Assembly (NCBI GenBank): GCA_902781655.1
Contig: CACZJZ010000010.1
Coordinates: 37,711 to 101,710 of the forward strand
From: an uncultured Lachnospiraceae bacterium
Lineage (GTDB): Bacteria; Bacillota; Clostridia; Lachnospirales; Lachnospiraceae
Direction: 5' to 3'
DNA: 64,000 bases
Of this stretch, positions 1-64,000 are shown piece by piece. Under the pieces are notes generated by a model. It had not been told where the DNA came from and did not search any database. It saw only the letters and a list, made by a program, of their open reading frames with translations. The translations under genes and the position numbers were made by a program. Numbering within the stretch: position 1 is the stretch's first letter; every line of letters begins with the position of its first letter.

Positions 1-1
1 C

Positions 2-508
2 ACAGGAAACAAGGCTGAGGTTGAAGTTTATTCCGATGCGGACCGTGTTGAACTGTTCCTTGGGGGAAAAAGTCTTGGAAGGAAAAAGATAAAAGAATGC
101 AAGGCAATATTTAAGACAAAATATGCTCTAGAAGATCTTACAGCAGTGGCATATTCGGCGGAAGGAAAAGAGACTGGAAGAAGTAGCCTGTCTCCGGCAA
201 GAGGCCAGCTTAAGCTCAGACTTACCAAGGAAGAAAGCAACAGTGATATCCATTATATTCCTGTTGAAATTGTGGGAGAAAATGACGTTGTAGAATCGAA
301 TGCAGATTGTTTGCTCAAAGTGTCCGTGATCGGGGGAACACTTCTTGGGTTTGGTTCTGCAAATCCATGTCATGAGGAGGATTATCGTTCCGGCGAATTT
401 ACAAGCTATTATGGACGTGCATTAGCAGTAGTCAGAACAGGTAGCAGGGATGAATCCTGCAGGGTTACCGTATCAGGCGGAGGCCTCGAAGCAGCAATAA
501 TTATTTAA
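2..508 (+). CDS. Glycoside hydrolase family 2 protein, C-terminal fragment (5' end outside window)
   Basis: The frame is open from base 2 to the stop at 506-508, so only the last ~168 residues are present. They match the C-terminal beta-sandwich domains (DUF4982/GH2 domain 5 type) of large GH2 beta-galactosidase or beta-glucuronidase-like enzymes: a strand with VYSDADRVELFLGGKSLG, then IPVEIVGENDVVESNAD and the final LLGFGSANPCHEEDYRSGEF segment. The TIM-barrel catalytic domain lies upstream, so substrate cannot be judged. A GH43 gene follows within about 50 bp, suggesting co-transcription for plant or host glycan breakdown. Base composition is clearly lower in GC than the DNA after 1460. Confidence 0.85.
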   Translation, partial: TGNKAEVEVYSDADRVELFLGGKSLGRKKIKECKAIFKTKYALEDLTAVAYSAEGKETGRSSLSPARGQLKLRLTKEESNSDIHYIPVEIVGENDVVESNADCLLKVSVIGGTLLGFGSANPCHEEDYRSGEFTSYYGRALAVVRTGSRDESCRVTVSGGGLEAAIII

Positions 509-561
509 TATTGCCTGATGATTTAATACAGCAGGGCTTACGAAAAGGAAAATACTGCGGA

Positions 562-1458
562 ATGCAATGCGAAGAAATAAATATCAGAGATCCATATGTT
601 CTTGTCTATAACGACACATATTATATGTATGGCACAAGAGGGAAAAATGCCTTTAAGGGCGAAGAATTTGGATTTGATGTATACAAGAGCAAGGACTTGC
701 TGAATTGGGATAATCCGATTGAAGTTTTTCATCGACCTGAGAATTTCTTCAGCAAGAAGAGTTACTGGGCACCTGAGGTACATCTGGTGGACGGGAAATT
801 CTATATGTTAGCGACCTTTGGAAATATGAACAAAGGCCTTGGAACAGCAATATTAAAGGCAGATTCTCCCGAGGGGCCATTTATCATGTGGTCAGATGGA
901 TATGTGACTCCCAGGCAGTCGCGGTGTCTGGACGGAACCTTATATATTTCAAAAGATAAAAAGCCATATATGGTTTACTGTCATGAGTGGAAAGAGATAC
1001 ATAATGGCACAGTCTGTGCAATTCCTTTATCAGATGACCTGAAATGTGCAATCGGAGAGCCACGAATTCTTTTCTCAGCCTCAAGCGCCAGGCCTTTTGT
1101 CAAGAGGTTTTTATTCCGAAATTATGTTACGGATGGCCCATTTTTGATCAGAACAGAAGATAACAGGCTGCATATGCTCTGGTCAACCTATGCAAAAACC
1201 GGCTATGTGGAGGCTATGGCACATTCTGACAATGACGATATTACCGGCAATTGGACTGTAGATGACAGAGTTCTTTATGACCATGATGGCGGTCATGGAA
1301 TGATATTCAGGACCACAGGCGGAGAATATAAGCTGGTATTGCACTATCCAAATACTTTCGGAAAAGAACATCCGGTATTTATTCCGCTAACCTATGAAGC
1401 CAGGGGCGGAGTTCGGGGTTCAGGTGCTGCAAACGGATTTGAATTTTTATGGATTTGA
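562..1458 (+). CDS. Glycoside hydrolase family 43-like protein
   Basis: About 298 residues with the five-bladed propeller signatures of GH43/GH117-type enzymes. NIRDPYVLVYNDTYYMYGT near the N terminus contains the conserved catalytic-base Asp. WAPEVHLVDGKFYMLAT, the DGPFLIRTEDNRLHMLWST blade and HPVFIPLT at the end follow the usual order. The frame extends upstream to a TTG at 511, but the ATG at 562 has an AAAGGA box 12 bases ahead and begins where the family normally begins. Likely an arabinofuranosidase or xylosidase-like enzyme; specificity is not visible. The last ~18 residues (ARGGVRGSG onward) do not look like family sequence and lie at a sharp GC change, so the 3' end may have been replaced by recombination. 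Confidence 0.85.
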   Translation: MQCEEINIRDPYVLVYNDTYYMYGTRGKNAFKGEEFGFDVYKSKDLLNWDNPIEVFHRPENFFSKKSYWAPEVHLVDGKFYMLATFGNMNKGLGTAILKADSPEGPFIMWSDGYVTPRQSRCLDGTLYISKDKKPYMVYCHEWKEIHNGTVCAIPLSDDLKCAIGEPRILFSASSARPFVKRFLFRNYVTDGPFLIRTEDNRLHMLWSTYAKTGYVEAMAHSDNDDITGNWTVDDRVLYDHDGGHGMIFRTTGGEYKLVLHYPNTFGKEHPVFIPLTYEARGGVRGSGAANGFEFLWI

Positions 1459-1518
1459 CGGTGTTCCGCGCGGGGGCTACAATTCCATCAACGTATTACG
1501 CAGAGAGCGGGGAGACGG

Positions 1519-3096
1519 ATGACGGGAAGAGGCAGGCGGCAGAAGTCGCAAAGCAGGCGGAACAATCGGAAGACGGAATGGATTCTTGCGGGACTGGGTT
1601 TTGCACTGTTTCTGCCGTATTTTCTTGCGTTCTGGCCGGGCGTATCCACGCCGGATTCCATCTGGCAGCTCCGGCAGGCGATGCATCTGACCAATTATCA
1701 GAACCAGCATCCCTTTCTCCATACCCTGATGATTGAGCTGTGCTACCGGATCGGCAGCACAGCAGCAGGCGCGCTGCATCATTTCTCGGGCGAAAGGCTG
1801 TTTCCCCACCTGTCTGATCAGGCCGCGCTGTATGGGGCAGGGACCGGAGCCGCTGATCGCATCGCCGGTAATCCGGTCTTTGTGAATTATGGCGTGGCAC
1901 TTTATTCGCTTCTCTCGATGGCACTGCTCACGGCAGCAGATATGGCGGTGCTGCGCCTGCTCCGCCGCAACGGAGCGCCGCGCTGGGCGCTTGGCCTCCT
2001 GTGGCTTTTCTTCTTCGCGTTTCCCTTCAATGCGGTCCTTTCTATAACGATGTGGAAGGATGTTCCATTCTCCGCTGTGGTGATGCTGTCCATGGTTACT
2101 CTCTGGGATCATGAGCGGAACCGCCGCGTCTGGCGGCTCCGTGACCACGGCGGATTTGTTTTGCTGGGATTTCTGTTCTGTACGCTCCGCTCCAACGGAA
2201 TTGCCGCCTGGATATTTTTCACGGTTGTTTATCTGCTGGTGCATCGCCATGCGCTGCGGAGAGGAAGGGAAGCAGGCAGAATTCTGGCAGATCTCGGACT
2301 CTCCCTGCTGTGTGCGGCGCTGTTTCTCGGACCAGTGCAGCGAACGGTACATGTGGAAAAGGCGGATCCGACCGAGATGCTGTCCATCCCCTTGCAGCAG
2401 GTGGCGTATACCATCGTGCGGAACGGCGAAGACGGAGGCGGGCGGATTACAGAGGAAGAACTGGGGACACTTCGGGAGCTCGTGGATGTGGAGCTGGTTC
2501 CGTCCTACTATGACAGCGGGCTGTCGGACGCCATCAAGGCGCTGGTCCGGGAGAGCCATGGCGGAGAGAAGATCATGCAAAATCCGGGCAGATGGGCTGC
2601 GCTTTATCTGCGGATCGGGCTGCGCAATCCGGACTGCTACGCAGAGGCGTATTACCGGCAGACATATGGCTACTATGTTCCGACAGCGGGCAGCAGGACC
2701 GGGTATGCGTCGGAGGTCCAGGAAAACCCGGTGGGTCTTTACCGGGTCTATCTTCTGCCATACGGCGCCGTGATCGGTGTCTATAACCTGCTGAATCTGT
2801 GCAGCAGGGCCTATTCCGCTGTGTGGTGCAATGCCTTTACGCTCTACCTGTTCCTGGGGGCTATGCTTGCTGCAGGCATCGTCGGGAAGCGGAAAAGGCG
2901 GCGGGAGAGAAGACGCTCCGGCGGGGCGGCACCTCACTCCGGGTACACGCCGCATCCGGGGCTTGTCTTTCTGCTGCCGGTCGGCATTCTGTTGACGGTT
3001 CTTCTCTCCACGCCCGCCGCCAATGATTTCCGGTATGTCTATCCGCTGTTTCTGTCTATGCCTGCGGCGGTGATTATGGCTCTGCGGACAAAATAA
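1519..3096 (+). CDS. DUF6020-like polytopic membrane protein (putative GT-C glycosyltransferase)
   Basis: 525 residues with a basic N terminus, then many hydrophobic spans (for example ILAGLGFALFLPYFLAFWPG and WALGLLWLFFFAFPFNAVL) and a hydrophilic extracytoplasmic region at about residues 270-400. The motif PGVSTPDSIWQ after the first span is characteristic of the DUF6020 family of Firmicutes, regarded as GT-C-like polyprenyl-linked sugar transferases. The ATG at 1519 has a CGGGGAG box five bases upstream. It heads a same-strand run with a second GT-C-like protein and the YfhO-GH20 fusion, pointing to cell-surface polysaccharide or wall-glycopolymer decoration. Acceptor and sugar cannot be read from sequence. 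Confidence 0.7.
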   Translation: MTGRGRRQKSQSRRNNRKTEWILAGLGFALFLPYFLAFWPGVSTPDSIWQLRQAMHLTNYQNQHPFLHTLMIELCYRIGSTAAGALHHFSGERLFPHLSDQAALYGAGTGAADRIAGNPVFVNYGVALYSLLSMALLTAADMAVLRLLRRNGAPRWALGLLWLFFFAFPFNAVLSITMWKDVPFSAVVMLSMVTLWDHERNRRVWRLRDHGGFVLLGFLFCTLRSNGIAAWIFFTVVYLLVHRHALRRGREAGRILADLGLSLLCAALFLGPVQRTVHVEKADPTEMLSIPLQQVAYTIVRNGEDGGGRITEEELGTLRELVDVELVPSYYDSGLSDAIKALVRESHGGEKIMQNPGRWAALYLRIGLRNPDCYAEAYYRQTYGYYVPTAGSRTGYASEVQENPVGLYRVYLLPYGAVIGVYNLLNLCSRAYSAVWCNAFTLYLFLGAMLAAGIVGKRKRRRERRRSGGAAPHSGYTPHPGLVFLLPVGILLTVLLSTPAANDFRYVYPLFLSMPAAVIMALRTK

Positions 3097-3186
3097 GAAC
3101 GGGAAAATGACAGAAGATAGGAATAGTATGAACAGAGCGCTTCAGTCTGCCTGCAGGCCGAAGTGTTGACAGAGGGGGGAAAAGCT

Positions 3187-4617
3187 GTGTCATGTACATC
3201 TGTGCCGTCCGGGCAGAAAATCAGGAAGGATCGCAGCGGACAGAGACTCACGGCTGCGGTGGTTCTGGCCGGGATTGTTCTCCGGGTGATTTACTGCCTG
3301 GGCACGACGATTTTCGAGCGTCAGTATGACGCCGGGACCATTGCGCTCGACGCCGGGCACGTGGTCAGTGGCGGACATCTCGCCTACATTCAGTATCTCT
3401 ATGAAAACGGGCGGCTGTCGGATTTTGATCCGACTACAGTCTATCAGTTCCATCATCCGCCGCTCTTTCACGCGGCAGCGGCGCTTTGGATGCGCTTCCT
3501 GTCGCTGTTTGTGCATGACACGGTGCAGCTGGAGGAGAGTATCCAGATGGTGCCGCTTGTCTGCGCGGTGATCACGCTTCTGATCTGCGTGAAGCTTTTC
3601 CGGCTGCTGCCGATGGAAGAGCGCGGCGTGCGCTTTGCGGCGGCGGTTCTCGCGTTCCACCCGACGCTCATCCAGTTCTCCGGCAGTGTCAACAACGACT
3701 GTATGGGACTGATGTTCACGGTGCTCATTCTGTATCAGGCGATGCGATGGAGCCGCAGACCGTCGGCAGGGCGGATTTTGCTGCTGGCGGTCTGGTTCGG
3801 ACTCGGTGTCTCCACAAAGCAGAACGTCGCGGAGATGGCGGTGCCGGTCGGCGCGCTGTTTGCCTGGATCTTTTTTCATAATGAAAACCACAATGCGGGT
3901 GCCGTCCGGAGAAGGTGGCTTGCCCTGCAGTATGCTGCATTCCTTGCCGTGGGACTTCCGCTCTCCCTGTGGTTTTATGTCCGGAATCTGGTGCGCTGGC
4001 AAGTTCCGCTGCTCTGGGTTTACACCCTGCCGGACGACTCCTGGCAGTATGTGGGCGGCGTGCCGCTTGTGAACCGCTTCCTCTGGCCGGTGCCCTCGGA
4101 ATTTCTGGGCAATCTGCGGCACTTCACGATTGGCTGCGGTTACAATGTCTGGCTTGAGATCATCCGGACCTCGATGCTGGGAGAATGGGACATGGCAGAC
4201 GTCGGCCGGCCGGTCAAAATTCTGGCTGTCCTTCTGATGCTTTCCGGGGCACTGATCGGCCTGCTCTGTACCATCGATCTGGGTGCGGTGTGCCTTGGAG
4301 GCTCTGGGAGGAAGAAGCGATTCCTGTCACCAGAGGACCGGCTGCTGCTGGGTCTCACCTGGCTTGTCACGATGGTCAGTTATCTCAAATTTGTTTATGA
4401 TTATCCGCAGCAGTGCAGCATGAATTTTCGCTATATCGCGGTGGTGCTCGTTCCGACGGCCGCGGCGGCAGGACTGTGGATGGCACCCGATGCTCCGGCA
4501 GGAGGGCGGGATAATGAATCGCAGCCCTTCCAGAAACTCTGGCGCGGCACGCACGGGTTCCTGCTGGTTCTGTTTGGCGTTCTTTCTGTGGGGATGATTG
4601 CAGTCTGGGCAGCGTAG
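3187..4617 (+). CDS. GT-C family membrane glycosyltransferase (GT39/ArnT-like)
   Basis: About 476 residues with roughly ten predicted membrane spans. An early extracytoplasmic loop carries DAGHVVSGGHLAYIQ and YQFHHPPLFHA; the HHPPLFH element resembles the first-loop signature of GT39/GT83-type transferases that use polyprenyl-phosphate sugars. The reading frame opens at a GTG at 3163, but the GTG at 3187 is preceded at seven bases by AGGGGGGA and is preferred. The stop at 4615-4617 lies 38 bp before the next gene. Likely adds sugars to envelope polymers with its neighbours; donor and acceptor unknown. Confidence 0.7.
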   Translation: MSCTSVPSGQKIRKDRSGQRLTAAVVLAGIVLRVIYCLGTTIFERQYDAGTIALDAGHVVSGGHLAYIQYLYENGRLSDFDPTTVYQFHHPPLFHAAAALWMRFLSLFVHDTVQLEESIQMVPLVCAVITLLICVKLFRLLPMEERGVRFAAAVLAFHPTLIQFSGSVNNDCMGLMFTVLILYQAMRWSRRPSAGRILLLAVWFGLGVSTKQNVAEMAVPVGALFAWIFFHNENHNAGAVRRRWLALQYAAFLAVGLPLSLWFYVRNLVRWQVPLLWVYTLPDDSWQYVGGVPLVNRFLWPVPSEFLGNLRHFTIGCGYNVWLEIIRTSMLGEWDMADVGRPVKILAVLLMLSGALIGLLCTIDLGAVCLGGSGRKKRFLSPEDRLLLGLTWLVTMVSYLKFVYDYPQQCSMNFRYIAVVLVPTAAAAGLWMAPDAPAGGRDNESQPFQKLWRGTHGFLLVLFGVLSVGMIAVWAA

Positions 4618-4655
4618 TGTGGACTGGGATTCTGAAGGGTGTTCACAGGAAAAAT

Positions 4656-7600
4656 ATGGCATCAGATATGGGAATAAAAAAGTCGGAAAAAAGAAAAAAG
4701 GACGGCCGGAGTAACAGGCTCACGCTCCCGGCTGCTTCGGCAGCCATTGCAGCGGCACTGGTTCTGGTACTCTATGCAGCGCTCGGCTTCTTTCCGTTTG
4801 GGCGAAGCTCCGTTCTGCTCACGGATCTCTATTCCCAGTACGCGCCGCTCTTATACCGGTTCTATGACTGCGTGACAGGAAGGGTGGGACTCTTTGCCGA
4901 ACTGAGGATGGCGGGCGGCGTCAATCTGTACGTGGATACCATCCGGGCATTTCTGGATCCCTTCAATTATATCCTTCTGTTCTTTGGACGGGAGCGGCTG
5001 TATCTGGCGCTCAGTATTCTGGTGCTGCTGTATATGGCCGCGGCGGCATATACGGCATGTCTTGCCCTGCGGCGCTTTTTCCCGGGCGCGGGAGGGCTGT
5101 GTGTGCCGCTTGCGGTTTGCTATGGCATCTCCGGATATGCGGTATACAATTATCAGATTTTGTACTGGCTGTTATTTCCGGTGTTGTTTCCGCTGCTGTC
5201 GATGGCTCTCTGCGATCTCCTGCGGGGAGAAAATCCGGGGAGGAGCGGACTGCTCTATGCGCTGCTTCTTGCATGGATGACGGCTGTCAGTCTTCAGCTT
5301 GGATGGGAGGTCTGTCTCGCGGTTTTCTTCGGTTCGGCATGCTATTTGTATTCCTGCTTTCCGCGGAAGGAACAGTCAGAAAAGCAGGCAGTCGGTGCGC
5401 GGCGGCTCTTTGTCTATACCGCGGCAGGGCTGCTTCTGGCCTTTCCGGTGCTCGTTCCGGCCGCGCTGCAGCTGCTCTCCTCCGCGCGGGCGGGGTACAC
5501 GGCCGGGTATCTCGGCGTGATGCAGCAGCACGGACTCGACGATCTGTTTGAACGTCTGTTTCTTACGCTGCATCCGGGAGCGGCCGGCGTGTTCCTTGCT
5601 CTTCTTGCCGGGCGAAGGGCAAAGAAGAACTGGAAAAAGGATCCGACGGGGCAGAGGACGTTTCTTGTCCGCATCAATGTACTGCTGTGGTTGACCGTGC
5701 TCCTTCAGCCGGCGAATCTGATCTGGCATCTTGGGTCATACCGCTGCTTCCCGGTGCGGTATGGCTATATCGTGCTGTTTGCCGGACTTTGTCTGATCAC
5801 GCGGGAGGCGGAGCTGCAGCGAAGCTGCGGTTCTGAGGAAAACGCAGACGCGCAGCAGGCGTGCGGCACTGAAGAGGGATGGCGCCGCAGATATGTGTCT
5901 GGCCTGCGTCGGGGCAAGCTGCTCTGCGGAGCCCTGGATATTCTGGCGGCTGGAGCGTTGCTGTGGCGCTGGCAGGTGGGCATCGCACAAGCCTTCTCAA
6001 CGCTGGCGGTCAGCCAGTCCTGTCCGAAGCAGACGGCGCAGACGGCGCTCATTCTGAGCCTGCTCTGTCTCGGAACCGCGCTGCTGTTTTCTGCGGAGAA
6101 CGGGACAGCCGGTTCCGGGAGAAAGAGTTCTTTCGGAGAAAAGCGGTCTTCCGGGGGAATGGATTCTTCCGGGGCAAATAGCTCTTCCGGGAAGAGGAGC
6201 GCTTTCGAGGGGATTCCTGGCAGAGGCGGATGGCCGGAAACAGCAGGGCAGGCATGGGGAGCATATGCCGCGATGTGCCTTTCTTCTCTGTGTCTTGCGT
6301 TCTGCGTGTTTCTGCCGGGAAGTCTGTCCATCCGCGGTATGAACGACGAGGCCTATGCCTTCATGACAAAATACGTCGCGGAGCATGGGCTGACGTCAGG
6401 CGGAATGCAGGCGGGAACGGATCTGTTCCAATATCGCGGCGCTGAGGAGGACCTGCCGCGCGATGCGGCACTGGTGACCGGAACAAGCTCACTGACCAGT
6501 TATTTTCCGACGCTCTCCGCGGCGACGCAGACGGCACTTTCCGGCCTTGGATATCAGACCTACTGGACCGCGACGGACGGAGAGGGCGGAACAGAGGACA
6601 CGGACTGGCTTCTCGGGACGCCGCTGCTTCTCTCCGGAACTCCGGAGAATTATGCGTTCCAGGGCGGGAGCACAGAGGAGCATCAGGAGGCAGTTCAGGC
6701 GATTTGCAGGGAACTGTCCGCGGCGGGAGAGCAATCGAATTGGGCGCTGACTGCGGACGAAATCGTGGCTGTGCCGCGGAGAAACGAGCTTTTCGTAACA
6801 CTGTCCGGCGTGAAGCATAACAGCACTGTATTTCTGCCTCTTGTGCTCCAGCCGGGATGGCATGCTGCGGTCAACGGACAGGCCGCTCTGATATCTCCGG
6901 TGTTCGGAGGATTCCTCGGCATTCCTGTCAGTGCGGGAAAGAATGAGATTCGCATCTGGTTCCGGCCGGCCGGGCTTTCGGCGGGATTACTCTGCGGCGC
7001 AGCGGGTATTTTGCTGCTTGTTCTGCTGCATTTTGGCAGGTCTGGCACAGGACTCATGGCAGCGCAGAGCCGCCGCGATCAAAATGACCCTGGCACCGGA
7101 GGAGCATGGCGGCAGATATACCGGTTCTTCTTTGCGGCAGGACTGGTCCTGATTTACCTCATACCGGCTGCCGGACTTCTGTTCTTCATGGGGAGAAAGG
7201 CATTCCGGACGTCTGCCGTGCCTCAGGCGTCCTGGCAGGTATTTGAGACAGAGGAGACGCCGGAGGGACTCCGGGTGCGGACGGTCGGCGAGAATCTCTG
7301 CCTGGGAGCCGGAGTCCGGGTCCGTGCGGACAGCATAGAGAGCAGAAAATTCCCTGCTTCTCTGGTGCGCAACGGCGTGGATGACGACCCGGCGGACCGG
7401 TGGTCCTCGGCAAATACCACGGAGAGTCATGATCACTGGCTCGAGGTGATTCTCCCGGAGCGAACCGGGGTCGGCGCTGTCCGGATCGTCTGGGAGCGCA
7501 CGAATATGACGGCGGGCGCGGTCGAGGTTTCGGAGAATGGACGGGACTGGCGCACAGCGGCAAGGCTCAGCGCGCCGGAGAGCCTGGTGCAGGATGTGAT

Positions 7601-9599
7601 TCTGGATGAGCCGGTGGAGGCAAAATATGTCCGTCTCCATGTGATGGATGTGCGGCAGGAGGAAAGCGATCTATCCCTGTACTACCAGAATGTGTCGGTG
7701 CTGGAGTTCGAGGTATTCTCCGGCATACGGGATGATTTTGTCATTCGGACACCGGTCGTCCGGGAGACGGAAGGAAGCGGGAAGCAGGCAGGAACAGGGC
7801 TGCAGGATCGGGACAATAGCGGAATCATCCCGTCTGAAAGGGAAGCAGTGCCGCAGGACCGGTGTGGAAGACGGATCCTCGTCACACCCGATGTGCCGGA
7901 TGGGTTTGCGTTGACGTTTGCAGGGGCGCGGCCGGACGCCTACATCGATGAGGAGGGAAACTGCGCACAGACGCTCTCGGATGTCACAGTTCCTGTCGGG
8001 TATATCTTGTCGGAGGACGGCGTCACGGTCAGTCTGCCGGCCATGAAGGTGACGATTCCGGCATCGGAAGGCTGGAAGGACGGGGCGCGGTCTGCAAATC
8101 AGGGAAGTCCGGAAATGGGTCAGGAGCCGGACACAGCGGAGTGGCTGCCCACAGGAGGCACGATCCAGCTGACGAAGGATTCGAGCGTCCTGATTGCGAC
8201 AGACAGGGAAGATGTGAAAAGTCTGCTTTCGGAGGAGGCCGCGCTGCTCGCGGAGGAGCTCGGCACATCCCTTCATGCGGGAGGTAGTCTGACTGTCGGA
8301 ACTTATGAAGCCGGCGGGGAGGGGGCAGGAGGCGCGCAGCGTGAACGCGGCGCTGTGAATATCATTCTGCGGCTTTGCGAAAGTGGAGAAAACCCTGAAA
8401 TTCCGGTGCCCGGAGCGGAAGGCTTCGTGATGGACCTTGGCTCGGATGGATCGGATATTGTTCTGACGGCCTCGACGATCCAGGGACTCAGGTGGGCCTG
8501 CGTGGAGCTGGAAAGCCTGGGCAGCGGTTCCATCGCGCGCGGATTCGCGAGGGATGTCCCGGCCTACGCGGTGCGCGGCTTCGGCATCGATGTGGCAAGG
8601 CGCAGTTTCTCTCTGGATTACCTGAAGGAAATCGTGAAGAGGATGTCCCGCGCGAGAATGAATACGATGGAGATTCACCTGAACGACAATGCGATTCTCG
8701 CGCAGAGCAGCTATGACGGGACGGTCGAGGGGGCAAGACAGCTCCCTGCCGCGTTCCGTCTGGAATCGGATCTCAGAGGAAAAGACGGGAAGAGTATCAC
8801 GTCGGAGGATGGAAGCTATTCAAAGAAGGAGTTTGCGGAGCTCATCCGGTTCGGCGCAGTGTATGGCGTAGATGTAGTGCCGGAAATCGACACGCCGTCG
8901 CACTGTCTTGCGCTGACCAGGGCGTTTCCGGAGTACGGCAGAAGCGATACGCCGGAGGCAGCGGATGAGCTGGACCTGTCCCGGGATGGCGCCAGGAAGC
9001 TGGGTGAATCCGTCTGGAAGGAATATCTGGGAGAGAATGGCTGCTTTGCAGGCGCGGCGGCTGTCAGCATGGGCATGGACGAATATTTTGGAAATGCCGT
9101 GGATTTTGTGCGGTACTTTACGGAGCTTGCCGGCACCATTCAGGCTGAGGAGCCGGATAAAATCATCCGTGCGTGGGGGAGCTTCAGCCGGGAAGGAGCA
9201 GATTACAGCAGCGTACCGCGGTCTGTCCAGCTGAAAATTTGGGATCTCACCTGGGCGGATGCGAAGGAGATGACGGATGCGGGATTTGACATCATCAACA
9301 CACAGGGAAGTCATCTCTACATTATTCCAGGCGCGGGATATGACCGCCTTGATCTATCTTATCTGGCGGAGGACTGGGAGCCGAATGTGTTCACGACAGA
9401 CCGCGGCACGGAGGAAATTCCGGTGTACTCTCCGCAGATGCTCGGCGCGATGTATTACATGTGGAATGAGGACATGAGCGGAAATGAGGGAGCGGAGGCA
9501 CTGGATGATGCGGCGCTCTTCGACCGGTTTGAGGAGCCGCTCGATATTCTGTCCGGAAAGCTGTGGAACGGGACGGCAATTGCGCCGGGGAAGCAATGA
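4656..9599 (+). CDS. YfhO-like membrane protein fused to discoidin and GH20 beta-N-acetylhexosaminidase domains
   Basis: About 1647 residues from the ATG at 4656 (AGGA five bases upstream; a GTG at 4617 is less likely). Residues ~25-560 form a YfhO-type polytopic domain, starting with an FPFGRSSVLLTDLYSQYAP loop (YfhO-like proteins help glycosylate teichoic acids). A soluble extracytoplasmic part, further spans to ~residue 845 and an F5/8 type C (discoidin)-like domain (~870-1030) follow. From ~1160 there is a GH20 N-terminal domain and then a GH20 barrel (~1300-1640): YAVRGFGIDVARRSFSLDYL, VVPEIDTPSHCLAL, and the Asp-Glu pair in VSMGMDEYF (about 9062-9088). The His usual before that pair (HxGxDE) is Ser. 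The protein would hold an outward-facing hexosaminidase on a multi-span membrane platform. Confidence 0.8.
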   Translation: MASDMGIKKSEKRKKDGRSNRLTLPAASAAIAAALVLVLYAALGFFPFGRSSVLLTDLYSQYAPLLYRFYDCVTGRVGLFAELRMAGGVNLYVDTIRAFLDPFNYILLFFGRERLYLALSILVLLYMAAAAYTACLALRRFFPGAGGLCVPLAVCYGISGYAVYNYQILYWLLFPVLFPLLSMALCDLLRGENPGRSGLLYALLLAWMTAVSLQLGWEVCLAVFFGSACYLYSCFPRKEQSEKQAVGARRLFVYTAAGLLLAFPVLVPAALQLLSSARAGYTAGYLGVMQQHGLDDLFERLFLTLHPGAAGVFLALLAGRRAKKNWKKDPTGQRTFLVRINVLLWLTVLLQPANLIWHLGSYRCFPVRYGYIVLFAGLCLITREAELQRSCGSEENADAQQACGTEEGWRRRYVSGLRRGKLLCGALDILAAGALLWRWQVGIAQAFSTLAVSQSCPKQTAQTALILSLLCLGTALLFSAENGTAGSGRKSSFGEKRSSGGMDSSGANSSSGKRSAFEGIPGRGGWPETAGQAWGAYAAMCLSSLCLAFCVFLPGSLSIRGMNDEAYAFMTKYVAEHGLTSGGMQAGTDLFQYRGAEEDLPRDAALVTGTSSLTSYFPTLSAATQTALSGLGYQTYWTATDGEGGTEDTDWLLGTPLLLSGTPENYAFQGGSTEEHQEAVQAICRELSAAGEQSNWALTADEIVAVPRRNELFVTLSGVKHNSTVFLPLVLQPGWHAAVNGQAALISPVFGGFLGIPVSAGKNEIRIWFRPAGLSAGLLCGAAGILLLVLLHFGRSGTGLMAAQSRRDQNDPGTGGAWRQIYRFFFAAGLVLIYLIPAAGLLFFMGRKAFRTSAVPQASWQVFETEETPEGLRVRTVGENLCLGAGVRVRADSIESRKFPASLVRNGVDDDPADRWSSANTTESHDHWLEVILPERTGVGAVRIVWERTNMTAGAVEVSENGRDWRTAARLSAPESLVQDVILDEPVEAKYVRLHVMDVRQEESDLSLYYQNVSVLEFEVFSGIRDDFVIRTPVVRETEGSGKQAGTGLQDRDNSGIIPSEREAVPQDRCGRRILVTPDVPDGFALTFAGARPDAYIDEEGNCAQTLSDVTVPVGYILSEDGVTVSLPAMKVTIPASEGWKDGARSANQGSPEMGQEPDTAEWLPTGGTIQLTKDSSVLIATDREDVKSLLSEEAALLAEELGTSLHAGGSLTVGTYEAGGEGAGGAQRERGAVNIILRLCESGENPEIPVPGAEGFVMDLGSDGSDIVLTASTIQGLRWACVELESLGSGSIARGFARDVPAYAVRGFGIDVARRSFSLDYLKEIVKRMSRARMNTMEIHLNDNAILAQSSYDGTVEGARQLPAAFRLESDLRGKDGKSITSEDGSYSKKEFAELIRFGAVYGVDVVPEIDTPSHCLALTRAFPEYGRSDTPEAADELDLSRDGARKLGESVWKEYLGENGCFAGAAAVSMGMDEYFGNAVDFVRYFTELAGTIQAEEPDKIIRAWGSFSREGADYSSVPRSVQLKIWDLTWADAKEMTDAGFDIINTQGSHLYIIPGAGYDRLDLSYLAEDWEPNVFTTDRGTEEIPVYSPQMLGAMYYMWNEDMSGNEGAEALDDAALFDRFEEPLDILSGKLWNGTAIAPGKQ

Positions 9600-9663
9600 G
9601 GGTAGAATGGGGACTGCCGCGGCCAGATGAAGGGCGGTATATTGAGTTCAACAGGAGTAGTTT

Positions 9664-11031
9664 ATGAGTTTTCGTTCCAGACTGGTGTCGGGACTGCTTG
9701 TGCTGGCACTGGCAGGTGTTTTTGTTTGGACAACGTTTCGGGATAGTACGATCGGAGGGAAGAATGAGTCTGCGGGGACATCGCTCTTCACAGATGCCAG
9801 AAAGACCCTTTCTCTCTGGTATTGTGACGATACGCTGACCGATTATCTGAATGAAGTGGCGGTGGCGTGGAATGATTCCGGCAACAGGTACCGGGTTGAG
9901 CCGCATCTGGTGGATGGCGTCGAATTTCTGGAATCGGTGAACAAGGCATCGATTGCGGCGGATAAAAATATGCCAGATATTTATATTCTGCAGGACTCCA
10001 GTCTCGGCCGTGCCTACGAGGCCGGACTTGCCAGTGAGATAACGGACGCGAAGGATTTTGCGGATGATGTGGTGTATCCGGCAGCTGCGCGGAACGCGGT
10101 GACATATCAGGGAAAGATTGTCGCGTATCCGTTTTACTTTGAGACGGCGGCGCTGCTCTACAATGAGGATTATCTGCAGGAGGCGGCATCTGACGCGGGC
10201 GACGCGGCCGTGCCGGAGACAATTCAGGATATTCTGCGCTTTGCCGATCAGTATAACGCGCCGGAGAATGTGACGAGCATCTTCAACTGGGATGTCAACG
10301 ATCTGTTTTATAATTATTATTTCATCGGGAACACGATGTCGGTCGGCGGGGACAGCGGAGACGACGAGAGCAAAATCGACATTTACAACGCGCCGACTAT
10401 CCAGGCGCTCCGGGTTTATCAGAAGCTGGGGCAGTTCTTCTCCATCGATACTGCGACCAGCAGCTATGATCAGGTGCTGAGCGATTTTGCCGGCGGAAAG
10501 ACGTTGTTCACGGTGGCGACGACCGATGCGGTGCAGAAGCTCGCGGACTGGTCGGCGGACGGCACGTTCCAGTGGCATTACGGCGTGGCGGCACTGCCGG
10601 ATATCAGGGAGGATTTTGCGACGAGAGGGCTGTCAGTAACTTCGTGCCTGGTGGTGAACGGGTATTCGGAGAACCAGGACGCGGCCAACCGCTTCGTTCA
10701 GTTCCTGCTGAATGATCACAACGAGGATTTCAGCGGGCGGACGGGATACCGCCTGGCAAGAAACGGCTGCAAAACGGAGGATTCGCACTGGGACGGGTTT
10801 TATCAGGCTTACACGCAGTCCGTGCCGGAACCCAAGATGGTCGCGACGGAGAATTTCTGGATGCTGGCGGAGAATGCCATGCAGCAGGTCTGGGACGGCG
10901 CGGAGCCGAACAGCACGCTGAAAAGTCTCTATGAGCAGGTGGAGGTGCAGGTCACGGGCAATACGTCATTTCAGGCGGACGCAATTGCGGACCCGGAGGA
11001 GGTCGATGTCATTCCGGATACGTCGGATTGA
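9664..11031 (+). CDS. Extracellular solute-binding protein-like, membrane-anchored (family 1 type)
   Basis: 455 residues. The N terminus (SFRSRLVSGLLVLALAGVFV) is a hydrophobic anchor without a lipobox Cys. The mature part has features of carbohydrate-type binding proteins: LSLWYCDDTLTDYLNEVAVA at the start, DIYILQDSSLGRAYEAGLA, and a YPFYFETAALLYNEDYL segment. AGGAG lies just ahead of the ATG at 9664. No permease or ATPase is adjacent; it sits directly after the YfhO-GH20 gene, 65 bp away, and may bind a surface glycan or its breakdown product rather than feed a transporter. Orphan binding proteins can also act with distant transporters, which cannot be excluded. Confidence 0.7.
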   Translation: MSFRSRLVSGLLVLALAGVFVWTTFRDSTIGGKNESAGTSLFTDARKTLSLWYCDDTLTDYLNEVAVAWNDSGNRYRVEPHLVDGVEFLESVNKASIAADKNMPDIYILQDSSLGRAYEAGLASEITDAKDFADDVVYPAAARNAVTYQGKIVAYPFYFETAALLYNEDYLQEAASDAGDAAVPETIQDILRFADQYNAPENVTSIFNWDVNDLFYNYYFIGNTMSVGGDSGDDESKIDIYNAPTIQALRVYQKLGQFFSIDTATSSYDQVLSDFAGGKTLFTVATTDAVQKLADWSADGTFQWHYGVAALPDIREDFATRGLSVTSCLVVNGYSENQDAANRFVQFLLNDHNEDFSGRTGYRLARNGCKTEDSHWDGFYQAYTQSVPEPKMVATENFWMLAENAMQQVWDGAEPNSTLKSLYEQVEVQVTGNTSFQADAIADPEEVDVIPDTSD

Positions 11032-11059
11032 GGATGCGGATTTCTTTTTCTGAAAGTGA

Positions 11060-11088
11060 TTGACGAAGTCAAAAATCAGTGCTATATA
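11060..11088 (+). promoter_or_regulatory. Sigma-A promoter for the peptide transporter operon
   Basis: TTGACG at 11060-11065, a 17-base spacer, and TATATA at 11083-11088. It lies ~180 bp ahead of the binding-protein start at 11267, giving a ~170-nt leader that contains the hairpin at 11195-11231. Confidence 0.7.
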
Positions 11089-11194
11089 AATACTCAACCG
11101 AAGCACAAAAATACTTGTATACAGGGAATACAATTTGTGCGGTCGGAGATCAGAACAGAATATCGCGGAGATCCGGGTGGTTTCCGCATTCGAC

Positions 11195-11231
11195 AAAGGC
11201 GTCGTTTTCCAGTTGGGAAACGGCGCCTTTT
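11195..11231 (+). promoter_or_regulatory. Leader hairpin, possible attenuator
   Basis: 16-base arms (AAAGGCGTCGTTTTCC and GGAAACGGCGCCTTTT) around a 5-base AGTTG loop, pairing almost completely. The right arm ends in only four T, so intrinsic termination would be partial at best. It lies between the promoter at 11060 and the ribosome-binding site at 11251, the usual place for attenuation or mRNA protection. Confidence 0.5.
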
Positions 11232-11266
11232 CTGGTTTCCGGAGAGGTCAGAAGGGAGTGAATATT

Positions 11267-12991
11267 ATGAAAAGGGCTTGGAGTGCAGTACTGAGTGTTT
11301 CGCTCGCAGCGACCGTGCTTGCCGGCTGTGGATCCACCGGTTCCGGAGCCACAGCCGCGGACAGCGCAGCGAAGTCTTCTCCGGAGAGTGCAGGAGCTGC
11401 CGGTACGGCTGCCGCGGCGTCCTCCACTGCGTCGGGAACGGCTTCTGCAGATGACGCGGGCACACTTCACATCGCCTGGACAGCCGACTCACAGACGCTG
11501 GATGTCCAGACGACCAGTGCCGATTACGGCATTCCGATGAACGTGTATGACCGTCTGTTTGAGATCAAACTGAATGATGACGGCAGCACGCAGCTGGTAA
11601 ACAGTCTGGTAAAGGATTACACCGTATCGGACGACGGCCTTACCTATCAATTCACGCTTCGCGATGATGTCAAATTCTCGGACGGCACCCCGCTGACCGC
11701 AAACGATGTGGCGTTCTCTCTCATTCGTCTGCTGGGCCTTGATACCAGCGTCAACACGGATTTTGCCTCCTGCATCAAGGGAGCGGAAGACTATATCGCC
11801 AGAGAGGGGTACAGCTACGACGACACCCTGGAGGGCATACAGGTGGTTGACGACACGCATCTGACGATCACGCTGGCCTATCCTTTTGCCGGATTCCTGT
11901 ATGAGCTGGCGACACCGCCCTGCTCGATTTACTCAAAGGCAGCGGTGGAAGCCGCGGGCGATGACTACGGCAATGATTACAAGTCGGCCATCGGCTCCGG
12001 CCCTTACATGCTCACCGGCTGGACGAGAGACAGCAGCATTGAGCTGACGCAGAACCCGAATTACTGGGGAGACACGCCGAGTGTCAGGAACGTCGACATT
12101 CAGATCGTTCCGGACGCCTCCACCATCAGCATGATGTTCCAGAATGGTCAGCTTGACATTCTGGACTGCGATATTCTGGACTCCTCTGTCGTGGAATCGA
12201 CCTATAAGACACAGTACGCTGACAAGATTGTCACGGCGAACCGTCTGGCCACTACCTATTTCATTCTGAATGAGGACAACGAGTATCTGAAGGATGTGAA
12301 AGTCCGCAAAGCCGTTCAGATGGCAATTGACCGCCAGAGCATCCTGGATACCGTGTACAGCGGCGACGGAAATCTCTGCGACGGCATCTATCCGAAGGGA
12401 CTCATCGGATACAGCGAGGACAATCAGGGCTGGCTGAAGTATGACCCGGACGGCGCAAAGAAGCTGCTTGAGGAAGCGGGCTATCAGGACGGCGACATTT
12501 CCTTCGAGATCGCGACGGACAGCTCCGACAGCGCGAATACCTCTCTCGTGGTGCAGATGATACAGGCAAATCTGCAGGCGATCGGTATCAACACGGAGAT
12601 CAAGTCCTATGATGAGGCAAGCTGGCTGGCACTCCGCAAGTCGGGCGAGATGACCTCCTTTGTGGGAACCTGGACCGCAGATTTCAACGATCCGGATAAC
12701 TTCATCTATACCTTCTTCGGCACAGCCGACAAGACGAAACTGCGCAGCATCAATTACAAGGATGAAGACGTCATGAAGCGCATTCAGAATGCCCGGGCTA
12801 TCACGGACGACGATAAGCGCATAGCCGAGTACGACGCGCTGGAGAAGAAGATCATTGAGGACGACGCAGCATGGGTGCCGCTGTTCGGCAGAACTCATCT
12901 GTTCGTCACAGGCGACCGGGTCAGGAAATACGTTCCGCACTGGGCAGGCTACGGTGACTTCTTCGTCAACGAGGTGGAGCTGGCGGATTAA
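11267..12991 (+). CDS. ABC transporter substrate-binding lipoprotein, family 5 (oligopeptide/dipeptide type)
   Basis: 574 residues. The signal peptide ends in a lipobox (TVLAGCGS), followed by a Ser/Ala/Gly-rich linker to about residue 60. The mature domain follows the SBP_bac_5 plan: LHIAWTADSQTLDVQTTSAD, YDRLFEIKLNDDGS, LRDDVKFSDGTPLTANDVAF, then VRKAVQMAIDRQSILDTVY about two thirds along and a WVPLFGR end. The ATG at 11267 has GAAGGGAG eight bases upstream. It is the first gene of a dpp/opp-like operon with permeases at 13146 and 14082 and ATPases at 15059 and 16208. Ligand is probably a peptide or peptide-like amino acid derivative; glutathione or nickel-type ligands are alternatives. Confidence 0.88.
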   Translation: MKRAWSAVLSVSLAATVLAGCGSTGSGATAADSAAKSSPESAGAAGTAAAASSTASGTASADDAGTLHIAWTADSQTLDVQTTSADYGIPMNVYDRLFEIKLNDDGSTQLVNSLVKDYTVSDDGLTYQFTLRDDVKFSDGTPLTANDVAFSLIRLLGLDTSVNTDFASCIKGAEDYIAREGYSYDDTLEGIQVVDDTHLTITLAYPFAGFLYELATPPCSIYSKAAVEAAGDDYGNDYKSAIGSGPYMLTGWTRDSSIELTQNPNYWGDTPSVRNVDIQIVPDASTISMMFQNGQLDILDCDILDSSVVESTYKTQYADKIVTANRLATTYFILNEDNEYLKDVKVRKAVQMAIDRQSILDTVYSGDGNLCDGIYPKGLIGYSEDNQGWLKYDPDGAKKLLEEAGYQDGDISFEIATDSSDSANTSLVVQMIQANLQAIGINTEIKSYDEASWLALRKSGEMTSFVGTWTADFNDPDNFIYTFFGTADKTKLRSINYKDEDVMKRIQNARAITDDDKRIAEYDALEKKIIEDDAAWVPLFGRTHLFVTGDRVRKYVPHWAGYGDFFVNEVELAD

Positions 12992-13017
12992 GTTCTGACA
13001 GCCGGAGAAAATCGTTT

Positions 13018-13057
13018 GGGTTTGCAGCTCACAGACGGAGGCCTGTGGGCTGCAAAC
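13018..13057 (+). promoter_or_regulatory. Strong intergenic stem-loop after the binding-protein gene
   Basis: Two 16-base arms (13018-13033 and 13042-13057) pair fully with one G-T wobble around an 8-base loop. There is no T tract. Such hairpins between a binding-protein gene and its permease gene commonly stabilise the upstream message and give excess binding protein; that role is inferred from position. Confidence 0.65.
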
Positions 13058-13145
13058 CGTATCAGGAATGACCGCACTTTGTATTCATCTGACAGCGCGA
13101 CAGAGATGGGGTGCTGCGCATCGCCCCGCCGACAAGAGGAATTTC

Positions 13146-14066
13146 ATGAAACAGATTGTAAAGAGATTATTGGAAACCATCGTGGTACTGCTGGGGGTCA
13201 TTCTGCTGATCTTCATTATGCTGCGTGTCGTGCCCGGCGATCCGGTGACGACGCTGCTCGGCGAGCATGTCAACCAGCAGACGATTGACCGGCTGACCAA
13301 AACCATGCATCTTGACCGGCCGATCCTGGAGCAGTTCTTTCTGTACGTCGGAGGCCTGCTGCGCGGCGACATGGGCCAGAGCTACAAGTATAACCGCCCG
13401 GTGACACAGATGATCATGGACGCTTTTCCCTACACCCTGGCGCTCGCGATCATGGCTTCCATCTTTGCCTGGGCGCTGGGTCTGATTCTCGGCATCTTCG
13501 CGGCAGTGAAGCAGAATCGACTGCCTGATCATCTCTTCATGGGAATTTCTCTGTTCGGTGTCTCCATGCCTGTCTTTATGGCGGCGCTGTTTCTGCAGTA
13601 TCTGTTTGCATTCAAATGGAAAGTACTTCCGCTCAAGGCGGACGGCAGCTTCCTCTCGATGATTCTTCCGGCGATCGCCCTCGGCTGGAACAGCGCCGGG
13701 AGCGTCGCCAGAATCACGCGTTCCAGTCTCCTTGAGGCGATGCAGGCTGACTACATCGATACTGCAAAGGCCAAGGGTCTTCTCGGGAGAGCAGTCATCC
13801 TGCGGCACGCGCTGAAGAACTCGATGCTGCCGGTCATCACCATGATGGCGCTGCAGCTTTCGAGCATGCTGTCCGGCGCTGTCATCAGTGAGACCGTTTT
13901 CGCCATTCCCGGCATCGGGAGACTGGCCACATCTGCTATTGAAAACCGTGACATGCCGGTGCTGCAGGGCACCGTCATTTTCACGACGGTGATCGTCATC
14001 GCCGGAAACTTCATTGCGGATATTCTGTACTCCGTACTGGATCCGCGCATCCGCAAGGCGGCCTGA
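13146..14066 (+). CDS. Peptide ABC transporter permease (DppB/OppB type)
   Basis: 306 residues from the ATG at 13146 (AAGAGGA upstream). Typical DppB order: N-terminal span (TIVVLLGVILLIFIMLRVVP) followed by the GDPVTTLLG element, a periplasmic segment with YVGGLLRGDMGQSY, then five more spans. The cytoplasmic EAA loop that contacts the ATPases is RSSLLEAMQADYIDTAKAKG; the protein ends in ADILYSVLDPRIR. It pairs with the permease 15 bp downstream to form the channel. Confidence 0.9.
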   Translation: MKQIVKRLLETIVVLLGVILLIFIMLRVVPGDPVTTLLGEHVNQQTIDRLTKTMHLDRPILEQFFLYVGGLLRGDMGQSYKYNRPVTQMIMDAFPYTLALAIMASIFAWALGLILGIFAAVKQNRLPDHLFMGISLFGVSMPVFMAALFLQYLFAFKWKVLPLKADGSFLSMILPAIALGWNSAGSVARITRSSLLEAMQADYIDTAKAKGLLGRAVILRHALKNSMLPVITMMALQLSSMLSGAVISETVFAIPGIGRLATSAIENRDMPVLQGTVIFTTVIVIAGNFIADILYSVLDPRIRKAA

Positions 14067-14081
14067 GACAGGGAGGATATC

Positions 14082-15059
14082 GTGACTATTCGCAGGAGAA
14101 AAGAACTTGTCAGGGAACTGGAGCAGAGGAGTTTCTCTGCTGATGCATCCGCAGAAAATCCCGGCGCGGCGGAGAACGGCGCGAAGGAAGAGCTGGCCAG
14201 TCAGATTGGAGAAAAAGATGGCATAGCTGAACGGATGCTCCGCATGTGCAGACAGAACAAGCTGGCGCTTGTCTCAGCCATCGTGATTCTGATTATTATT
14301 TTGCTTGCCGTGTTTGCGCCGCTTATCGCGCCTTACGGCGAGGCGCAGCAGGATGTCATCAACCGGCTGCAGGGACCGAGTCTGAAGCACCTGTTCGGAA
14401 CAGACGAACTGGGAAGAGATGTTTTCTCCCGGATCCTTTATGGATCCCGGGTCTCTCTGATTGTTGGTATTCTGCCCAGTCTGATCGCGCTGGTCATCGG
14501 TGTGGTTATGGGGCTTCTGGCAGGGTATTTCGGCGGCGCTGTCGATGCGCTGATCATGCGCCTCGCCGATATCATGCTCTCCATTCCTTCCCTGCTTCTC
14601 GCCATGGTGATCATGTACACGCTCGGCGCTTCTACGATCAACCTGTTTATCGCGCTCTCCATGATTAACTGGGCGAGCATCGCCCGCGTGGTCCGTTCCC
14701 AGACGCTTTCGCTCAAGGAGAGTGAATATGTGGAAGCAGCCAGATCGATCGGCGTTTCGAGCGGCAAAATCATGTTCCGCCACATCTTTCCGAACTGTAT
14801 TCCCAGTCTGATTGTGCTCTTCACGCTGGAGGTTCCGTCCTCCATCCTTTCGGAGAGTTCCCTCAGCTTCCTCGGCATCGGCGTCCAGCCGCCCGCAGCC
14901 TCCTGGGGCCTCATGGTCAACCAGGCAAAACAATTCCTGTTCACGCAGCCGTGGCTCAGCCTTGCGCCATGCATCTCCATCATGGTGGTGGTGCTGGCGT
15001 TCAACTTCCTTGGCGATGGTCTGCGGGATGTACTGGATCCGCATATGAAGAACAGCTGA
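14082..15059 (+). CDS. Peptide ABC transporter permease (DppC/OppC type)
   Basis: 325 residues from a GTG at 14082 with GGGAGGA seven bases upstream. A ~60-residue charged cytoplasmic N terminus precedes the first span (LALVSAIVILIIILLAVFAP). The family elements LFGTDELGRDVFSRILYGSR and the EAA loop ESEYVEAARSIGVSSGKIMF are intact, ending in GDGLRDVLDPHMK. The stop overlaps the ATG of the next gene, implying translational coupling. Forms the membrane channel with the DppB-type protein. Confidence 0.9.
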   Translation: MTIRRRKELVRELEQRSFSADASAENPGAAENGAKEELASQIGEKDGIAERMLRMCRQNKLALVSAIVILIIILLAVFAPLIAPYGEAQQDVINRLQGPSLKHLFGTDELGRDVFSRILYGSRVSLIVGILPSLIALVIGVVMGLLAGYFGGAVDALIMRLADIMLSIPSLLLAMVIMYTLGASTINLFIALSMINWASIARVVRSQTLSLKESEYVEAARSIGVSSGKIMFRHIFPNCIPSLIVLFTLEVPSSILSESSLSFLGIGVQPPAASWGLMVNQAKQFLFTQPWLSLAPCISIMVVVLAFNFLGDGLRDVLDPHMKNS

Positions 15060-16117
15060 TGGCGCAGAAGAGTGCGGTATGGAGTATGAAGATGGCGATG
15101 AGTGAGAAGAAGGAAAAAGAAACCGTGACGAAAACGGATCCGGAGGATGTCCTGGAGCTTCATGACCTGAAATCTTGGTTTTATACGGAAAAAGGAATTG
15201 TCAAAGCAGTGGATGGCGTGAATCTGCGCATTCCGAAGGGCAAAATTGTCGGCCTTGTCGGAGAGAGCGGCTGCGGCAAGAGCATGACGGCGCGGTCCAT
15301 TATGGGACTCCTCAAATTTCCGGGCAGGATCGCGGGCGGAAGTATTCTCTTTGACGGAAAGGACCTCGCGAAGCTCGGGGAAAAGGAGCTTCGCAGCATC
15401 TGCGGCAAGGATATCTCGATGGTCTTCCAGGAGCCGATGACGAGCCTCAATCCGGTGCTGAAGGTCGGCAGGCAGGTGAGCGAGACGCTCCTTGTTCACA
15501 ATCCGGAGATCGGCCGGGAGGAGGCAAGAAAGCGGGTTGTCGACATGTTCGGAAAGGTCGGCATCCCGGAGCCGGAGAAGCGGTATGACAGTTATCCGCA
15601 CGAGCTGTCCGGCGGCCTGCGTCAGCGCGTCTGCATCGCCATGGCGATGATCTGCAGGCCGAAGCTGCTGATCGCGGACGAGCCGACCACCGCCCTGGAC
15701 GTCACCATTGAAGCGCAGATTCTCAAGCTGATGCAGCAGCTCTGCGCGGAGAGTGGGACGAGCATTCTGATTATCACGCATAATCTCGGCGTTGTCGCGG
15801 AGATCTGCGACGAGGTCTATGTCATGTATGCCGGGCGCATCGTGGAGCAGGCGGATACCTTCGAACTGTTCGATCACGTCGAGCATCCGTACACGAAAGG
15901 ACTGATGGCGTCGATTCCACGCATTGGAAAGAATCCGGAACGACTCTATACAATCCCTGGCGTGGTGCCGAACCTGCTTCACCTGCCGCAGGGCTGTGCG
16001 TTCTGCACGAGATGCCCCTGCGCCACGGAGCAATGCCGGACTGAGAAACCGGTCCTGACAGAGATTCGTGAAGGTCACTGGTCTGCCTGCTTTCTGAACC
16101 AGGCAAAATCAGAGTAA
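15059..16117 (+). CDS. Peptide ABC transporter ATP-binding protein (DppD/OppD type)
   Basis: 352 residues from the ATG at 15059, overlapping the previous stop; an internal ATG at 15086 could also serve. Walker A is GESGCGKS, the Q-loop [12 protein letters not shown], the signature LSGGLRQR, Walker B LLIADEPT, and the switch His lies in ITHNLGV. The C-terminal oligopeptide-transporter domain carries the Cys cluster [15 protein letters not shown], which in this subfamily often binds an iron-sulfur cluster. Functions as a heterodimer with the ATPase at 16208. Confidence 0.92.
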
Positions 16118-16135
16118 GCTGCAAGGAGCAGCGGC

Positions 16136-16196
16136 TTGAACGTGACGTCGATACGTCGCTTTCAAACTGACAATGGTGCCGCGAGAGACGCGGCAC
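16136..16196 (+). promoter_or_regulatory. Two adjacent hairpins between the ATPase genes
   Basis: Hairpin 1 (16136-16165): TTGAACGTGACG, loop TCGATA, CGTCGCTTTCAA, pairing 11 of 12. Hairpin 2 (16176-16196): GTGCCGCG, loop AGAGA, CGCGGCAC, perfect. Hairpin 2 ends 11 bases before the ATG at 16208, right beside the GGGG ribosome-binding site, so it could modulate translation of the second ATPase. Confidence 0.5.
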
Positions 16197-16207
16197 GGGG
16201 TGTGCGC

Positions 16208-17191
16208 ATGGAGAAATCAGGCAGTGAGAAGAAGGAAATCCTTCTGAAGGCAGAAGGTGTTTACAAGGAATTCCCGACAGGGAAAAAGGGGCAGGCGGTA
16301 CATGCCGTGAACGGCGTCGATCTCACAATTTTCCGGGGTGAGACACTGGCGCTGGTCGGCGAGAGCGGCTGCGGCAAGTCGACGCTGGGCCGGGCGCTGA
16401 TTCATATGCTTCCGCTGACGGACGGCATCGTCACCTACCGGAATCAGGTGATTTCGACCATGAGCGACAAGGTTTTCCGGCCGCTCCGCCCGAAGATGCA
16501 GATGATATTCCAGGATCCGTACGCCAGTCTTGATCCAAGAATGACGGTGCGCGACATCATCGCGGAGCCGCTTGTCACCTATCATGTGTGCAGGAACAGG
16601 GAGGAGACGACAGAGCGCGTGCTGCAGCTGATGAAGGCGGTGGGTGTGCCCGCGGATTTTATCTGGCGGTATCCGCATCAATTTTCCGGCGGGCAGCGGC
16701 AGAGAATCGGCATCGCGCGTGCCATCGCCCTCCGGCCGGAGCTGATCGTCTGCGATGAGCCGGTGTCGGCGCTGGACGTCTCCGTGCAGAGCCAGGTGCT
16801 GAACCTGCTCAAGGATCTGCAGAAGAAATATGGCCTTACCTATCTCTTCATCGGGCATGATCTCTCGGTCATCAATTTTATCGCAGACAGGGTCTGCGTC
16901 ATGTTCCTCGGTTCGGTCTGTGAGGTGGCGGGAAAGGAGGACCTCTACAGCAGGCCGCTTCATCCCTACACGGAGTTCCTTCTCGATGCGATCCCGCAGC
17001 CGGATCCGCACCGACGCGGCGAAAAGCGGGAGGTGCTCTCCGGTGAAATTCCGAGTCCGGTGAATCTTCCATCGGGGTGCTGTTTCCGGACGAGATGTCC
17101 TTACGCGACCGGGCTGTGCGCGAAGGAGCGGCCGGAGCTGCGTGCGATTGGAAACCGTTTTGTAGCCTGCCACCACCCGCTGAAGCGGTAA
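16208..17191 (+). CDS. Peptide ABC transporter ATP-binding protein (DppF/OppF type)
   Basis: 327 residues from the ATG at 16208. Walker [10 protein letters not shown]-loop IFQDPYASLDPRM, signature FSGGQRQR, Walker B LIVCDEPVSALD, switch His in FIGHDLSV. The C-terminal domain has a second Cys cluster, GCCFRTRCPYATGLC. The frame is open further upstream (to about 16136) but that stretch is the hairpin region and has no clear ribosome-binding site. Completes a full five-component peptide importer; the aminotransferase gene starts 39 bp later with its own strong ribosome-binding site. Confidence 0.92.
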   Translation: MEKSGSEKKEILLKAEGVYKEFPTGKKGQAVHAVNGVDLTIFRGETLALVGESGCGKSTLGRALIHMLPLTDGIVTYRNQVISTMSDKVFRPLRPKMQMIFQDPYASLDPRMTVRDIIAEPLVTYHVCRNREETTERVLQLMKAVGVPADFIWRYPHQFSGGQRQRIGIARAIALRPELIVCDEPVSALDVSVQSQVLNLLKDLQKKYGLTYLFIGHDLSVINFIADRVCVMFLGSVCEVAGKEDLYSRPLHPYTEFLLDAIPQPDPHRRGEKREVLSGEIPSPVNLPSGCCFRTRCPYATGLCAKERPELRAIGNRFVACHHPLKR

Positions 17192-17230
17192 TGCGGAGAC
17201 GTTTTCTTCCGGAGCGAGGAGGTAAAAAGT

Positions 17231-18454
17231 ATGTACGATCTGAATCAGAATTTCAGCCGGTTTCCCGGCGGGTATCTGTTTGCGGCGGTGCGGCAGAAGA
17301 AGGAGGAGTTTCAGAGGAGCCATCCGGATGCGGATGTGATCAGTCTCGGGATCGGGGATGTGACGAAGCCACTGTGTCCGGTTGTGATGAAGGCGCTGGA
17401 GGACGCCGCTGCGGAGATGGGGGATGCCGCGACGTTCCGTGGATATGGGCCGTACGAGGGATATGCTTTTCTTCGGGAAGCCATTGCCAGGGTTGATTTC
17501 CAGCAATATGGCGTGAAGATTCTGCCGGATGAGATTTTTGTCGGGGACGGCGCGAAGAGCGATCTTGCCGGCATCACGGACCTGTTCTCGGACAGGAACC
17601 GGATTGCTATCTGCGAGCCGACATACCCTGCGTATGCAGACAGCAATGTCGTCGGCGGGAGATGCGGATATTTTGACGAGCACACGGGGCGCTGGACGAG
17701 TGTGATGTATCTGGACTGCACGGAGGACAACGGGTTTGTGCCCGAGGTGCCGGGCATGGGCGCTTCGTCGCCCGATATCATCTATCTGTGCTTCCCGAAC
17801 AATCCGACCGGCGTGATGATCACGCGGAGCGCGCTGCAGCGGTGGGTCAACTACGCACTGGAGAAGGGGGCGGTGATTCTCTACGATGCGGCATATAACG
17901 CGTTTATCGAGACACCGGATGCCCCGCACACGATTTACGAGTGCGCCGGCGCGGAGCAGTGCGCAATCGAGCTGCGCAGCTTCTCCAAGACGGCCGGGTT
18001 TACCGGCATGCGCCTGTCATACATGGTGATTCCGGAGGCACTGCGCTGCGGTGGCGCCTCGCTCCGCAACATGTGGAAGCGGCGTCTCGGCGCGCGCTAT
18101 AACGGCGCGCCGTATATCATTCAGCGGGCCGGGGCGGCTGTCTACACACCGGAGGGACAGAAGCAGACGGCGCAGCAGGTTGCGGAGTACAAGCAAAATA
18201 CGAAGCGTATCCGCGCGGAGCTGGAGGCCATGGGGTATACGGCATACGGCGGTACGGATGCGCCGTACGTCTGGATGAAGCTGCCCGCGGGAATGAAATC
18301 CTGGGATTTCTTCGATCTGCTGCTCACGAAGGCCGGCGTGGTCGGCACGCCGGGCGTGGGCTTCGGCGCGGATGGAGAGGGATTCTTCCGGTTCACCGGA
18401 TTTGGAACGCCGGAGCGGACGGAGGAGGCACTGGCACGGATCGCGAAACTGTGA
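17231..18454 (+). CDS. dapL: LL-diaminopimelate aminotransferase family protein
   Basis: 407 residues, the normal DapL length, class I/II PLP fold. It starts at an ATG with AGGAGG seven bases upstream. DapL landmarks are present: N-terminal NQNFSRFPGGYLFAAV, SLGIGDVTKPLCP, GYGPYEGYAFLREAIA, NNPTGVM, and the PLP lysine in ELRSFSKTAGFTGMRLSY (about Lys253). DapL converts tetrahydrodipicolinate to LL-DAP with glutamate as donor, a one-step lysine/peptidoglycan route in Clostridia. Placement directly behind a peptide importer and ahead of an AEC carrier, racemase and hydroxyacid dehydrogenase also allows a catabolic transaminase role. Family assignment is strong, physiological direction uncertain. 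Confidence 0.82.
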   Translation: MYDLNQNFSRFPGGYLFAAVRQKKEEFQRSHPDADVISLGIGDVTKPLCPVVMKALEDAAAEMGDAATFRGYGPYEGYAFLREAIARVDFQQYGVKILPDEIFVGDGAKSDLAGITDLFSDRNRIAICEPTYPAYADSNVVGGRCGYFDEHTGRWTSVMYLDCTEDNGFVPEVPGMGASSPDIIYLCFPNNPTGVMITRSALQRWVNYALEKGAVILYDAAYNAFIETPDAPHTIYECAGAEQCAIELRSFSKTAGFTGMRLSYMVIPEALRCGGASLRNMWKRRLGARYNGAPYIIQRAGAAVYTPEGQKQTAQQVAEYKQNTKRIRAELEAMGYTAYGGTDAPYVWMKLPAGMKSWDFFDLLLTKAGVVGTPGVGFGADGEGFFRFTGFGTPERTEEALARIAKL

Positions 18455-18491
18455 AAACAGATCAGTGCACAGACAAGGGGGAGAGTGCGAT

Positions 18492-19403
18492 TTGTACGGC
18501 AAGATTCTCAGCGAGATGGGCATGATGGCGTTCACGATGGCGGCAGGATATCTGCTTCGCAGGCGGGAACTCATCACCGATGCAGGCAAAAAGAGCCTCA
18601 CCAATCTGATTCTGTACTTCATTCTCCCCTGCAATATCATCAAGGCATTCTGCATTCCCTTCAGCCGGCAGCTGCTGGTGCAGATGTCCATGGCGCTCTT
18701 TGCCGCCGTGCTGGTGCAGGCGATCAGTATGTTCCTTGCGGCGGTCGCCTACCGGCGTCTGCTGAAGGGAGAAAAGCAGGTCTTCCAGTATGGAACGGTC
18801 TGTTCCAATGCGGGCTTCATCGGCAATGCGGTGGCGCAGGGTGTGTATGGAGACACAGGACTTCTGATCGCCTCCATTTACCTCATTCCGCTCCGCATCG
18901 TGATGTGGACGGCGGGAATCTCCTACTTTACGGAGGGAGGCAGCGTGTGGAAGAGCATGAGAAAGGTGATGCTGCATCCCTGTATGATCGCGGTCTATAT
19001 CGGGATGGCACTGTTCCTCACGCAGGCACCGCTTCCAGAGGTAATCAGCCTCTCGCTCTCGACGGTGAGCGCATCCTGCACCGGACTCATCATGGTATAC
19101 ATCGGGACAATCCTCTGCGGCGTCCATATCCGGGAGCTGGTCAGCAGGGATCAGATCTATTTTGCCGCTATCAGGCTGGTCGCGATTCCGGCGCTGACGT
19201 GGGGTATGTGCCGGATGATCCGCGCGGACAGTGTCATCACCGGCGTCTGCACACTGCTGGCGTCGATGCCGGCGGGCAGCACGACCTCGATTCTCGCGGC
19301 GCAGTACGGTGCGGATGAGAAGGCGGCGGCAAAATGCGTGGTTTTCACAACGGCGCTCTCCGCGGTGGCAATTCCGCTGTGGTGCATCGCCCTGCAGGGA
19401 TGA
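18492..19403 (+). CDS. AEC-family transporter (auxin efflux carrier fold)
   Basis: 303 residues with about ten spans in two repeats. The start chosen is the TTG at 18492, eight bases after a GGGGGAGAG box; it gives the standard N terminus LYGKILSEMGMMAFTMAAGY, whereas the upstream open frame overlaps dapL. Family features include KKSLTNLILYFILPCNIIKA in the first repeat and the discontinuous-helix segment SMPAGSTTSILAAQYG near the end. Members move organic anions such as malate, malonate or amino acid derivatives. Between a transaminase and a racemase/dehydrogenase pair it may export a 2-hydroxy or 2-oxo acid; this is inference. Confidence 0.82.
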   Translation: MYGKILSEMGMMAFTMAAGYLLRRRELITDAGKKSLTNLILYFILPCNIIKAFCIPFSRQLLVQMSMALFAAVLVQAISMFLAAVAYRRLLKGEKQVFQYGTVCSNAGFIGNAVAQGVYGDTGLLIASIYLIPLRIVMWTAGISYFTEGGSVWKSMRKVMLHPCMIAVYIGMALFLTQAPLPEVISLSLSTVSASCTGLIMVYIGTILCGVHIRELVSRDQIYFAAIRLVAIPALTWGMCRMIRADSVITGVCTLLASMPAGSTTSILAAQYGADEKAAAKCVVFTTALSAVAIPLWCIALQG

Positions 19404-19430
19404 ATTGGAAAAAGACAGGAGGAATATTCG

Positions 19431-20138
19431 ATGGTGCTTCAAGGCGGCAGAACCTATTATGGTCCGAAAATTGGGATTCTGATGATGCGGACGCGCTTCC
19501 CGCGGATTCCCGGCGACCCGGGCAACGCGGCGACGTTTCCGTTTCCGGTGAGCTATCGGGTCGTGCCGGATCTGTTTCCTGCGGGACGGATTCCGGCGGA
19601 CGCGGATGAGATCCTGCTTCAGGAATTCAGACAGGCGGCGCAGGATCTGGAGGCGGACGGCTGCCGTGCGATCACGACCGTATGCAGCTTTCTCGCTGGA
19701 TTTCAGCGTGAACTGGCGGAAGCAGTCCGCATTCCGGTATTTACCTCCACACTGTCGCTGGTTCCGTGGGCATCGACGCTGATCGGGAAGGGACGTCCGA
19801 TCGGCATTTTCTCGGACAACGCGGCGATGATGAATGACGATCTGTTCGGGCGGCTCGGCTGGTCCACGGCAGAATATCCGGTGACGGTCAGCGCGCTCCC
19901 GCAGGATTCAGAGTTCCATCGGGTGATCATCGAGGATCGGACGGAAGGCGATGTCGATCTCATCCGGCAGGAGATGCTGACGATGACGAAGAAGCACATG
20001 GAGGAACATCCGGACACAGGAGCAATTTTGCTTGAGTGCGCGAACTATGCGGCATTTCAGAAGGAGATCGCAGCGCAGGCGAAGGTTCCGGTGTTCAGCA
20101 TCAACCAGCTCATTCTGATGATACAGGACGCGGTGTGA
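19431..20138 (+). CDS. Aspartate/glutamate racemase family protein
   Basis: 235 residues. The two catalytic Cys positions of the Asp/Glu/hydantoin racemase fold are visible in ITTVCSFLAGF (first half) and ILLECANYAAF (second half). The N terminus IGILMMRTRFPRIPGDPGN fits the cofactor-independent racemase-like group. An ATG at 19431 with an AGGAGGAAT box follows the AEC gene by 27 bp. This subgroup includes proteins of unknown substrate, so aspartate itself is not assured; epimerisation of an amino acid or hydroxy acid is the likely role in this cluster. Confidence 0.78.
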   Translation: MVLQGGRTYYGPKIGILMMRTRFPRIPGDPGNAATFPFPVSYRVVPDLFPAGRIPADADEILLQEFRQAAQDLEADGCRAITTVCSFLAGFQRELAEAVRIPVFTSTLSLVPWASTLIGKGRPIGIFSDNAAMMNDDLFGRLGWSTAEYPVTVSALPQDSEFHRVIIEDRTEGDVDLIRQEMLTMTKKHMEEHPDTGAILLECANYAAFQKEIAAQAKVPVFSINQLILMIQDAV

Positions 20139-20173
20139 GAGAGGGAAGAATCCCGGTGGAGGCAGGACGGAAG

Positions 20174-21205
20174 ATGGCAGCACAGAAAAAGGTACTGGTG
20201 ACGGAGCCGGTGGATGAGGCGGGGACAAATCTGTTGAAGGCACATGGCTTTGAGGTTGTGCAGGGCACGGGGATCGAACAGGAGACGGTGATCCGCGAGG
20301 CACAGGGCTGCGGGGGCATTCTCACGAGAAATGCGCGCATCACCGCGGACGTCATGGATCATTGCCCGGAGCTCCGCGTCATCGGCGTGCACGGCGTCGG
20401 TGTGGATATCATCGATGTGGAGGCTGCGACCGCACGCAAAATCCAGGTGGTCAATGCGGCAGGCTCAAATCGCGAGGCGGTCGCGGAGTACGCGATGAGT
20501 CTGATTCTGATGCTCGCGAAGGGCAGCGTGCAGTACAACAATGAGCTGAAGGCGGGGAACCTTGCGATCCGAAAGATGAAGGGAGAAAATGTGCAGGGCA
20601 AGACGCTCGGCATTCTCGGCATGGGCAACATCGGCACGCAGGTGGCTCGCATCGCGCACGGCGGATTCGGTATGGAGGTGTTCGGATATAACAGGCATAT
20701 TTCAGAACCGCAGAAGCTGGGCTTCTGCACGCTGCTTCCGGACAAGGAAGAGGTCATCCGGCGGGCGGATTTCCTGTCGCTTCATCTGCCGCTGACCGCC
20801 TCGACGCGCCATATCATCGGGGAGAGGGAACTCGAACTCATGAAGCCGACCGCCTATCTGGTCAACACCGGGCGCGGGGAGATCGTCGATGAGCAGGCGC
20901 TCATCCGGGCACTGCAGGAGAAGCGGATCAGAGGGGCGGGTCTTGACGTCTTTGAGGGCGGGCTGCCGAAGCCGGAGAATCCGCTCCTTCACATGGACAA
21001 TGTCATCGTTTCTCCCCATACCGCGGCTTTCACGGTCGAGTCACTGCGCAACATGGCAAGACAGGCGGCGCAGGGCATTGCGGAAGTACTGGAGAACCGC
21101 GCGCCGTCCTGGCCGGTCAACCGGATTCCCGGCGCGCCGCAGCAAAAGAAGGTGTCCTGCATTCTGGACTACTATCAATATGAATTCGGAACGGAGGCAA
21201 AATAA
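20174..21205 (+). CDS. D-2-hydroxyacid dehydrogenase, NAD-dependent (phosphoglycerate dehydrogenase-like)
   Basis: 343 residues. Rossmann motif LGILGMGNIGTQVARIA; catalytic Arg within NAAGSNREAVAEYAMSLI to LVNTGRGEIVDE, acid-base His in VSPHTAAFTVES. It starts at the ATG at 20174 with GGAGG 11 bases upstream; a GTG at 20156 is possible. No ACT domain, unlike many SerA proteins, so a general 2-oxoacid reductase is likelier than serine synthesis. Last gene of the run that begins at 11267; a new promoter follows. Would reduce the 2-oxo acid from the aminotransferase while regenerating NAD. Confidence 0.82.
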   Translation: MAAQKKVLVTEPVDEAGTNLLKAHGFEVVQGTGIEQETVIREAQGCGGILTRNARITADVMDHCPELRVIGVHGVGVDIIDVEAATARKIQVVNAAGSNREAVAEYAMSLILMLAKGSVQYNNELKAGNLAIRKMKGENVQGKTLGILGMGNIGTQVARIAHGGFGMEVFGYNRHISEPQKLGFCTLLPDKEEVIRRADFLSLHLPLTASTRHIIGERELELMKPTAYLVNTGRGEIVDEQALIRALQEKRIRGAGLDVFEGGLPKPENPLLHMDNVIVSPHTAAFTVESLRNMARQAAQGIAEVLENRAPSWPVNRIPGAPQQKKVSCILDYYQYEFGTEAK

Positions 21206-21278
21206 GGACGGCGCAGAGAGCCAGGCTGTGCCTGGAACTGCTTATCCATGAAGGTATGCCTCAAATTTTGCAGCCTGC

Positions 21279-21308
21279 TTGACGTACAGGCTTGCGGATG
21301 GATAGAAT
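21279..21308 (+). promoter_or_regulatory. Sigma-A promoter for comEA
   Basis: TTGACG at 21279-21284, 18-base spacer, TAGAAT at 21303-21308, about 50 bp upstream of the comEA start. It separates comEA from the amino-acid cluster. Confidence 0.6.
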
Positions 21309-21357
21309 AAAATCATTCCTTCGCGGAGCCCTTCATTTTACAGAGGAGGACTGTGCG

Positions 21358-22173
21358 ATGAGATGGAACACACAGACATTCATGAAATTCTGTAAAGACA
21401 GGTCCGGGTATATCGGCCTGTCTTTTGTTGTCGGAGTGGTATGTCTCTGGTCCGTGGCCTGCGGGAGGCAGGGCACGGAACTGGAACTGTATGATGCCGG
21501 AGGCAGTGCTGCGGCATCCACTTTGCAGCAGGCAAATCAGGAGACGGAGGAATCTGAATCACAACAGAAGAAAGATTCCGATAAAACAGTCCAGACCCAG
21601 CGGAATGAATCGGGTGCGGCCGCAGACAGCGGTGCGACGGTTTCTGCAGAGGAAGAGGAAATTCTGGTCTTTGTCTGCGGCGCGGTGAAGAAGGAGGGAG
21701 TCTATTCGCTCGGCACAGATGCCAGGGTATATGAAGCGGTGGCGGCGGCAGGAGGCTTCGCTGAGGAGGCGGACCGGGATGCGGTGAATCTCGCCATGCC
21801 GATGCATGACGGGGAGCAGCTCAGGATTCCGACAGAGGAGGAGATAGCGGCGCTTTCACCGGAGACGGGGAAAGCGCAGCAAGATGTGACGGGCGGCAGC
21901 AGCATGTCCGGAGGTGTCGGTATCTCGGGCGGAATTTCTGAATCAGAAAATAATACAGGCGAAGCCTCCGGTTCCGTCGGGAAGATCAATCTCAATACGG
22001 CCACGCGGGAGCAGCTCATGACTGTCCCGGGAATCGGCGGTGTGCGGGCAGATGCGATTCTGGAATACCGGGAGAGCAGCGGCAGATTCCGGACCATAGA
22101 GGAGATCCAGAATGTGTCGGGAATCAAGGCGGGGATTTATGCGAAGATACAGAATTACATTGCGGTAGAGTAG
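21358..22173 (+). CDS. comEA: ComEA family helix-hairpin-helix DNA-binding protein
   Basis: 271 residues from an ATG with AGGAGG ten bases upstream. One N-terminal membrane span (residues ~18-35) with a Cys in SVACGRQG, an acidic Ser/Gln-rich linker, an SLBB-type domain (about 100-165: VFVCGAVKKEGVYSLGTDAR) and a C-terminal double HhH DNA-binding unit with INLNTATREQLMTVPGIG and FRTIEEIQNVSGI. ComEA binds incoming double-stranded DNA at the membrane and hands it to ComEC, which is encoded about 3.7 kb downstream on the same strand. Confidence 0.9.
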   Translation: MRWNTQTFMKFCKDRSGYIGLSFVVGVVCLWSVACGRQGTELELYDAGGSAAASTLQQANQETEESESQQKKDSDKTVQTQRNESGAAADSGATVSAEEEEILVFVCGAVKKEGVYSLGTDARVYEAVAAAGGFAEEADRDAVNLAMPMHDGEQLRIPTEEEIAALSPETGKAQQDVTGGSSMSGGVGISGGISESENNTGEASGSVGKINLNTATREQLMTVPGIGGVRADAILEYRESSGRFRTIEEIQNVSGIKAGIYAKIQNYIAVE

Positions 22174-22182
22174 GAAATTAAT

Positions 22183-22211
22183 GTTAAAAAAGTATTACAA
22201 TGTACTATACT
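22183..22211 (+). promoter_or_regulatory. Possible promoter for the two-component operon
   Basis: A good -10 (TATACT, 22206-22211) in an AT-rich patch right after comEA, with a poor -35 (GTTAAA, 22183-22188) at 17 bases. It would produce a ~65-nt leader ahead of the response regulator. Confidence 0.4.
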
Positions 22212-22283
22212 AAGGAAGTGAAACCCGGATAGGACGGCTGACACGGGCGCGCTGGCACAGATTTTGCAGGGACGGAGCAGGAT

Positions 22284-22988
22284 ATGGCTAAAATTCTGGT
22301 GGTGGATGATGAAAAACTGATCGTCAAGGGAATCCGGTTCAGCCTCATGCAGGACGGCTACGAGGTGGATACGGCGTATGACGGAGAGGAAGCGCTGGAA
22401 AAGGCCAGAAGCAGCGCCTATGATGTCGTTCTTCTCGATGTGATGCTTCCGAAGCTGAATGGATTTGAGGTCTGCCAGCAGATACGCGAGTTCTCGGATA
22501 TGCCGATCATCATGCTCACCGCGAAGGGCGAGGATATGGACAAAATTCTGGGGCTTGACTACGGCGCGGATGATTACATCACGAAGCCGTTCAACATTCT
22601 TGAGGTCAAGGCCAGGATCAAGGCGATCATGCGCCGCACTGCCGCTATGAAGCGGGCGCAGGCGCAGACAGTGAAACCGCGTGAGAACGTGCTCACAAGC
22701 GGCGATCTGAAACTCGACTGCGACAACAGACGGCTGTATATCGCGGGAAGGGAAATCAATCTGACCTCGAAGGAATTCGAGGTACTGGAGCTCCTCGTTC
22801 GCAATCCGGGTAAAGTTTACAGCCGCGAGAAGCTGCTCACCGACATCTGGGGCGAGGATTTTCCCGGAGACGTGCGCACGGTGGATGTGCATATCCGGCG
22901 TCTTCGCGAGAAAATCGAGCAAAATCCTTCCGAACCGCGCTATGTGCAGACAAAGTGGGGGATCGGGTATTATTTCCGTCAGCAGTAA
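22284..22988 (+). CDS. Response regulator, OmpR/PhoB family
   Basis: 234 residues. Receiver domain with the acidic pair in VVDDEKLIVKG, phospho-acceptor Asp in VVLLDVMLPKLNG (about residue 53) and Lys in DYITKPFNILE. The C-terminal winged helix has INLTSKEFEVLELLVRNPGK and VRTVDVHIRRLREKIE. Resembles WalR/YycF-type regulators. GGAGCAGG precedes the ATG. The partner kinase begins 34 bp downstream. Target genes are not identifiable here. Confidence 0.92.
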   Translation: MAKILVVDDEKLIVKGIRFSLMQDGYEVDTAYDGEEALEKARSSAYDVVLLDVMLPKLNGFEVCQQIREFSDMPIIMLTAKGEDMDKILGLDYGADDYITKPFNILEVKARIKAIMRRTAAMKRAQAQTVKPRENVLTSGDLKLDCDNRRLYIAGREINLTSKEFEVLELLVRNPGKVYSREKLLTDIWGEDFPGDVRTVDVHIRRLREKIEQNPSEPRYVQTKWGIGYYFRQQ

Positions 22989-23022
22989 TGGAAGATCGTG
23001 ATCTATATTGTAATAGAAATCT

Positions 23023-24801
23023 ATGCTGAATAAACTGAAACTATTCTATCGGCGCTCCAGAATTCTGAGCAGTCTGCGCACGAGAATTTTTATTTTGATT
23101 CTCCTGATCGGCCTCGTTCCCTGCATTCTGCTGCATTACAGTATTCTGCAGGCGTATCACGGCCGCGCGGTCTCGGTGCGGACTTCCGAGGTCCGCACGC
23201 AGATGCGTGTTCTGGCCAATCACCTTATCACCTACAATTACATGGAAAATCCGTCCTCATACACGGTGAATGCGGAGCTGGATCTCTTCTCGACGCTGAA
23301 TGACGGACGGGTGCTTGTCATTGATTCGCATCTCAAGGTCATCAAAGATACCTATGCAATTTCCGAGGGGAAGACCATCGTCACCGAGGAAGTGGTGCGC
23401 TGTCTGCAGGAAGGAACACCGGGCGCCTCCTCCGGGTATGATCCGGAGGATGGCTATATTGAGATGGTCACACCGATCGTGGAGACAGCATCCCTGGAGG
23501 CCGGAGATTTCTCCGGAAATCAGACGACAGAGGAAAAGGTCCGCGGCGTGCTGCTCACCAGTGTTTCAACGGATTCCATCGTACAGACCATGGAAGCGCT
23601 GAGCCGGACCGCCATGCTGATCGAGGTACTCGCTGCACTGATTATTTTATTCCTTGCGTTTCTTCTCTCCGGGCGGCTTGTCGCTCCCTTCAACCGTCTC
23701 ACACAGCATATCAATGAGGTGAAGGAAGGGTTCTCCACGGAGCTGGTCCAGGAGCCTGCCTACTATGAGACGGAGCAGATTGTCGGCGCGTTTAACCGGG
23801 TGCTGGCCAGAATGCGGACGCTCGACGAGAGCCGGTCAGAGTTTGTATCCAATGTCTCCCACGAGCTTAAGACGCCGATGGCCTCCATGAAGGTTCTGGC
23901 CGATTCCCTCCTGCAGAATGAAAACGTTCCGGTGGAGATGTACCGGGAATTTCTGACCGACATTGACGCGGAGATTGACCGGGAGAACAAGATCATCAGC
24001 GATCTGCTCAGCCTCGTGAAGCTGGACAACAAGGAAGTGCGGATGAACATCACGAAGGTGAATATCGGAGATCTCACAGAGATCATCTGCCGCCGTATCC
24101 GCCCCCTGGCACAGAAACGCGACATCGAAATCACACTGGTTGTGGAACGCCCGGTGGTGGCGGAGATCGATGAGGTGAAGATGACACTTGTGCTCACCAA
24201 TCTCATCGAAAATGCAGTCAAGTACAATAAGGAGCATGGAAAGGTAAACGTCACGATTGACGCGGACCATCAGAACTTCACTGTGACAGTGGAGGATACG
24301 GGCGTAGGGATTCCGGAGGATTCCATCGATCGCATCTACGAGCGGTTTTACCGGGTTGACAAGTCCCGCTCGCGAGAAGTGGGCGGGACAGGACTGGGGC
24401 TGGCGATCACGAAAAACGCGGTGCTGCTGCACCGCGGAACCATCAAGGTCCGCAGTAAGCTGGGCGAGGGATCCATCTTCACCGTGACTATCCCTCTCAT
24501 TTACAACGCGACGCCGATCAACAAGGAACGGGCCAGCGCCCGTCAGCGGCGCAGGGAGCAGACCCAGATTCAGGGTCAGCTGGAGCATACGCTGCAGAAG
24601 ACGGAGGAGCAGCTCCGCCGGACGCAGGCAAAACTCCACTTTATGGAACACAAGGTGGAGGAAGACCGTGCAAATGATGAGGACGCGGATGTCAAAATAT
24701 GGGTCAGCAGCAGTGCGTCAGAGCAGGAACTGAAGGAAGAAAAGCAGGAAACGGAGAAAGCAGAGCAGGATTTGAAGAGAGAAGAGCAGGGCGCCGGCTG
24801 A
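23023..24801 (+). CDS. Sensor histidine kinase with HAMP domain and coiled-coil tail
   Basis: 592 residues. TM1 (IFILILLIGLVPCILLHYSI), an extracellular sensor of ~160 residues, TM2 (residues ~198-217), HAMP, HisKA with FVSNVSHELKTPMASMK, and a HATPase with NLIENAVKYN, EDTGVGIPED and GGTGLGLAITKN. Beyond the kinase core is a ~90-residue charged tail rich in Gln, Glu, Lys and Arg with heptad-like spacing (RQRRREQTQIQGQLEHTLQK) that looks like a coiled coil and is not part of the usual domain set. The stop lies one base before the next ATG, so kinase and GerMN lipoprotein are probably co-translated. WalK-like in architecture but lacks an obvious PAS domain. Confidence 0.9.
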   Translation: MLNKLKLFYRRSRILSSLRTRIFILILLIGLVPCILLHYSILQAYHGRAVSVRTSEVRTQMRVLANHLITYNYMENPSSYTVNAELDLFSTLNDGRVLVIDSHLKVIKDTYAISEGKTIVTEEVVRCLQEGTPGASSGYDPEDGYIEMVTPIVETASLEAGDFSGNQTTEEKVRGVLLTSVSTDSIVQTMEALSRTAMLIEVLAALIILFLAFLLSGRLVAPFNRLTQHINEVKEGFSTELVQEPAYYETEQIVGAFNRVLARMRTLDESRSEFVSNVSHELKTPMASMKVLADSLLQNENVPVEMYREFLTDIDAEIDRENKIISDLLSLVKLDNKEVRMNITKVNIGDLTEIICRRIRPLAQKRDIEITLVVERPVVAEIDEVKMTLVLTNLIENAVKYNKEHGKVNVTIDADHQNFTVTVEDTGVGIPEDSIDRIYERFYRVDKSRSREVGGTGLGLAITKNAVLLHRGTIKVRSKLGEGSIFTVTIPLIYNATPINKERASARQRRREQTQIQGQLEHTLQKTEEQLRRTQAKLHFMEHKVEEDRANDEDADVKIWVSSSASEQELKEEKQETEKAEQDLKREEQGAG

Positions 24802-24802
24802 C

Positions 24803-25807
24803 ATGAATTTGAGTGGGGCGAAACGACCTCTATTCACAGAGATGATGAGACAGAGAAGAAAAGGAAAACGATTGATCGCGACATTCGGAACGGCTTTACT
24901 GCTGCTTGTCATGCAGGTCGGGCTGATGACCGGATGCGGGAGTAGCAGAAAGACGGAGACGGCTGCCACCTCAGAGGATACGGTGACAATATACTATCTC
25001 GCAAAGGATGAAAAATCTCTGAACCCGGTGCCGTATCAGCCGGCGAAGCAGGGGAACGAGGCGCGCGTGGAGGAGCTTCTGCAGAAGCTGTCCACCAATG
25101 ACTCTGTGGAGTATAAAGCCCCGATCACCGGGTTCACGCTTCTGGGGTATACCATCGACAATGGCGTTCTCACGCTGGATTTCCCGGCAAAATACAAGAA
25201 ACTCGGGACAGCCAGAGAGACTCTGACGCGGGCAGCCATCGTCTGCACGCTCGGACAGGTGACCGGTATCAGTGGGGTCCGGTTCACGGTGGACGGGAAG
25301 GATCTTCTCGATGCGGACGGCAAGGCAGTAGGCGTGATGACGAGCGATTCCTTCGTGCTGAATATCGGGAAGGATATCGGCTCCTACGAGAAAGTCCGGT
25401 TGCATTTGTATTTTGCCAATGAGGAGGGGAACAAGCTGATCGGGGTATACCGAACGGTGGTATATAACAGCAATATCTCCATGGACAAGATGGTCGTGGA
25501 GGAGCTTCTCAAGGGACCGAACGGGCAGAGCATCTATCCGGCTATCAATCCGGAGACCAGGATCATCAGCGTCACGTCCAAGGATGGCGTGTGCTATGTC
25601 AATTTTGACAAGGCATTTCTGACGGAGCCGTATGCCGTGAGGCCGGAGGTCGCGATCTATTCGCTTGTAGATTCTCTCACGGAGCTTCCCGGGATCTCAA
25701 AGGTGCAGATCTCCATCGATGGAGACACGACGGCATCCTTCCTGGAGCAGATCCCACTGCAGACAGTCTTTGAACGGGATCTCAGCTTTGTGGACAACCC
25801 GTCCTAA
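24803..25807 (+). CDS. GerMN domain lipoprotein
   Basis: 334 residues; an internal ATG at 24842 would give a conventional signal peptide. The lipobox is GLMTGCGS. Two GerMN/GerM-like repeats follow, at roughly residues 55-180 and 190-320; the second contains VRLHLYFANEEGNKLIGVYR, VVEELLKGP and ICYVNFDKAFL-like CYVNFDKAFLTEPY. GerMN proteins are extracytoplasmic lipoproteins linked to spore germination or envelope processes. Placement directly behind a sensor kinase suggests it modulates the kinase or the envelope stress it reads. No visible terminator separates it from comEC. Confidence 0.82.
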   Translation: MNLSGAKRPLFTEMMRQRRKGKRLIATFGTALLLLVMQVGLMTGCGSSRKTETAATSEDTVTIYYLAKDEKSLNPVPYQPAKQGNEARVEELLQKLSTNDSVEYKAPITGFTLLGYTIDNGVLTLDFPAKYKKLGTARETLTRAAIVCTLGQVTGISGVRFTVDGKDLLDADGKAVGVMTSDSFVLNIGKDIGSYEKVRLHLYFANEEGNKLIGVYRTVVYNSNISMDKMVVEELLKGPNGQSIYPAINPETRIISVTSKDGVCYVNFDKAFLTEPYAVRPEVAIYSLVDSLTELPGISKVQISIDGDTTASFLEQIPLQTVFERDLSFVDNPS

Positions 25808-25825
25808 TGTCCTGTGTATCTTTAT

Positions 25826-25911
25826 CTGGTTTCGCGCGGCATCCGCGGGAAACCCCGCAAAAATTGTATCGCTGCTGTACTTATCTCCTGCCGCGTTCCG
25901 CGCGGCATCTT
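25826..25911. repeat. REP-like GC-rich element between GerMN and comEC
   Basis: Two direct copies of CGCGCGGCATC (25833-25843 and 25899-25909) bracket a segment with a short hairpin (GCGGG, AAAC, CCCGC near 25846-25859). The block occupies nearly all of the gap between the two genes. It looks like an interspersed intergenic repeat rather than coding sequence, although the comEC frame is open through it from a GTG at 25814. Confidence 0.4.
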
Positions 25912-25921
25912 ACTTTCGCCT

Positions 25922-28312
25922 ATGAGAAGACCATTCTGCGTGATGGCGCTGATCTTCGCGGCGGCTGTCTTTCTCCTTCTTCTGGCTGATCCTCCGGCAC
26001 AGCCGTCCTATGAATGCCTGGACGGCAGGGAAGTCAGGGTGACCGGCGTGGTTTCCGGCAAGGAATTTCATACGGCGGCAGACGGAACCGTGACACTGCT
26101 TGTGAGTCTTCGGCAGGTGCAGTGGGCGGATGAGGTCAGCGGTTCTGAAACAGAAATCAGTCCGGAAGCCGGGCAGAGCCCGGAACCGGAGGGCATCAGA
26201 CCAGCAGGCATCAGGCCGTCGGACAGCAGGCCGTCCATTCCGGATGGCGTTCTGCTCAGTCTTGATACGGATCCGGCGGCGCTCTACCGCGACGATGACC
26301 GGATTCCGGTCGGCGCGCTGGCCGAAGTATCCGGAACACTGCGCACGTTTCAGGAAGCCACGAATCCGGGTGAGTTTGACAGCCGGCTTTACTATCAGAC
26401 GCTCAAGCTTAATTTCAGACTGAACCATGGAACGGTCCATCGCATCTCCGGCAGCAGACATCCGTTTCGCAACGCCCTGTACCGGACAAAAAGACGGCTG
26501 GCCGCGGTTCTCGATGCCTGCCTTACCACGGAAGAAGCCGCGGTACTCAAGGCCATGCTTCTGGGGGAGAAGGGTTTCCTCTCCGCGGAACTGAAGGCAT
26601 TGTACCGGGAGAGCGGAATCATTCATATCCTTGCGATCTCAGGGCTGCATGTCACACTGCTCGGCATGGGATTTTTCCGGCTGCTGCGGCGCCTGCGCAT
26701 GCCGATGCTCCCGGCGTGTGCTCTTGCGGCGGTATTCATGCTGCTCTACGGCGGCATGACGGGAATCCGCGGCTCCGGCGTGCGGGCTATCTGTATGTTT
26801 CTGGTGCATCTCGGCGCAAAATTACTGCGCCGCACATATGATCTTCTGACTGCAGCTGCTCTCGCGGCGGTTCTGCTTCTGATTGATCAGCCGCTGTATT
26901 TATGGAACAGCGGTTTTCTCTTTTCTTTCGGCGCGGTACTCGGCATCGGTATTCTGATGCCGGTGTTCCGCTCACCGTTTCTGAAAGCCCTGGCCGTTCC
27001 TGTCTGGACGATGCCGGTGTATCTGTGGTTCTATGGGACATTTCCACTCTATTCGCTTCTTCTGAATCTCGCCGTGATTCCGCTGATGCCGGTTGTCATG
27101 ACGGCTGGCATTGCCGCTGCTGTCGCAGGGAGCTTATGGCCGGCAGCCGGCAGAGCTGCCGGTATCCCATGCCATGTGCTGTTGTATTTTTACCGCGCCG
27201 CGTGTGAGCTGACGGCAGGACTGCCAGGGCATCGCCTGATCCCCGGAAGGCCGTATCCATGGGAAATTGTGCTGTTTTATGGACTGCTTGCCGGAGCGGC
27301 GATGTTTGCGCTGCAGGCAGACAGATGGGAGGAACCGGAGAGCGATGAGGAGAAGATCAGACGGACGGTTTCATGGAGAAATCAGCGTAAAGCAATGCTG
27401 GAGGCGGGCAAAGGGCTGTTCCTCGCGGCAGCGGTGCTTGTCCTGTGCTGGAGGGACCACAGAGGATTGCAGCTGCATTTCCTGGATGTAGGGCAGGGGG
27501 ACGGCATATTTCTTCAGGCAGACGGCACGTCAATTCTGATTGACGGCGGGAGTTCCAGCAAAGCCTCGCTGGGACAGTATCAGCTCGAACCATTTTTGCT
27601 GGAGGAGGGAGCCGGGCACCTGGATCTCGCCGTGCTGACACATGACGATTCCGATCACGCGAACGGGCTTCTCTGGCTGCTGGAGGAGGAATACGACATC
27701 CGCATGGTCGGGCTGGCGGATTTTGGAGAAACACCGGAAGAAAAGCGCGGGGAGAACGAGCAGCGGATTCTGGAGATATGCAGGACAAGGCATATTCCTG
27801 TGATCTATCTGCGCGAGGGCAGTGTGATACAGCCGGAGAGGAGGATAAAAGGGAACCGGCTGAGCGGAAGCGGGCCGCAGCTCTCGCTCATGTGCGTCCA
27901 TCCTGCGCCGGAGCATCTCCATCCGGATGATATCAATCAGGATTCGGTCTCGTTCCTGGTGACTTACGGCCGCTTCTCCGCGATGCTGACCGGCGATCTG
28001 GAGGAGGATGGAGAGGAGGAATGTCTGCGGTATCTTCAGCGGAACGGGCTTCCGGAGGATAGCATCACGGTGCTCAAGGCGGGCCATCACGGGAGCCGGT
28101 ATGCCTCCTCGACGGCGTGGCTGAAACACCTTCGACCGCGGTTCAGTGTGATTTCCTGCGGCCGGAACAACCGTTACGGGCATCCCGCGGCGGAGACGCT
28201 GGACCGCATCCGGGACGCCGGATCCGAAATACTGGATACAAGGCACACCGGTGAAATTACCTTTTGCACGGATGGCAGAAGCGTCCGGGTGAGGAAGTTT
28301 CTGGAAAACTGA
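25922..28312 (+). CDS. comEC: ComEC/Rec2 family DNA uptake channel
   Basis: About 796 residues from the ATG at 25922, which gives the usual MRRP start; a GTG at 25814 opens the same frame but reads through a repeat, and neither has a strong ribosome-binding site. Order: short N-terminal spans, DUF4131/OB-like region (~residues 25-190), polytopic Competence domain (~195-470) with AILAISGLHVTLLGMG-type HILAISGLHVTLLG, and a C-terminal metallo-beta-lactamase domain with LDVGQGDGIFLQ, THDDSDHANG, LTGDLEEDG and AGHHGSRYASS. Moves single-stranded DNA across the membrane and probably degrades the other strand. Metal ligands appear intact. Confidence 0.9.
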   Translation: MRRPFCVMALIFAAAVFLLLLADPPAQPSYECLDGREVRVTGVVSGKEFHTAADGTVTLLVSLRQVQWADEVSGSETEISPEAGQSPEPEGIRPAGIRPSDSRPSIPDGVLLSLDTDPAALYRDDDRIPVGALAEVSGTLRTFQEATNPGEFDSRLYYQTLKLNFRLNHGTVHRISGSRHPFRNALYRTKRRLAAVLDACLTTEEAAVLKAMLLGEKGFLSAELKALYRESGIIHILAISGLHVTLLGMGFFRLLRRLRMPMLPACALAAVFMLLYGGMTGIRGSGVRAICMFLVHLGAKLLRRTYDLLTAAALAAVLLLIDQPLYLWNSGFLFSFGAVLGIGILMPVFRSPFLKALAVPVWTMPVYLWFYGTFPLYSLLLNLAVIPLMPVVMTAGIAAAVAGSLWPAAGRAAGIPCHVLLYFYRAACELTAGLPGHRLIPGRPYPWEIVLFYGLLAGAAMFALQADRWEEPESDEEKIRRTVSWRNQRKAMLEAGKGLFLAAAVLVLCWRDHRGLQLHFLDVGQGDGIFLQADGTSILIDGGSSSKASLGQYQLEPFLLEEGAGHLDLAVLTHDDSDHANGLLWLLEEEYDIRMVGLADFGETPEEKRGENEQRILEICRTRHIPVIYLREGSVIQPERRIKGNRLSGSGPQLSLMCVHPAPEHLHPDDINQDSVSFLVTYGRFSAMLTGDLEEDGEEECLRYLQRNGLPEDSITVLKAGHHGSRYASSTAWLKHLRPRFSVISCGRNNRYGHPAAETLDRIRDAGSEILDTRHTGEITFCTDGRSVRVRKFLEN

Positions 28313-28316
28313 TTCT

Positions 28317-28340
28317 AAAGCGGCGTCGATCCGCCGCTTT
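28317..28340 (+). promoter_or_regulatory. Hairpin after comEC
   Basis: Perfect 9-bp stem AAAGCGGCG / CGCCGCTTT with a TCGATC loop, just after the comEC stop. It has no T tract beyond CTTT, so it is a weak terminator or an mRNA-end stabiliser. Loop and flank resemble the hairpin at 16136-16165. Confidence 0.5.
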
Positions 28341-28527
28341 CAGATGGATGCTGTATATGTCTGAAAGTGCACGCTTCCAGCGCATGGGAAGACTTGCCAA
28401 TGAGAATGTTTTGCCGCAATATACAGAGAAGGGCGGAGCGTACGGGAGCGGCTCTGCAATGGGGATGGCGACAGGCTCCATGTCGTGATCAAGCCTGCTG
28501 TGACGACAGGGGAAAGGGCAGCATCGC

Positions 28528-29235
28528 ATGGATGCTGACGAAGGCAAGAAATTATACAGAGCCGGGAATTTCTGGAAAGCCGCGCAGCTGTTCTGGCGCG
28601 GGTTTCTTCCGCATTATGTGGGGGACGACGTTTTCCTGAGGGGATATGATCTGCTTGCGTCGCACCGGATCGGGCATGGCAGCGGAGACGGAATGCCTGT
28701 GCAGCTGCCTGGAACGGAATTCCTGGAATCACAGCACAGTCTTCGCGGAATTCCGTACGGCGCCACAAATATGGCGGCGGCCGGATGCGGCATTCTCGCA
28801 GTATACAATCTGCTTCTTTATTGCGGAAGGCCGGAAAGTCTTGCCACGCTGATCCAGGAGGCGGAAATAGACGGAAGTGTGCTGCGTGGGAGATGGGGAA
28901 CCTCTACGCTGGCTCTTCTCCGGATGCTGCGGAGAAGAGGATTTACGGTGATTTCCGTCACGGGCTGGAGGCGGCACGAGGCGGATTTTGACAGCCTGCT
29001 CCGGACCTATGACAGTTTCCTGATGAACCTGTATAATGATGAGAACGATATTCGCGCCATGGTACACACGGTCTGTGTGACGCGCCTAGGTCCTGACCGA
29101 TTCCGGATCCACAATGCGGATGGGGAGAGGTGTCTCGATGCGGAAGCGTCATCGGTCCGCGCATTGTGCAAGGCTCTGCCGGGTGGAAAGGCACGGCCGA
29201 TTCTGCTGGCCGGGGTCTTTTGTGCACCTTTTTAA
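28528..29235 (+). CDS. C39-like papain-fold cysteine peptidase-type protein
   Basis: 235 residues starting at an ATG behind AGGGGAAAGG. I do not recognise a named family, but the layout fits the C39/BtrH papain-like fold: NMAAAGCGILAVYNLLLYCG (candidate nucleophile Cys, about residue 91), then IRAMVHTVCVTRLG (candidate His) and FRIHNADGE (candidate Asn/Asp). There is no signal peptide and no metal-binding signature. The N-terminal ~75 residues are distinct. It lies between comEC and holA in a tight same-strand run. Activity is inferred from motif order only. Confidence 0.5.
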   Translation: MDADEGKKLYRAGNFWKAAQLFWRGFLPHYVGDDVFLRGYDLLASHRIGHGSGDGMPVQLPGTEFLESQHSLRGIPYGATNMAAAGCGILAVYNLLLYCGRPESLATLIQEAEIDGSVLRGRWGTSTLALLRMLRRRGFTVISVTGWRRHEADFDSLLRTYDSFLMNLYNDENDIRAMVHTVCVTRLGPDRFRIHNADGERCLDAEASSVRALCKALPGGKARPILLAGVFCAPF

Positions 29236-29262
29236 AAAAGTGATTATCTGTCGGGGAGAAAA

Positions 29263-30369
29263 ATGGCTGCTCGGAACAATGTCGGGAAAAAGAGAAGGGA
29301 TGAGCCTTCCTTCGAGGAAGGACTGAAAGTACTGAACGCCGGGCTGAAAGCGGGAGCGTTCACCCACTTTTATCTGCTCTACGGCGATCAGGCCTATCTG
29401 CGAAATTCTTACCGGAATCTGATCCGGGACACGCTGATGAAGAGCGAGAGCGGATTCAGCATGGGCATGGGGAAGGACGGAGGCGCGGATTCCATGAATC
29501 TTGCGATTTTCACCGGATCGGATTTTACCGCGAAGCAGGTGATCGACTCGGCGGATACCCTGCCGTTCTTTGCGGAACGGCGGGTGATCATTCTGGAGGA
29601 CACCGGTCTATGGAACAGCCGCCAGATGCCGTCGACGGAGTCTGAGGAGCTGGCGGAATATCTCGGGAACCAGCCGGACACGACGTATTTTATTTTGTCT
29701 GAACCCGCGGTTGACAGAACCAGAAAGCTCTATAAGGCACTCACGAAGGACCGCCAGGACTGTACCATTCTGAGATGCGAGGATATTCCGCAGGATATGA
29801 TCGCAAAGTGGGTTGCAAACCAGTTCCGACGGGCCGGCAAGACGATCGGATCGGGTGTCCTCACCATGCTTCTTTCCTATACGGGGGAGGACATGCTCCA
29901 TATCCGGTCGGAGGTGGAGAAGCTATGCGCGTATACCGGGGACCGGGCGGAGATCAGGCCGCAGGATATCCAGGATATCTGTACACCGGTCGCACAGGAC
30001 CGGGTTTTCGAGATGGTCGAGGCCATCGCGGAGAAACGGACAGACCGGGCACTCCAGATTTATGCCGACCTGCTTCGACTGCAGACACCGCCGCAGGTTA
30101 TTTTGGCCCTGATGGAGAGGCAATATAGAACAATGATGCAGGTGAAAGATTTCGGTCAGAGCATATCGGATACGGAAGCGGCTGCGAAGCTGGGGATGAC
30201 GACTTGGTTCTATGCAAAATATGCGGCTGCCTGCCGCCGGTACGCCAGCGCAAGGGAAATCCGGGATGCCTATGCCAGCTGCATCCGTGCCGATGCTTTG
30301 TACAAAAGCGGGCGGATAGAGGACCGGGTGGCAGTGGAGATGCTGATCGTGGGGGCAGATTGTCCCTGA
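29263..30369 (+). CDS. holA: DNA polymerase III subunit delta
   Basis: 368 residues, usual length. N-terminal AAA-like domain with THFYLLYGDQAYLRNSYRN, then the conserved DTLPFFAERRVIILEDTGLW segment, LAEYLGNQPDTTYFILSEPA, and the C-terminal clamp-loader collar part with LRLQTPPQVILALMERQYR. Delta opens the sliding clamp as part of the clamp loader. A GGGGAG box lies seven bases ahead of the ATG. The 3' end is embedded in a long hairpin (30355-30397) that covers the stop codon. Confidence 0.92.
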   Translation: MAARNNVGKKRRDEPSFEEGLKVLNAGLKAGAFTHFYLLYGDQAYLRNSYRNLIRDTLMKSESGFSMGMGKDGGADSMNLAIFTGSDFTAKQVIDSADTLPFFAERRVIILEDTGLWNSRQMPSTESEELAEYLGNQPDTTYFILSEPAVDRTRKLYKALTKDRQDCTILRCEDIPQDMIAKWVANQFRRAGKTIGSGVLTMLLSYTGEDMLHIRSEVEKLCAYTGDRAEIRPQDIQDICTPVAQDRVFEMVEAIAEKRTDRALQIYADLLRLQTPPQVILALMERQYRTMMQVKDFGQSISDTEAAAKLGMTTWFYAKYAAACRRYASAREIRDAYASCIRADALYKSGRIEDRVAVEMLIVGADCP

Positions 30370-30397
30370 CAAGTTTAGCTTGTTCGGGACAATCTGC
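30355..30397 (+). promoter_or_regulatory. Long hairpin covering the holA stop codon
   Basis: Arms 30355-30373 and 30379-30397 share a 12-bp outer stem, a 2-base mismatch and a 5-bp inner stem around a TTTAG loop. The holA stop (30367-30369) is inside the left arm. No T run follows; the next gene's ribosome-binding site starts about six bases later. Confidence 0.6.
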
Positions 30398-30416
30398 TGG
30401 AGAAAGGTAGGTCAGG

Positions 30417-30995
30417 ATGGACGAGAAAGTCAGGGTGCCGGCGCCGCAGGAGGTTTACCGGCATTTCAAGGGAAAGTATTATCAGGTCGTGACGATGGCG
30501 AAGGATGCGGAGTCGGGTGAGTCGCTTGTGGTTTATCAGGCGCTGTACGGGGAGTTCGGTATCTGGGCGAGGACGCTGCAGAATTTCACGGAGGAGCTGG
30601 ATCCGGCAAAATATCCGTCCGCGGCGCAGCGTCGGCGTTTCGAGCGGGTGGATCGTGTCGGGGGTCTGCCGGCAGAAGATGACAGAGTGGATCATGGCGA
30701 TACTGCGGAGCTGACGAAGGTATCTGAGAACGCAGGGTTCACGGGGGAGGAAGAAACGCTGCATCTTGACCCGCTTGTGGAGCAGTATCTTGACGCGGAT
30801 TCCAACGAGGAGCGGCTCAATATTCTCGCGGCGCTTCGCCCGCGGGTGACCAACGACATGATTGATGTGTGCGCGATGGCCTCCGGTGTGGAGATCGACG
30901 AGGGCGATGTGCAGGAGCGCTGGCAGGAGCTGCGGGACTGTCTTCTCACGATCGATCATTATGAGCAGAGCCGGAGCCGGTTTCATGACAGCTGA
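30417..30995 (+). CDS. DUF1653 domain protein
   Basis: 192 residues. The N-terminal ~70 residues (VYRHFKGKYYQVVTMAKDAE, ESLVVYQALYGEFGIWARTL and the FERV end) are a standard DUF1653 domain, a small all-beta unit of unknown biochemical role usually found alone. The ~110-residue C-terminal extension (ETLHLDPLVEQYLDADSNEE, ALRPRVTNDMIDVCAMASGV) is helical and occurs in longer clostridial forms. The stop overlaps the mutY start by 11 bases, implying coupling with DNA repair genes. Confidence 0.82.
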   Translation: MDEKVRVPAPQEVYRHFKGKYYQVVTMAKDAESGESLVVYQALYGEFGIWARTLQNFTEELDPAKYPSAAQRRRFERVDRVGGLPAEDDRVDHGDTAELTKVSENAGFTGEEETLHLDPLVEQYLDADSNEERLNILAALRPRVTNDMIDVCAMASGVEIDEGDVQERWQELRDCLLTIDHYEQSRSRFHDS

Positions 30996-32238
30996 CAGGT
31001 ATGGCGGGGCAATGGTCTGTACAGAGTGCGGGAAAATGACCGTTGATGCGGAAAAGCAGGACAGCGGTATGCCAGAAGAGGCTTGTGCGGAGGAGTCAGC
31101 GGTTCTTTCTGCGGCAGAGGATCGGAGGGACCGTATGGCGATGCGGTTGCTGGCCTGGTACCGGGAAAACCGCCGGGTTCTTCCGTGGCGGGAGGATCCG
31201 ACGCCGTATCATGTCTGGCTCTCGGAGATTATGCTGCAGCAGACGAGGGTAGAGGCGGTAAAGGAGTATTATGCGCGGTTTCTTGCCGCACTGCCGGATA
31301 TTTCCTCGCTGGCTGCCGCGCCGGAGGATCAGGTGATGAAGCTCTGGGAGGGGCTGGGCTATTATTCCCGGGCCCGCAATTTGCAGAAGGCGGCGAAGGT
31401 TGTCTGTACGGAGTATCAGGGCAGAATGCCGGAGACCGCAGCCGCACTTCGGAAACTTCCCGGCATCGGTGCCTACACGGCGGCAGCAATCGCGTCGATC
31501 GCCTGTGGCGAGCCGGAGCCGGCCCTGGACGGGAATCTGATGCGTGTATTTTCCAGAGTAACCCGCTATGAGGGGGAGATCTGCCAGCGCGCCTCAAAGG
31601 AGGCTGCGGAGCGGTTCTACCGCGGACTGTTTATGGCGGCGCCTGCCGGGCCGGGGCAGAGCAGCAATCTCTACGGTTCACTCAATCAGGCGCTGATGGA
31701 TCTGGGCGCTACGATCTGCCTTCCGAATGGGGCGCCGGCCTGCGGCGCCTGTCCCTTGAGCGCATGCTGTACGATTCATCTTCAGGCACCCGGGAGGGAA
31801 GCTGCCCTTCCGATTATGCCGGCCAGGAAACCGCGGAAAGTTCAGAGGTACACGGTCTTTCTGCTACAGGATGCGGATCGCATCGCGCTTCGTCGCAGGC
31901 CGCCAAAGGGGCTGCTCGCCGGCCTGTTTGAGTTTCCGATGACGGAGGGACATCTGACGGAAAGGGAGGCCCTGCAGTATGTGCGAAAGCTCGGATTCTC
32001 TCCGATCCGGATTGAGGACGCGGGTGCGGCGAGGCATATTTTTACCCATGTCGAGTGGGACATGGTCGGATATGCGGTTCGTGTGGACGAGCTGGCCAAA
32101 ATACGATATGATTCGAACGGCGGCGGGGGCGATATCATTCTCGCCGCGGCAGACGAAATCCGCGGCAGATATCCGATTCCTTCCGCATTTCGCCGGTATC
32201 GCGAATGGATTCTGAACAGAACTGGAGGATGGCAATGA
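30985..32238 (+). CDS. mutY: A/G-specific adenine glycosylase
   Basis: About 417 residues from the ATG at 30985 (others at 31012 and 31036 are possible; the first ~35 residues are poorly conserved). Removes adenine mispaired with 8-oxoguanine. Visible: LPWREDPTPYHVWLSEIMLQ with the catalytic Glu, the HhH LRKLPGIGAYTAAAIASIAC, catalytic Asp in ALDGNLMRVFSR, a 4Fe-4S cluster CLPNGAPACGACPLSACC, and a C-terminal NUDIX-like lesion-reading domain from residue ~270 (LRRRPPKGLLAGLFEFPM). The stop overlaps the next start as ATGA. Confidence 0.93.
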   Translation: MTADRYGGAMVCTECGKMTVDAEKQDSGMPEEACAEESAVLSAAEDRRDRMAMRLLAWYRENRRVLPWREDPTPYHVWLSEIMLQQTRVEAVKEYYARFLAALPDISSLAAAPEDQVMKLWEGLGYYSRARNLQKAAKVVCTEYQGRMPETAAALRKLPGIGAYTAAAIASIACGEPEPALDGNLMRVFSRVTRYEGEICQRASKEAAERFYRGLFMAAPAGPGQSSNLYGSLNQALMDLGATICLPNGAPACGACPLSACCTIHLQAPGREAALPIMPARKPRKVQRYTVFLLQDADRIALRRRPPKGLLAGLFEFPMTEGHLTEREALQYVRKLGFSPIRIEDAGAARHIFTHVEWDMVGYAVRVDELAKIRYDSNGGGGDIILAAADEIRGRYPIPSAFRRYREWILNRTGGWQ

Positions 32239-33266
32239 AGCTTCTTTCCGTGACAGTGCCCTGCTACAATTCGGAGGGCTATATGGCGAGGTGCGTCGAT
32301 TCCCTGCTTGCGGGCGGCGACGACATGGAAATCATCATTGTGGACGATGGATCCACAGACGGCACTGCGAAAATCGCGGACCGCTACCAGACCATGAATC
32401 CGAATGTCGTACGTGTGATTCACAAGGAAAACGGCGGCCACGGATCGGCCGTGAACGCCGGCATTGAAAACGCAACCGGTCTCTACTTCAAGGTGGTGGA
32501 CAGCGACGACTGGGTGAACACGGAGGCGTTGCGGGAGATCATGGCTTTTCTCCGCTCGATCGCGGGAACAAGGCCGCAGCTTGATATGCTTGTGTCCAAT
32601 TTTGTCTATGACAAAGTAGGGGAGAGCCGTCACCGGGTCATGCAGTACCGCGCCTCTCTGCCAGCCGGGCAGATGCTGACATGGGACGACACGAAGAAAT
32701 TCCACCGGGGACATTATATTCTGATGCACAGTGTGATTTACCGCACGGGACTTCTGCGGGAATGCGGTCTGAAGCTCCCGGAGCACTGCTTCTATGTTGA
32801 CAATCTTTACGTCTTTGAGCCGCTGCCGTATGTGAAGTATCTGTACTATCTGGATATCAATTTCTATCACTATTTCATCGGGCGGAGCGATCAGTCGGTG
32901 AATCAGAAGGTCATGATTTCCCGGATTGACCAGCAGATCCGCGTGAACAAGCTGATGGTGGACTATTACACGGATCGGGAGACAAGGAGCCGCCTGGCCA
33001 AAATTCCCGCCTGCCGGCAGTACATGTACAATTATCTGGAGATTATCACAACGATCTCTTCGATTCTTGCGCTGCTGTCCTATACAAAGGAAGACATGGA
33101 CAAAAAAAAGGAACTCTGGGATTACATCCGCAGCAGGGATTTCTGGCTGTACCGCAGGCTCCGGACCAGCGTTTTAGGGTTTGCTTCCAACACGGTCCGG
33201 CGCGGTGGACGCGACATCACGGTGGGCGGCTACAAGCTGCTGCAGCGATTTTATCATTTCAACTGA
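32235..33266 (+). CDS. Glycosyltransferase family 2
   Basis: 343 residues from the ATG at 32235 with GGAGG ten bases upstream, overlapping mutY by four bases. GT-A fold: LLSVTVPCYNSEGYMARCVD, EIIIVDDGSTDGTAKIA, HKENGGHGSAVNAGIENATG, and the DxD in KVVDSDDWVNTEAL. There are no membrane spans, so it acts at the cytoplasmic face, probably extending a lipid- or wall-linked glycan. It converges with the PAP2 gene, the two stops being only five bases apart with no terminator between. Confidence 0.88.
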   Translation: MKLLSVTVPCYNSEGYMARCVDSLLAGGDDMEIIIVDDGSTDGTAKIADRYQTMNPNVVRVIHKENGGHGSAVNAGIENATGLYFKVVDSDDWVNTEALREIMAFLRSIAGTRPQLDMLVSNFVYDKVGESRHRVMQYRASLPAGQMLTWDDTKKFHRGHYILMHSVIYRTGLLRECGLKLPEHCFYVDNLYVFEPLPYVKYLYYLDINFYHYFIGRSDQSVNQKVMISRIDQQIRVNKLMVDYYTDRETRSRLAKIPACRQYMYNYLEIITTISSILALLSYTKEDMDKKKELWDYIRSRDFWLYRRLRTSVLGFASNTVRRGGRDITVGGYKLLQRFYHFN

Positions 33267-33271
33267 CGAAA

Positions 33272-34030
33272 TTAGGTTTCCGAATTCTGCAGGCGCTTTT
33301 CCTGTTTTGCCGTATAGTTCCCGACGAAGGTGAAGCCCATGCGAAACGTCAGAAGATAGCAGGGCAGTGCCATCAGCAGTGCCATTGTGACGTCAAAGAC
33401 AGAGTGCTGTTTGACAAACATGGTGGAGAGAATGATCAGGACTCCCTGTACGGTGATCAGCGCGCGGACGGATTTTTTCTGGAAACCGCGCCATCTGCTG
33501 CAGAATGCGGCGAGGATCATTGCCACAGAATTATACACATGGATGCTGGGGCAGACGTTGGTCGGCGTGTCGCTGCGGTAGATCGCCGAGACCATGTGCG
33601 TAAAGACGTTGTCCCGGGGCATCTGCGCGGGACGAAGATACTGGATGTTCGGCCACACGGTCGAAACGACGAGAAAGACCGTCATACCGATCGCCAGAAA
33701 CGCACAGGCGCGGTGATATGTCGCCCTGTCCTTGAAATACAGAAGAACCATCATGATTGCGACGAAGAAAAACCATGCGTAGTAGGGAAGAATGAACTCC
33801 TCGATGAATGGAATTTTGCCGTCCAGTGCTGTATAGACCACGGTGTAATGAAGACGGTTCATCCGCTCCAGAATGGAGAACCAGACCATATACACCGCCA
33901 TGTAAAGCGCCATCGGATACGCATCATTCGCGACTGCATTGATGAATTTCAGATGCTGTATCGTTCCGTGGCAGTCGCTGAAATGATCGGGAACAGATGT
34001 ATTTCTGAATTTCTCAACAAGCCGCTTCAT
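33272..34030 (-). CDS. PAP2-superfamily membrane phosphatase (Aur1/Ipt1-like)
   Basis: 252 residues reading leftward from the ATG whose complement ends at 34030; a GAGGTG box lies about nine bases upstream, whereas the longer open frame to 34156 has none. Six predicted spans. PAP2 residues: WPNIQYLRPAQMPRDN, CPSIHVYNSVAMILA (the PSxH core) and VKQHSVFDV with the third-motif His. Such proteins cleave phosphate from lipid phosphates such as undecaprenyl pyrophosphate or transfer phospho-head-groups. Neighbouring GT2 supports a lipid-carrier role. Confidence 0.78.
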   Translation of the reverse strand: MKRLVEKFRNTSVPDHFSDCHGTIQHLKFINAVANDAYPMALYMAVYMVWFSILERMNRLHYTVVYTALDGKIPFIEEFILPYYAWFFFVAIMMVLLYFKDRATYHRACAFLAIGMTVFLVVSTVWPNIQYLRPAQMPRDNVFTHMVSAIYRSDTPTNVCPSIHVYNSVAMILAAFCSRWRGFQKKSVRALITVQGVLIILSTMFVKQHSVFDVTMALLMALPCYLLTFRMGFTFVGNYTAKQEKRLQNSET

Positions 34031-34469
34031 GAAAATTGACACCTCGTGCCGCGCTCTTTGCGGTACATCTCTGACTATCTTTGCCGGGTGTGAAGGAAAA
34101 CAGCAGTTCCATTTCCACACTGCCGTCATTTTAGCCGCATGCCGGAAATCGCACAATAGTGCTTCTGACGAAAAATCGTCGATTTCTGTTCGCTTCTCAT
34201 GCAGTAATTATCAATTTGAAACGATCCGGCTCCCTGAACCGTCTCTGACAATGACAATCTGAGCGGGGTGCATACACATCGGGTGAAGGTGAATTCCAGA
34301 AAACGCGGCATGGCTGCCGGAGGAAAATAGTGCTCCGCGCGGACAGAAGGAGGTCAGAGCACCCGTACAGACGGACATTCTGCGTTCTGAGATTGCCCTG
34401 TACAGGACGGGATGATACACTCATGCTTACGGGGATGGTCCCGCAGCTGATGGACGATGGGAGGTTTCA
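34031..34469. other. Intergenic region with glyA promoter and a structured segment
   Basis: 439 bp between divergently read genes. A promoter candidate for glyA is TTGCCC (34393-34398), 17 bases, TACACT (34416-34421). Upstream of it a segment closed by GGGTGC (34266-34271) pairing with GCACCC (34359-34364) contains GGTGAATTCC and AGGTCAGAGCACCCGTAC, weakly reminiscent of a cobalamin riboswitch core, plus an inner CGGAG/CTCCG stem. The promoter lies downstream of this segment, which argues against it being a glyA riboswitch. No convincing ORF is present. Confidence 0.35.
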
Positions 34470-35720
34470 ATGTATTCACTGGAGCTTTTGAAGAGAGAAG
34501 ACCCGGAAATCGCGCAGGCTATTTCGGACGAAATGCAGAGGCAGAACGATCATCTGGAGCTGATTGCCTCGGAAAACTGGGTGAGCAAGGCTGTCATGGC
34601 GGCGATGGGAAGCCCGCTGACGAATAAGTACGCGGAAGGATATCCGGGACACCGGTATTACGGCGGATGTCAGTATATCGATGTCGTGGAGGAACTGGCC
34701 AGAGAACGTGCCAAAAAGCTCTTCGGATGCTCCTATGCCAATGTTCAGCCTCATTCCGGCGCGCAGGCCAATCTGGCTGTGGAATTTGCTATTCTGAAGC
34801 CGGGCGATACTCTCATGGGCATGGATCTTAACATGGGCGGCCATTTGACTCATGGCAGCAGCGCGAATATTTCCGGCACCTATTTCCACGTCGTTCCCTA
34901 CGGGGTGGATGAAAACGGGTACCTTGATTACGACAGGCTGATGGAGCTTGCCATGGAGAATCGCCCGAAGCTGATCATCGCTGGCGCTTCCGCCTATGCA
35001 AGGACAATCGATTTCACCAAATTCCGGGAGGTGGCAGATGCCTGCGGCGCTGTGCTGATGGCGGACATCGCGCATATTGCGGGATTGGTCGCCACCGGAC
35101 TTCATCCAAGTCCGATCGGCGTCGCAGACATCGTCACGACAACGACGCACAAGACGCTGCGCGGGCCCCGCGGCGGCATGATCCTTGCCAATGAGGACGC
35201 CGCAAAGGAATTCAAGTTGAACAAGGCGGTATTCCCAGGCATCCAGGGCGGCCCGCTGGAGCATGTAATCGCAGGCAAGGCGGTTTGCTTCAAGGAAGAT
35301 CTGCAGCCGGAATTCAGAACCTACTCCGAACAGATTTTGAAAAACGCGCAGGCTCTCTGCAGCAGTCTGATGAAGAGGGGGGTCAAAATTGTCTCTGATG
35401 GCACCGACAATCATCTGATGGTCATCGATCTCACTAATTTTGACGAGACCGGCAAGGAAGTGGAGAAGTGGCTGGACGACGCGCACATCACCGTCAACAA
35501 AGAGACGATTCCGAATGAAACGCGCAGCCCGTTTGTGACATCAGGACTTCGTCTCGGTACGCCGGCGGTGACGACGAGAGGACTGAAGGAAGCGGATATG
35601 GATGACCTGGCGGAGGCAATCTCGCTTGTGATCCGGAACCGCGAGGAAGGTATCGGGCCTGCCAGAGCAATTGTTGCGCAGATTACGGCAAAATATCCGC
35701 TCGATCTGACGGAAAACTAA
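34470..35720 (+). CDS. glyA: Serine hydroxymethyltransferase
   Basis: 416 residues, full length. Converts serine plus tetrahydrofolate to glycine plus methylene-THF, in the cytoplasm. Conserved: [44 protein letters not shown], and the PLP lysine in [14 protein letters not shown] (about Lys228). ATG preceded by GGGAGG. Followed by a strong bidirectional terminator. Monocistronic in this window. Confidence 0.97.
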
Positions 35721-35824
35721 ATCTGGGCTATGGCGCCGCCGGCACTATTGCCCGGGCCGGGAGAAAGCCCTTTCGGGCGTTTCTCTCACAGACAGTGCAA
35801 GGAGTGCGGCATGGGCATAAAAAG

Positions 35825-35858
35825 AAGGACTGCGGGGGATTCTCCCACAGTCCTTTTT
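35825..35858. terminator. Bidirectional terminator between glyA and the LUD gene
   Basis: Stem of AAGGACTGCGGGGGA with TCTCCCACAGTCCTT followed by a T5 run on the plus strand (35854-35858) and an A5 run before it (35818-35823), so it works for both convergent genes. A weaker hairpin (GAGAAAGCCC / GGGCGTTTCTC) lies upstream at about 35761-35785. Confidence 0.85.
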
Positions 35859-35883
35859 CTGTGCGGCACCCTTGAGATGGTGG

Positions 35884-36534
35884 TCAATAGCCGAGTGATT
35901 CCCCGATCAGGAAAACCTTGATTCTTCCGACACCGCCGCTGCTTCTTCTGGTAATCACGATCTGATTGCATATGCTGTCAGGGGTCTGGCAGTCGCAGCA
36001 GTAGCCGACCTTTGTGCAGGGATTCGGCCTCGAGAGACGTATGTTGTTGGCCGGCGCAGCAGTGTTCCTCGCGCGCAGGATGGCAGAATTGAGATCGGGC
36101 GTAACCTTGTCCATGGATGCGAGAACGAATACATGGCTGGGACCGGTGATCAGGCAGGCAACTCTGCCTCCCATGCCATCTATGTTGACCAGCTGGCCAT
36201 CACGCGACAGGGCGTTCGTGCTCATGAGGTAATAATCGCAGAGCGTCTGCTCTGCGTATATCGCCCGTTTTTCCGCAGGCGTCTTTGCGGTGTCGCGGTC
36301 TTTCACAATATACGGACCCTTCTTAACGGCGTCCAGCAGCCCCATTTCCACAAGCGTCATACTGCCGCCCCAGGTGACGGAGGAACCCTCCGGGATTTGG
36401 GAGAGAACTGCCTTCAATGCTTCCTCTGCGGTCTCGTGATATTCGGCATCCATGCCGCGCATCTTCAAATTTTTGATCACGGCCTGTGACAGGAGCTCTC
36501 TGGTTTGATCTATTGGTTTGCTATTCTGTTCCAT
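35884..36534 (-). CDS. LUD domain protein (LutC/YkgG-like)
   Basis: 216 residues reading leftward; the ATG complement ends at 36534 with AGGGAGGATC upstream. Conserved LUD features: EGSSVTWGGSMTLVEMGLLD, YLMSTNALSRDGQLVNIDGM, GGRVACLITGPSHVFVLASM, and a C-terminal Cys-rich stretch NPCTKVGYCCDCQTPDSICN. Single-domain LUD proteins of this clostridial type differ from the lactate-oxidation LutB/LutC partners and have no assigned reaction; no LutA or LutB is adjacent. Ends in the shared terminator with glyA. Confidence 0.88.
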   Translation of the reverse strand: MEQNSKPIDQTRELLSQAVIKNLKMRGMDAEYHETAEEALKAVLSQIPEGSSVTWGGSMTLVEMGLLDAVKKGPYIVKDRDTAKTPAEKRAIYAEQTLCDYYLMSTNALSRDGQLVNIDGMGGRVACLITGPSHVFVLASMDKVTPDLNSAILRARNTAAPANNIRLSRPNPCTKVGYCCDCQTPDSICNQIVITRRSSGGVGRIKVFLIGESLGY

Positions 36535-36746
36535 ATGTGATCCTCCCTATCTTTTTATTTTCGTTGGGACGGAATGCGGCGGACCCGGATGACTGGATAT
36601 TTATATTTTACCATTTCGGAGGATTTTTTCTATTTTTTCTGCATGGATGTCAATTTCCTTTAACGTCAGTCAGACTGAACACAACGAAAGATGAAGTTAG
36701 CAATTTTGCGAATATTAAGACAATAATATAAATGAAGGCAAAATTA

Positions 36747-36775
36747 TTGACAACTATTGAGCGAGATGATATATT
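36747..36775 (+). promoter_or_regulatory. Near-consensus sigma-A promoter of a non-coding transcript
   Basis: TTGACA at 36747-36752, exactly 17 bases, TATATT at 36770-36775. This is among the best promoters in the window, yet no open reading frame with a ribosome-binding site follows for more than 800 bp. Predicted start is near 36782. Confidence 0.75.
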
Positions 36776-36781
36776 GTAATC

Positions 36782-37321
36782 AACAAAGAAACAGAGAAAG
36801 AAATCGATCCCAGAGAAATGGATTGAGAGTTGCAAATCACATGCAAAACTGCTGGACGGGGCAGGAAAACCAATGGGCTGAGTAATGGAACTGTTCACTT
36901 GCAGAGCTGCATAAAAGGGCAGCAGGACCAATGTACAGAATTTAATTCCTTTACCGTATGCGGAGGTTCCGCAAATTTGATCAGGGAGGTACACTCCACC
37001 GGAATAGGCAGAGTTCCAAAGATCTATAATTTGAAAGGAATATGATTTCTCTTTGAAAAGTGAAATGTCAGTCGGCGACGAATGGTGACGAAGTAAGGAC
37101 TGATACAAGTGATCAGATTCCATCATCACATGTACGAAGTACGAAAAAGGGTGCAAAGACGAATCATAAGCAGGTTTCAGAGAGTAATCGAAAAGCATCA
37201 GGTAGCCCCTGAAGAATTTACATAAGGGGTATGGAGGTGCAGTCCATTGGACAATGAACCGGACAGCATGATATAGGAGAGACTGTTGCGACGAGAAAAC
37301 AACAGTCTCTCTTATTTTTTT
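36782..37321 (+). ncRNA. Putative large structured non-coding RNA (~540 nt)
   Basis: A stand-alone transcription unit bounded by the promoter at 36747-36775 and the intrinsic terminator at 37277-37321. All plus-strand frames carry frequent stops. Local stems are visible: GCGGA-GGT-TCCGC (36960-36972), TCAGTC / GACTGA (37068-37073 with 37098-37103), GTAC-GAA-GTAC (37132-37142) and CCCCT / AGGGG (37206-37210 with 37225-37229). The pentamer ACGAA recurs five times in 37078-37162. I do not recognise tmRNA, RNase P, 6S or SRP RNA hallmarks. Size and isolation resemble ornate large RNAs such as ROOL or OLE, but I cannot match a consensus. Confidence 0.55.
37277..37321 (+). terminator. Intrinsic terminator of the non-coding transcript
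   Basis: Perfect 12-bp stem GAGAGACTGTTG / CAACAGTCTCTC with an 11-base loop, then TTATTTTTTT. Directly beyond it (37328-37341) is the 14-base palindrome AAGCAAGCTTGCTT. Confidence 0.9.
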
Positions 37322-37361
37322 GTGAAAGCAAGCTTGCTTGCAGTTGTTTCTAAAGCGGCAG

Positions 37362-37390
37362 TTGAAATCGGTTTTGTCGCGGTCTATAAT
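37362..37390 (+). promoter_or_regulatory. Sigma-A promoter for rho
   Basis: TTGAAA (37362-37367), 17 bases, perfect TATAAT (37385-37390). Gives a ~215-nt rho leader containing a hairpin at 37423-37446. Confidence 0.75.
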
Positions 37391-37422
37391 CGAATTGGTC
37401 GGAATATTTCCGGATCATTCAT

Positions 37423-37446
37423 AGCAGGAGGGTAGAAAATCCTGCT
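37423..37446 (+). promoter_or_regulatory. Hairpin in the rho leader
   Basis: AGCAGGA (37423-37429) pairs with TCCTGCT (37440-37446) across a 10-base loop. rho genes are often autoregulated through long leaders; whether this hairpin takes part is unknown. No leader peptide ORF stands out. Confidence 0.4.
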
Positions 37447-37613
37447 CAGTATGGATTCTGATCAGAGTCATTTCTGTCAGGATCCGTTCGTTCTATCTAT
37501 TTCTGATAAAGAATCCCGAATTTATTTTGAACGTATTTTGTCCGTCGGATCACTGCTGCGAGCGCTTTTTCTGGCGGAGAGAAAGGACCAGATTATATTA
37601 GCGAGGAGAATTT

Positions 37614-39650
37614 ATGACGAAGGATCAGTATGAGTCACTGCAGCTCTCTGCACTCCGGGACATTGCAAAACGCCGTGGAATGAAGGGCGTTTCGGCGCTG
37701 CGCAAGGCAGGGCTGATTGATGCGATGATGGAGCAGGACCGCAAAGAAGCGATTGCCAACATGGAGGCACGCAAAGCCCAGCGGACGGAACAAGCCGCAG
37801 AAACTGTAAGAGAGGAGCCGGACAGGAGCGGGCAGGAGCATCAGGCAAAGGAGGAACGGGCAGAGGGACACGCGCATACCAGAACACAGAGACATTCCTC
37901 CGGAGCAGCGGCTGCACGGACTGCCAGAGGACGCAGCATAAAGAAGGAGGACGCGAAGGCGAAGGCCAAGGAGACTGAGGAGCCCGGAGAAAGAGAAGAT
38001 GCCGTCGGACGAACACAGGGGAAGAACAGAAGACCTTTCCGCAAGCAAATGCAGGGCCGTCGGGATACACAGAGCGTGCAGGAAACAGCCTCCTCTCAGC
38101 AGAACGGAACGGTGCGGCCCCAGGAGGCGGGTACTGAGAGGACAGCCCGCGCAGCCCGGCGTACAGACAATCAGGCGAGAAATAACGATCAGCTTCGGAA
38201 AAATAATCTGACGCGCCCGAACGAATCGCGGCGTCAGGATGAGCCGCCGCGCCAGGACAGCCCGCGCCGGCCCGATGTGCAGGCGCGCGATGACGGCCAG
38301 CGGCGTCAGGAAGGACTGACGCGTCAGAATGATCCGTCTTTTACGGGCGAACCTGCGCGGCAAAGCGATCTGACCCGCCAGAACGAGGGAATTCGCCAGG
38401 CGGAGGCGCCCCGGCAGAGAGAGTATCCCATACCCGCGCCTCGTCCCAATGCGGTGAGGGGAGCGCTTCGCCCGGACACACCTATTTTGCATAAGGACGA
38501 GATCAACGCTGAGCTAGATAGCGGACAGACGGCGCATGGCATTCTCGAAGTGATGCCGGACGGCTATGGCTTTATCCGCTGTGCGAATTATCTGCCAGGC
38601 GACAACGATGTCTATGTGGCGCCGAGCCAGATCAGACGGTTTAATCTGAAGACCGGGGACATAGTCACGGGAAACATCCGCGTCAGAACGTCCAGCGAGA
38701 AGTTCAGCGCACTACTTTATGTGACCTCAGTCAATAACCTTCCACCCGATGAAGCGACAAAACGCTATAATTTTGAAGATATGACACCGATCTTCCCGGA
38801 CGAGAGAATCCGCCTCGAGAAGCCGGGTGCCGGTCTGGCCATGCGCATCATGGATCTGATGTGCCCGATCGGCAAGGGACAGCGCGGCATGATTGTGTCG
38901 CCGCCGAAGGCTGGAAAGACCACACTGCTCAAGGAAGTAGCGAAGTCTGTCAAGGCGAATCATCCGGAGATCCATCTCATTATCCTGCTGATCGATGAAC
39001 GTCCCGAGGAAGTGACTGATATCAAAGAGGCGATTCAGGGGCCGAACATCGAGGTGATCTACTCTACCTTCGACGAGACACCGGAGCATCACAAGCGTGT
39101 TTCTGAGATGGTGATCGAGCGGGCCAGAAGACTGGTGGAGCATCGGCAGGATGTCATGATCCTGCTGGATTCGATCACCAGACTCACCAGGGCCTATAAC
39201 CTCACAGAGCCCTCCAGCGGCCGTACACTGTCCGGCGGTCTCGATCCGGCGGCGCTGCACATGCCGAAGCGCTTCTTCGGCGCAGCCCGCAATATGAGAG
39301 AGGGCGGGTCGCTCACCATCCTCGCCACGGCGCTCATCGAAACCGGGAGCAAGATGGACGATGTCGTGTACGAGGAATTCAAGGGAACCGGCAACATGGA
39401 GATGGTGCTGGACCGCAGACTTTCCGAGCGCCGCATCTTCCCGGCTATCGACATACAGCGCTCCGGCACACGCCGCGACGACCTGCTCCTCACGCCGGAG
39501 GAACTGGAATCAATCAATATGATACGAAGGGCCTTCAACAGCATGAAGGCTGACGACGCGGTGGACCGTGTCATCGATCTTTTCGCCCGCACGCGCAGCA
39601 ACGGAGAATTCGTGCAGATGGTAAAGAAAATCAACTGGTCATTTAACTGA
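37614..39650 (+). CDS. rho: Transcription termination factor Rho with long disordered N-terminal insert
   Basis: 678 residues against ~420 for E. coli Rho. Residues ~1-55 are a Rho N-terminal SAP-like domain (LQLSALRDIAKRRGMKGVSA). Residues ~55-285 are low complexity, rich in Arg, Gln, Asn, Asp, Pro and Lys, with loose repeats of the form LTRQNDP / LTRQNEG / PRRPDVQ. The RNA-binding cold-shock domain begins near 300 (HGILEVMPDGYGFIRCANYL) and the ATPase near 375, with Walker A PPKAGKTTLLKEVA, LIDERPEEVTD and GSKMDDVVYEEFKGTGN. AGGAG precedes the ATG. The hexameric helicase ends transcription; the insert probably adds RNA binding or condensate formation, as shown for some other long Rho proteins. 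Confidence 0.95.
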   Translation: MTKDQYESLQLSALRDIAKRRGMKGVSALRKAGLIDAMMEQDRKEAIANMEARKAQRTEQAAETVREEPDRSGQEHQAKEERAEGHAHTRTQRHSSGAAAARTARGRSIKKEDAKAKAKETEEPGEREDAVGRTQGKNRRPFRKQMQGRRDTQSVQETASSQQNGTVRPQEAGTERTARAARRTDNQARNNDQLRKNNLTRPNESRRQDEPPRQDSPRRPDVQARDDGQRRQEGLTRQNDPSFTGEPARQSDLTRQNEGIRQAEAPRQREYPIPAPRPNAVRGALRPDTPILHKDEINAELDSGQTAHGILEVMPDGYGFIRCANYLPGDNDVYVAPSQIRRFNLKTGDIVTGNIRVRTSSEKFSALLYVTSVNNLPPDEATKRYNFEDMTPIFPDERIRLEKPGAGLAMRIMDLMCPIGKGQRGMIVSPPKAGKTTLLKEVAKSVKANHPEIHLIILLIDERPEEVTDIKEAIQGPNIEVIYSTFDETPEHHKRVSEMVIERARRLVEHRQDVMILLDSITRLTRAYNLTEPSSGRTLSGGLDPAALHMPKRFFGAARNMREGGSLTILATALIETGSKMDDVVYEEFKGTGNMEMVLDRRLSERRIFPAIDIQRSGTRRDDLLLTPEELESINMIRRAFNSMKADDAVDRVIDLFARTRSNGEFVQMVKKINWSFN

Positions 39651-39759
39651 CGGAATGCTGGTTGTGAAGAGATGGCCAAAATGATAAGATGAAAACAATA
39701 GGTGCTGTTTTCGAACGCAGGGGGGATGGAAGCAGAAACGAAAGAAGGAGGTTTTGAGC

Positions 39760-40404
39760 ATGAAGTATGTTTGCAAGGTGTGTGGCTTTGTCTATGAGGG
39801 GGACAATCCGCCGGAGGAGTGCCCGAAGTGTCATCAGAAGGGGGTTTTTGTTCCGGCAGAAACCACGAAGAATCCGTATGCCGGGACGAAGACGGAGAAG
39901 AATCTGCTGGAGGCGTTCGCAGGGGAGTCTCAGGCGAGGAATAAGTATACTTATTTCGCCTCTGTGGCAAAGAAGGCCGGATATGAGCAGATTGCGGCGC
40001 TGTTTCTGAAGACGGCGGAAAATGAGAAGGAGCACGCGAAGCTTTGGTTCAAGGCGCTCGGTCTGCTCGGTGACACGGAGGAGAATCTGGAGGCCGCTGC
40101 TTCCGGAGAGAATTACGAGTGGACGGATATGTATGCGCGCATGGCAAAGGATGCGGACGAGGAAGGGTTCCATGAACTGGCGGAACAGTTCCGCGGCGTC
40201 GCTGCCATTGAGAAGACGCATGAAGAGCGTTATCGGAAGCTTCTGCACAATGTTGAGATGAAGGAGGTTTTCCAGAAGAGCGAGGTCAAAATCTGGGAGT
40301 GCCGTAACTGCGGCCATATCGTTGTGGGTACGTCAGCACCGGAGGTGTGCCCGGTCTGCAAGCATCCGCAGTCGTTCTTTGAACTCAGGGCAGAGAATTA
40401 TTGA
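39760..40404 (+). CDS. rbr: Rubrerythrin with rubredoxin domains at both ends
   Basis: 214 residues from the ATG at 39760 (AAGGAGG about nine bases upstream; a TTG at 39754 is less likely). N-terminal rubredoxin-type Cys4 site (Cys5, Cys8, Cys21, Cys24 in [10 protein letters not shown] and CPKCHQKG), a central diiron four-helix bundle with [29 protein letters not shown] and [12 protein letters not shown], and a second Cys4 site at the C terminus (Cys181, 184, 197, 200). Reduces hydrogen peroxide to water in anaerobes. Desulfoferrodoxin follows 60 bp later, together forming an oxygen-defence pair. Confidence 0.93.
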
Positions 40405-40464
40405 CCGGAGTCCGCGCTTTGTTGTACAGGAAGACAGCGAAATGTCTTCGGAGAGGAGTAGTCC

Positions 40465-40839
40465 ATGGTATTTTACAAGTGCACCGAATGTGGCAATTTC
40501 ATCACGTTTCTCGGAGAAAAGGCAGCGACACCTGTCTGCTGCGGTAAGCCGATGACGGAGGTAGTGCCGAACACAACGGATGCGGCGCAGGAGAAGCATG
40601 TTCCTGTAGTCACCGTGAACGGCAGCTGTGTGGAAGTGAACGTCGGGTCCGTGGATCATCCGATGCTTGAGAATCACTACATTCAGTTCGTCATTCTGGA
40701 GACCACGAACGGCTGGCAGAAGAAGGACCTGAAGCCGGGTGAAAAACCGCATGCCGTGTTTGCGCTGGCAGAGGGAGAGAAGCCGGTGGCAGCCTATGAG
40801 TATTGCAATCTGCACGGACTCTGGAAAGCAGAGATTTGA
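40465..40839 (+). CDS. Desulfoferrodoxin (superoxide reductase), class I type
   Basis: 124 residues. The N-terminal desulforedoxin-like site is complete (Cys6, Cys9, Cys25, Cys26), so it should bind the extra Fe(Cys)4 centre. The catalytic Fe(His)4Cys ligands are His45, His65, His71, Cys114 and His117, with Glu43-Lys44 next to the first His. Reduces superoxide to peroxide, which rubrerythrin then removes. GGAGAGGAG precedes the ATG. Two hairpins follow the stop. Confidence 0.94.
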   Translation: MVFYKCTECGNFITFLGEKAATPVCCGKPMTEVVPNTTDAAQEKHVPVVTVNGSCVEVNVGSVDHPMLENHYIQFVILETTNGWQKKDLKPGEKPHAVFALAEGEKPVAAYEYCNLHGLWKAEI

Positions 40840-40858
40840 AACGACCGTATCGCTCCGC

Positions 40859-40881
40859 AACGCCGACCGTCGGTCGGCGTT
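40859..40881 (+). terminator. Hairpin after desulfoferrodoxin
   Basis: Perfect 10-bp stem AACGCCGACC / GGTCGGCGTT with a GTC loop; T-poor, so probably an accessory to the stronger terminator at 40925. Confidence 0.5.
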
Positions 40882-40924
40882 CCCTTGAGCAGCGGCGAAA
40901 GAAAATAGGAAGGCAATACTTGAG

Positions 40925-40960
40925 AAATCGCGCTTATGTGCAGACATAAGCGCGATTTTT
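40925..40960. terminator. Bidirectional terminator
   Basis: 15-bp perfect stem AAATCGCGCTTATGT / ACATAAGCGCGATTT with GCAG loop and T5 at 40956-40960; sits between the convergent desulfoferrodoxin and cytidylate-kinase-like genes. Confidence 0.9.
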
Positions 40961-40976
40961 CTGCGATTTATCTTTG

Positions 40977-41615
40977 TTATAAGGCCTTTTCATCAGCAGC
41001 GCCCGTGGCGCGTCTTGCGTCAATGTAGTGAATCAGGCAGGCTGTAGTGCCTTTCACACCGAGTTTGGAGCTGTTGATGGAGAGATCATAGTTTCTGGAG
41101 TCTCCCCATTTTCCCTCACAGTAATAATTATGATAGTTCTTACGCTGTTGGTCTCTTCGTTTCATGAGTTTCAGGGCGTCATTGTCGTTCAGAAGATATA
41201 TTTCCTTCACTCTGCTGATTTTGGCCGCAGTGTCGCCGAGGACGAAGATGGAGATCAGGCCTTTCAGATCTTTGAGTTTAGTCTCAGAGCAGCGTCCGAC
41301 AATCACGAAGGATTCGCCGCTCTCGGCCTTCTTCCGGTAGTAATCAAATTCTATATGGGCGAGATTCTCCTGCATGGAGCTGGAATAGCCGTTGACGGTT
41401 CTGGAGAGAAAAACATTTTTGGGGCGCTCGTCATAGCGGGCGAGATCCTCTGATTCGAGGCCGTTTTCCTTTGCAATCTGAAAAATCAGATTGCGGTCGT
41501 ACAGCGGGATGCCATAATGCGATGCAAGCGCCTCTGCAATTTCGTGACCGCCGCTGCCGAACTCTCTTCCGACTGACAGAATCAATTGGCCTGCATTTTC
41601 TGTGTGTGTGCTCAT
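40977..41615 (-). CDS. Cytidylate kinase-like family protein
   Basis: 212 residues reading leftward; the chosen ATG (complement ends 41615) has a GGGGAGAGG box upstream, and the longer frame to 41768 runs through the kduI promoter. P-loop-like LILSVGREFGSGGHEIAEAL, then ASHYGIPLYDRNLIFQIAKE, SFVIVGRCSETKLKDLKGLI, VKEIYLLNDNDALKLMKRRD and an NYYCEGKWGDSRNYDLSINS segment. This AAA_26/cytidylate-kinase-like group is widespread in Clostridia, distinct from Cmk; substrate uncertain. Confidence 0.82.
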   Translation of the reverse strand: MSTHTENAGQLILSVGREFGSGGHEIAEALASHYGIPLYDRNLIFQIAKENGLESEDLARYDERPKNVFLSRTVNGYSSSMQENLAHIEFDYYRKKAESGESFVIVGRCSETKLKDLKGLISIFVLGDTAAKISRVKEIYLLNDNDALKLMKRRDQQRKNYHNYYCEGKWGDSRNYDLSINSSKLGVKGTTACLIHYIDARRATGAADEKAL

Positions 41616-41761
41616 TGCACCTCTCCCCTTCCATGATTTCGTGGTGGAACTTCTGCCTCTATTATAACCCATGTGGGCGAGAAAACCCACGGTTTCAACT
41701 GTGAGGATGGTAGCCCACCAAGAATATTGAAAAATCTGAAAAATCTGAAGCGAAGGAAGAT

Positions 41762-41790
41762 TTGACACTGCAAAGAAGCCGTTGTATTAT
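41762..41790 (+). promoter_or_regulatory. Near-consensus promoter for the kdu operon
   Basis: TTGACA (41762-41767), 17 bases, TATTAT (41785-41790); ~50 bp ahead of the kduI start. Confidence 0.75.
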
Positions 41791-41841
41791 GATATGATTT
41801 TTGCGGCCTCTATGCAAATAATTGAAAGGAAAATTGCAACT

Positions 41842-42684
41842 ATGGACATTCGTTATTCCGCACATCCCAAGGACGTATCCCGCTACACCACCGAAGAGCT
41901 GCGGCGGGAGTTTCTGATTGAGAACCTGTATCAGCCCGACCAGGTCGGCGCTGTCTATTCCCATGTGGACCGCATGGTCACCCTGGGCATCCTGCCGGTG
42001 AACGAGACGGTCAGCATCGACAAGGGCATCGACGTCTGGAAGAATTTCGGTACATCCTACTTCCTGGAACGCCGGGAGATCGGCCTGTTCAATCTGGGCG
42101 GCGATGGCGTCTGCACCGTGGATGGCACGGCCTATGCCATGGGCCGCAAGGACTGCATCTACATCACCAGAGGAGCTAAGGAAGTGACCTTCTCCAGCAA
42201 GGATCCCCAGAATCCCGCTCGGTTCTACGGCGTATCCGCTCCGGCCCACTGCTCCTATGAGACCCGGCTCATCAAACTGGCTGACGCCGCCAAGCGTCCT
42301 CTGGGCAGCACAGAGCTGTCCAACAAGCGGGTCATCAACCAGTTCATCCACCCCGACGTGCTGCCCACCTGCCAGCTGTCCATGGGCATGACCGTCCTGG
42401 AGCCCGGCAGCGTCTGGAACACCATGCCGGTACATACCCACGAGCGCCGTATGGAGATCTACACTTACTTTGACATCCCCGAGGGAAATGTGGTGTTTCA
42501 CCTTATGGGCAAACCCGACGAGACGCGACATATTGTGATGAAAAACTATGACGCCGTGATCTCTCCCTCCTGGTCCATCCATGCCGGCGCCGGCACCAGC
42601 AGCTACACCTTCATCTGGGCCATGGGCGGCGAGAATCAGGCTTTTGACGATATGGACACCGTGGTTACCACCGAAGTGCGCTGA
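41842..42684 (+). CDS. kduI: 5-dehydro-4-deoxy-D-glucuronate isomerase
   Basis: 280 residues, normal length. Isomerises 5-keto-4-deoxyuronate, formed from unsaturated uronates released by lyases and GH88/GH105 enzymes, to 2,5-diketo-3-deoxygluconate. Conserved cupin elements: VDRMVTLGILPVNETVSIDK, FYGVSAPAHCSYETRLI, and the metal site MPVHTHERRMEIYTYF plus PSWSIHAGAGT. The ATG at 41842 follows AAAGGAAAAT. Codon usage is rich in C- and G-ending codons and differs from genes on both sides, suggesting acquisition. kduD follows 16 bp later. Confidence 0.95.
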   Translation: MDIRYSAHPKDVSRYTTEELRREFLIENLYQPDQVGAVYSHVDRMVTLGILPVNETVSIDKGIDVWKNFGTSYFLERREIGLFNLGGDGVCTVDGTAYAMGRKDCIYITRGAKEVTFSSKDPQNPARFYGVSAPAHCSYETRLIKLADAAKRPLGSTELSNKRVINQFIHPDVLPTCQLSMGMTVLEPGSVWNTMPVHTHERRMEIYTYFDIPEGNVVFHLMGKPDETRHIVMKNYDAVISPSWSIHAGAGTSSYTFIWAMGGENQAFDDMDTVVTTEVR

Positions 42685-42700
42685 AAAGGAGGACTCTTTC

Positions 42701-43501
42701 GTGGATATGCAGAATCTTTTTTCTCTGGAGGGCAAAGTTGCCCTTATCACCGGCGGCGCTTACGGTATTGGGTTTGCCATTGCGGAGGCTCTGGCAGGCG
42801 CGGGAGCGAAAATCGCCTTCAACTGCCGCAGCCAGTCGAACCTTGACAAGGCACTTGCAGATTATTCTGCCAAGGGAATTGAGGCAAAAGGCTATATCGC
42901 AGACGTGACAGACGAGTCTCAAGTGCAGGAGCTGGTAGAAAAGATCGAAGCGGATCTGGGTGGTGTGGATATTCTGGTGAACAACGCCGGTATTATCAAG
43001 CGTATTCCCATGACCGAGATGCGTGCCGAAGAATTCCGCCAGGTGGTGGACATCGACCTGGTCGGTCCGTTTATCTGCGCAAAGGCCGTCATTCCCGGCA
43101 TGCTGAAAAAGGGACACGGCAAAATCATCAATATCTGCTCCATGATGAGCGAGCTGGGCCGGGAGACGGTTTCCGCCTATGCCGCGGCCAAGGGCGGCCT
43201 GAAAATGTTGACCCGGAACATCTGCTCGGAGTACGGCGAGGCCAACATCCAGTGCAACGGCATCGGCCCCGGCTACATCGCCACGCCCCAGACCGCCCCT
43301 CTGCGGGAGCGGCAGCCCGATGGCAGCCGTCACCCTTTCGATCAGTTCATCGTCTCCAAGACGCCCGCGGGCCGTTGGGGAACCCCGGAGGATCTGATGG
43401 GTCCGGCTGTGTTCCTGGCCTCCGACGCGTCGAACTTTGTCAACGGTCATATTCTCTATGTGGATGGCGGCATCCTGGCCTACATCGGCAAGCAGCCGTA
43501 A
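42701..43501 (+). CDS. kduD: 2-dehydro-3-deoxy-D-gluconate 5-dehydrogenase (SDR family)
   Basis: 266 residues from a GTG at 42701, eight bases after AAGGAGG (an ATG at 42707 is spaced poorly). Classical SDR: ALITGGAYGIGFAIAEALAG, LVNNAGIIKRIPM, ICSMMSELGRETVSAYAAAK with the catalytic Ser, Tyr and Lys, and PGYIATPQT. Reduces 2,5-diketo-3-deoxygluconate to KDG with NADH. Translationally close to kduI and followed by broken genes for the next two steps. Confidence 0.93.
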   Translation: MDMQNLFSLEGKVALITGGAYGIGFAIAEALAGAGAKIAFNCRSQSNLDKALADYSAKGIEAKGYIADVTDESQVQELVEKIEADLGGVDILVNNAGIIKRIPMTEMRAEEFRQVVDIDLVGPFICAKAVIPGMLKKGHGKIINICSMMSELGRETVSAYAAAKGGLKMLTRNICSEYGEANIQCNGIGPGYIATPQTAPLRERQPDGSRHPFDQFIVSKTPAGRWGTPEDLMGPAVFLASDASNFVNGHILYVDGGILAYIGKQP

Positions 43502-43511
43502 GGAGCGTCCT

Positions 43512-44005
43512 ATGACAGAATTATAGACGCGTATCTCCGAGATCGGCGTGGTGCCGGTCATCAAGCTGAACCATCCCCAGCGGGACGCCGTGGCCCTGGC
43601 CGCAGGCGCGCAGTTCATTGTCACCCCCGGCATGGACCCGGATCTGGTCCGGTACTGCCAGGAAAAAGGCGTGGACATCTTCCCCGGTTGCACCCACCCC
43701 CCACGGACTACCACACGGCCTACAAGTTCGGCCTGGAGGTCCTGAAGTTCTTCCCTGCCGAGCAGTCCGGCGGCCTGGCTAAGATCAAAGCCACGAGCGC
43801 GCCGTTCCCGATGTTCAAGGTTATGCCCACTGGCGGTGTGTCCCTGAAAAATTTGAAGGAGTATCTGTCCTGTCCGGTCATCGCGGCCTGCGGCGGCAGC
43901 TATATGGTCACAGCGGATCTCATCGACAACCAGAAGTGGGACGAGATCACCGACCTGTGCAAAAAATCCATTGAGATTGTCAAGGAGGCCAGAAGCCATG
44001 GCTAA
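43512..44005 (+). pseudogene. eda: KDPG/KHG aldolase, decayed
   Basis: Starts at an ATG behind AGGAGCG but has three lesions. Codon 5 is TAG (43524-43526). After VVPVIKLNHP the sequence jumps to DAVALAAGAQFIVTPGMDPD, missing roughly 55-60 residues that normally include the GLPVAEVTFR and GAGTVL segments. A frameshift near 43700, in a C-rich run, moves the rest into another frame, where YHTAYKFGLEVLKFFPAEQS, the Schiff-base Lys region KVMPTGGVS and AACGGSYMV are clear. Aldolase would cleave KDPG to pyruvate and glyceraldehyde-3-phosphate; this copy cannot. Confidence 0.85.
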
Positions 44006-44886
44006 AGTTGTAACCTTTGGCGAGTTGATGCTCCGCCTTGACCCCCAATGGCTACTACCGCTTCTTCCAGAACGACCAGATGCAGGCTACTTTCGGCGGC
44101 GGCGACCGAGTGGGCATCTACTTCCTGGAAAAGGGCGCGTCCCAACGCGGCAGCGTCTGCATCTACGACCGGGCTCACTCCGCCATCCAGGAGGCCGATC
44201 CGGCGGAATTCGACTGGAACGCCATCTTCGAGGGAGCCGACTGGTTCCACTTCACCGGCATCACCCCGGCCCTGGGCCCCACCATGGTCCAGGCCTGTGA
44301 GGACGCTTGCAAGGCCGCCAAGGCCCACGGCGTGAAGAACTCCTGCGACCTGAACTACCGCGGCAAGCTCTGGACTCGCGCCGAGGTCCGGGAAGCCATG
44401 ACGAAGCTGTGCCAGTATGTGGATGTGTGCATCTCCAACGAGGAGGATGCCAAGGACGTGTTCGGCATCGAGGCCGAGAACACCGATATCTACGGCGGCA
44501 AGCTGAACCACGAGGGCTACAAGTCCGTGGCAAAGCAGCTAAAGCAGCTGGCCGACAAGTTCGGCTTTGAGAAGGTGGCCATCACCCTGCGCTCCTCCAT
44601 CTCTGCCAACGACAACGATTGGGCAGCCATGCTCTACGACGGGGAGAACTACTGCTTCTCCAAGAGCTACCACCTGCACATCGTGGACCGCGTTGGCGGC
44701 GGCGACAGCTTCGGCGCTGGCCTGATCTGCGCCCTGCTCTTCGGCAAGGATACCCAGGCGGCGGTGGAATTCGCCGTGGCGGCCTCCGCGCTGAAGCACT
44801 CCGTCGAGGGCGACTATAACCGAGTCAGCGTAGCTGAGGTGGAAAAGCTGGCCGGCGGCGACGGCTCCGGCCGGGTGCAACGGTAA
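43999..44886 (+). pseudogene. kdgK: 2-keto-3-deoxygluconate kinase (PfkB family), decayed
   Basis: The natural start is the ATG at 43999 (MAKVVTFGELMLRL), overlapping the aldolase remnant. A +1 change near 44036-44040 (CGCCTTGACCCCC) shifts frame; the true sequence resumes as TPNGYYRFFQNDQMQATFGG. At GGGDRVGIYFLEKGASQR about 55 residues of the sugar-binding lid and N-terminal Rossmann part are absent, apparently by deletion between GGCGGCG repeats. The remainder (FHFTGITPALGPTM, CDLNYRGKLW, VGGGDSFGAGLICALLFG with the catalytic Asp) is intact. Would phosphorylate KDG. Confidence 0.85.
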
Positions 44887-44929
44887 AATGTCACTAAATG
44901 AAAACGAGCAGCTGAAAAGCCGCCGCTGA

Positions 44930-44967
44930 ACAGGGCGCAAACAGACGATGTGCTGTTTGCGCCCTGT
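44930..44967 (+). terminator. Hairpin after kdgK
   Basis: Perfect 15-bp stem ACAGGGCGCAAACAG / CTGTTTGCGCCCTGT, 8-base loop; only a CTC follows, so termination strength is uncertain. Confidence 0.6.
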
Positions 44968-44972
44968 CTCGG

Positions 44973-45035
44973 TTCGACAGCAAACATGAAAACTCGTCAG
45001 AGAAAAAAGCACGAGTTTCCATGTTTGCTGTCGAA
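44973..45035. repeat. Long inverted repeat (25-base arms)
   Basis: Arms 44973-44997 and 45011-45035 are complementary at 24 of 25 positions around a 13-base A-rich loop. It has no T tract. It could be a large terminator-like structure or the remnant of a mobile element end, as it marks the border between the kdu block and decayed phage-type DNA. Confidence 0.7.
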
Positions 45036-45146
45036 TTATGTTTCTGCTTTCGAGTAAATTTTATAAATTTCAGGCTTTCTTTTTAAAAATCAGCAGATTA
45101 GCCAAATTAACGATAGCATTTTTGACGCGCTGTCGGGGCCCTCCGC

Positions 45147-45178
45147 TTTTGAAATTTTGGCTTCCCTAAATTTCAAAA
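45147..45178. repeat. Inverted repeat before the methylase remnant
   Basis: TTTTGAAATTT (45147-45157) and AAATTTCAAAA (45168-45178) form an 11-bp perfect dyad around GGCTTCCCT-like loop sequence. AT-rich; possible operator or attenuator for the former methylase gene. Confidence 0.5.
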
Positions 45179-45195
45179 GAATGGAGGTCTGCGTC

Positions 45196-45746
45196 ATGTC
45201 GAGACGTAGGACAAAAGCAGAAGACATCAAAAACCCAGAGCATTATTTTAACTGGTACATAGATCCCATGTTTCCCGTGGAATATGACCGCTACATCGAG
45301 GTGTTCGGTGGGGGAAGCTGGGTGCTTTTGGGGAGGCCACTGGACAGGAACTGTATGGAGGTTTATAACGATTACAATTCCAACCTGGCAAATCTGTTTT
45401 ACTGCGTAAAAAAACCGTACCATGGCCTTCTTAAAGGAGCTGGGATTCCTTCCCGTTAACAGCAGGGATGAGTTTGCGGTGATCCGGGATTTTATCAATA
45501 AGAAGGAATTCGACACCCGGTTTCTTCTGGAAGAGATGGATCTTGTAGAAAGGTATCTTCCGCCGCCGGAGGCGGAAGAGATCGGGAAGCTCCTTCTGGA
45601 AAACGCGGAGGTAACGGATGTGAAACGGGCGGCCGCCTTTTTTAAGCTCATCCGTTACAGCTACGGAAGCGGGTGTACTTCCTTCGCCTGCCAGCCCTTC
45701 GATGTGCGGCAATGCTTTGCCGCCATCTGGCAGGCATCCAGACAGA
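45196..45746 (+). pseudogene. D12-class DNA adenine methylase, truncated and frameshifted
   Basis: Starts at an ATG with GGAGG eight bases upstream. EVFGGGSWVLLG (AdoMet motif) and MEVYNDYNSNLANLFYCVK are in one frame; after an A7 run (45408-45414) the continuation MAFLKELGFLPVNSRDEFAV is in another. With A6 the frame would be continuous. The KRAAAFFKLIRYSYGSGCTS segment is present but the protein stops matching at about ASRQ (near 45744), before the DPPY catalytic motif, where rhamnosidase sequence begins. Such methylases are common in phages and mobile elements; inactive here. Confidence 0.8.
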
Positions 45747-47245
45747 GTGAAAGAAACGTTATGGATATGGTATCCCGGAGATTTCGAGATCTATCACGGG
45801 ATGCTGCAAAATTTCAGCAGGGTAGAACGGGGATTTAACTGGCCGGCATTCTGGCATATCGAAGACTGCCGGAAGAATGTGCGATTTCACAGAAGCTTTC
45901 TTTTGGACAGGAGGAATTACAGTCAGTACGTGGAGAGCCCGGAGGAGACGCTCCGAAGGCGGGCGTTCCGCTATGTCTTTATTCCGGACTGCAGAGCCGG
46001 GGAGATTGAATTGAAGGTGGTTCATCAATTTGTGAACATTCCTGTGCGGGGCAGTTTTTCCTGTGGGGACGGGCTTTTGAACCGGATCTGGGACGCTTCG
46101 TGCGAGACCTTCAGGCTTTGCAGCGGAATCTTTTTTTACCGACGGAATAAAGCGGGATCGCCGGATATGGTCAGGGGATGCGTACCAGAGCTATATGATC
46201 AACCGGTACCTGATGTTTGACGAGGAAATCAGCAAACGTACAATCTGGGCTTTGCGCGGAGACGATCCGGTCCGGCAGCATGTCAATACTATCGTGGATT
46301 ATTACATGTACTAGATTATGAGCGCATACCAGCATTATGAAATGTCCGGCGATGTTGAATTTGTGCGGGCAATCTATCCAAAAGTGAAGAGTATGATGGA
46401 ATTTCTGAAACAGCAGACGGACGAAAACGGTTTTATTACGGGAAGGCCGGGAGACTGGATATTCATAGACTGGTCGGAGTCGCTTGACAAGGCAGGGGCG
46501 GTCTGCGCCGAGCAGATTCTGCTGTCCAGGTGTTACCATACCATGTGGAAGCTGGAGAAACTTCTGGAAAGCCGCGCTTCCGTTTATCAGGAAAAATATT
46601 TGTCCATAAAAGAGAAAACGGACCGCTTTTTCTGGAACGAGCGAAAAGGCGCATATGTGGACAGCTTTGCGTCCGGATGGGAAAATGTATCCAGACATGC
46701 AAATATATTTGCGGTTCTGTTCGGACAGGCTGATGAAAGCAGGAAGAGAAGAATCTGCGAAAATGTGATATTTAATGAGGAGATTCCGCAGATTACCACG
46801 CCCTTTTTCCGCTTTTTTTGAACTGGAGGTTTTGTGCCGGATCGGGGAAAAAAGAGAAGCGCTGGAGCAGATCAGGGCCTACTGGGGCGGCATGATAGAA
46901 GCAGGGGCCGGAACGATATGGGAGGAATATGATCCCAAACAGGAAGGGGTTCAGCATTATGCGATGTATGGGGATCCATACGGCAAAAGCCTGTGTCATG
47001 CCTGGGGTGCGACGCCGGTTTATATTCTGAGAAGATACTTTATGGGTGTGGAGCCGGCCTCTCCGGGCTACGAAACCTTTCGGATCTGTCCGGAAACGGA
47101 GCTGTTCTCTGAGTTCAGATTTGAGACGCCGGTAAAGAATGGCATTGTCAGAATTCTGTGGGATGGCAGCACATTGACCGTATACACGGATCGAAAAGGA
47201 GGCACGCTGTACTATGCAGGCATGGAGTATGAGTTGAAAGAGTAG
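45747..47245 (+). pseudogene. GH78 alpha-L-rhamnosidase-like gene, frameshifted
   Basis: A GTG at 45747 opens VKETLWIWYPGDFEIYHGML, typical of the N terminus of GH78 proteins. The reading then needs three repairs: a T7 run at 46131-46137 (T6 would give GIFFTDGIKRDR), an amber TAG at 46312-46314 in place of an expected Trp, and a second T7 run at 46813-46819. Catalytic-domain landmarks GRPGDWIFIDWSESLDKAGA, WGGMIEAGAGTIWEEYDP and LCHAWGATPVYILRRY remain recognisable. Would remove terminal rhamnose from pectin or rhamnogalacturonan fragments; a two-component system follows. Confidence 0.82.
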
Positions 47246-47302
47246 GGAAGCCTGTGCCTGAAGAGAAACTGAGATATGGGACTGGAAGATAGGGCAGGAG
47301 TT

Positions 47303-48856
47303 ATGGAGAAAAGATATAAGGTACTGATTGTTGAAGATGAAATGCTGGTCCGGATCGGCATACAGTCGCTGATAGACTGGGATGAGATGGATATGGTCAT
47401 TCTGGGAGATGCAGAAAATGGAAAAAAGGGGCTGGAGTATTTCAAAAACCAGGAAGAGGCTCCGGATATTGTTTTTACCGATATTAACATGCCGATTATG
47501 GACGGGCTGGATATGATGCAGACCGTAAGGGAAATGGGATATGACCGATGCATATTTATCATACTGACGGTTCTGGAGGAGTTTGATTACGCACGCCGCG
47601 CTTTAAAACTCGGGGCATTTGATTATATCCCCAAGCTGAATATGACCAGGGAAAATCTGACGGAAGTGCTTCAGAAAGCGAAAGAAAGGCTGGAAAATAC
47701 CGTAGGGCTGGAGCAAAGGAAGGAAAGAAAGAGAACGGAAAACAGTCTGTCGCTGGCACGGCTGGTACAAGGCTATCTTCAGTTTCACATGTATACGATG
47801 CAGGAATTTTCAGAGCTGCTGGAAAAGTATGGAATCCGCCCGGATAACGGTTCTTTATTATGCGCTTCAGCAATGGTACATGACGCGGGAATGAGGCAGG
47901 CGGCGGATGAAGAAAGCGTTGCGGATGTCGCTCTCCTGAATACGCTGAATGATATATTCTGGACTTCCGGAAAAGGGTGCGTTTATGTAGATGAAAAAAA
48001 TGTGTTTCATTTCATTCTTTTCTTTGAAGAGCGGAACAGGGATGGAGCCCTGCAAAAGTTCCGGGAGGCAGAAAGTATTGTTCAAATGTATTTCAACTGC
48101 AGAATGCAGATTGGTTTCAGCCGATGGGGAGAAAACCTGGGAGATTTACTTTTCCTTGTGGAAGAGAGCAAATGCGCCCTGGAAATGAATTCTTTCTGGA
48201 ATCTGTCTGAATGGCTGTTTTACGGGGAGGATATTCGGGAGAAGCTTATCCTGTGCTGTCAGAAGGAACTACAGATACTAGGGGGAGAGGAGAACGGCTG
48301 GCAGGGCGAAATCGACTGTCAGAATGTTCAGGGTCAGAAGCAGATGCTGATCCGGCTGGAATATGATATTTTTCAGAGAATCATCCGAAAAAGGGAAATT
48401 CCGTTTCCTTCGGAAGAACAGGTTTCTCTGCTTGCAGAGGTGAGCTCCGGAAGAACTGCGCGGCAGATTACAGAAACCTTCAAGAGAAAACTGGAGGAGC
48501 GGATAGAAAAGTGGGAACAGGAGCTGGCTGAAAACAGGGAATTGAGGAAGGCAGTAGAATTTATTAAAGAGCATTATCCGGAAAACATAACCGTGGATCA
48601 GATTGCCGGAGCATCCGGATACAGTGTGAGCTATCTTTCCAGGCTGATGAAGGAACAGAACGGAAGGAGTATCATGGATTATCTGAACTGGTACAGAATT
48701 GAAAAAGCCAAGGAGATGATCTGGGAAAGCGGTCTGAAATCCTATGAGGTGGCAGAAAAAGTTGGAATTTCTGATCCGAATTATTTCTCCAGAATTTTTA
48801 AAAAGTATACGGGAAAAAGCGTTAATGAATACAGAAGGAATCCGGGAAGAGAGTGA
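47303..48856 (+). CDS. YesN-type response regulator with AraC DNA-binding domain
   Basis: 517 residues from the ATG at 47303 (AGGAG close upstream; 47276 is an alternative). N-terminal receiver: VLIVEDEMLVRIGIQSLIDW, phospho-Asp in VFTDINMPIMDGLDM. A ~250-residue middle region has no obvious domain. The C-terminal AraC double helix-turn-helix begins near 415: AVEFIKEHYPENITVDQIAG, GYSVSYLSRLMKEQN, YEVAEKVGISDPNYFSRIFK. Controls carbohydrate transporters and hydrolases in response to YesM. Coupled to the kinase gene by overlap or near-overlap. Confidence 0.92.
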   Translation: MEKRYKVLIVEDEMLVRIGIQSLIDWDEMDMVILGDAENGKKGLEYFKNQEEAPDIVFTDINMPIMDGLDMMQTVREMGYDRCIFIILTVLEEFDYARRALKLGAFDYIPKLNMTRENLTEVLQKAKERLENTVGLEQRKERKRTENSLSLARLVQGYLQFHMYTMQEFSELLEKYGIRPDNGSLLCASAMVHDAGMRQAADEESVADVALLNTLNDIFWTSGKGCVYVDEKNVFHFILFFEERNRDGALQKFREAESIVQMYFNCRMQIGFSRWGENLGDLLFLVEESKCALEMNSFWNLSEWLFYGEDIREKLILCCQKELQILGGEENGWQGEIDCQNVQGQKQMLIRLEYDIFQRIIRKREIPFPSEEQVSLLAEVSSGRTARQITETFKRKLEERIEKWEQELAENRELRKAVEFIKEHYPENITVDQIAGASGYSVSYLSRLMKEQNGRSIMDYLNWYRIEKAKEMIWESGLKSYEVAEKVGISDPNYFSRIFKKYTGKSVNEYRRNPGRE

Positions 48857-48864
48857 GAGACGGG

Positions 48865-50688
48865 ATGGGAAAATACAGAAGCTTCAGCAGACGTTTCAGA
48901 CTGAAACTGTTTTTGTCCTTTGTGCTTACCTGCAGCGTTATGCTGGGGGCTGCTTTTGAAATTTTTTATAGGGAAGCGAGCAATCTGCTTCTGGAGCAGT
49001 CCGGAAACGATACGGGTTATCAGCTGGAACAGACGGAGGCATATATAGAAAATCTGGAATCAGAAACAATGCGCATTCTGCAGATGTTGATGCTGGATTA
49101 CGGGCAGAGCAGATTTTTAAATGGATTATCCGGAGACGAAACGGATAAGGTTATGGCGGCAAGAACGCTGTTTGAACAGATACGGAATGTGCTTGACAAT
49201 TATACCTACGTAGACACGGTTTTCTATTATGGGTATGACGGAACGGTACTGGGATCCGGAAATAATTTTCAACGATATGTGCAGAATGGTAACAGTGAGG
49301 GGGAGTTTCCCTGCTCCTGGCTCTACTCGGCTCCCGTTTATCAGGAGCTGCTCAGTGGAGAGAAGCAGTACAGCTGGATTGGCGGAATGGGAAAGAATAA
49401 TTTCTGCTTTTATCAGGATGCGGAAGCCGGGAATTATCTGACCTTTCTCGCCAGGCTGAACGTACAGTTCAGGCAACCGGTTGTCATAGCGATCAATATA
49501 AAGGAGAACTATCTGTCAGAGCTTTATGACGGGCAGGAAGATACATATCATACCAGGTATATTACGGACCGAAATGGAATGATTATATCCTCCGGCGACA
49601 GTTCAGTGATTGGAAACCAGAGCGGATACGGGGAAGATCAGCTACAGAGTCTGGTGGATTCCGTGATCCGGACAACGCTGGATGGAGAAGAAATACAGAC
49701 TGTGCTCAGATCTGTGGAAGCGACTGACTGGATTATCATAGACGAAGTTCCGGTCTCCTGGCTGATGAAGGATGTGGATGCGCTGAAAAGGTATCAGCTG
49801 GTGATTTTAATTGTGAGCCTGCTTGCAGCTGCTGGTCTGTCCCAGTTCTGGATTTTTCATATTACGGCGCCTCTGATGCGGCTGACAGGAAAAATGAAGG
49901 AAATGGAGGAGGGCAGGCTTGGCGGCATGCTGGAGGAAAAAACGGTTCGGGAGCTCGGAGTGGTGGGGCGGCAGTTTAACCGGATGTCGGAGGGAATCGT
50001 ATCCTTAATTGATAAGAACAGACATATGGAAGAAGAAAAGAGATATCTGGAAATAGAAACGCTTCGGCAGCAGATCAATCCTCACTTTATTTATAACACG
50101 CTGAACACGATTAAATGGATGGCAGTATTGTCCAAAAATGACAATATTACGGTATGTGTGGAGGCCTTTGGAAACCTGCTTCGTCCCATTTTCAGACATG
50201 GGCAGGAGGAGTGCACTCTCGGGGAAGAACTCCGCTATGTGACGGACTATGTTACAATTATGAACTTCCGATATGGAAACCAGCTGAAGCTGGCAGTATA
50301 CAGCAGAAAAGAAGATGAGGCGTACAAGGTTCCACGCCTGATTCTCCAGCCCTTTCTGGAAAACAGTATTCTGCATGGAATGAAGGGAGAAGGAACTGTC
50401 CTTCAGATTACCGTGGAGGTTCGGATAAAAGATGATATGGAGATTTCCATAAAGGATAATGGAAGGGGGATGTCAGAAGAAAATCTAAAAATTCTGCAAA
50501 AAAATATGGAAGACGGGATGGAGATTCGGACAGAAGAAAAGGAAAAAATTGGAAAAACCGGGATCGGCGTATCCAATGTATGCAGGAGGATCCGGCTGAT
50601 CTACGGTTCGGATTACGGCGTGCAGATCAGAAGCAGAGAAGGCGTGGGAACAGAGGTACTCATCAGGATGCCGGCAGTAACGGCATAA
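48865..50688 (+). CDS. YesM-type sensor histidine kinase
   Basis: About 607 residues from the ATG at 48865; a GTG at 48853 overlaps the previous stop. Span near the N terminus (FLSFVLTCSVMLGAAFEIFY), an extracellular dCache-like sensor of ~270 residues, a second span (LVILIVSLLAAAGLSQFW), HAMP, then the His_kinase motif TLRQQINPHFIYNTLNTIKW and HATPase with ISIKDNGRGMSEENLK and GIGVSNVCRR. Senses an extracellular oligosaccharide or the loaded binding protein and phosphorylates the YesN regulator. Confidence 0.92.
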   Translation: MGKYRSFSRRFRLKLFLSFVLTCSVMLGAAFEIFYREASNLLLEQSGNDTGYQLEQTEAYIENLESETMRILQMLMLDYGQSRFLNGLSGDETDKVMAARTLFEQIRNVLDNYTYVDTVFYYGYDGTVLGSGNNFQRYVQNGNSEGEFPCSWLYSAPVYQELLSGEKQYSWIGGMGKNNFCFYQDAEAGNYLTFLARLNVQFRQPVVIAINIKENYLSELYDGQEDTYHTRYITDRNGMIISSGDSSVIGNQSGYGEDQLQSLVDSVIRTTLDGEEIQTVLRSVEATDWIIIDEVPVSWLMKDVDALKRYQLVILIVSLLAAAGLSQFWIFHITAPLMRLTGKMKEMEEGRLGGMLEEKTVRELGVVGRQFNRMSEGIVSLIDKNRHMEEEKRYLEIETLRQQINPHFIYNTLNTIKWMAVLSKNDNITVCVEAFGNLLRPIFRHGQEECTLGEELRYVTDYVTIMNFRYGNQLKLAVYSRKEDEAYKVPRLILQPFLENSILHGMKGEGTVLQITVEVRIKDDMEISIKDNGRGMSEENLKILQKNMEDGMEIRTEEKEKIGKTGIGVSNVCRRIRLIYGSDYGVQIRSREGVGTEVLIRMPAVTA

Positions 50689-50760
50689 TTGTGCTAAAAA
50701 TCACAGCATTGTGCTTATAAAAGAGGGGGAAGGACAGAGAATTGGACAGACATGTGCTAT
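50688..50760 (+). promoter_or_regulatory. Phased TTGTGCT repeats upstream of the sugar transporter
   Basis: TTGTGCT at 50689 and 50709 (both inside ATTGTGCT) and ATGTGCT at 50752, each followed by an A/T-rich tail (AAAAA, TATAAAA, ATAAATAAAA). Starts are 20 and 43 bases apart, about two and four helical turns, so all lie on one DNA face. Position just before the permease gene fits binding by the AraC-type regulator. Confidence 0.5.
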
Positions 50761-50839
50761 AAATAAAAAGCACTTACATGGAAAAATGAATGGCATATTT
50801 ACTATAATTCTGTGCAGAAAAGAGAGGAGAGTGGTAAAT

Positions 50840-51772
50840 ATGCTGAAAACGAAGCAAGGCAGACCGCAGAAGCAGATGGTGAAATCGAACAGAGGACGAA
50901 GACTGTTCTTTATGATCCTTCCATTTATGCTTTTAACGTTTGCCTTTTCTTATGTGCCGTTATTCGGATGGCTGTATGCTTTTTTCGATTATAAGATCGG
51001 CCGCAGTCTTTTTGAATGCTCGTTTGTGGGGCTGGAGCATTTCAGAGAGATCATCAGTAATCCGACGGAGTTTCTCAAGGTGCTGAGAAATACGCTGGTG
51101 ATGAGCGGACTGAGTCTTCTTGTTTCTCCGCTACCCGCATTGTTTGCGATTCTTCTGAACGAGCTGCGGGGGAGACGGCGGAAAAAAGCGGTGCAGACGC
51201 TGACTACGCTTCCCAATTTCATCAGCTGGATCATCGTATATTCGTTGACCTTCGCCATTTTTTCCACGGATGGAATGCTGAGCAATCTGTTCCGCCTGTT
51301 CGGGCTTGAGGGAAACAGTTATAATCCGCTGTCGGACGGGGAGCACGTATGGCTGGTTCAGCTGCTTCTGCACATCTGGAAGAGTCTGGGGTGGAACGCC
51401 ATCATTTATATTGCGGCGATCTCAGGAATTGATCAGGAGCTTTATGACGCGGCGGATGTGGACGGGGCCGGAAAGCTGCAGAGAATTCTGCACATCACAA
51501 TTCCGGGGCTGACTCCCACCTTCTTCGTCCTGCTTCTGCTGGCGATCAGTAATCTTCTGAACAATGGCTTCGATCAATACTTTGTGTTCCATAATGCTAT
51601 TGTGGCGGATAAGATTGAAGTGCTGGACTATTACGTTTATAAGATCGCGATTCTGACCAACCAGTATTCAAAATCCATCGCAATAGGAATGGCAAAATCG
51701 CTGATCAGTATTCTGCTGCTGTTTGGAGCAAACACCTTATCCAAAAAGGTGCGCGGCGAATCCATTGTGTAG
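50840..51772 (+). CDS. Sugar ABC transporter permease (LplB/YtlB type)
   Basis: 310 residues from the ATG at 50840 with GAGGAG ten bases upstream. Six spans; MILPFMLLTFAFSYVPLFGW opens the protein, ending in the EAA-type loop YDAADVDGAGKLQRILHITI. This subfamily imports oligosaccharides such as rhamnogalacturonan fragments and relies on a shared MsmK-like ATPase encoded elsewhere; none is present here. Partner permease follows 18 bp downstream. Confidence 0.9.
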   Translation: MLKTKQGRPQKQMVKSNRGRRLFFMILPFMLLTFAFSYVPLFGWLYAFFDYKIGRSLFECSFVGLEHFREIISNPTEFLKVLRNTLVMSGLSLLVSPLPALFAILLNELRGRRRKKAVQTLTTLPNFISWIIVYSLTFAIFSTDGMLSNLFRLFGLEGNSYNPLSDGEHVWLVQLLLHIWKSLGWNAIIYIAAISGIDQELYDAADVDGAGKLQRILHITIPGLTPTFFVLLLLAISNLLNNGFDQYFVFHNAIVADKIEVLDYYVYKIAILTNQYSKSIAIGMAKSLISILLLFGANTLSKKVRGESIV

Positions 51773-51790
51773 GAACGGAGGAAAGAAGAA

Positions 51791-52678
51791 ATGCGTCAAA
51801 CAAAATTGAAACTCAGGGGGCTTCCTTTTCAGGCTTTTTTGAATATCCTGTTTCTGGCACTGGTTATCCTTTGCGTTTATCCGTTCTATTATATTCTTGT
51901 ATATTCCCTGAGCGATCCGGACAGGGCGGCCTATGCCTTTTTGTATCCGATCGGCTTTAATCTGGATGGATACCGCATGCTGTTTCAGCTGAACAATATC
52001 TTTCATGCGGCTGTGATTTCTGCGTTGAGAACCGTACTGGGTACGCTGATCACGGTTGCGTGCACCAGCTTTGCAGCGTATCTGGTGACCGAACGGGAGA
52101 TGATGTGGAGAACCTTTGTATACCGCTTTTTTGTGATAACAATGTATCTGAATGCGGGGCTGATTCCCTGGTATCTGACCATGCGGGCATACGGGCTGAA
52201 AAACAACTTTCTGCTCTACATTCTTCCAGGTGCCGTCAGCGCTTATTATATGATTCTGACAAAGACCTATATTGAATCGCTCCCGGAATCGCTGGAGGAA
52301 TCCGCCATGCTGGATGGGGCCGGCTATGTGACGATATTCTGGAAGATCATTCTTCCGCTGTCCAAACCGATCATTGCGACGGTAGCAATCTATAACGCCG
52401 TAAATCAGTGGAACAGCTGGTCGGACAATTATTTTCTGGTCAGTGATGAAAATCTGCAGACGCTCCAGCTGATTCTTTACAATTATCTGAACAGTGCGAC
52501 AAACCTGGCGCAGGCGTCGACGCAGCAGCTGGAAGCCATGGGAGCGAGCAGGACAATGACTCCCATGTCCATAAAGATGTGTATTACGGTGATTACTACC
52601 CTTCCCATCATGTGCGTATATCCGTTTCTGCAGAAGCATTTTGCAAAAGGAATTATGATCGGAGCTGTGAAGGGATAG
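51791..52678 (+). CDS. Sugar ABC transporter permease (LplC/YtcP type)
   Basis: 295 residues. GGAGGAAAGAAG precedes the ATG. FQAFLNILFLALVILCVYPF is the first span; the EAA loop is ESLPESLEESAMLDGAGYVT, and the C terminus KHFAKGIMIGAVKG is a family hallmark. Forms a channel with the LplB-type permease. Confidence 0.92.
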   Translation: MRQTKLKLRGLPFQAFLNILFLALVILCVYPFYYILVYSLSDPDRAAYAFLYPIGFNLDGYRMLFQLNNIFHAAVISALRTVLGTLITVACTSFAAYLVTEREMMWRTFVYRFFVITMYLNAGLIPWYLTMRAYGLKNNFLLYILPGAVSAYYMILTKTYIESLPESLEESAMLDGAGYVTIFWKIILPLSKPIIATVAIYNAVNQWNSWSDNYFLVSDENLQTLQLILYNYLNSATNLAQASTQQLEAMGASRTMTPMSIKMCITVITTLPIMCVYPFLQKHFAKGIMIGAVKG

Positions 52679-52743
52679 ATTTTTCCCACTGACATTATTA
52701 AGGATAAAACAGAATTTTACCAAAATAAAAGGAGAATGTGGAA

Positions 52744-54549
52744 ATGAAATGGAAAAAAATGATGAGTCTGCTTCTGGCAGGACTGATGACAGTGTCTCTG
52801 GCCGGCTGTTCGGGAGAAAATGCGGAGACACAGTCCGCTGCGGAGAGTGCAGCCGGAGAAGAAACGTCAGAAGGAGAGGCGCAGGCAGCCGGAGAAGAGG
52901 GATACTCTGAGGATGAGCAGGTGGAAGTCACCTTCTGGAATCCGGGTGAAAGTCTGGAGGACGGAGTAGCGGACAATGCAGTGGCCGATGAAATTGCGAG
53001 AATTACCGGGGTGAGAATCCGGGTTGTAACAGGAGACGATGATAAATTTCAGGTGCTCCTTGCTGCCGGGGATCTTCCTGATGTGGTGTACTGTAACGGA
53101 ACAGGAGCACAGTCTCCGGCCAGCCTCATTGATTCAGGACAGATTATTGCGCTCGATGAGCTTGTGGAAGAATATGGAGACAATATAAAAACATGGGGTG
53201 ATGATGCGCTTACCTATTCAAGAAGTATTCTGAGTGATGATACGAACAGCCTTTACTTTATTCCCATGAATGTGTCGGATAATGGTGACGCGGAAGAAAT
53301 CCCTACATTTTATGGAACAGGAATCGGCTATACCATGAGATGGGATATGTATGCACAGGCCGGATATCCGGAGATTACAGATGAGGATTCCTATCTGCAG
53401 GTTCTGGCTCAGATGCAGGAACAGTTTCAGCAGACGGAAGACGGAAAAACCATCTATGCCGTAGGCGGATGGTCCGACTGGGGAACCTGGGCATTTAGAA
53501 TTCCCTATCTGTTTGCAAACGGCTACGGAGAAGGAAAAAATGCTACGCTGTATGACTCCATGACCGGAGAGATCGAAAAGATGTACTATTCGGACGAATA
53601 CTGGAACGCTGTCCGTTTCTACAACAAGGCTTATAATATGGGGCTTTTGGATCCGGAATCCTTTACCCAGAGCTATGATGATTATGTGGCAAAGGCAAAA
53701 GCAGGACAGTATATCTCATTGGGGATCAATGGTTCCGGAGCGATCAATTCGATTAATGAGGCTCTTCAGGCATTAGATCCATCTTATGGGTATGAATATG
53801 TTCCATGTGGAATGGATTATTTATCAGGACTGTATAATTCATCTTCCCCTTATGGATGGGGCTCTGGAAACTTTGCTTTTGCAATTTCAGTAAATAATAA
53901 ATATCCTGAAGAAACCATGCGTCTGCTAAACTTCTTATATTCGCCGGAAGGTTCAAGGCTTCTGATGTGCGGAGTTGAGGGAGAAGACTGGGAGTATACT
54001 GAGAACGGCAAAGTGGCTTATACGCAGCAATACCGGGAAGGAGTCGAAGCGGATCCCACAAACTATAAGAGGAACAGAGGCATTGAAGTATATCGTTATC
54101 TGAACGGGCTTGGCGGAATTCAGATCCTTGAAGACGGAACACCCGTAGATATCGATAACACCTCTGAAAGTATCGGCGCTTCCGTCACTCAGTGCGATCT
54201 GGATTACTGCGAATATTATTCGGAAATTTATGGAGAAGATTTCGCATATCCGGGCGAGGCGGTAGCAAAACTCCTGGAAGATGGGGAATATGAGTTCGCA
54301 ACGGAATATACTGGCCTGGTGAATGAGCTGACCCTTGCAGTCACGGATGATGCGTCTTCTACCCTGACAGAAATTGATACGATGATGAACACGGATTTCA
54401 TCAATTTGATCATGCTTCCGGAGGTGGAACTGGAAGCAGCCATAGAGTCAGAGATACAGAAGATAGACGCATCCGGTTATGCAGATCTGCAGGACACCAT
54501 AAGCAGCCTGACTGAAGATGCAGAAGAACGGGCGGCATCTATCGGGTAA
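52744..54549 (+). CDS. Extracellular sugar-binding lipoprotein (LipO/YtcQ type)
   Basis: 601 residues from the ATG at 52744 (AAAGGAGA upstream; the GTG at 52738 is spaced badly). Signal peptide with lipobox SLAGCSG, an acidic Glu/Ala-rich linker to ~60, then a family-1 binding domain: VEVTFWNPGESLEDGVADNA, FQVLLAAGDLPDVVYCNGTG, LVEEYGDNIKTWGDDALT. The large size matches binding proteins of YtcQ-YteP-YtcP importers for pectic oligosaccharides. Ends before a strong hairpin; a glycosidase gene follows at 54631. Confidence 0.9.
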   Translation: MKWKKMMSLLLAGLMTVSLAGCSGENAETQSAAESAAGEETSEGEAQAAGEEGYSEDEQVEVTFWNPGESLEDGVADNAVADEIARITGVRIRVVTGDDDKFQVLLAAGDLPDVVYCNGTGAQSPASLIDSGQIIALDELVEEYGDNIKTWGDDALTYSRSILSDDTNSLYFIPMNVSDNGDAEEIPTFYGTGIGYTMRWDMYAQAGYPEITDEDSYLQVLAQMQEQFQQTEDGKTIYAVGGWSDWGTWAFRIPYLFANGYGEGKNATLYDSMTGEIEKMYYSDEYWNAVRFYNKAYNMGLLDPESFTQSYDDYVAKAKAGQYISLGINGSGAINSINEALQALDPSYGYEYVPCGMDYLSGLYNSSSPYGWGSGNFAFAISVNNKYPEETMRLLNFLYSPEGSRLLMCGVEGEDWEYTENGKVAYTQQYREGVEADPTNYKRNRGIEVYRYLNGLGGIQILEDGTPVDIDNTSESIGASVTQCDLDYCEYYSEIYGEDFAYPGEAVAKLLEDGEYEFATEYTGLVNELTLAVTDDASSTLTEIDTMMNTDFINLIMLPEVELEAAIESEIQKIDASGYADLQDTISSLTEDAEERAASIG

Positions 54550-54573
54550 AATCGGACATAAATAACAGCCAAC

Positions 54574-54610
54574 GGTCAGAAATATCCGGGAAACCCGGAT
54601 ATTTCTGACC
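54574..54610 (+). terminator. Perfect 17-bp hairpin after the binding-protein gene
   Basis: Arms 54574-54590 and 54594-54610 are perfectly complementary around an AAA loop. TCTCTGT follows rather than a T run, so it probably combines partial termination with mRNA stabilisation, leaving the glycosidase less expressed than the binding protein. Confidence 0.7.
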
Positions 54611-54630
54611 TCTCTGTATAGGGGATAAAT

Positions 54631-57132
54631 ATGGAAAATATCAGGGGATTTATTGAAAAAGCGGATCTGTATTATCGGGGGATCAGACGGATTCCGGAGG
54701 CTGGCATTCCAATCGGAAACGGAAGAATGGGAAGCCTTGTGTGGATGGATGAAGAGGAACTGCATCTGCAGTGGAACAGAGTAGACGTATTTGCCAATGA
54801 TGCGTCCAGCCAGTCCTTTCCCAAAATGGATACGGACTATGGCAGCGGCACCGGTATGGTGGACCTTTCCTTTGGCACGGGTAGGGATGTTGTCTTTGGA
54901 GAAGAGACAAAGCAGCATCTGTCCGTATATGATGGAAGGCTGGAAATTGTGTCCGGGGATGTGGAGATTAAAATCTTCCTGGATATGGACAGGGATATCT
55001 GTTATATGCATATTCGTGACAGGAGAGAGAAGCCGCAGAAGATCAGGCTGTCTTTGCGCACGGTTCGCGGGGGCAGTCTGTATCGGGCGGGAATACGGCC
55101 GCAGGTACATCCTTCGCTGCAAAAGGATAAGCTGTATTCCTATGCGGGAACCGGAGAACACATGGCAGTTTCCTGTCTGGAAAAGGAAGAGGAGACGGTT
55201 CGGCTGAGGCAGTTCTTTGAAGAAAAAGAATATTTCTGTCAGTCTCTTCTGGAGGTAAGCAGTTTCGGCAGAAAGCCGCAGGCGCGCATCAGAAATCAGA
55301 GCGAAGCTGTTCTGGAGTGGACGGCCTCCGGAGAGGATCTGTGGATCCGGATGGAAACAGCCCAGAGTTTTGAAAGAGAGACATTGAAGCTCCGGACGAA
55401 GGAAAACTTGACTGTGGGAAAAATGGAGGAGGCGAAGGCAGTTTCTGAAAAATGGTGGCATGATTTCTGGGAAAGAGCGCCCAAAATGCGCCTGCACAGT
55501 GAAGATGGAAAAGCGGACATAGTGAGCATGCACAGCGTCTATTTTCTGTATCTGATGGCGGTAACCTCCAGAGGAAGCTATATGCCAAGATATGGAGGGC
55601 TGTTGTTCTATACGGCGGGGGATTACCGGTACTGGGGAGCCCAATACTGGTGGCATAATCAGTCCTGCTATTACGCGCCTCTGGTGAAGCTGGGCTGTCA
55701 TGAACTGGCAGACGCCTGTTTTTCGCATTACTGGAATTCCATGGAAAGCTACAGGATGGCTGCAAAACAGCAGTGGGGAACACGGGGAATCTTCATTCCG
55801 GAAACCTGCTGGTTTTCGGGTCCCTGCAGGATACCGGAAGAGCTTCAGGATGAAATGCAGAAGCTGTATACGCTCCAAAAGCCATGGGAATCGAGAAGCG
55901 AGGCCTTTCGCAGCTTTGCCAGAGGGCGCAACACCTATGAAAGCCGGTGGAACTGGGAGGATCCGGACTCTGAGGATGGAACGAGGGGATATGGACCCTA
56001 CGCATATGTGACCCATATTTTTTCCACCACGGCGAAAATTGCGATGCTCTTTTGGGAAAGATACCTGGAAAGCGCGGACAGAGAATGGCTGGAGAGGAGA
56101 GCATATCCGGTACTTTTTAATACGGCGGAAATGTATCTGCATCTGCCATTCTGGCAGGAAGGAGAGGACGGCCTGCTGCATATCTGTCATGTGAACAACC
56201 ATGAGGATCTCTGGAATGCCCGGGACACCATTTCAGAGCTTTCCGCCGTACATGGTATTCTTCCGACAGCGGCACGGGCAGCGGAGATCCTTCAGAGGGA
56301 CGAGGAGAAAAGAGCGGAGTGGACAGCTTTCGAAAAGCGGGTGACGCCTGTTCTTACCAATGAAAGCGCCGGCGCGCTTCTTCCCAGAAAGGAAGGGGAA
56401 GAGAAGATGTGGTGCTGTGGCGCGGCGCCGGCGCAAATGAGCAGACCGGGCTATTATCATAATATGGATCCGGTCAATATTTTCCATCTTCTGACGATGG
56501 AGACGCCGGAAGGGGAATTTCGGACGACTGGAGAAAATACCTATCGTAAGTGTCTTGAACTGCATGGCTTTGGAATGGAAAAGGCGGAAATAGGAGAACT
56601 GGATCCGTTTGTCCTTTCAGTGGGAAAGATGGGAGATAAAAAAGCGGTGGAATTCTTTCTCCCGGAAATTATTGCAAATGTAAATCCGGATAATTTTATT
56701 GACAGGGAAGGAACCGGATATACGGTGATTCTGGATAACCGAATGACGCTACGGGAGGGCGTTCAGGCCATAGGTGCGCAGCGGCTGGGGCAGGCTTCGG
56801 AATCCATGGCCTGCGCGCTCTGCAATGGAGTCCCCGGCGCGCCGGGAGAGGAGCCTGTGCTGCATCTGTTTGAGGGGCTTCCGGATGGATGGGACGCGGA
56901 ATTTGAGCTTCCCGGCGGAAATGGATACCGGGTATATGCCAAAAGGGAAAAGGGAGAAATTTGTTATCTGAAATTTGAGAATCATGGTGAGATGAGGCTG
57001 CAGGTATGCAATCCATGGGGAAATCAGCAGGTTGTAATGGATTACGGAGAAAAGCAGAAGATTACCGGCGGCGAAAGATTCCTGATCGATGGAACCTGTA
57101 TCGTATGCCGAAAAAAAGACAGGCCGCTTTAA
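54631..57132 (+). CDS. Glycoside hydrolase, GH95/DUF5703-like
   Basis: 833 residues, no signal peptide, so cytoplasmic. The N terminus IRRIPEAGIPIGNGRMGSLV and ELHLQWNRVDVFANDA resemble the DUF5703/GH95 N-terminal beta-supersandwich. An (alpha/alpha)6-barrel region follows from ~residue 260 (WWHDFWERAPKMRLHS, YTAGDYRYWGAQYWWHNQSC) and a C-terminal beta domain with EEPVLHLFEGLPDGWDAEFE. It probably acts on oligosaccharides brought in by the preceding importer (fucose-, galactose- or rhamnose-containing). Family rank is clear, exact family and catalytic residues are not. Downstream lies a stretch of mobile-element remnants. Confidence 0.6.
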   Translation: MENIRGFIEKADLYYRGIRRIPEAGIPIGNGRMGSLVWMDEEELHLQWNRVDVFANDASSQSFPKMDTDYGSGTGMVDLSFGTGRDVVFGEETKQHLSVYDGRLEIVSGDVEIKIFLDMDRDICYMHIRDRREKPQKIRLSLRTVRGGSLYRAGIRPQVHPSLQKDKLYSYAGTGEHMAVSCLEKEEETVRLRQFFEEKEYFCQSLLEVSSFGRKPQARIRNQSEAVLEWTASGEDLWIRMETAQSFERETLKLRTKENLTVGKMEEAKAVSEKWWHDFWERAPKMRLHSEDGKADIVSMHSVYFLYLMAVTSRGSYMPRYGGLLFYTAGDYRYWGAQYWWHNQSCYYAPLVKLGCHELADACFSHYWNSMESYRMAAKQQWGTRGIFIPETCWFSGPCRIPEELQDEMQKLYTLQKPWESRSEAFRSFARGRNTYESRWNWEDPDSEDGTRGYGPYAYVTHIFSTTAKIAMLFWERYLESADREWLERRAYPVLFNTAEMYLHLPFWQEGEDGLLHICHVNNHEDLWNARDTISELSAVHGILPTAARAAEILQRDEEKRAEWTAFEKRVTPVLTNESAGALLPRKEGEEKMWCCGAAPAQMSRPGYYHNMDPVNIFHLLTMETPEGEFRTTGENTYRKCLELHGFGMEKAEIGELDPFVLSVGKMGDKKAVEFFLPEIIANVNPDNFIDREGTGYTVILDNRMTLREGVQAIGAQRLGQASESMACALCNGVPGAPGEEPVLHLFEGLPDGWDAEFELPGGNGYRVYAKREKGEICYLKFENHGEMRLQVCNPWGNQQVVMDYGEKQKITGGERFLIDGTCIVCRKKDRPL

Positions 57133-57189
57133 TGTTTTCCCGCCTGTCAGGATTCTTCCACGAATTTATGCTTTTGTAATTGCGGTTGG

Positions 57190-57225
57190 AATTAAGTAAT
57201 ACATTCCCAACCGATGAGACTATAT
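57190..57225 (+). repeat. IS-end-like sequence, copy 1
   Basis: 36 bases identical at 32 positions to 63818-63853, where a transposase gene end lies nearby. Same orientation. Preceded by GGTTGGAA, an imperfect inverse of its own TTCCCAACC. No transposase is left here; it marks a deletion or insertion scar just upstream of the truncated GH2. Confidence 0.55.
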
Positions 57226-57300
57226 AACAGCCTATACGAAACCAGTTTTTTGGTTGATTCCTATATTTTCGTTCCTGGCTGGCCCGTTTCAGTCAGATAT

Positions 57301-57328
57301 AGTGCCGAAAATCCCTCTTTTCGACACT
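57301..57328. repeat. Inverted repeat in the scar before GH2
   Basis: AGTGCCGAAAA (57301-57311) and TTTTCGACACT (57318-57328) pair at 10 of 11 positions. Probably part of a mobile-element terminus. The rest of 57133-57335 shows no gene. Confidence 0.4.
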
Positions 57329-58369
57329 AAGCACCTTGAATCATGTCGACATTTCAGAGAAGCGTGATCTACTCCACCTTGTGATCGGGCCGGGAGAGGA
57401 AGCAAAAGTATCCCTTCCGGACGGAAGGGACTGGCTGAGGAGGGAAGACTGCAGGGTGCTGTTCGCCTTTGTGACGCCGGAATACGACTGGGAAGGCGCG
57501 GAGGAATGGAATCTGAAGGCCTGGGGACTTCGCGGCCTGGAGCAGTTTTCGCTCTGCGGGGAGGAGGAATGCTCAGCGGACGCGGGAGGGAAGGCACAGC
57601 CTGCGAAACAGACGGCCGTGAGGCAGGGGTCTGAAAAACAGTCGGCTGTGGGACAGGAGCTGCTGCAGAGGCCAATGCGCTATGCACTGATGCGAGCGCC
57701 CGTCAGCAATGACATACGGGTTGGCGAAATGTGGAAGCTCCGGATGCTGGATCAGCTTCAGACGAAGATGTATGAATGCCGGACAGAGCAGACGGAGGAC
57801 GGATGTCGTGTGATTTCCTGTCTGTCCCTTGGGGCGAAGGTTTATCAGAATATCTGCAACATCGTTCTGAGCGTTCATGTGGCGACTGACCGAAGGCTGA
57901 GATTTGTCTCGGAGGTTTCCGTGGGAGAGCTGCATGGCCCGCTGCCCCGGTTTGGAATCCAGATTCCGCTGAAAAGGGAAATGGAGCGGGTGGACTATTA
58001 CGGATACGGCCCCTTTGAAAGCTATATCGACAAACGGCGCGCCAGCTATATGGGAATCTTCCATGCCGGAAAGGAGGAGCTGTTTGTAGACTATATCCGT
58101 CCTCAGGAAAATTCCTCCCACTATGGCTACGAATGGGTATCGGTGGGTGGAGAAAGCCTGGTCTGCCGCGTTTCTTCCGGCCAGCCCTTTTCCTTTCAGG
58201 TCAGTGAGTATGAGCTGGAGGAGCTGATGGAAAAAACACACAGCCATGAGCTGCAGAAGACGGACTGCACCAATCTGTTCATTGACTACAGACAACACGG
58301 GATCGGGAGCGAAAGCTGCTGCACCACCATGCTGGAAAAATACCGGTTTGCGGAGAGGAAATTCCGGTT

Positions 58370-60139
58370 GTGCGCCCAGCCAAGGGTGTGTAGCCTAACC
58401 GGTGGGAATCCGGTATATACAAGGCCTAACCAGCCAGATATTAGCGAGTCTTGGGATGGTGCCAGTAATGACACCTGACAAGCGTAGACAGCAAGCAAGT
58501 AGGGTCGTTAAAGCGATTCGTCTTAACTGGTGCGGAAGGCAACATCGTGCAGCTCGACATGGTGAGAACTGCATGGCACTGCGGGGTCAGAGAGCCGATC
58601 ATGCTTGACAACGAGGACACACATCAACTGGGGAGAGCCTGCTACCTCTCACAAAAGAGTATGACATACCAACTGAAAAGGGAGGATGTCAAACGGGTGG
58701 CAGGCAGTCGGATAACTTCATAGTACCAATGAAGTCGGGTAATGCCGACAGAGGGAAGGAGGTTACACAGTAACGATCTCTCTGAGGACACATCATCCGT
58801 ACTCAGGGACGGAGGAAATGATGGGAACGAAATTAGAGAGAATAGCAGAGATTTCAGCGGTAACAAGAAGACCCATATTCACAAGTCTGTACCACCTTAT
58901 AAATGAAGACCTGCTGAAAGCATGTCACAGGGAACTGGACGGAAAGAAGGCAGTCGGAATAGATAAGGTGACCAAAGAGGAATACGGGAAGCAACTTGAC
59001 AGCAACATAGCTGACCTTGTGAAACGCCTAAAGAATAAATCGTACAAGCCACTCCCACAAAATAGTGCAGTTGGCACTAAAGAAGATACTGGAAGCGATT
59101 TATGAGCCAAGGTTTCTGAATTGTATGTACGGTTTCAGGCCTAAGCGGGGATGCCATGAAGCGGTCAAAGAAGTTTATCAACGGGTATCACACGGCAAGA
59201 TAAACTTTATTGTGGATGCCGATATAAAAGGCTTCTTCGATCATATCGACCATGAATGGATGATGAAATTCCTGGAATGGCATATCAAAGACCCGAACAT
59301 CCTGTGGCTGGTGCGGAAGTACCTAAAAGCGGGAGTGATGATCGACGGGAAATACGAGGATACGGAAGAGGGAACCATACAGGGTGGAAATATCAGCCCA
59401 ACGCTGGCAAACATATACATGCACAACGTACTGACACTTTGGTTCAAGCTGGTGATTCAGAAAGAGGCAAGAGGCGAATGCTTTCTTGTAAACTATGCGG
59501 ATGATTTTGTGGCGGGGTTCCAATACAAATCGGACGCAGAACACTACTATGCGGCGCTCAAAGAACGCATGGCGAAGTTCAACCTCGAACTGGAAGACAG
59601 TAAGAGCAGGCTGATTGAATTCGGGCGTTATGCGGAGCAAAACCGCAAGGCAAGAGGTTTGGGAAAGCCGGAGACATTTGACTTTCTTGGATTTACCTTC
59701 TACTACGGTAAGAGCAGGAAAGGCTATCCGTGGCCCAAAGTCAAAACATCGCGGAAGAAGTTTGAGAAGAAGCTGAAAGAATTCAAGGAGTGGCTCTACG
59801 ATAACAAGAACCAGCCCGCAAAAGACATAGTGAAACAACTAAATGTGAAACTGGTTGGCTACTACCGGTATTATGGGGTGACATTTAACGTCTACAAGCT
59901 TAGTGCATTCCTACATCGGGTACAGCAGTTTCTTTTCAAAGCGATGAACAGACGAGGATGCAGACGCACATACACATGGAACGGATTTGTTGACATGCTG
60001 AAGTGCTATCCACTTGCCAAGCCCAAAGTCTACTATCCGCTGTATTAAAGCGAATGTTACTGTGAGGAGCCGGATGCGGGAAAGCCGCACGTCCGGATCT
60101 GTGAGGGGCTAAGGGTGGAGAGCCCTTAGTCTACTCGAC
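58370..60139 (+). mobile_element. Group II intron (1770 bp) inserted in the GH2 gene
   Basis: 5' end GTGCGCCCAGCCAAGGGTG is the classical bacterial group II start. Domain V is at about 60067-60101 (GAGCCGGATGCGGGAAAG then CCGCACGTCCGGATCTG), and domain VI ends CTACTCGAC at 60139. Boundaries are supported by frame restoration in the host gene. The 5' exon ends CCGGTT; AACTGG at about 58525 and AACCGG at 58397 could pair with it as EBS1. The intron encodes a damaged reverse transcriptase/maturase (58818-60048) and would need help in trans to splice or move. Confidence 0.92.
58818..60048 (+). pseudogene. Group II intron reverse transcriptase/maturase with internal deletion
   Basis: Start ATG at 58818 behind GGAGGA. 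The first ~80 residues end at KRLKNKSYKPLPQ, and sequence resumes in another frame as LALKKILEAIYEPRFLNCMY at ~59065. About 25 residues holding the RT motif 0/1 boundary (the PKGNGKxRPL-type segment) are lost. The rest is intact: VDADIKGFFDHIDHEWMM, TIQGGNISPTLANIYMH, the YADD active site near 59491-59505, LDFLGFTFYYGKS-like FDFLGFTFYYGK and a maturase X domain. No endonuclease domain is visible. Confidence 0.85.
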
Positions 60140-60196
60140 TGCCTTTGAGCTGGAATGCTCCTGCAAAAGTAAGCCTGACAGAGAAAAGAGAGCGTA

Positions 60197-60225
60197 AAAC
60201 GCTTCGGAACGAATGAAAAGCGTTT
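60197..60225 (+). promoter_or_regulatory. Dyad upstream of GH39
   Basis: AAACGCTT (60197-60204) and AAGCGTTT (60218-60225), a perfect 8-bp dyad with a 13-base centre, right before the GH39 ribosome-binding site. It could be a LacI/AraC-type operator or a hairpin that affects translation. Confidence 0.4.
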
Positions 60226-60240
60226 CAGAATGGAGAAAAA

Positions 60241-61791
60241 ATGATTGATTTTCAGGGAAATGCGAAACAATTAAGACACATTTGGTCAAACTGCGTCGGG
60301 GCCGGGCGCGCGAACGAGGGACTGCGCGCGGACTGGCAGCAGCAGTTAAAAACGGTTGTGAACGCCTGCGGCTTCCGCTATCTGCGCTTCCATGGCCTGC
60401 TTCATGACGATATGCATGCCTATACGGAGGAAAACGGCGTACCCCGATATAATTTTCAGTACATAGACAAGCTTTTCGATTATATGCTGGACTGTGGCAT
60501 CCGCCCCTTTGTGGAGTTCGGTTTTCTGCCGAAGGCATTGGCAGGAGGGGACGCAACCCAGTTCTGGTGGAAGGGAAATGTGGAACCGCCTGAAGACTAT
60601 GGAAAGTGGGCTGCCCTGATCGGCGAACTGGTCAGGCACTGGCAGAAGCGGTACGGAAAAGAGGAAACCGAAAAATGGTACTATGAGGTATGGAACGAGC
60701 CGAACCTGAGACCCTTCTGGGCGGGGACAAAGACTCAGTATTTCGAACTGTATAAAGCGACGGTAAAGGCCGTGAAGGAGGTGGATGAAAAGCTCCGTGT
60801 GGGCGGGCCGGCCACCAGCAATTTCGTTCCGGATGAGAGGTTCGCGGGAGAGGTGGAGAATGTTTCCTGCCAGGCCACCTTCCGGGTGGAGGATTTGGAC
60901 AGCCTGGAATGGCAGGGCGTGTGGATTCATGATTTTCTGGCATATTGTGAAAGGGAAAAGCTTTCGGTGGACTTTGTTTCTACCCATCCCTATCCCACGG
61001 ATTTCGCCCTGGACGGACATGGGGAAACGAGCGGAAGGAGCCGTTATAAGGATTCCCTGCACGACGATATCCTGGGGCTGAAAAAGGCGGTAGCAAACAG
61101 CGCCTATCCGGACGCGGAAATTCATCTGACGGAATGGAGCTCCAGCCCCACATCAAGGGATTACAGCCATGATTATCTTCCGGCGGCCGCCTATGTGATG
61201 CGCAGCAACCTGCAGTGTGCCAATCTGGTGGATTCCCTTTCCTACTGGGTATTCACGGACGTGTTTGAAGAGTTGGGAGCAGGACCGAAGGCCTTCCACG
61301 GCGGCTTCGGCATGTTAACCCTGCAGGGAGTAAAGAAGCCGGTGTTCCATGCATACCGGATGCTGAACGAGCTGGGAGACGAGGAGCTGGAGCAGGGAGA
61401 GGGCTATATTTTCACCCGGAAGGGAGAAAGGCTTGCGGCGGCATTCTATCACTATCCGGAGGATTATAAGGGAACCGTTCCCATGTCCGTCTACCCGGAT
61501 CAGTCCGTGGCGCGGGAATGTCAGGCGTTCGGAACCGAAAAACCATATCATTTCGTTGTCTCCGGGCTGATGCCGGGGGATACCTATACTTTAAGCATCC
61601 TGCATAAAGACGATATTGCGGTGGAGCTTTGGAACCGAATGGGTGCGCCTGCGGAGCCGGACCGGGAGCAGGAGAAGATGCTCCGGATGCAGGGAGAGGC
61701 GTTGGAAAGACGCTGCTTTACGGTGGATGAGGAAGGAAAGCTTACGCTGGACTTTTCTCTGGATTCCTGGTCCATCGCGCAGCTGGGGTGA
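60241..61791 (+). CDS. Glycoside hydrolase family 39 protein (beta-xylosidase-like)
   Basis: 516 residues. TIM-barrel with catalytic acid/base in WYYEVWNEPNLRPFW (about Glu160) and nucleophile in IHLTEWSSSPTSRD; CGFRYLRFHGLLHDDM at the N terminus is typical. A beta-sandwich C-terminal domain follows from ~residue 380. No signal peptide, so it acts on imported oligosaccharides. GH39 members include beta-xylosidases and L-iduronidases; with a GH88/105 and kduID in the window a uronate-linked substrate is possible. TGGAGAAAA precedes the ATG. Confidence 0.88.
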   Translation: MIDFQGNAKQLRHIWSNCVGAGRANEGLRADWQQQLKTVVNACGFRYLRFHGLLHDDMHAYTEENGVPRYNFQYIDKLFDYMLDCGIRPFVEFGFLPKALAGGDATQFWWKGNVEPPEDYGKWAALIGELVRHWQKRYGKEETEKWYYEVWNEPNLRPFWAGTKTQYFELYKATVKAVKEVDEKLRVGGPATSNFVPDERFAGEVENVSCQATFRVEDLDSLEWQGVWIHDFLAYCEREKLSVDFVSTHPYPTDFALDGHGETSGRSRYKDSLHDDILGLKKAVANSAYPDAEIHLTEWSSSPTSRDYSHDYLPAAAYVMRSNLQCANLVDSLSYWVFTDVFEELGAGPKAFHGGFGMLTLQGVKKPVFHAYRMLNELGDEELEQGEGYIFTRKGERLAAAFYHYPEDYKGTVPMSVYPDQSVARECQAFGTEKPYHFVVSGLMPGDTYTLSILHKDDIAVELWNRMGAPAEPDREQEKMLRMQGEALERRCFTVDEEGKLTLDFSLDSWSIAQLG

Positions 61792-61808
61792 AGGACGGGG
61801 CGGAATAG

Positions 61809-62591
61809 ATGAAGGACAGGCTGAAAAAACTGGTGGAGGAATCGAGGACGGCTCTGGAGTAGCGGTCAGAAGAAACCTCCGTTCAAAATCAGAACATGCT
61901 CCGCTATATGCTCGGAAAGGCGGAAGCGGCGCTTCGCGGGGAATCTGCCGTGCCCGTCTCCGGGAGCAGGACGTTTCTGGAAATGGACGAGAGCGCATGG
62001 GCAGAATTTGCATATTCCCATTATGCCATGTTCGGTTTCGAGAAGGAGGAGGACGGAACGGAACTCTGGGGGCTGAGGCAGGCGCTGTACTGGTTCAGAG
62101 GAAGCGCGGAAGAGCGCGTGGAGTTTTATGGCTTCAGCGGCGGAGAAGCTTTGCAGGATGGCGAAGGCAGAAAGAGCGAAAAGGAACCGGAATTTTTCTT
62201 CGAAAAAAAGAAAAAGGATTATCTTCTGTTTTCCGAAGAGGAATGGGAGAGCATCCGGAAGCGTATCGGACAGCCCGGGTCGGCGGGAGCGCAGTATGAT
62301 AAAATAAGGGTTATTGCCGATGAAGGAGAGATTCTGTTCAGCCTGCCCATATTGGCGAAGAATGTGAGCCTGACCCTGAAGGACGAAGGACGGGGCAGAG
62401 TGTATGTGCTTGGAACCGTCTATTACGGCGTGGACTTTGAACTGACCGCGCATAGGCCGGTACGGAAGGCATGGATTGAATATGGCAGAGTGACTCCCAT
62501 GCATCCGGGAAAGGAAAGCATGATACCGTATCTGCGGCTGACCGCGGATGCGAAGGCGGGATTCGACTGTTTGATAAGAGGGAAAACCTGA
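61809..62591 (+). pseudogene. Unknown protein with an in-frame amber codon near its start
   Basis: The ATG at 61809 begins a frame (MKDRLKKLVEESRTALE) that meets TAG at 61860-61862 and then continues open to 62591, starting again with an ATG at 61896 (MLRYMLGKAEAALRG). Apart from the amber the frame is continuous for 260 codons; a CAG-to-TAG change would explain it. Unless translation restarts at 61896, the product is lost. I do not recognise the family: the C-terminal half has beta-rich stretches (GRVYVLGTVYYGVDFEL). It sits between GH39 and GH88/105, so carbohydrate-related. Confidence 0.5.
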
Positions 62592-62624
62592 AACATGAAG
62601 GTAAAGATGAACTAGGAGGCAGAT

Positions 62625-63770
62625 ATGGGAAACTATGAACAATGGGCGGAAACTGTACTCGAAAAAGTCCGCCATAAACTGGCATGGGTAAGTGAAAAAA
62701 ATCAGGATAAGATACCATATACGACAGATTCCGAGGGAAATTATGACGACCGTTCCAGACAGGGGCAGGAGGGGGCGGATAACGGCATCAACTGGTGGAC
62801 GAACGGCTTCTGGGGAGGACTCCAGTGGCTTTTATATCAGGATACCGGTGATGAGAGATATTTGAAAACAGCAAGGAACTTAGAAGAGAAGCTCAAACAT
62901 TGTTTTCAGGAATATTATGGCCTGCACCATGACGTGGGCTTTATGTTCGTGCCGACAGCAGTGGCTGACTACAGGCTGACAGGAAATCCGGAATCCAGAA
63001 AAATCGGTTTACATGCCGCTGACATTCTGGCAGGAAGGTTTAATCCGGTAGGTAGATTTATACGTGCATGGAATGATATAGGAGAAGACACGAGAGGATG
63101 GGCCATCATAGATTGTATGTTTAACCTGTCGCTCCTTTATTGGGCCGCTGAAGAGACCGGAGACCCCAGGTTTAGGCAGATCGCAATGATGCATGCGGAT
63201 ACAGTAATGGAACATTTCGTAAGGCCTGACGGTTCTGTAAAGCATATCGTGGAATTTGACCCGGAAACAGGCGCTTATCTGAAAAGCCGCGGAGGGCAGG
63301 GATATCAGGAAGGTTCTTCCTGGACGCGTGGACAGGGCTGGGCGCTCTATGGCTTTATGATCAGCTATATTCATACGGGAAAGCAGGAATATCTTGATAC
63401 GGCAAAAAAGATCGCACATTACTGTATGGCCAATATCCCGGAGAACGGGATCATTCCGGTGGATTTCCGCCAGCCGCCCGAACCTGCCTGGGAGGACTCC
63501 TGCGGCGCATGCGTCATAGCAGGAGGGCTCTTGGAGATATCCGGGCATGTCCCTGAACTGGAAAAGAAAATTTATGTGGAAGCGGCTGTGAAAATTCTAA
63601 AGGCGATTGATGGCTCGCGTGCCGACTGGACGGAAAAATGCGATGCGATCGTTCAGAACTGCAGCACTTCGTATCATGACAGGAATCACCACATGACGAT
63701 GGTCTATGCGGACTATTTCTTTATCGAAGCCGTTTATAAGCTGAAAAATACAGGAATATTACTTTGGTAA
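62625..63770 (+). CDS. GH88/GH105 unsaturated glucuronyl hydrolase
   Basis: 381 residues, (alpha/alpha)6 barrel. GINWWTNGFWGGLQWLLYQD, HHDVGFMFVPTAVADYRL (catalytic Asp in DVGFM), DTRGWAIIDCMFNLSLLYWA (second catalytic Asp), and SSWTRGQGWALYGFMISYIH. AGGAGG lies upstream of the ATG. Hydrates the double bond of unsaturated glucuronic or galacturonic acid at chain ends, releasing a 5-keto-4-deoxyuronate that KduI accepts. No signal peptide, so cytoplasmic. Confidence 0.93.
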   Translation: MGNYEQWAETVLEKVRHKLAWVSEKNQDKIPYTTDSEGNYDDRSRQGQEGADNGINWWTNGFWGGLQWLLYQDTGDERYLKTARNLEEKLKHCFQEYYGLHHDVGFMFVPTAVADYRLTGNPESRKIGLHAADILAGRFNPVGRFIRAWNDIGEDTRGWAIIDCMFNLSLLYWAAEETGDPRFRQIAMMHADTVMEHFVRPDGSVKHIVEFDPETGAYLKSRGGQGYQEGSSWTRGQGWALYGFMISYIHTGKQEYLDTAKKIAHYCMANIPENGIIPVDFRQPPEPAWEDSCGACVIAGGLLEISGHVPELEKKIYVEAAVKILKAIDGSRADWTEKCDAIVQNCSTSYHDRNHHMTMVYADYFFIEAVYKLKNTGILLW

Positions 63771-63817
63771 TAAGCAGGAGAAAGGATTTTAAGGATATTT
63801 TCGAAGAAGCAAGATAA

Positions 63818-63872
63818 AATTATGTAATACTTTCCCAACCAGTGAGACTATATCGACAATGACATAGTCTCA
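63818..63872 (+). repeat. IS-end-like sequence, copy 2, with hairpin
   Basis: 63818-63853 matches 57190-57225 at 32 of 36 bases. It continues into an inverted repeat TGAGACTAT (63843-63851) / ATAGTCTCA (63864-63872), probably the transcript end of the leftward transposase gene that stops at 63903. Confidence 0.55.
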
Positions 63873-63902
63873 GATGGATGTTTTCTTCATCGACCTGTTG
63901 GG

Positions 63903-64000
63903 TCACGTTGATGGTTCTGGCGGAGCTGCCTTCGGCTTATTTTTGCTACCCAGCGGTCTGCCACGTTTACGCTTTACCGGCTGTTCCGTCTGATCGGATG
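63903..64000 (-). CDS. Transposase, C-terminal fragment (continues past window)
   Basis: Only the last 32 residues are present, reading leftward to a stop at 63903-63905. They end in a basic AT-hook-like tail, KRKRGRPLGSKNKPK, a feature of several IS transposases. The IS family cannot be decided from this piece. Confidence 0.55.
   Translation of the reverse strand, partial: SDQTEQPVKRKRGRPLGSKNKPKAAPPEPST

Follow-up and report, generated by a model that had tools for sequence, protein, structure and literature searches.

A widespread RNA family of Lachnospiraceae with start-less Shine-Dalgarno-like modules and a mini-ORF that abuts the terminator

The stretch of DNA analysed here (the window; 64,000 nucleotides from an uncultured Lachnospiraceae bacterium) holds, among conventional genes, a transcription unit of roughly 540 nt that lacks a long plus-strand ORF. 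Upstream of the unit lie glyA, encoding serine hydroxymethyltransferase (34470..35720, plus strand; Pfam SHMT), and a gene for a LUD-domain protein (35884..36534, minus strand; Pfam LUD_dom), and downstream follows the gene for the transcription terminator Rho (37614..39650, plus strand; Pfam Rho_RNA_bind), which has a promoter-like site of its own (TTGAAA-17-TATAAT, 37362-37390, plus strand). Further along the window there is a group II intron (58405-60139, plus strand), recognized by Rfam matches to D1-D4-6 (58405-58596) and Intron_gpII (60065-60139). The unit itself opens with a sigma-70-type promoter on the plus strand (36747..36775), in which TTGACA (36747-36752) and TATATT (36770-36775) are separated by a 17-nt spacer with TG before the -10 box and together match the consensus at 11 of 12 positions. 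It closes with an intrinsic terminator (37277..37321, plus strand) made of a perfect 12-bp stem (37277-37288 with 37300-37311) and seven T residues (37315-37321), the loop of which carries GACGAGAA (37290-37297, plus strand). A terminator scan of the window that allows loops of up to 8 does not list this terminator, the loop of which is 11 long. Promoter and terminator are both as an earlier note on this DNA had described them. With the start placed about 7 nt past the -10 box and the end at the T run, the RNA gene would occupy 36783..37321 on the plus strand, and this architecture predicts an RNA transcribed from its own strong promoter to its own terminator. The window's own genome holds one copy (G000, contig C10).

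A protein-coding unit was rejected for either strand, with no conserved frame of ordinary length and no Pfam match. The longest stop-free runs in the plus-strand frames are 33, 51 and 72 codons, in keeping with the stops that the earlier note had reported in all three. On the minus strand an ORF of 182 codons (36650-37198) spans the unit; Pfam recognizes nothing in it at E 0.001, and in the homologous stretch of one relative (G006) no overlying ORF of at least 120 aa is present. The RNA folds better than its shuffled versions (z -5.2, or z -3.7 for 36783-37270, which omits the terminator). A region at 37072..37163 (plus strand), partly retained in the relative G028, contains GCGACGAA/GTGACGAAG together with the clustered ACGAA pentamers noticed earlier, all five of which were found on the plus strand (37078, 37088, 37134, 37141 and 37159, thus within the 86 nt of 37078-37163). 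When the RNA was shuffled 2000 times by mononucleotides, no such cluster arose, the pentamer having been picked post hoc. Across the window as a whole there is no enrichment of ACGAA (102 observed vs 115 expected), nor does it rank with the most enriched words of the family described below, which do include GUAC(A) and UGACGAGA. An instance of the GUAC word, GUAC-GAA-GUAC, stands at 37132..37142 (plus strand) and could form a short hairpin.

Two elements of the unit proved to be of wider occurrence. The first is a start-less ribosome-binding-like module at 36974..37013 (plus strand), with GGGAGGT at 36984-36990 and the core GGTACACTCCACCGGAA at 36988-37004. It was identified through an alignment (A1) of 46 modules of 40 nt and the sequence-only model (R1) built from it, which matches it at E 8.3e-6; no other R1 match in that genome falls below E 0.09. 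The second is a terminal mini-ORF (37247..37276, plus strand) that begins with TTG, encodes MDNEPDSMI in nine codons and ends with TAG directly before the terminator stem at 37277; a Shine-Dalgarno sequence, GGAGG, precedes it (37233..37237, plus strand), and it is identical in G006 (L078). The description of the locus as a unit without an ORF therefore holds for long ORFs, and overlooked this conserved short one.

A DNA search of 61 genomes (the window's own, 36 of the same genus and 24 from other families of the order) found the unit in five: the window's own, G006, in which the whole unit is 93% identical, and the divergent G028 (65% identity over 413 columns), G032 and G017. The terminator stem of G028 differs in sequence and its GACGAGAA loop is retained. 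The core common to all five, GGUACNNNCCACCGGAA, was matched with one mismatch allowed in 31 of 61 genomes of the genus; when these matches were read, at least 14 genomes proved to have a non-coding copy, and other matches lay in long open frames. The exact core recurred among 392 genomes of the order only in the window and in one coding gene. In a collection of 84,980 species a wider pattern hit 48 loci, of which 43 were kept, all of them titled Lachnospiraceae or other Bacillota save one named only ‘uncultured bacterium’; five (L053, L072, L075, L086, L099) and likewise two viral matches (L101, L102) were dropped as coding-looking or without the architecture.

The model R1, the E-values of which are rough and which was fed in part by genomes that were then scanned, matched 134 of 299 Lachnospiraceae genomes (one per genus almost throughout) at E 0.01 and 103 at E 1e-4 or better; some of the 31 weaker matches fit the Shine-Dalgarno part only and may be ordinary gene starts. 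Across the order 36 of 295 genomes were matched, 33 of them within the family and three outside, one of the latter (L209) being an ordinary gene start. Across the class there were matches in 9 of 196 genomes at E 0.01, four within Lachnospiraceae and five outside; of these five, L136-L138 have the architecture by eye, L139 yielded no module on rescan and L142 looks coding. Rfam 15 gave nothing for the window unit at gathering score, and relaxing the threshold to E 5 brought five matches, four of them over the terminator, all chance-like; in 20 relatives Rfam identified only a T-box and two tRNAs, none positioned inside the RNA. One relative searched with its flanks against plasmids had no match. 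With a large conserved family of homologues recovered and no Rfam match within the RNA, the earlier suggestion of a possible new class turns out to be the best reading: comparison of the predicted genes shows that the window unit belongs to a new RNA family, one widespread in Lachnospiraceae.

The anatomy of this family was examined in 115 loci, that is, 114 relatives and the window, with the duplicates L077/L107 and L126/L145 included. In 90 of the 115 loci the first module is preceded, at a distance of no more than 420 nt, by a promoter-like site that matches at least 11 of 12 consensus positions; for random positions in the same loci, which fell mostly inside genes, the count was 7 of 198. 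A terminator-like hairpin lies downstream in 95 of the 115, vs 62 of 198 controls, as judged by a lax detector applied to slightly different search ranges. Over 100 loci the RNA has a median length of 408 nt (10-90% range 257-636), some relatives being only about 200-300 nt long, and a median purine content of 64%. One module-like site above threshold is present in 87 of the 115 loci and two to four are present in 28, commonly with a spacing of 51-58 nt, a second gene copy supplying part of these sites in L043 and L168. In L043 (G432:C27, minus strand) the RNA gene is complete in both of two tandem copies, which are separated by 852 nt and have the mini-ORFs MDNEY and MDSEY.

Outside the modules and mini-ORFs of 98 representatives, GUAC occurs 134 times vs 48.5 expected and UGACGAGA 18 times vs 0.7 expected. 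One locus, L110, is unusually long, measuring by eye more than 900 nt between promoter and terminator, and has many GUAC words, often GUACRRAAGA-like, between module and mini-ORF. The anatomy sometimes includes a hairpin with the loop GACGAGAAA. The GACGAGAA loop was counted 26 times over the 115 loci, in 19 cases atop a stem of four or more pairs; in the window this loop caps the terminator. In the 15 of the 26 occurrences that could be aligned (the stems of the other 11 differ in register or length), 94.4% of pair cells are standard pairs and 26 cells are doubly changed vs 7.3 in shuffles, a value reached in 0 of 500 and one that clearly exceeds slid controls as well, while the 9-nt loop is invariant. 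The earlier proposal of a large structured RNA is thus borne out in so far as one hairpin of the family clearly covaries, and not as regards an extensive common fold: what is conserved is a set of short islands in a purine-rich sequence of variable length.

A further shared feature is found at the 3' end. Typically, a Shine-Dalgarno sequence is followed by an ATG, TTG or GTG start and a frame of usually 5-10 codons, the stop of which abuts the terminator stem. This arrangement was found in 70 of the 103 loci with a detected terminator, flush being defined as -3 to +4 bases, with a tolerance of 4 on the stem start. In 500 shuffles of the upstream bases, under equal tolerance, the mean was 2.8 and the maximum 8. 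At other strong terminators of these loci a flush mini-ORF was present in 3 of 122 cases. Under the strict rule 33 of the 103 loci have none; a looser search gave a candidate in 95 of the 115 loci, from which, with four dropped and five hand-corrected, a set of 91 peptides was tallied. The base preceding TG after SD..CCN is A in 48, T in 48, C in 4 and G in 3 cases, and an in-frame stop follows within nine codons at 90 of 103 start-containing sites, vs 47 and 43 in the other two frames. The 11 nearest pairs of loci (at least 82% identity over at least 279 nt) differ in their mini-ORFs by five synonymous, one stop-to-stop and one nonsynonymous change. Taken over all 34 nearest pairs, many of which are so distant that their frames can hardly be compared, 8 differ in length and the 26 scored hold 29 nonsynonymous, 12 synonymous and 7 stop-to-stop changes along with 6 start changes, all between TTG and ATG. 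Given that one start codon replaces another, that stops are retained and that the differences within close pairs are mainly synonymous, the mini-ORF is very probably translated. The predicted peptide, on the other hand, is too poorly conserved to imply a single product. Among the 91 peptides 63 are distinct, with lengths of 5-10 residues and one of 15; Asp is second in 66, and the commonest are MDSIV (8) and MDEIV (6).

The upstream module resembles the initiation region of the mini-ORF. Its consensus, AAAGGAGGUACNNNCCACCRRAA, comprises a strong Shine-Dalgarno-like site with CCR in the position of the start codon; the A1 modules were gathered with strict core patterns, so the conservation of the core is partly a product of selection. 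Calculated with an assumed 16S 3' tail rather than the sequence of the host genome, the median anti-Shine-Dalgarno duplex is -13.9 kcal/mol for 136 modules and -11.6 kcal/mol for the mini-ORF sites, vs -10.05 kcal/mol (best -19.3) for 42 long ORFs of the window at their best start. The module sites are strong and within the range of genes, with 3.7% of them matching the strongest tenth of the ORFs. An rRNA pattern, probably an incorrect one, had no match in 41 genomes. Binding of 30S subunits does not account for the conservation of UACNNNCCACC past the Shine-Dalgarno part, for which a weak hairpin or a protein site is possible. The module's predicted self-hairpin is weak (median -3.45 kcal/mol vs -1.4 when shuffled), and covariation of a GGU/ACC hairpin within the module is unconvincing, the third pair being mostly uncompensated (T,A in 69 start-less modules, T,T in 27, A,A in 5, T,G in 2 and A,T in 1).

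The reading of the start-less module as part of a coded peptide (frame RYxPP..stop) was rejected when the loci were read by eye, as there is no in-frame upstream start, a few first modules excepted (L069, L088, L147), and the frame signal is weak beyond the motif-fixed UAA (88 of 142 modules). Six loci (L116, L119, L152, L174, L108, L121) have upstream modules that do carry two- or three-codon frames (MK, MR, MRK, MKT, TTG-AAA-AAG, MG, MC), reminiscent of bar-type minigenes. Outside Lachnospiraceae, L136-L138 follow the same plan with modules that contain start codons. As read by eye, L136 (G858, another family of the class) has three near-identical tandem modules, ATG TTC CGG TAA (MFR-stop), followed by MTLDIKNEQK-stop and a terminator, and L137 and L138 have MAN-stop or MRN-stop and then MLDIKSDQK-stop or MLDIKSEQK-stop.

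One may ask whether such an RNA would act on the gene that follows it. Among 103 loci, the gene that follows shares the strand of the RNA in 56, has the opposite one in 33 and could not be assigned in 14; a cis role is unlikely as a general rule because the next gene is opposite in 33 of the 89 determinable loci. On the simplest reading, the RNA would be self-contained, engage ribosomes and act in trans. Our tentative prediction, for which the case falls somewhat short of even, is that the RNA keeps 30S subunits or ribosomes parked by means of its modules and its translated mini-ORF. One or more start-less modules would pair strongly with the 3' tail of 16S rRNA and offer CCR instead of a start codon, presumably holding 30S subunits, while ribosomes would translate the mini-ORF, usually of 5-10 codons, and stop flush with the terminator hairpin. 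The parked ribosomes may protect the RNA from exonucleases, and the RNA may titrate or report free initiation capacity; the GACGAGAAA hairpin and the GUAC words would bind a putative partner. A bolder version, in which start-less ribosome traps, often in tandem, and the terminator-flush mini-ORF make up a highly expressed RNA device that parks or counts initiating ribosomes, is in our view doubtful. If that were true, the device would buffer or report translation capacity across Lachnospiraceae, a dominant group in the gut and the rumen, and other Clostridia would have versions of it that contain start codons. Whatever its role, an RNA gene with near-consensus promoters in 34-45% of sampled Lachnospiraceae genomes has so far been without an Rfam family.

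The strongest competing explanation, possible if on the whole unlikely, is that the RNA is a protein sponge, in which modules, GUAC words and GACGAGAAA hairpins bind a putative RNA-binding protein, the mini-ORF doing no more than stabilise the 3' end. It would account for the module conservation that extends past the Shine-Dalgarno part in a set collected with a strict core pattern, for the excess of GUAC and UGACGAGA, for the covarying hairpin with its invariant loop and for the loci with two to four module-like sites (28 of 115, with L043 and L168 partly a second gene copy). It is weakened by the GACGAGAA loop being found no more than 26 times in the 115 loci and by CsrA, the obvious candidate, showing no association. 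Alternatively, the RNA might be the messenger of a short acidic peptide (such as MDEIV or MDNEPDSMI) that is itself the active product, for instance a signal. The recurrence of MD[ES]IV in 14 of 91 peptides, the bias of close pairs to synonymous changes and the MLDIKSEQK-like peptides of the three relatives outside the family speak for this, yet with sequence and length varying so widely, and with a leader of hundreds of bases and start-less modules for which a peptide mRNA has no need, we regard it as improbable.

A slightly poorer case can be made for attenuation, whereby a ribosome on the mini-ORF would cover the 5' arm of the terminator and cause read-through into the next gene, here rho. 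The flush stop codons would suit such a mechanism, as would rho lying 300 nt downstream in the window and the rho-like ORFs downstream in G006 and G028. However, gene contexts differ between genomes, over a third of the determinable loci have a next gene of opposite orientation and rho is preceded by a promoter-like site of its own (37362); as a general rule a cis-acting leader or attenuator was rejected, a conserved same-strand downstream gene not being found.

CsrB/RsmZ-type sponges carry short purine-rich modules repeated on an independent RNA, and so does the window family. An RNA titrating CsrA/RsmE would fit the AAGGA/GGA words of the modules and the CsrA gene in the window's genome. As to repeated GGA in hairpin loops that bind CsrA, the modules contain AAGGA and their predicted hairpin is weak. 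The module does not appear to be the known CsrA hairpin, and its second GGA is often RAA. Moreover, 69 of the 134 R1-positive genomes lack a detectable CsrA gene, which is present in 65 of the 134 vs 89 of 165 R1-negative genomes (Fisher p 0.36), or, counting only R1 matches at E 1e-4 or better, in 54 of 103 vs 100 of 196 (p 0.90). For this absent association a CsrA sponge was rejected and is very improbable.

The earlier note had likened the unit to OLE, ROOL and GOLLD, which PMC12286853 describes as independent bacterial RNA units of several hundred nt and of poorly understood function. Although the window family shares this size and independence, membership as a divergent OLE, ROOL or GOLLD RNA was rejected and can be set aside as next to inconceivable, as their covariance models match neither the window unit nor 20 relatives at gathering score and are absent from the unit's five matches up to E 5, some relatives are merely about 200-300 nt long, and the family, with its variable length and terminal mini-ORF, consists of sequence islands rather than a demonstrated extensive fold.

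Other known systems share single traits with the family. The dual-function small RNAs SgrS/SgrT and SR1/SR1P carry an internal short ORF; the window RNA is likewise independent and has a short frame, the evidence for its translation being comparative, but this frame is usually of 5-10 codons, variable in its peptide and usually flush with the terminator, and to our knowledge those RNAs have no counterpart of the start-less modules. The type III antitoxin RNA ToxI consists of tandem short repeats before a terminator and is directly followed by a toxN-type gene. Tandem short repeats ahead of a terminator are also seen in the window family, in which, however, the repeat sequence differs, mini-ORFs are present and the gene that follows in the window is rho, not a toxin gene; in 33 of 89 determinable loci the following gene even has the opposite orientation. 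STAB-SD elements are gene-less Shine-Dalgarno sequences that stabilise RNA, and bar-type minigenes are translated frames of two or three codons; gene-less Shine-Dalgarno sites and tiny frames occur here too, but STAB-SD and bar are single elements in other transcripts, whereas the window family is a dedicated conserved RNA. We know of no RNA class that combines start-less Shine-Dalgarno modules with a tiny frame locked to a terminator.

Searches of the open-licence literature of PubMed Central turned up no description of such an RNA. In Clostridium phytofermentans, PMC5171806 describes a probable non-coding unit downstream of cphy2658 that is the strongest start site on cellulose and corn stover. 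PMC8040213 presents 3161 candidate structured RNAs from human microbiomes, and these may include a fragment of the RNA family described here. Finally, one full member of the family (L185, IMGVR_UViG_2802429519_000001), in which a terminal mini-ORF follows two start-less modules, lies on a contig catalogued as viral, which is possibly the flank of a prophage.
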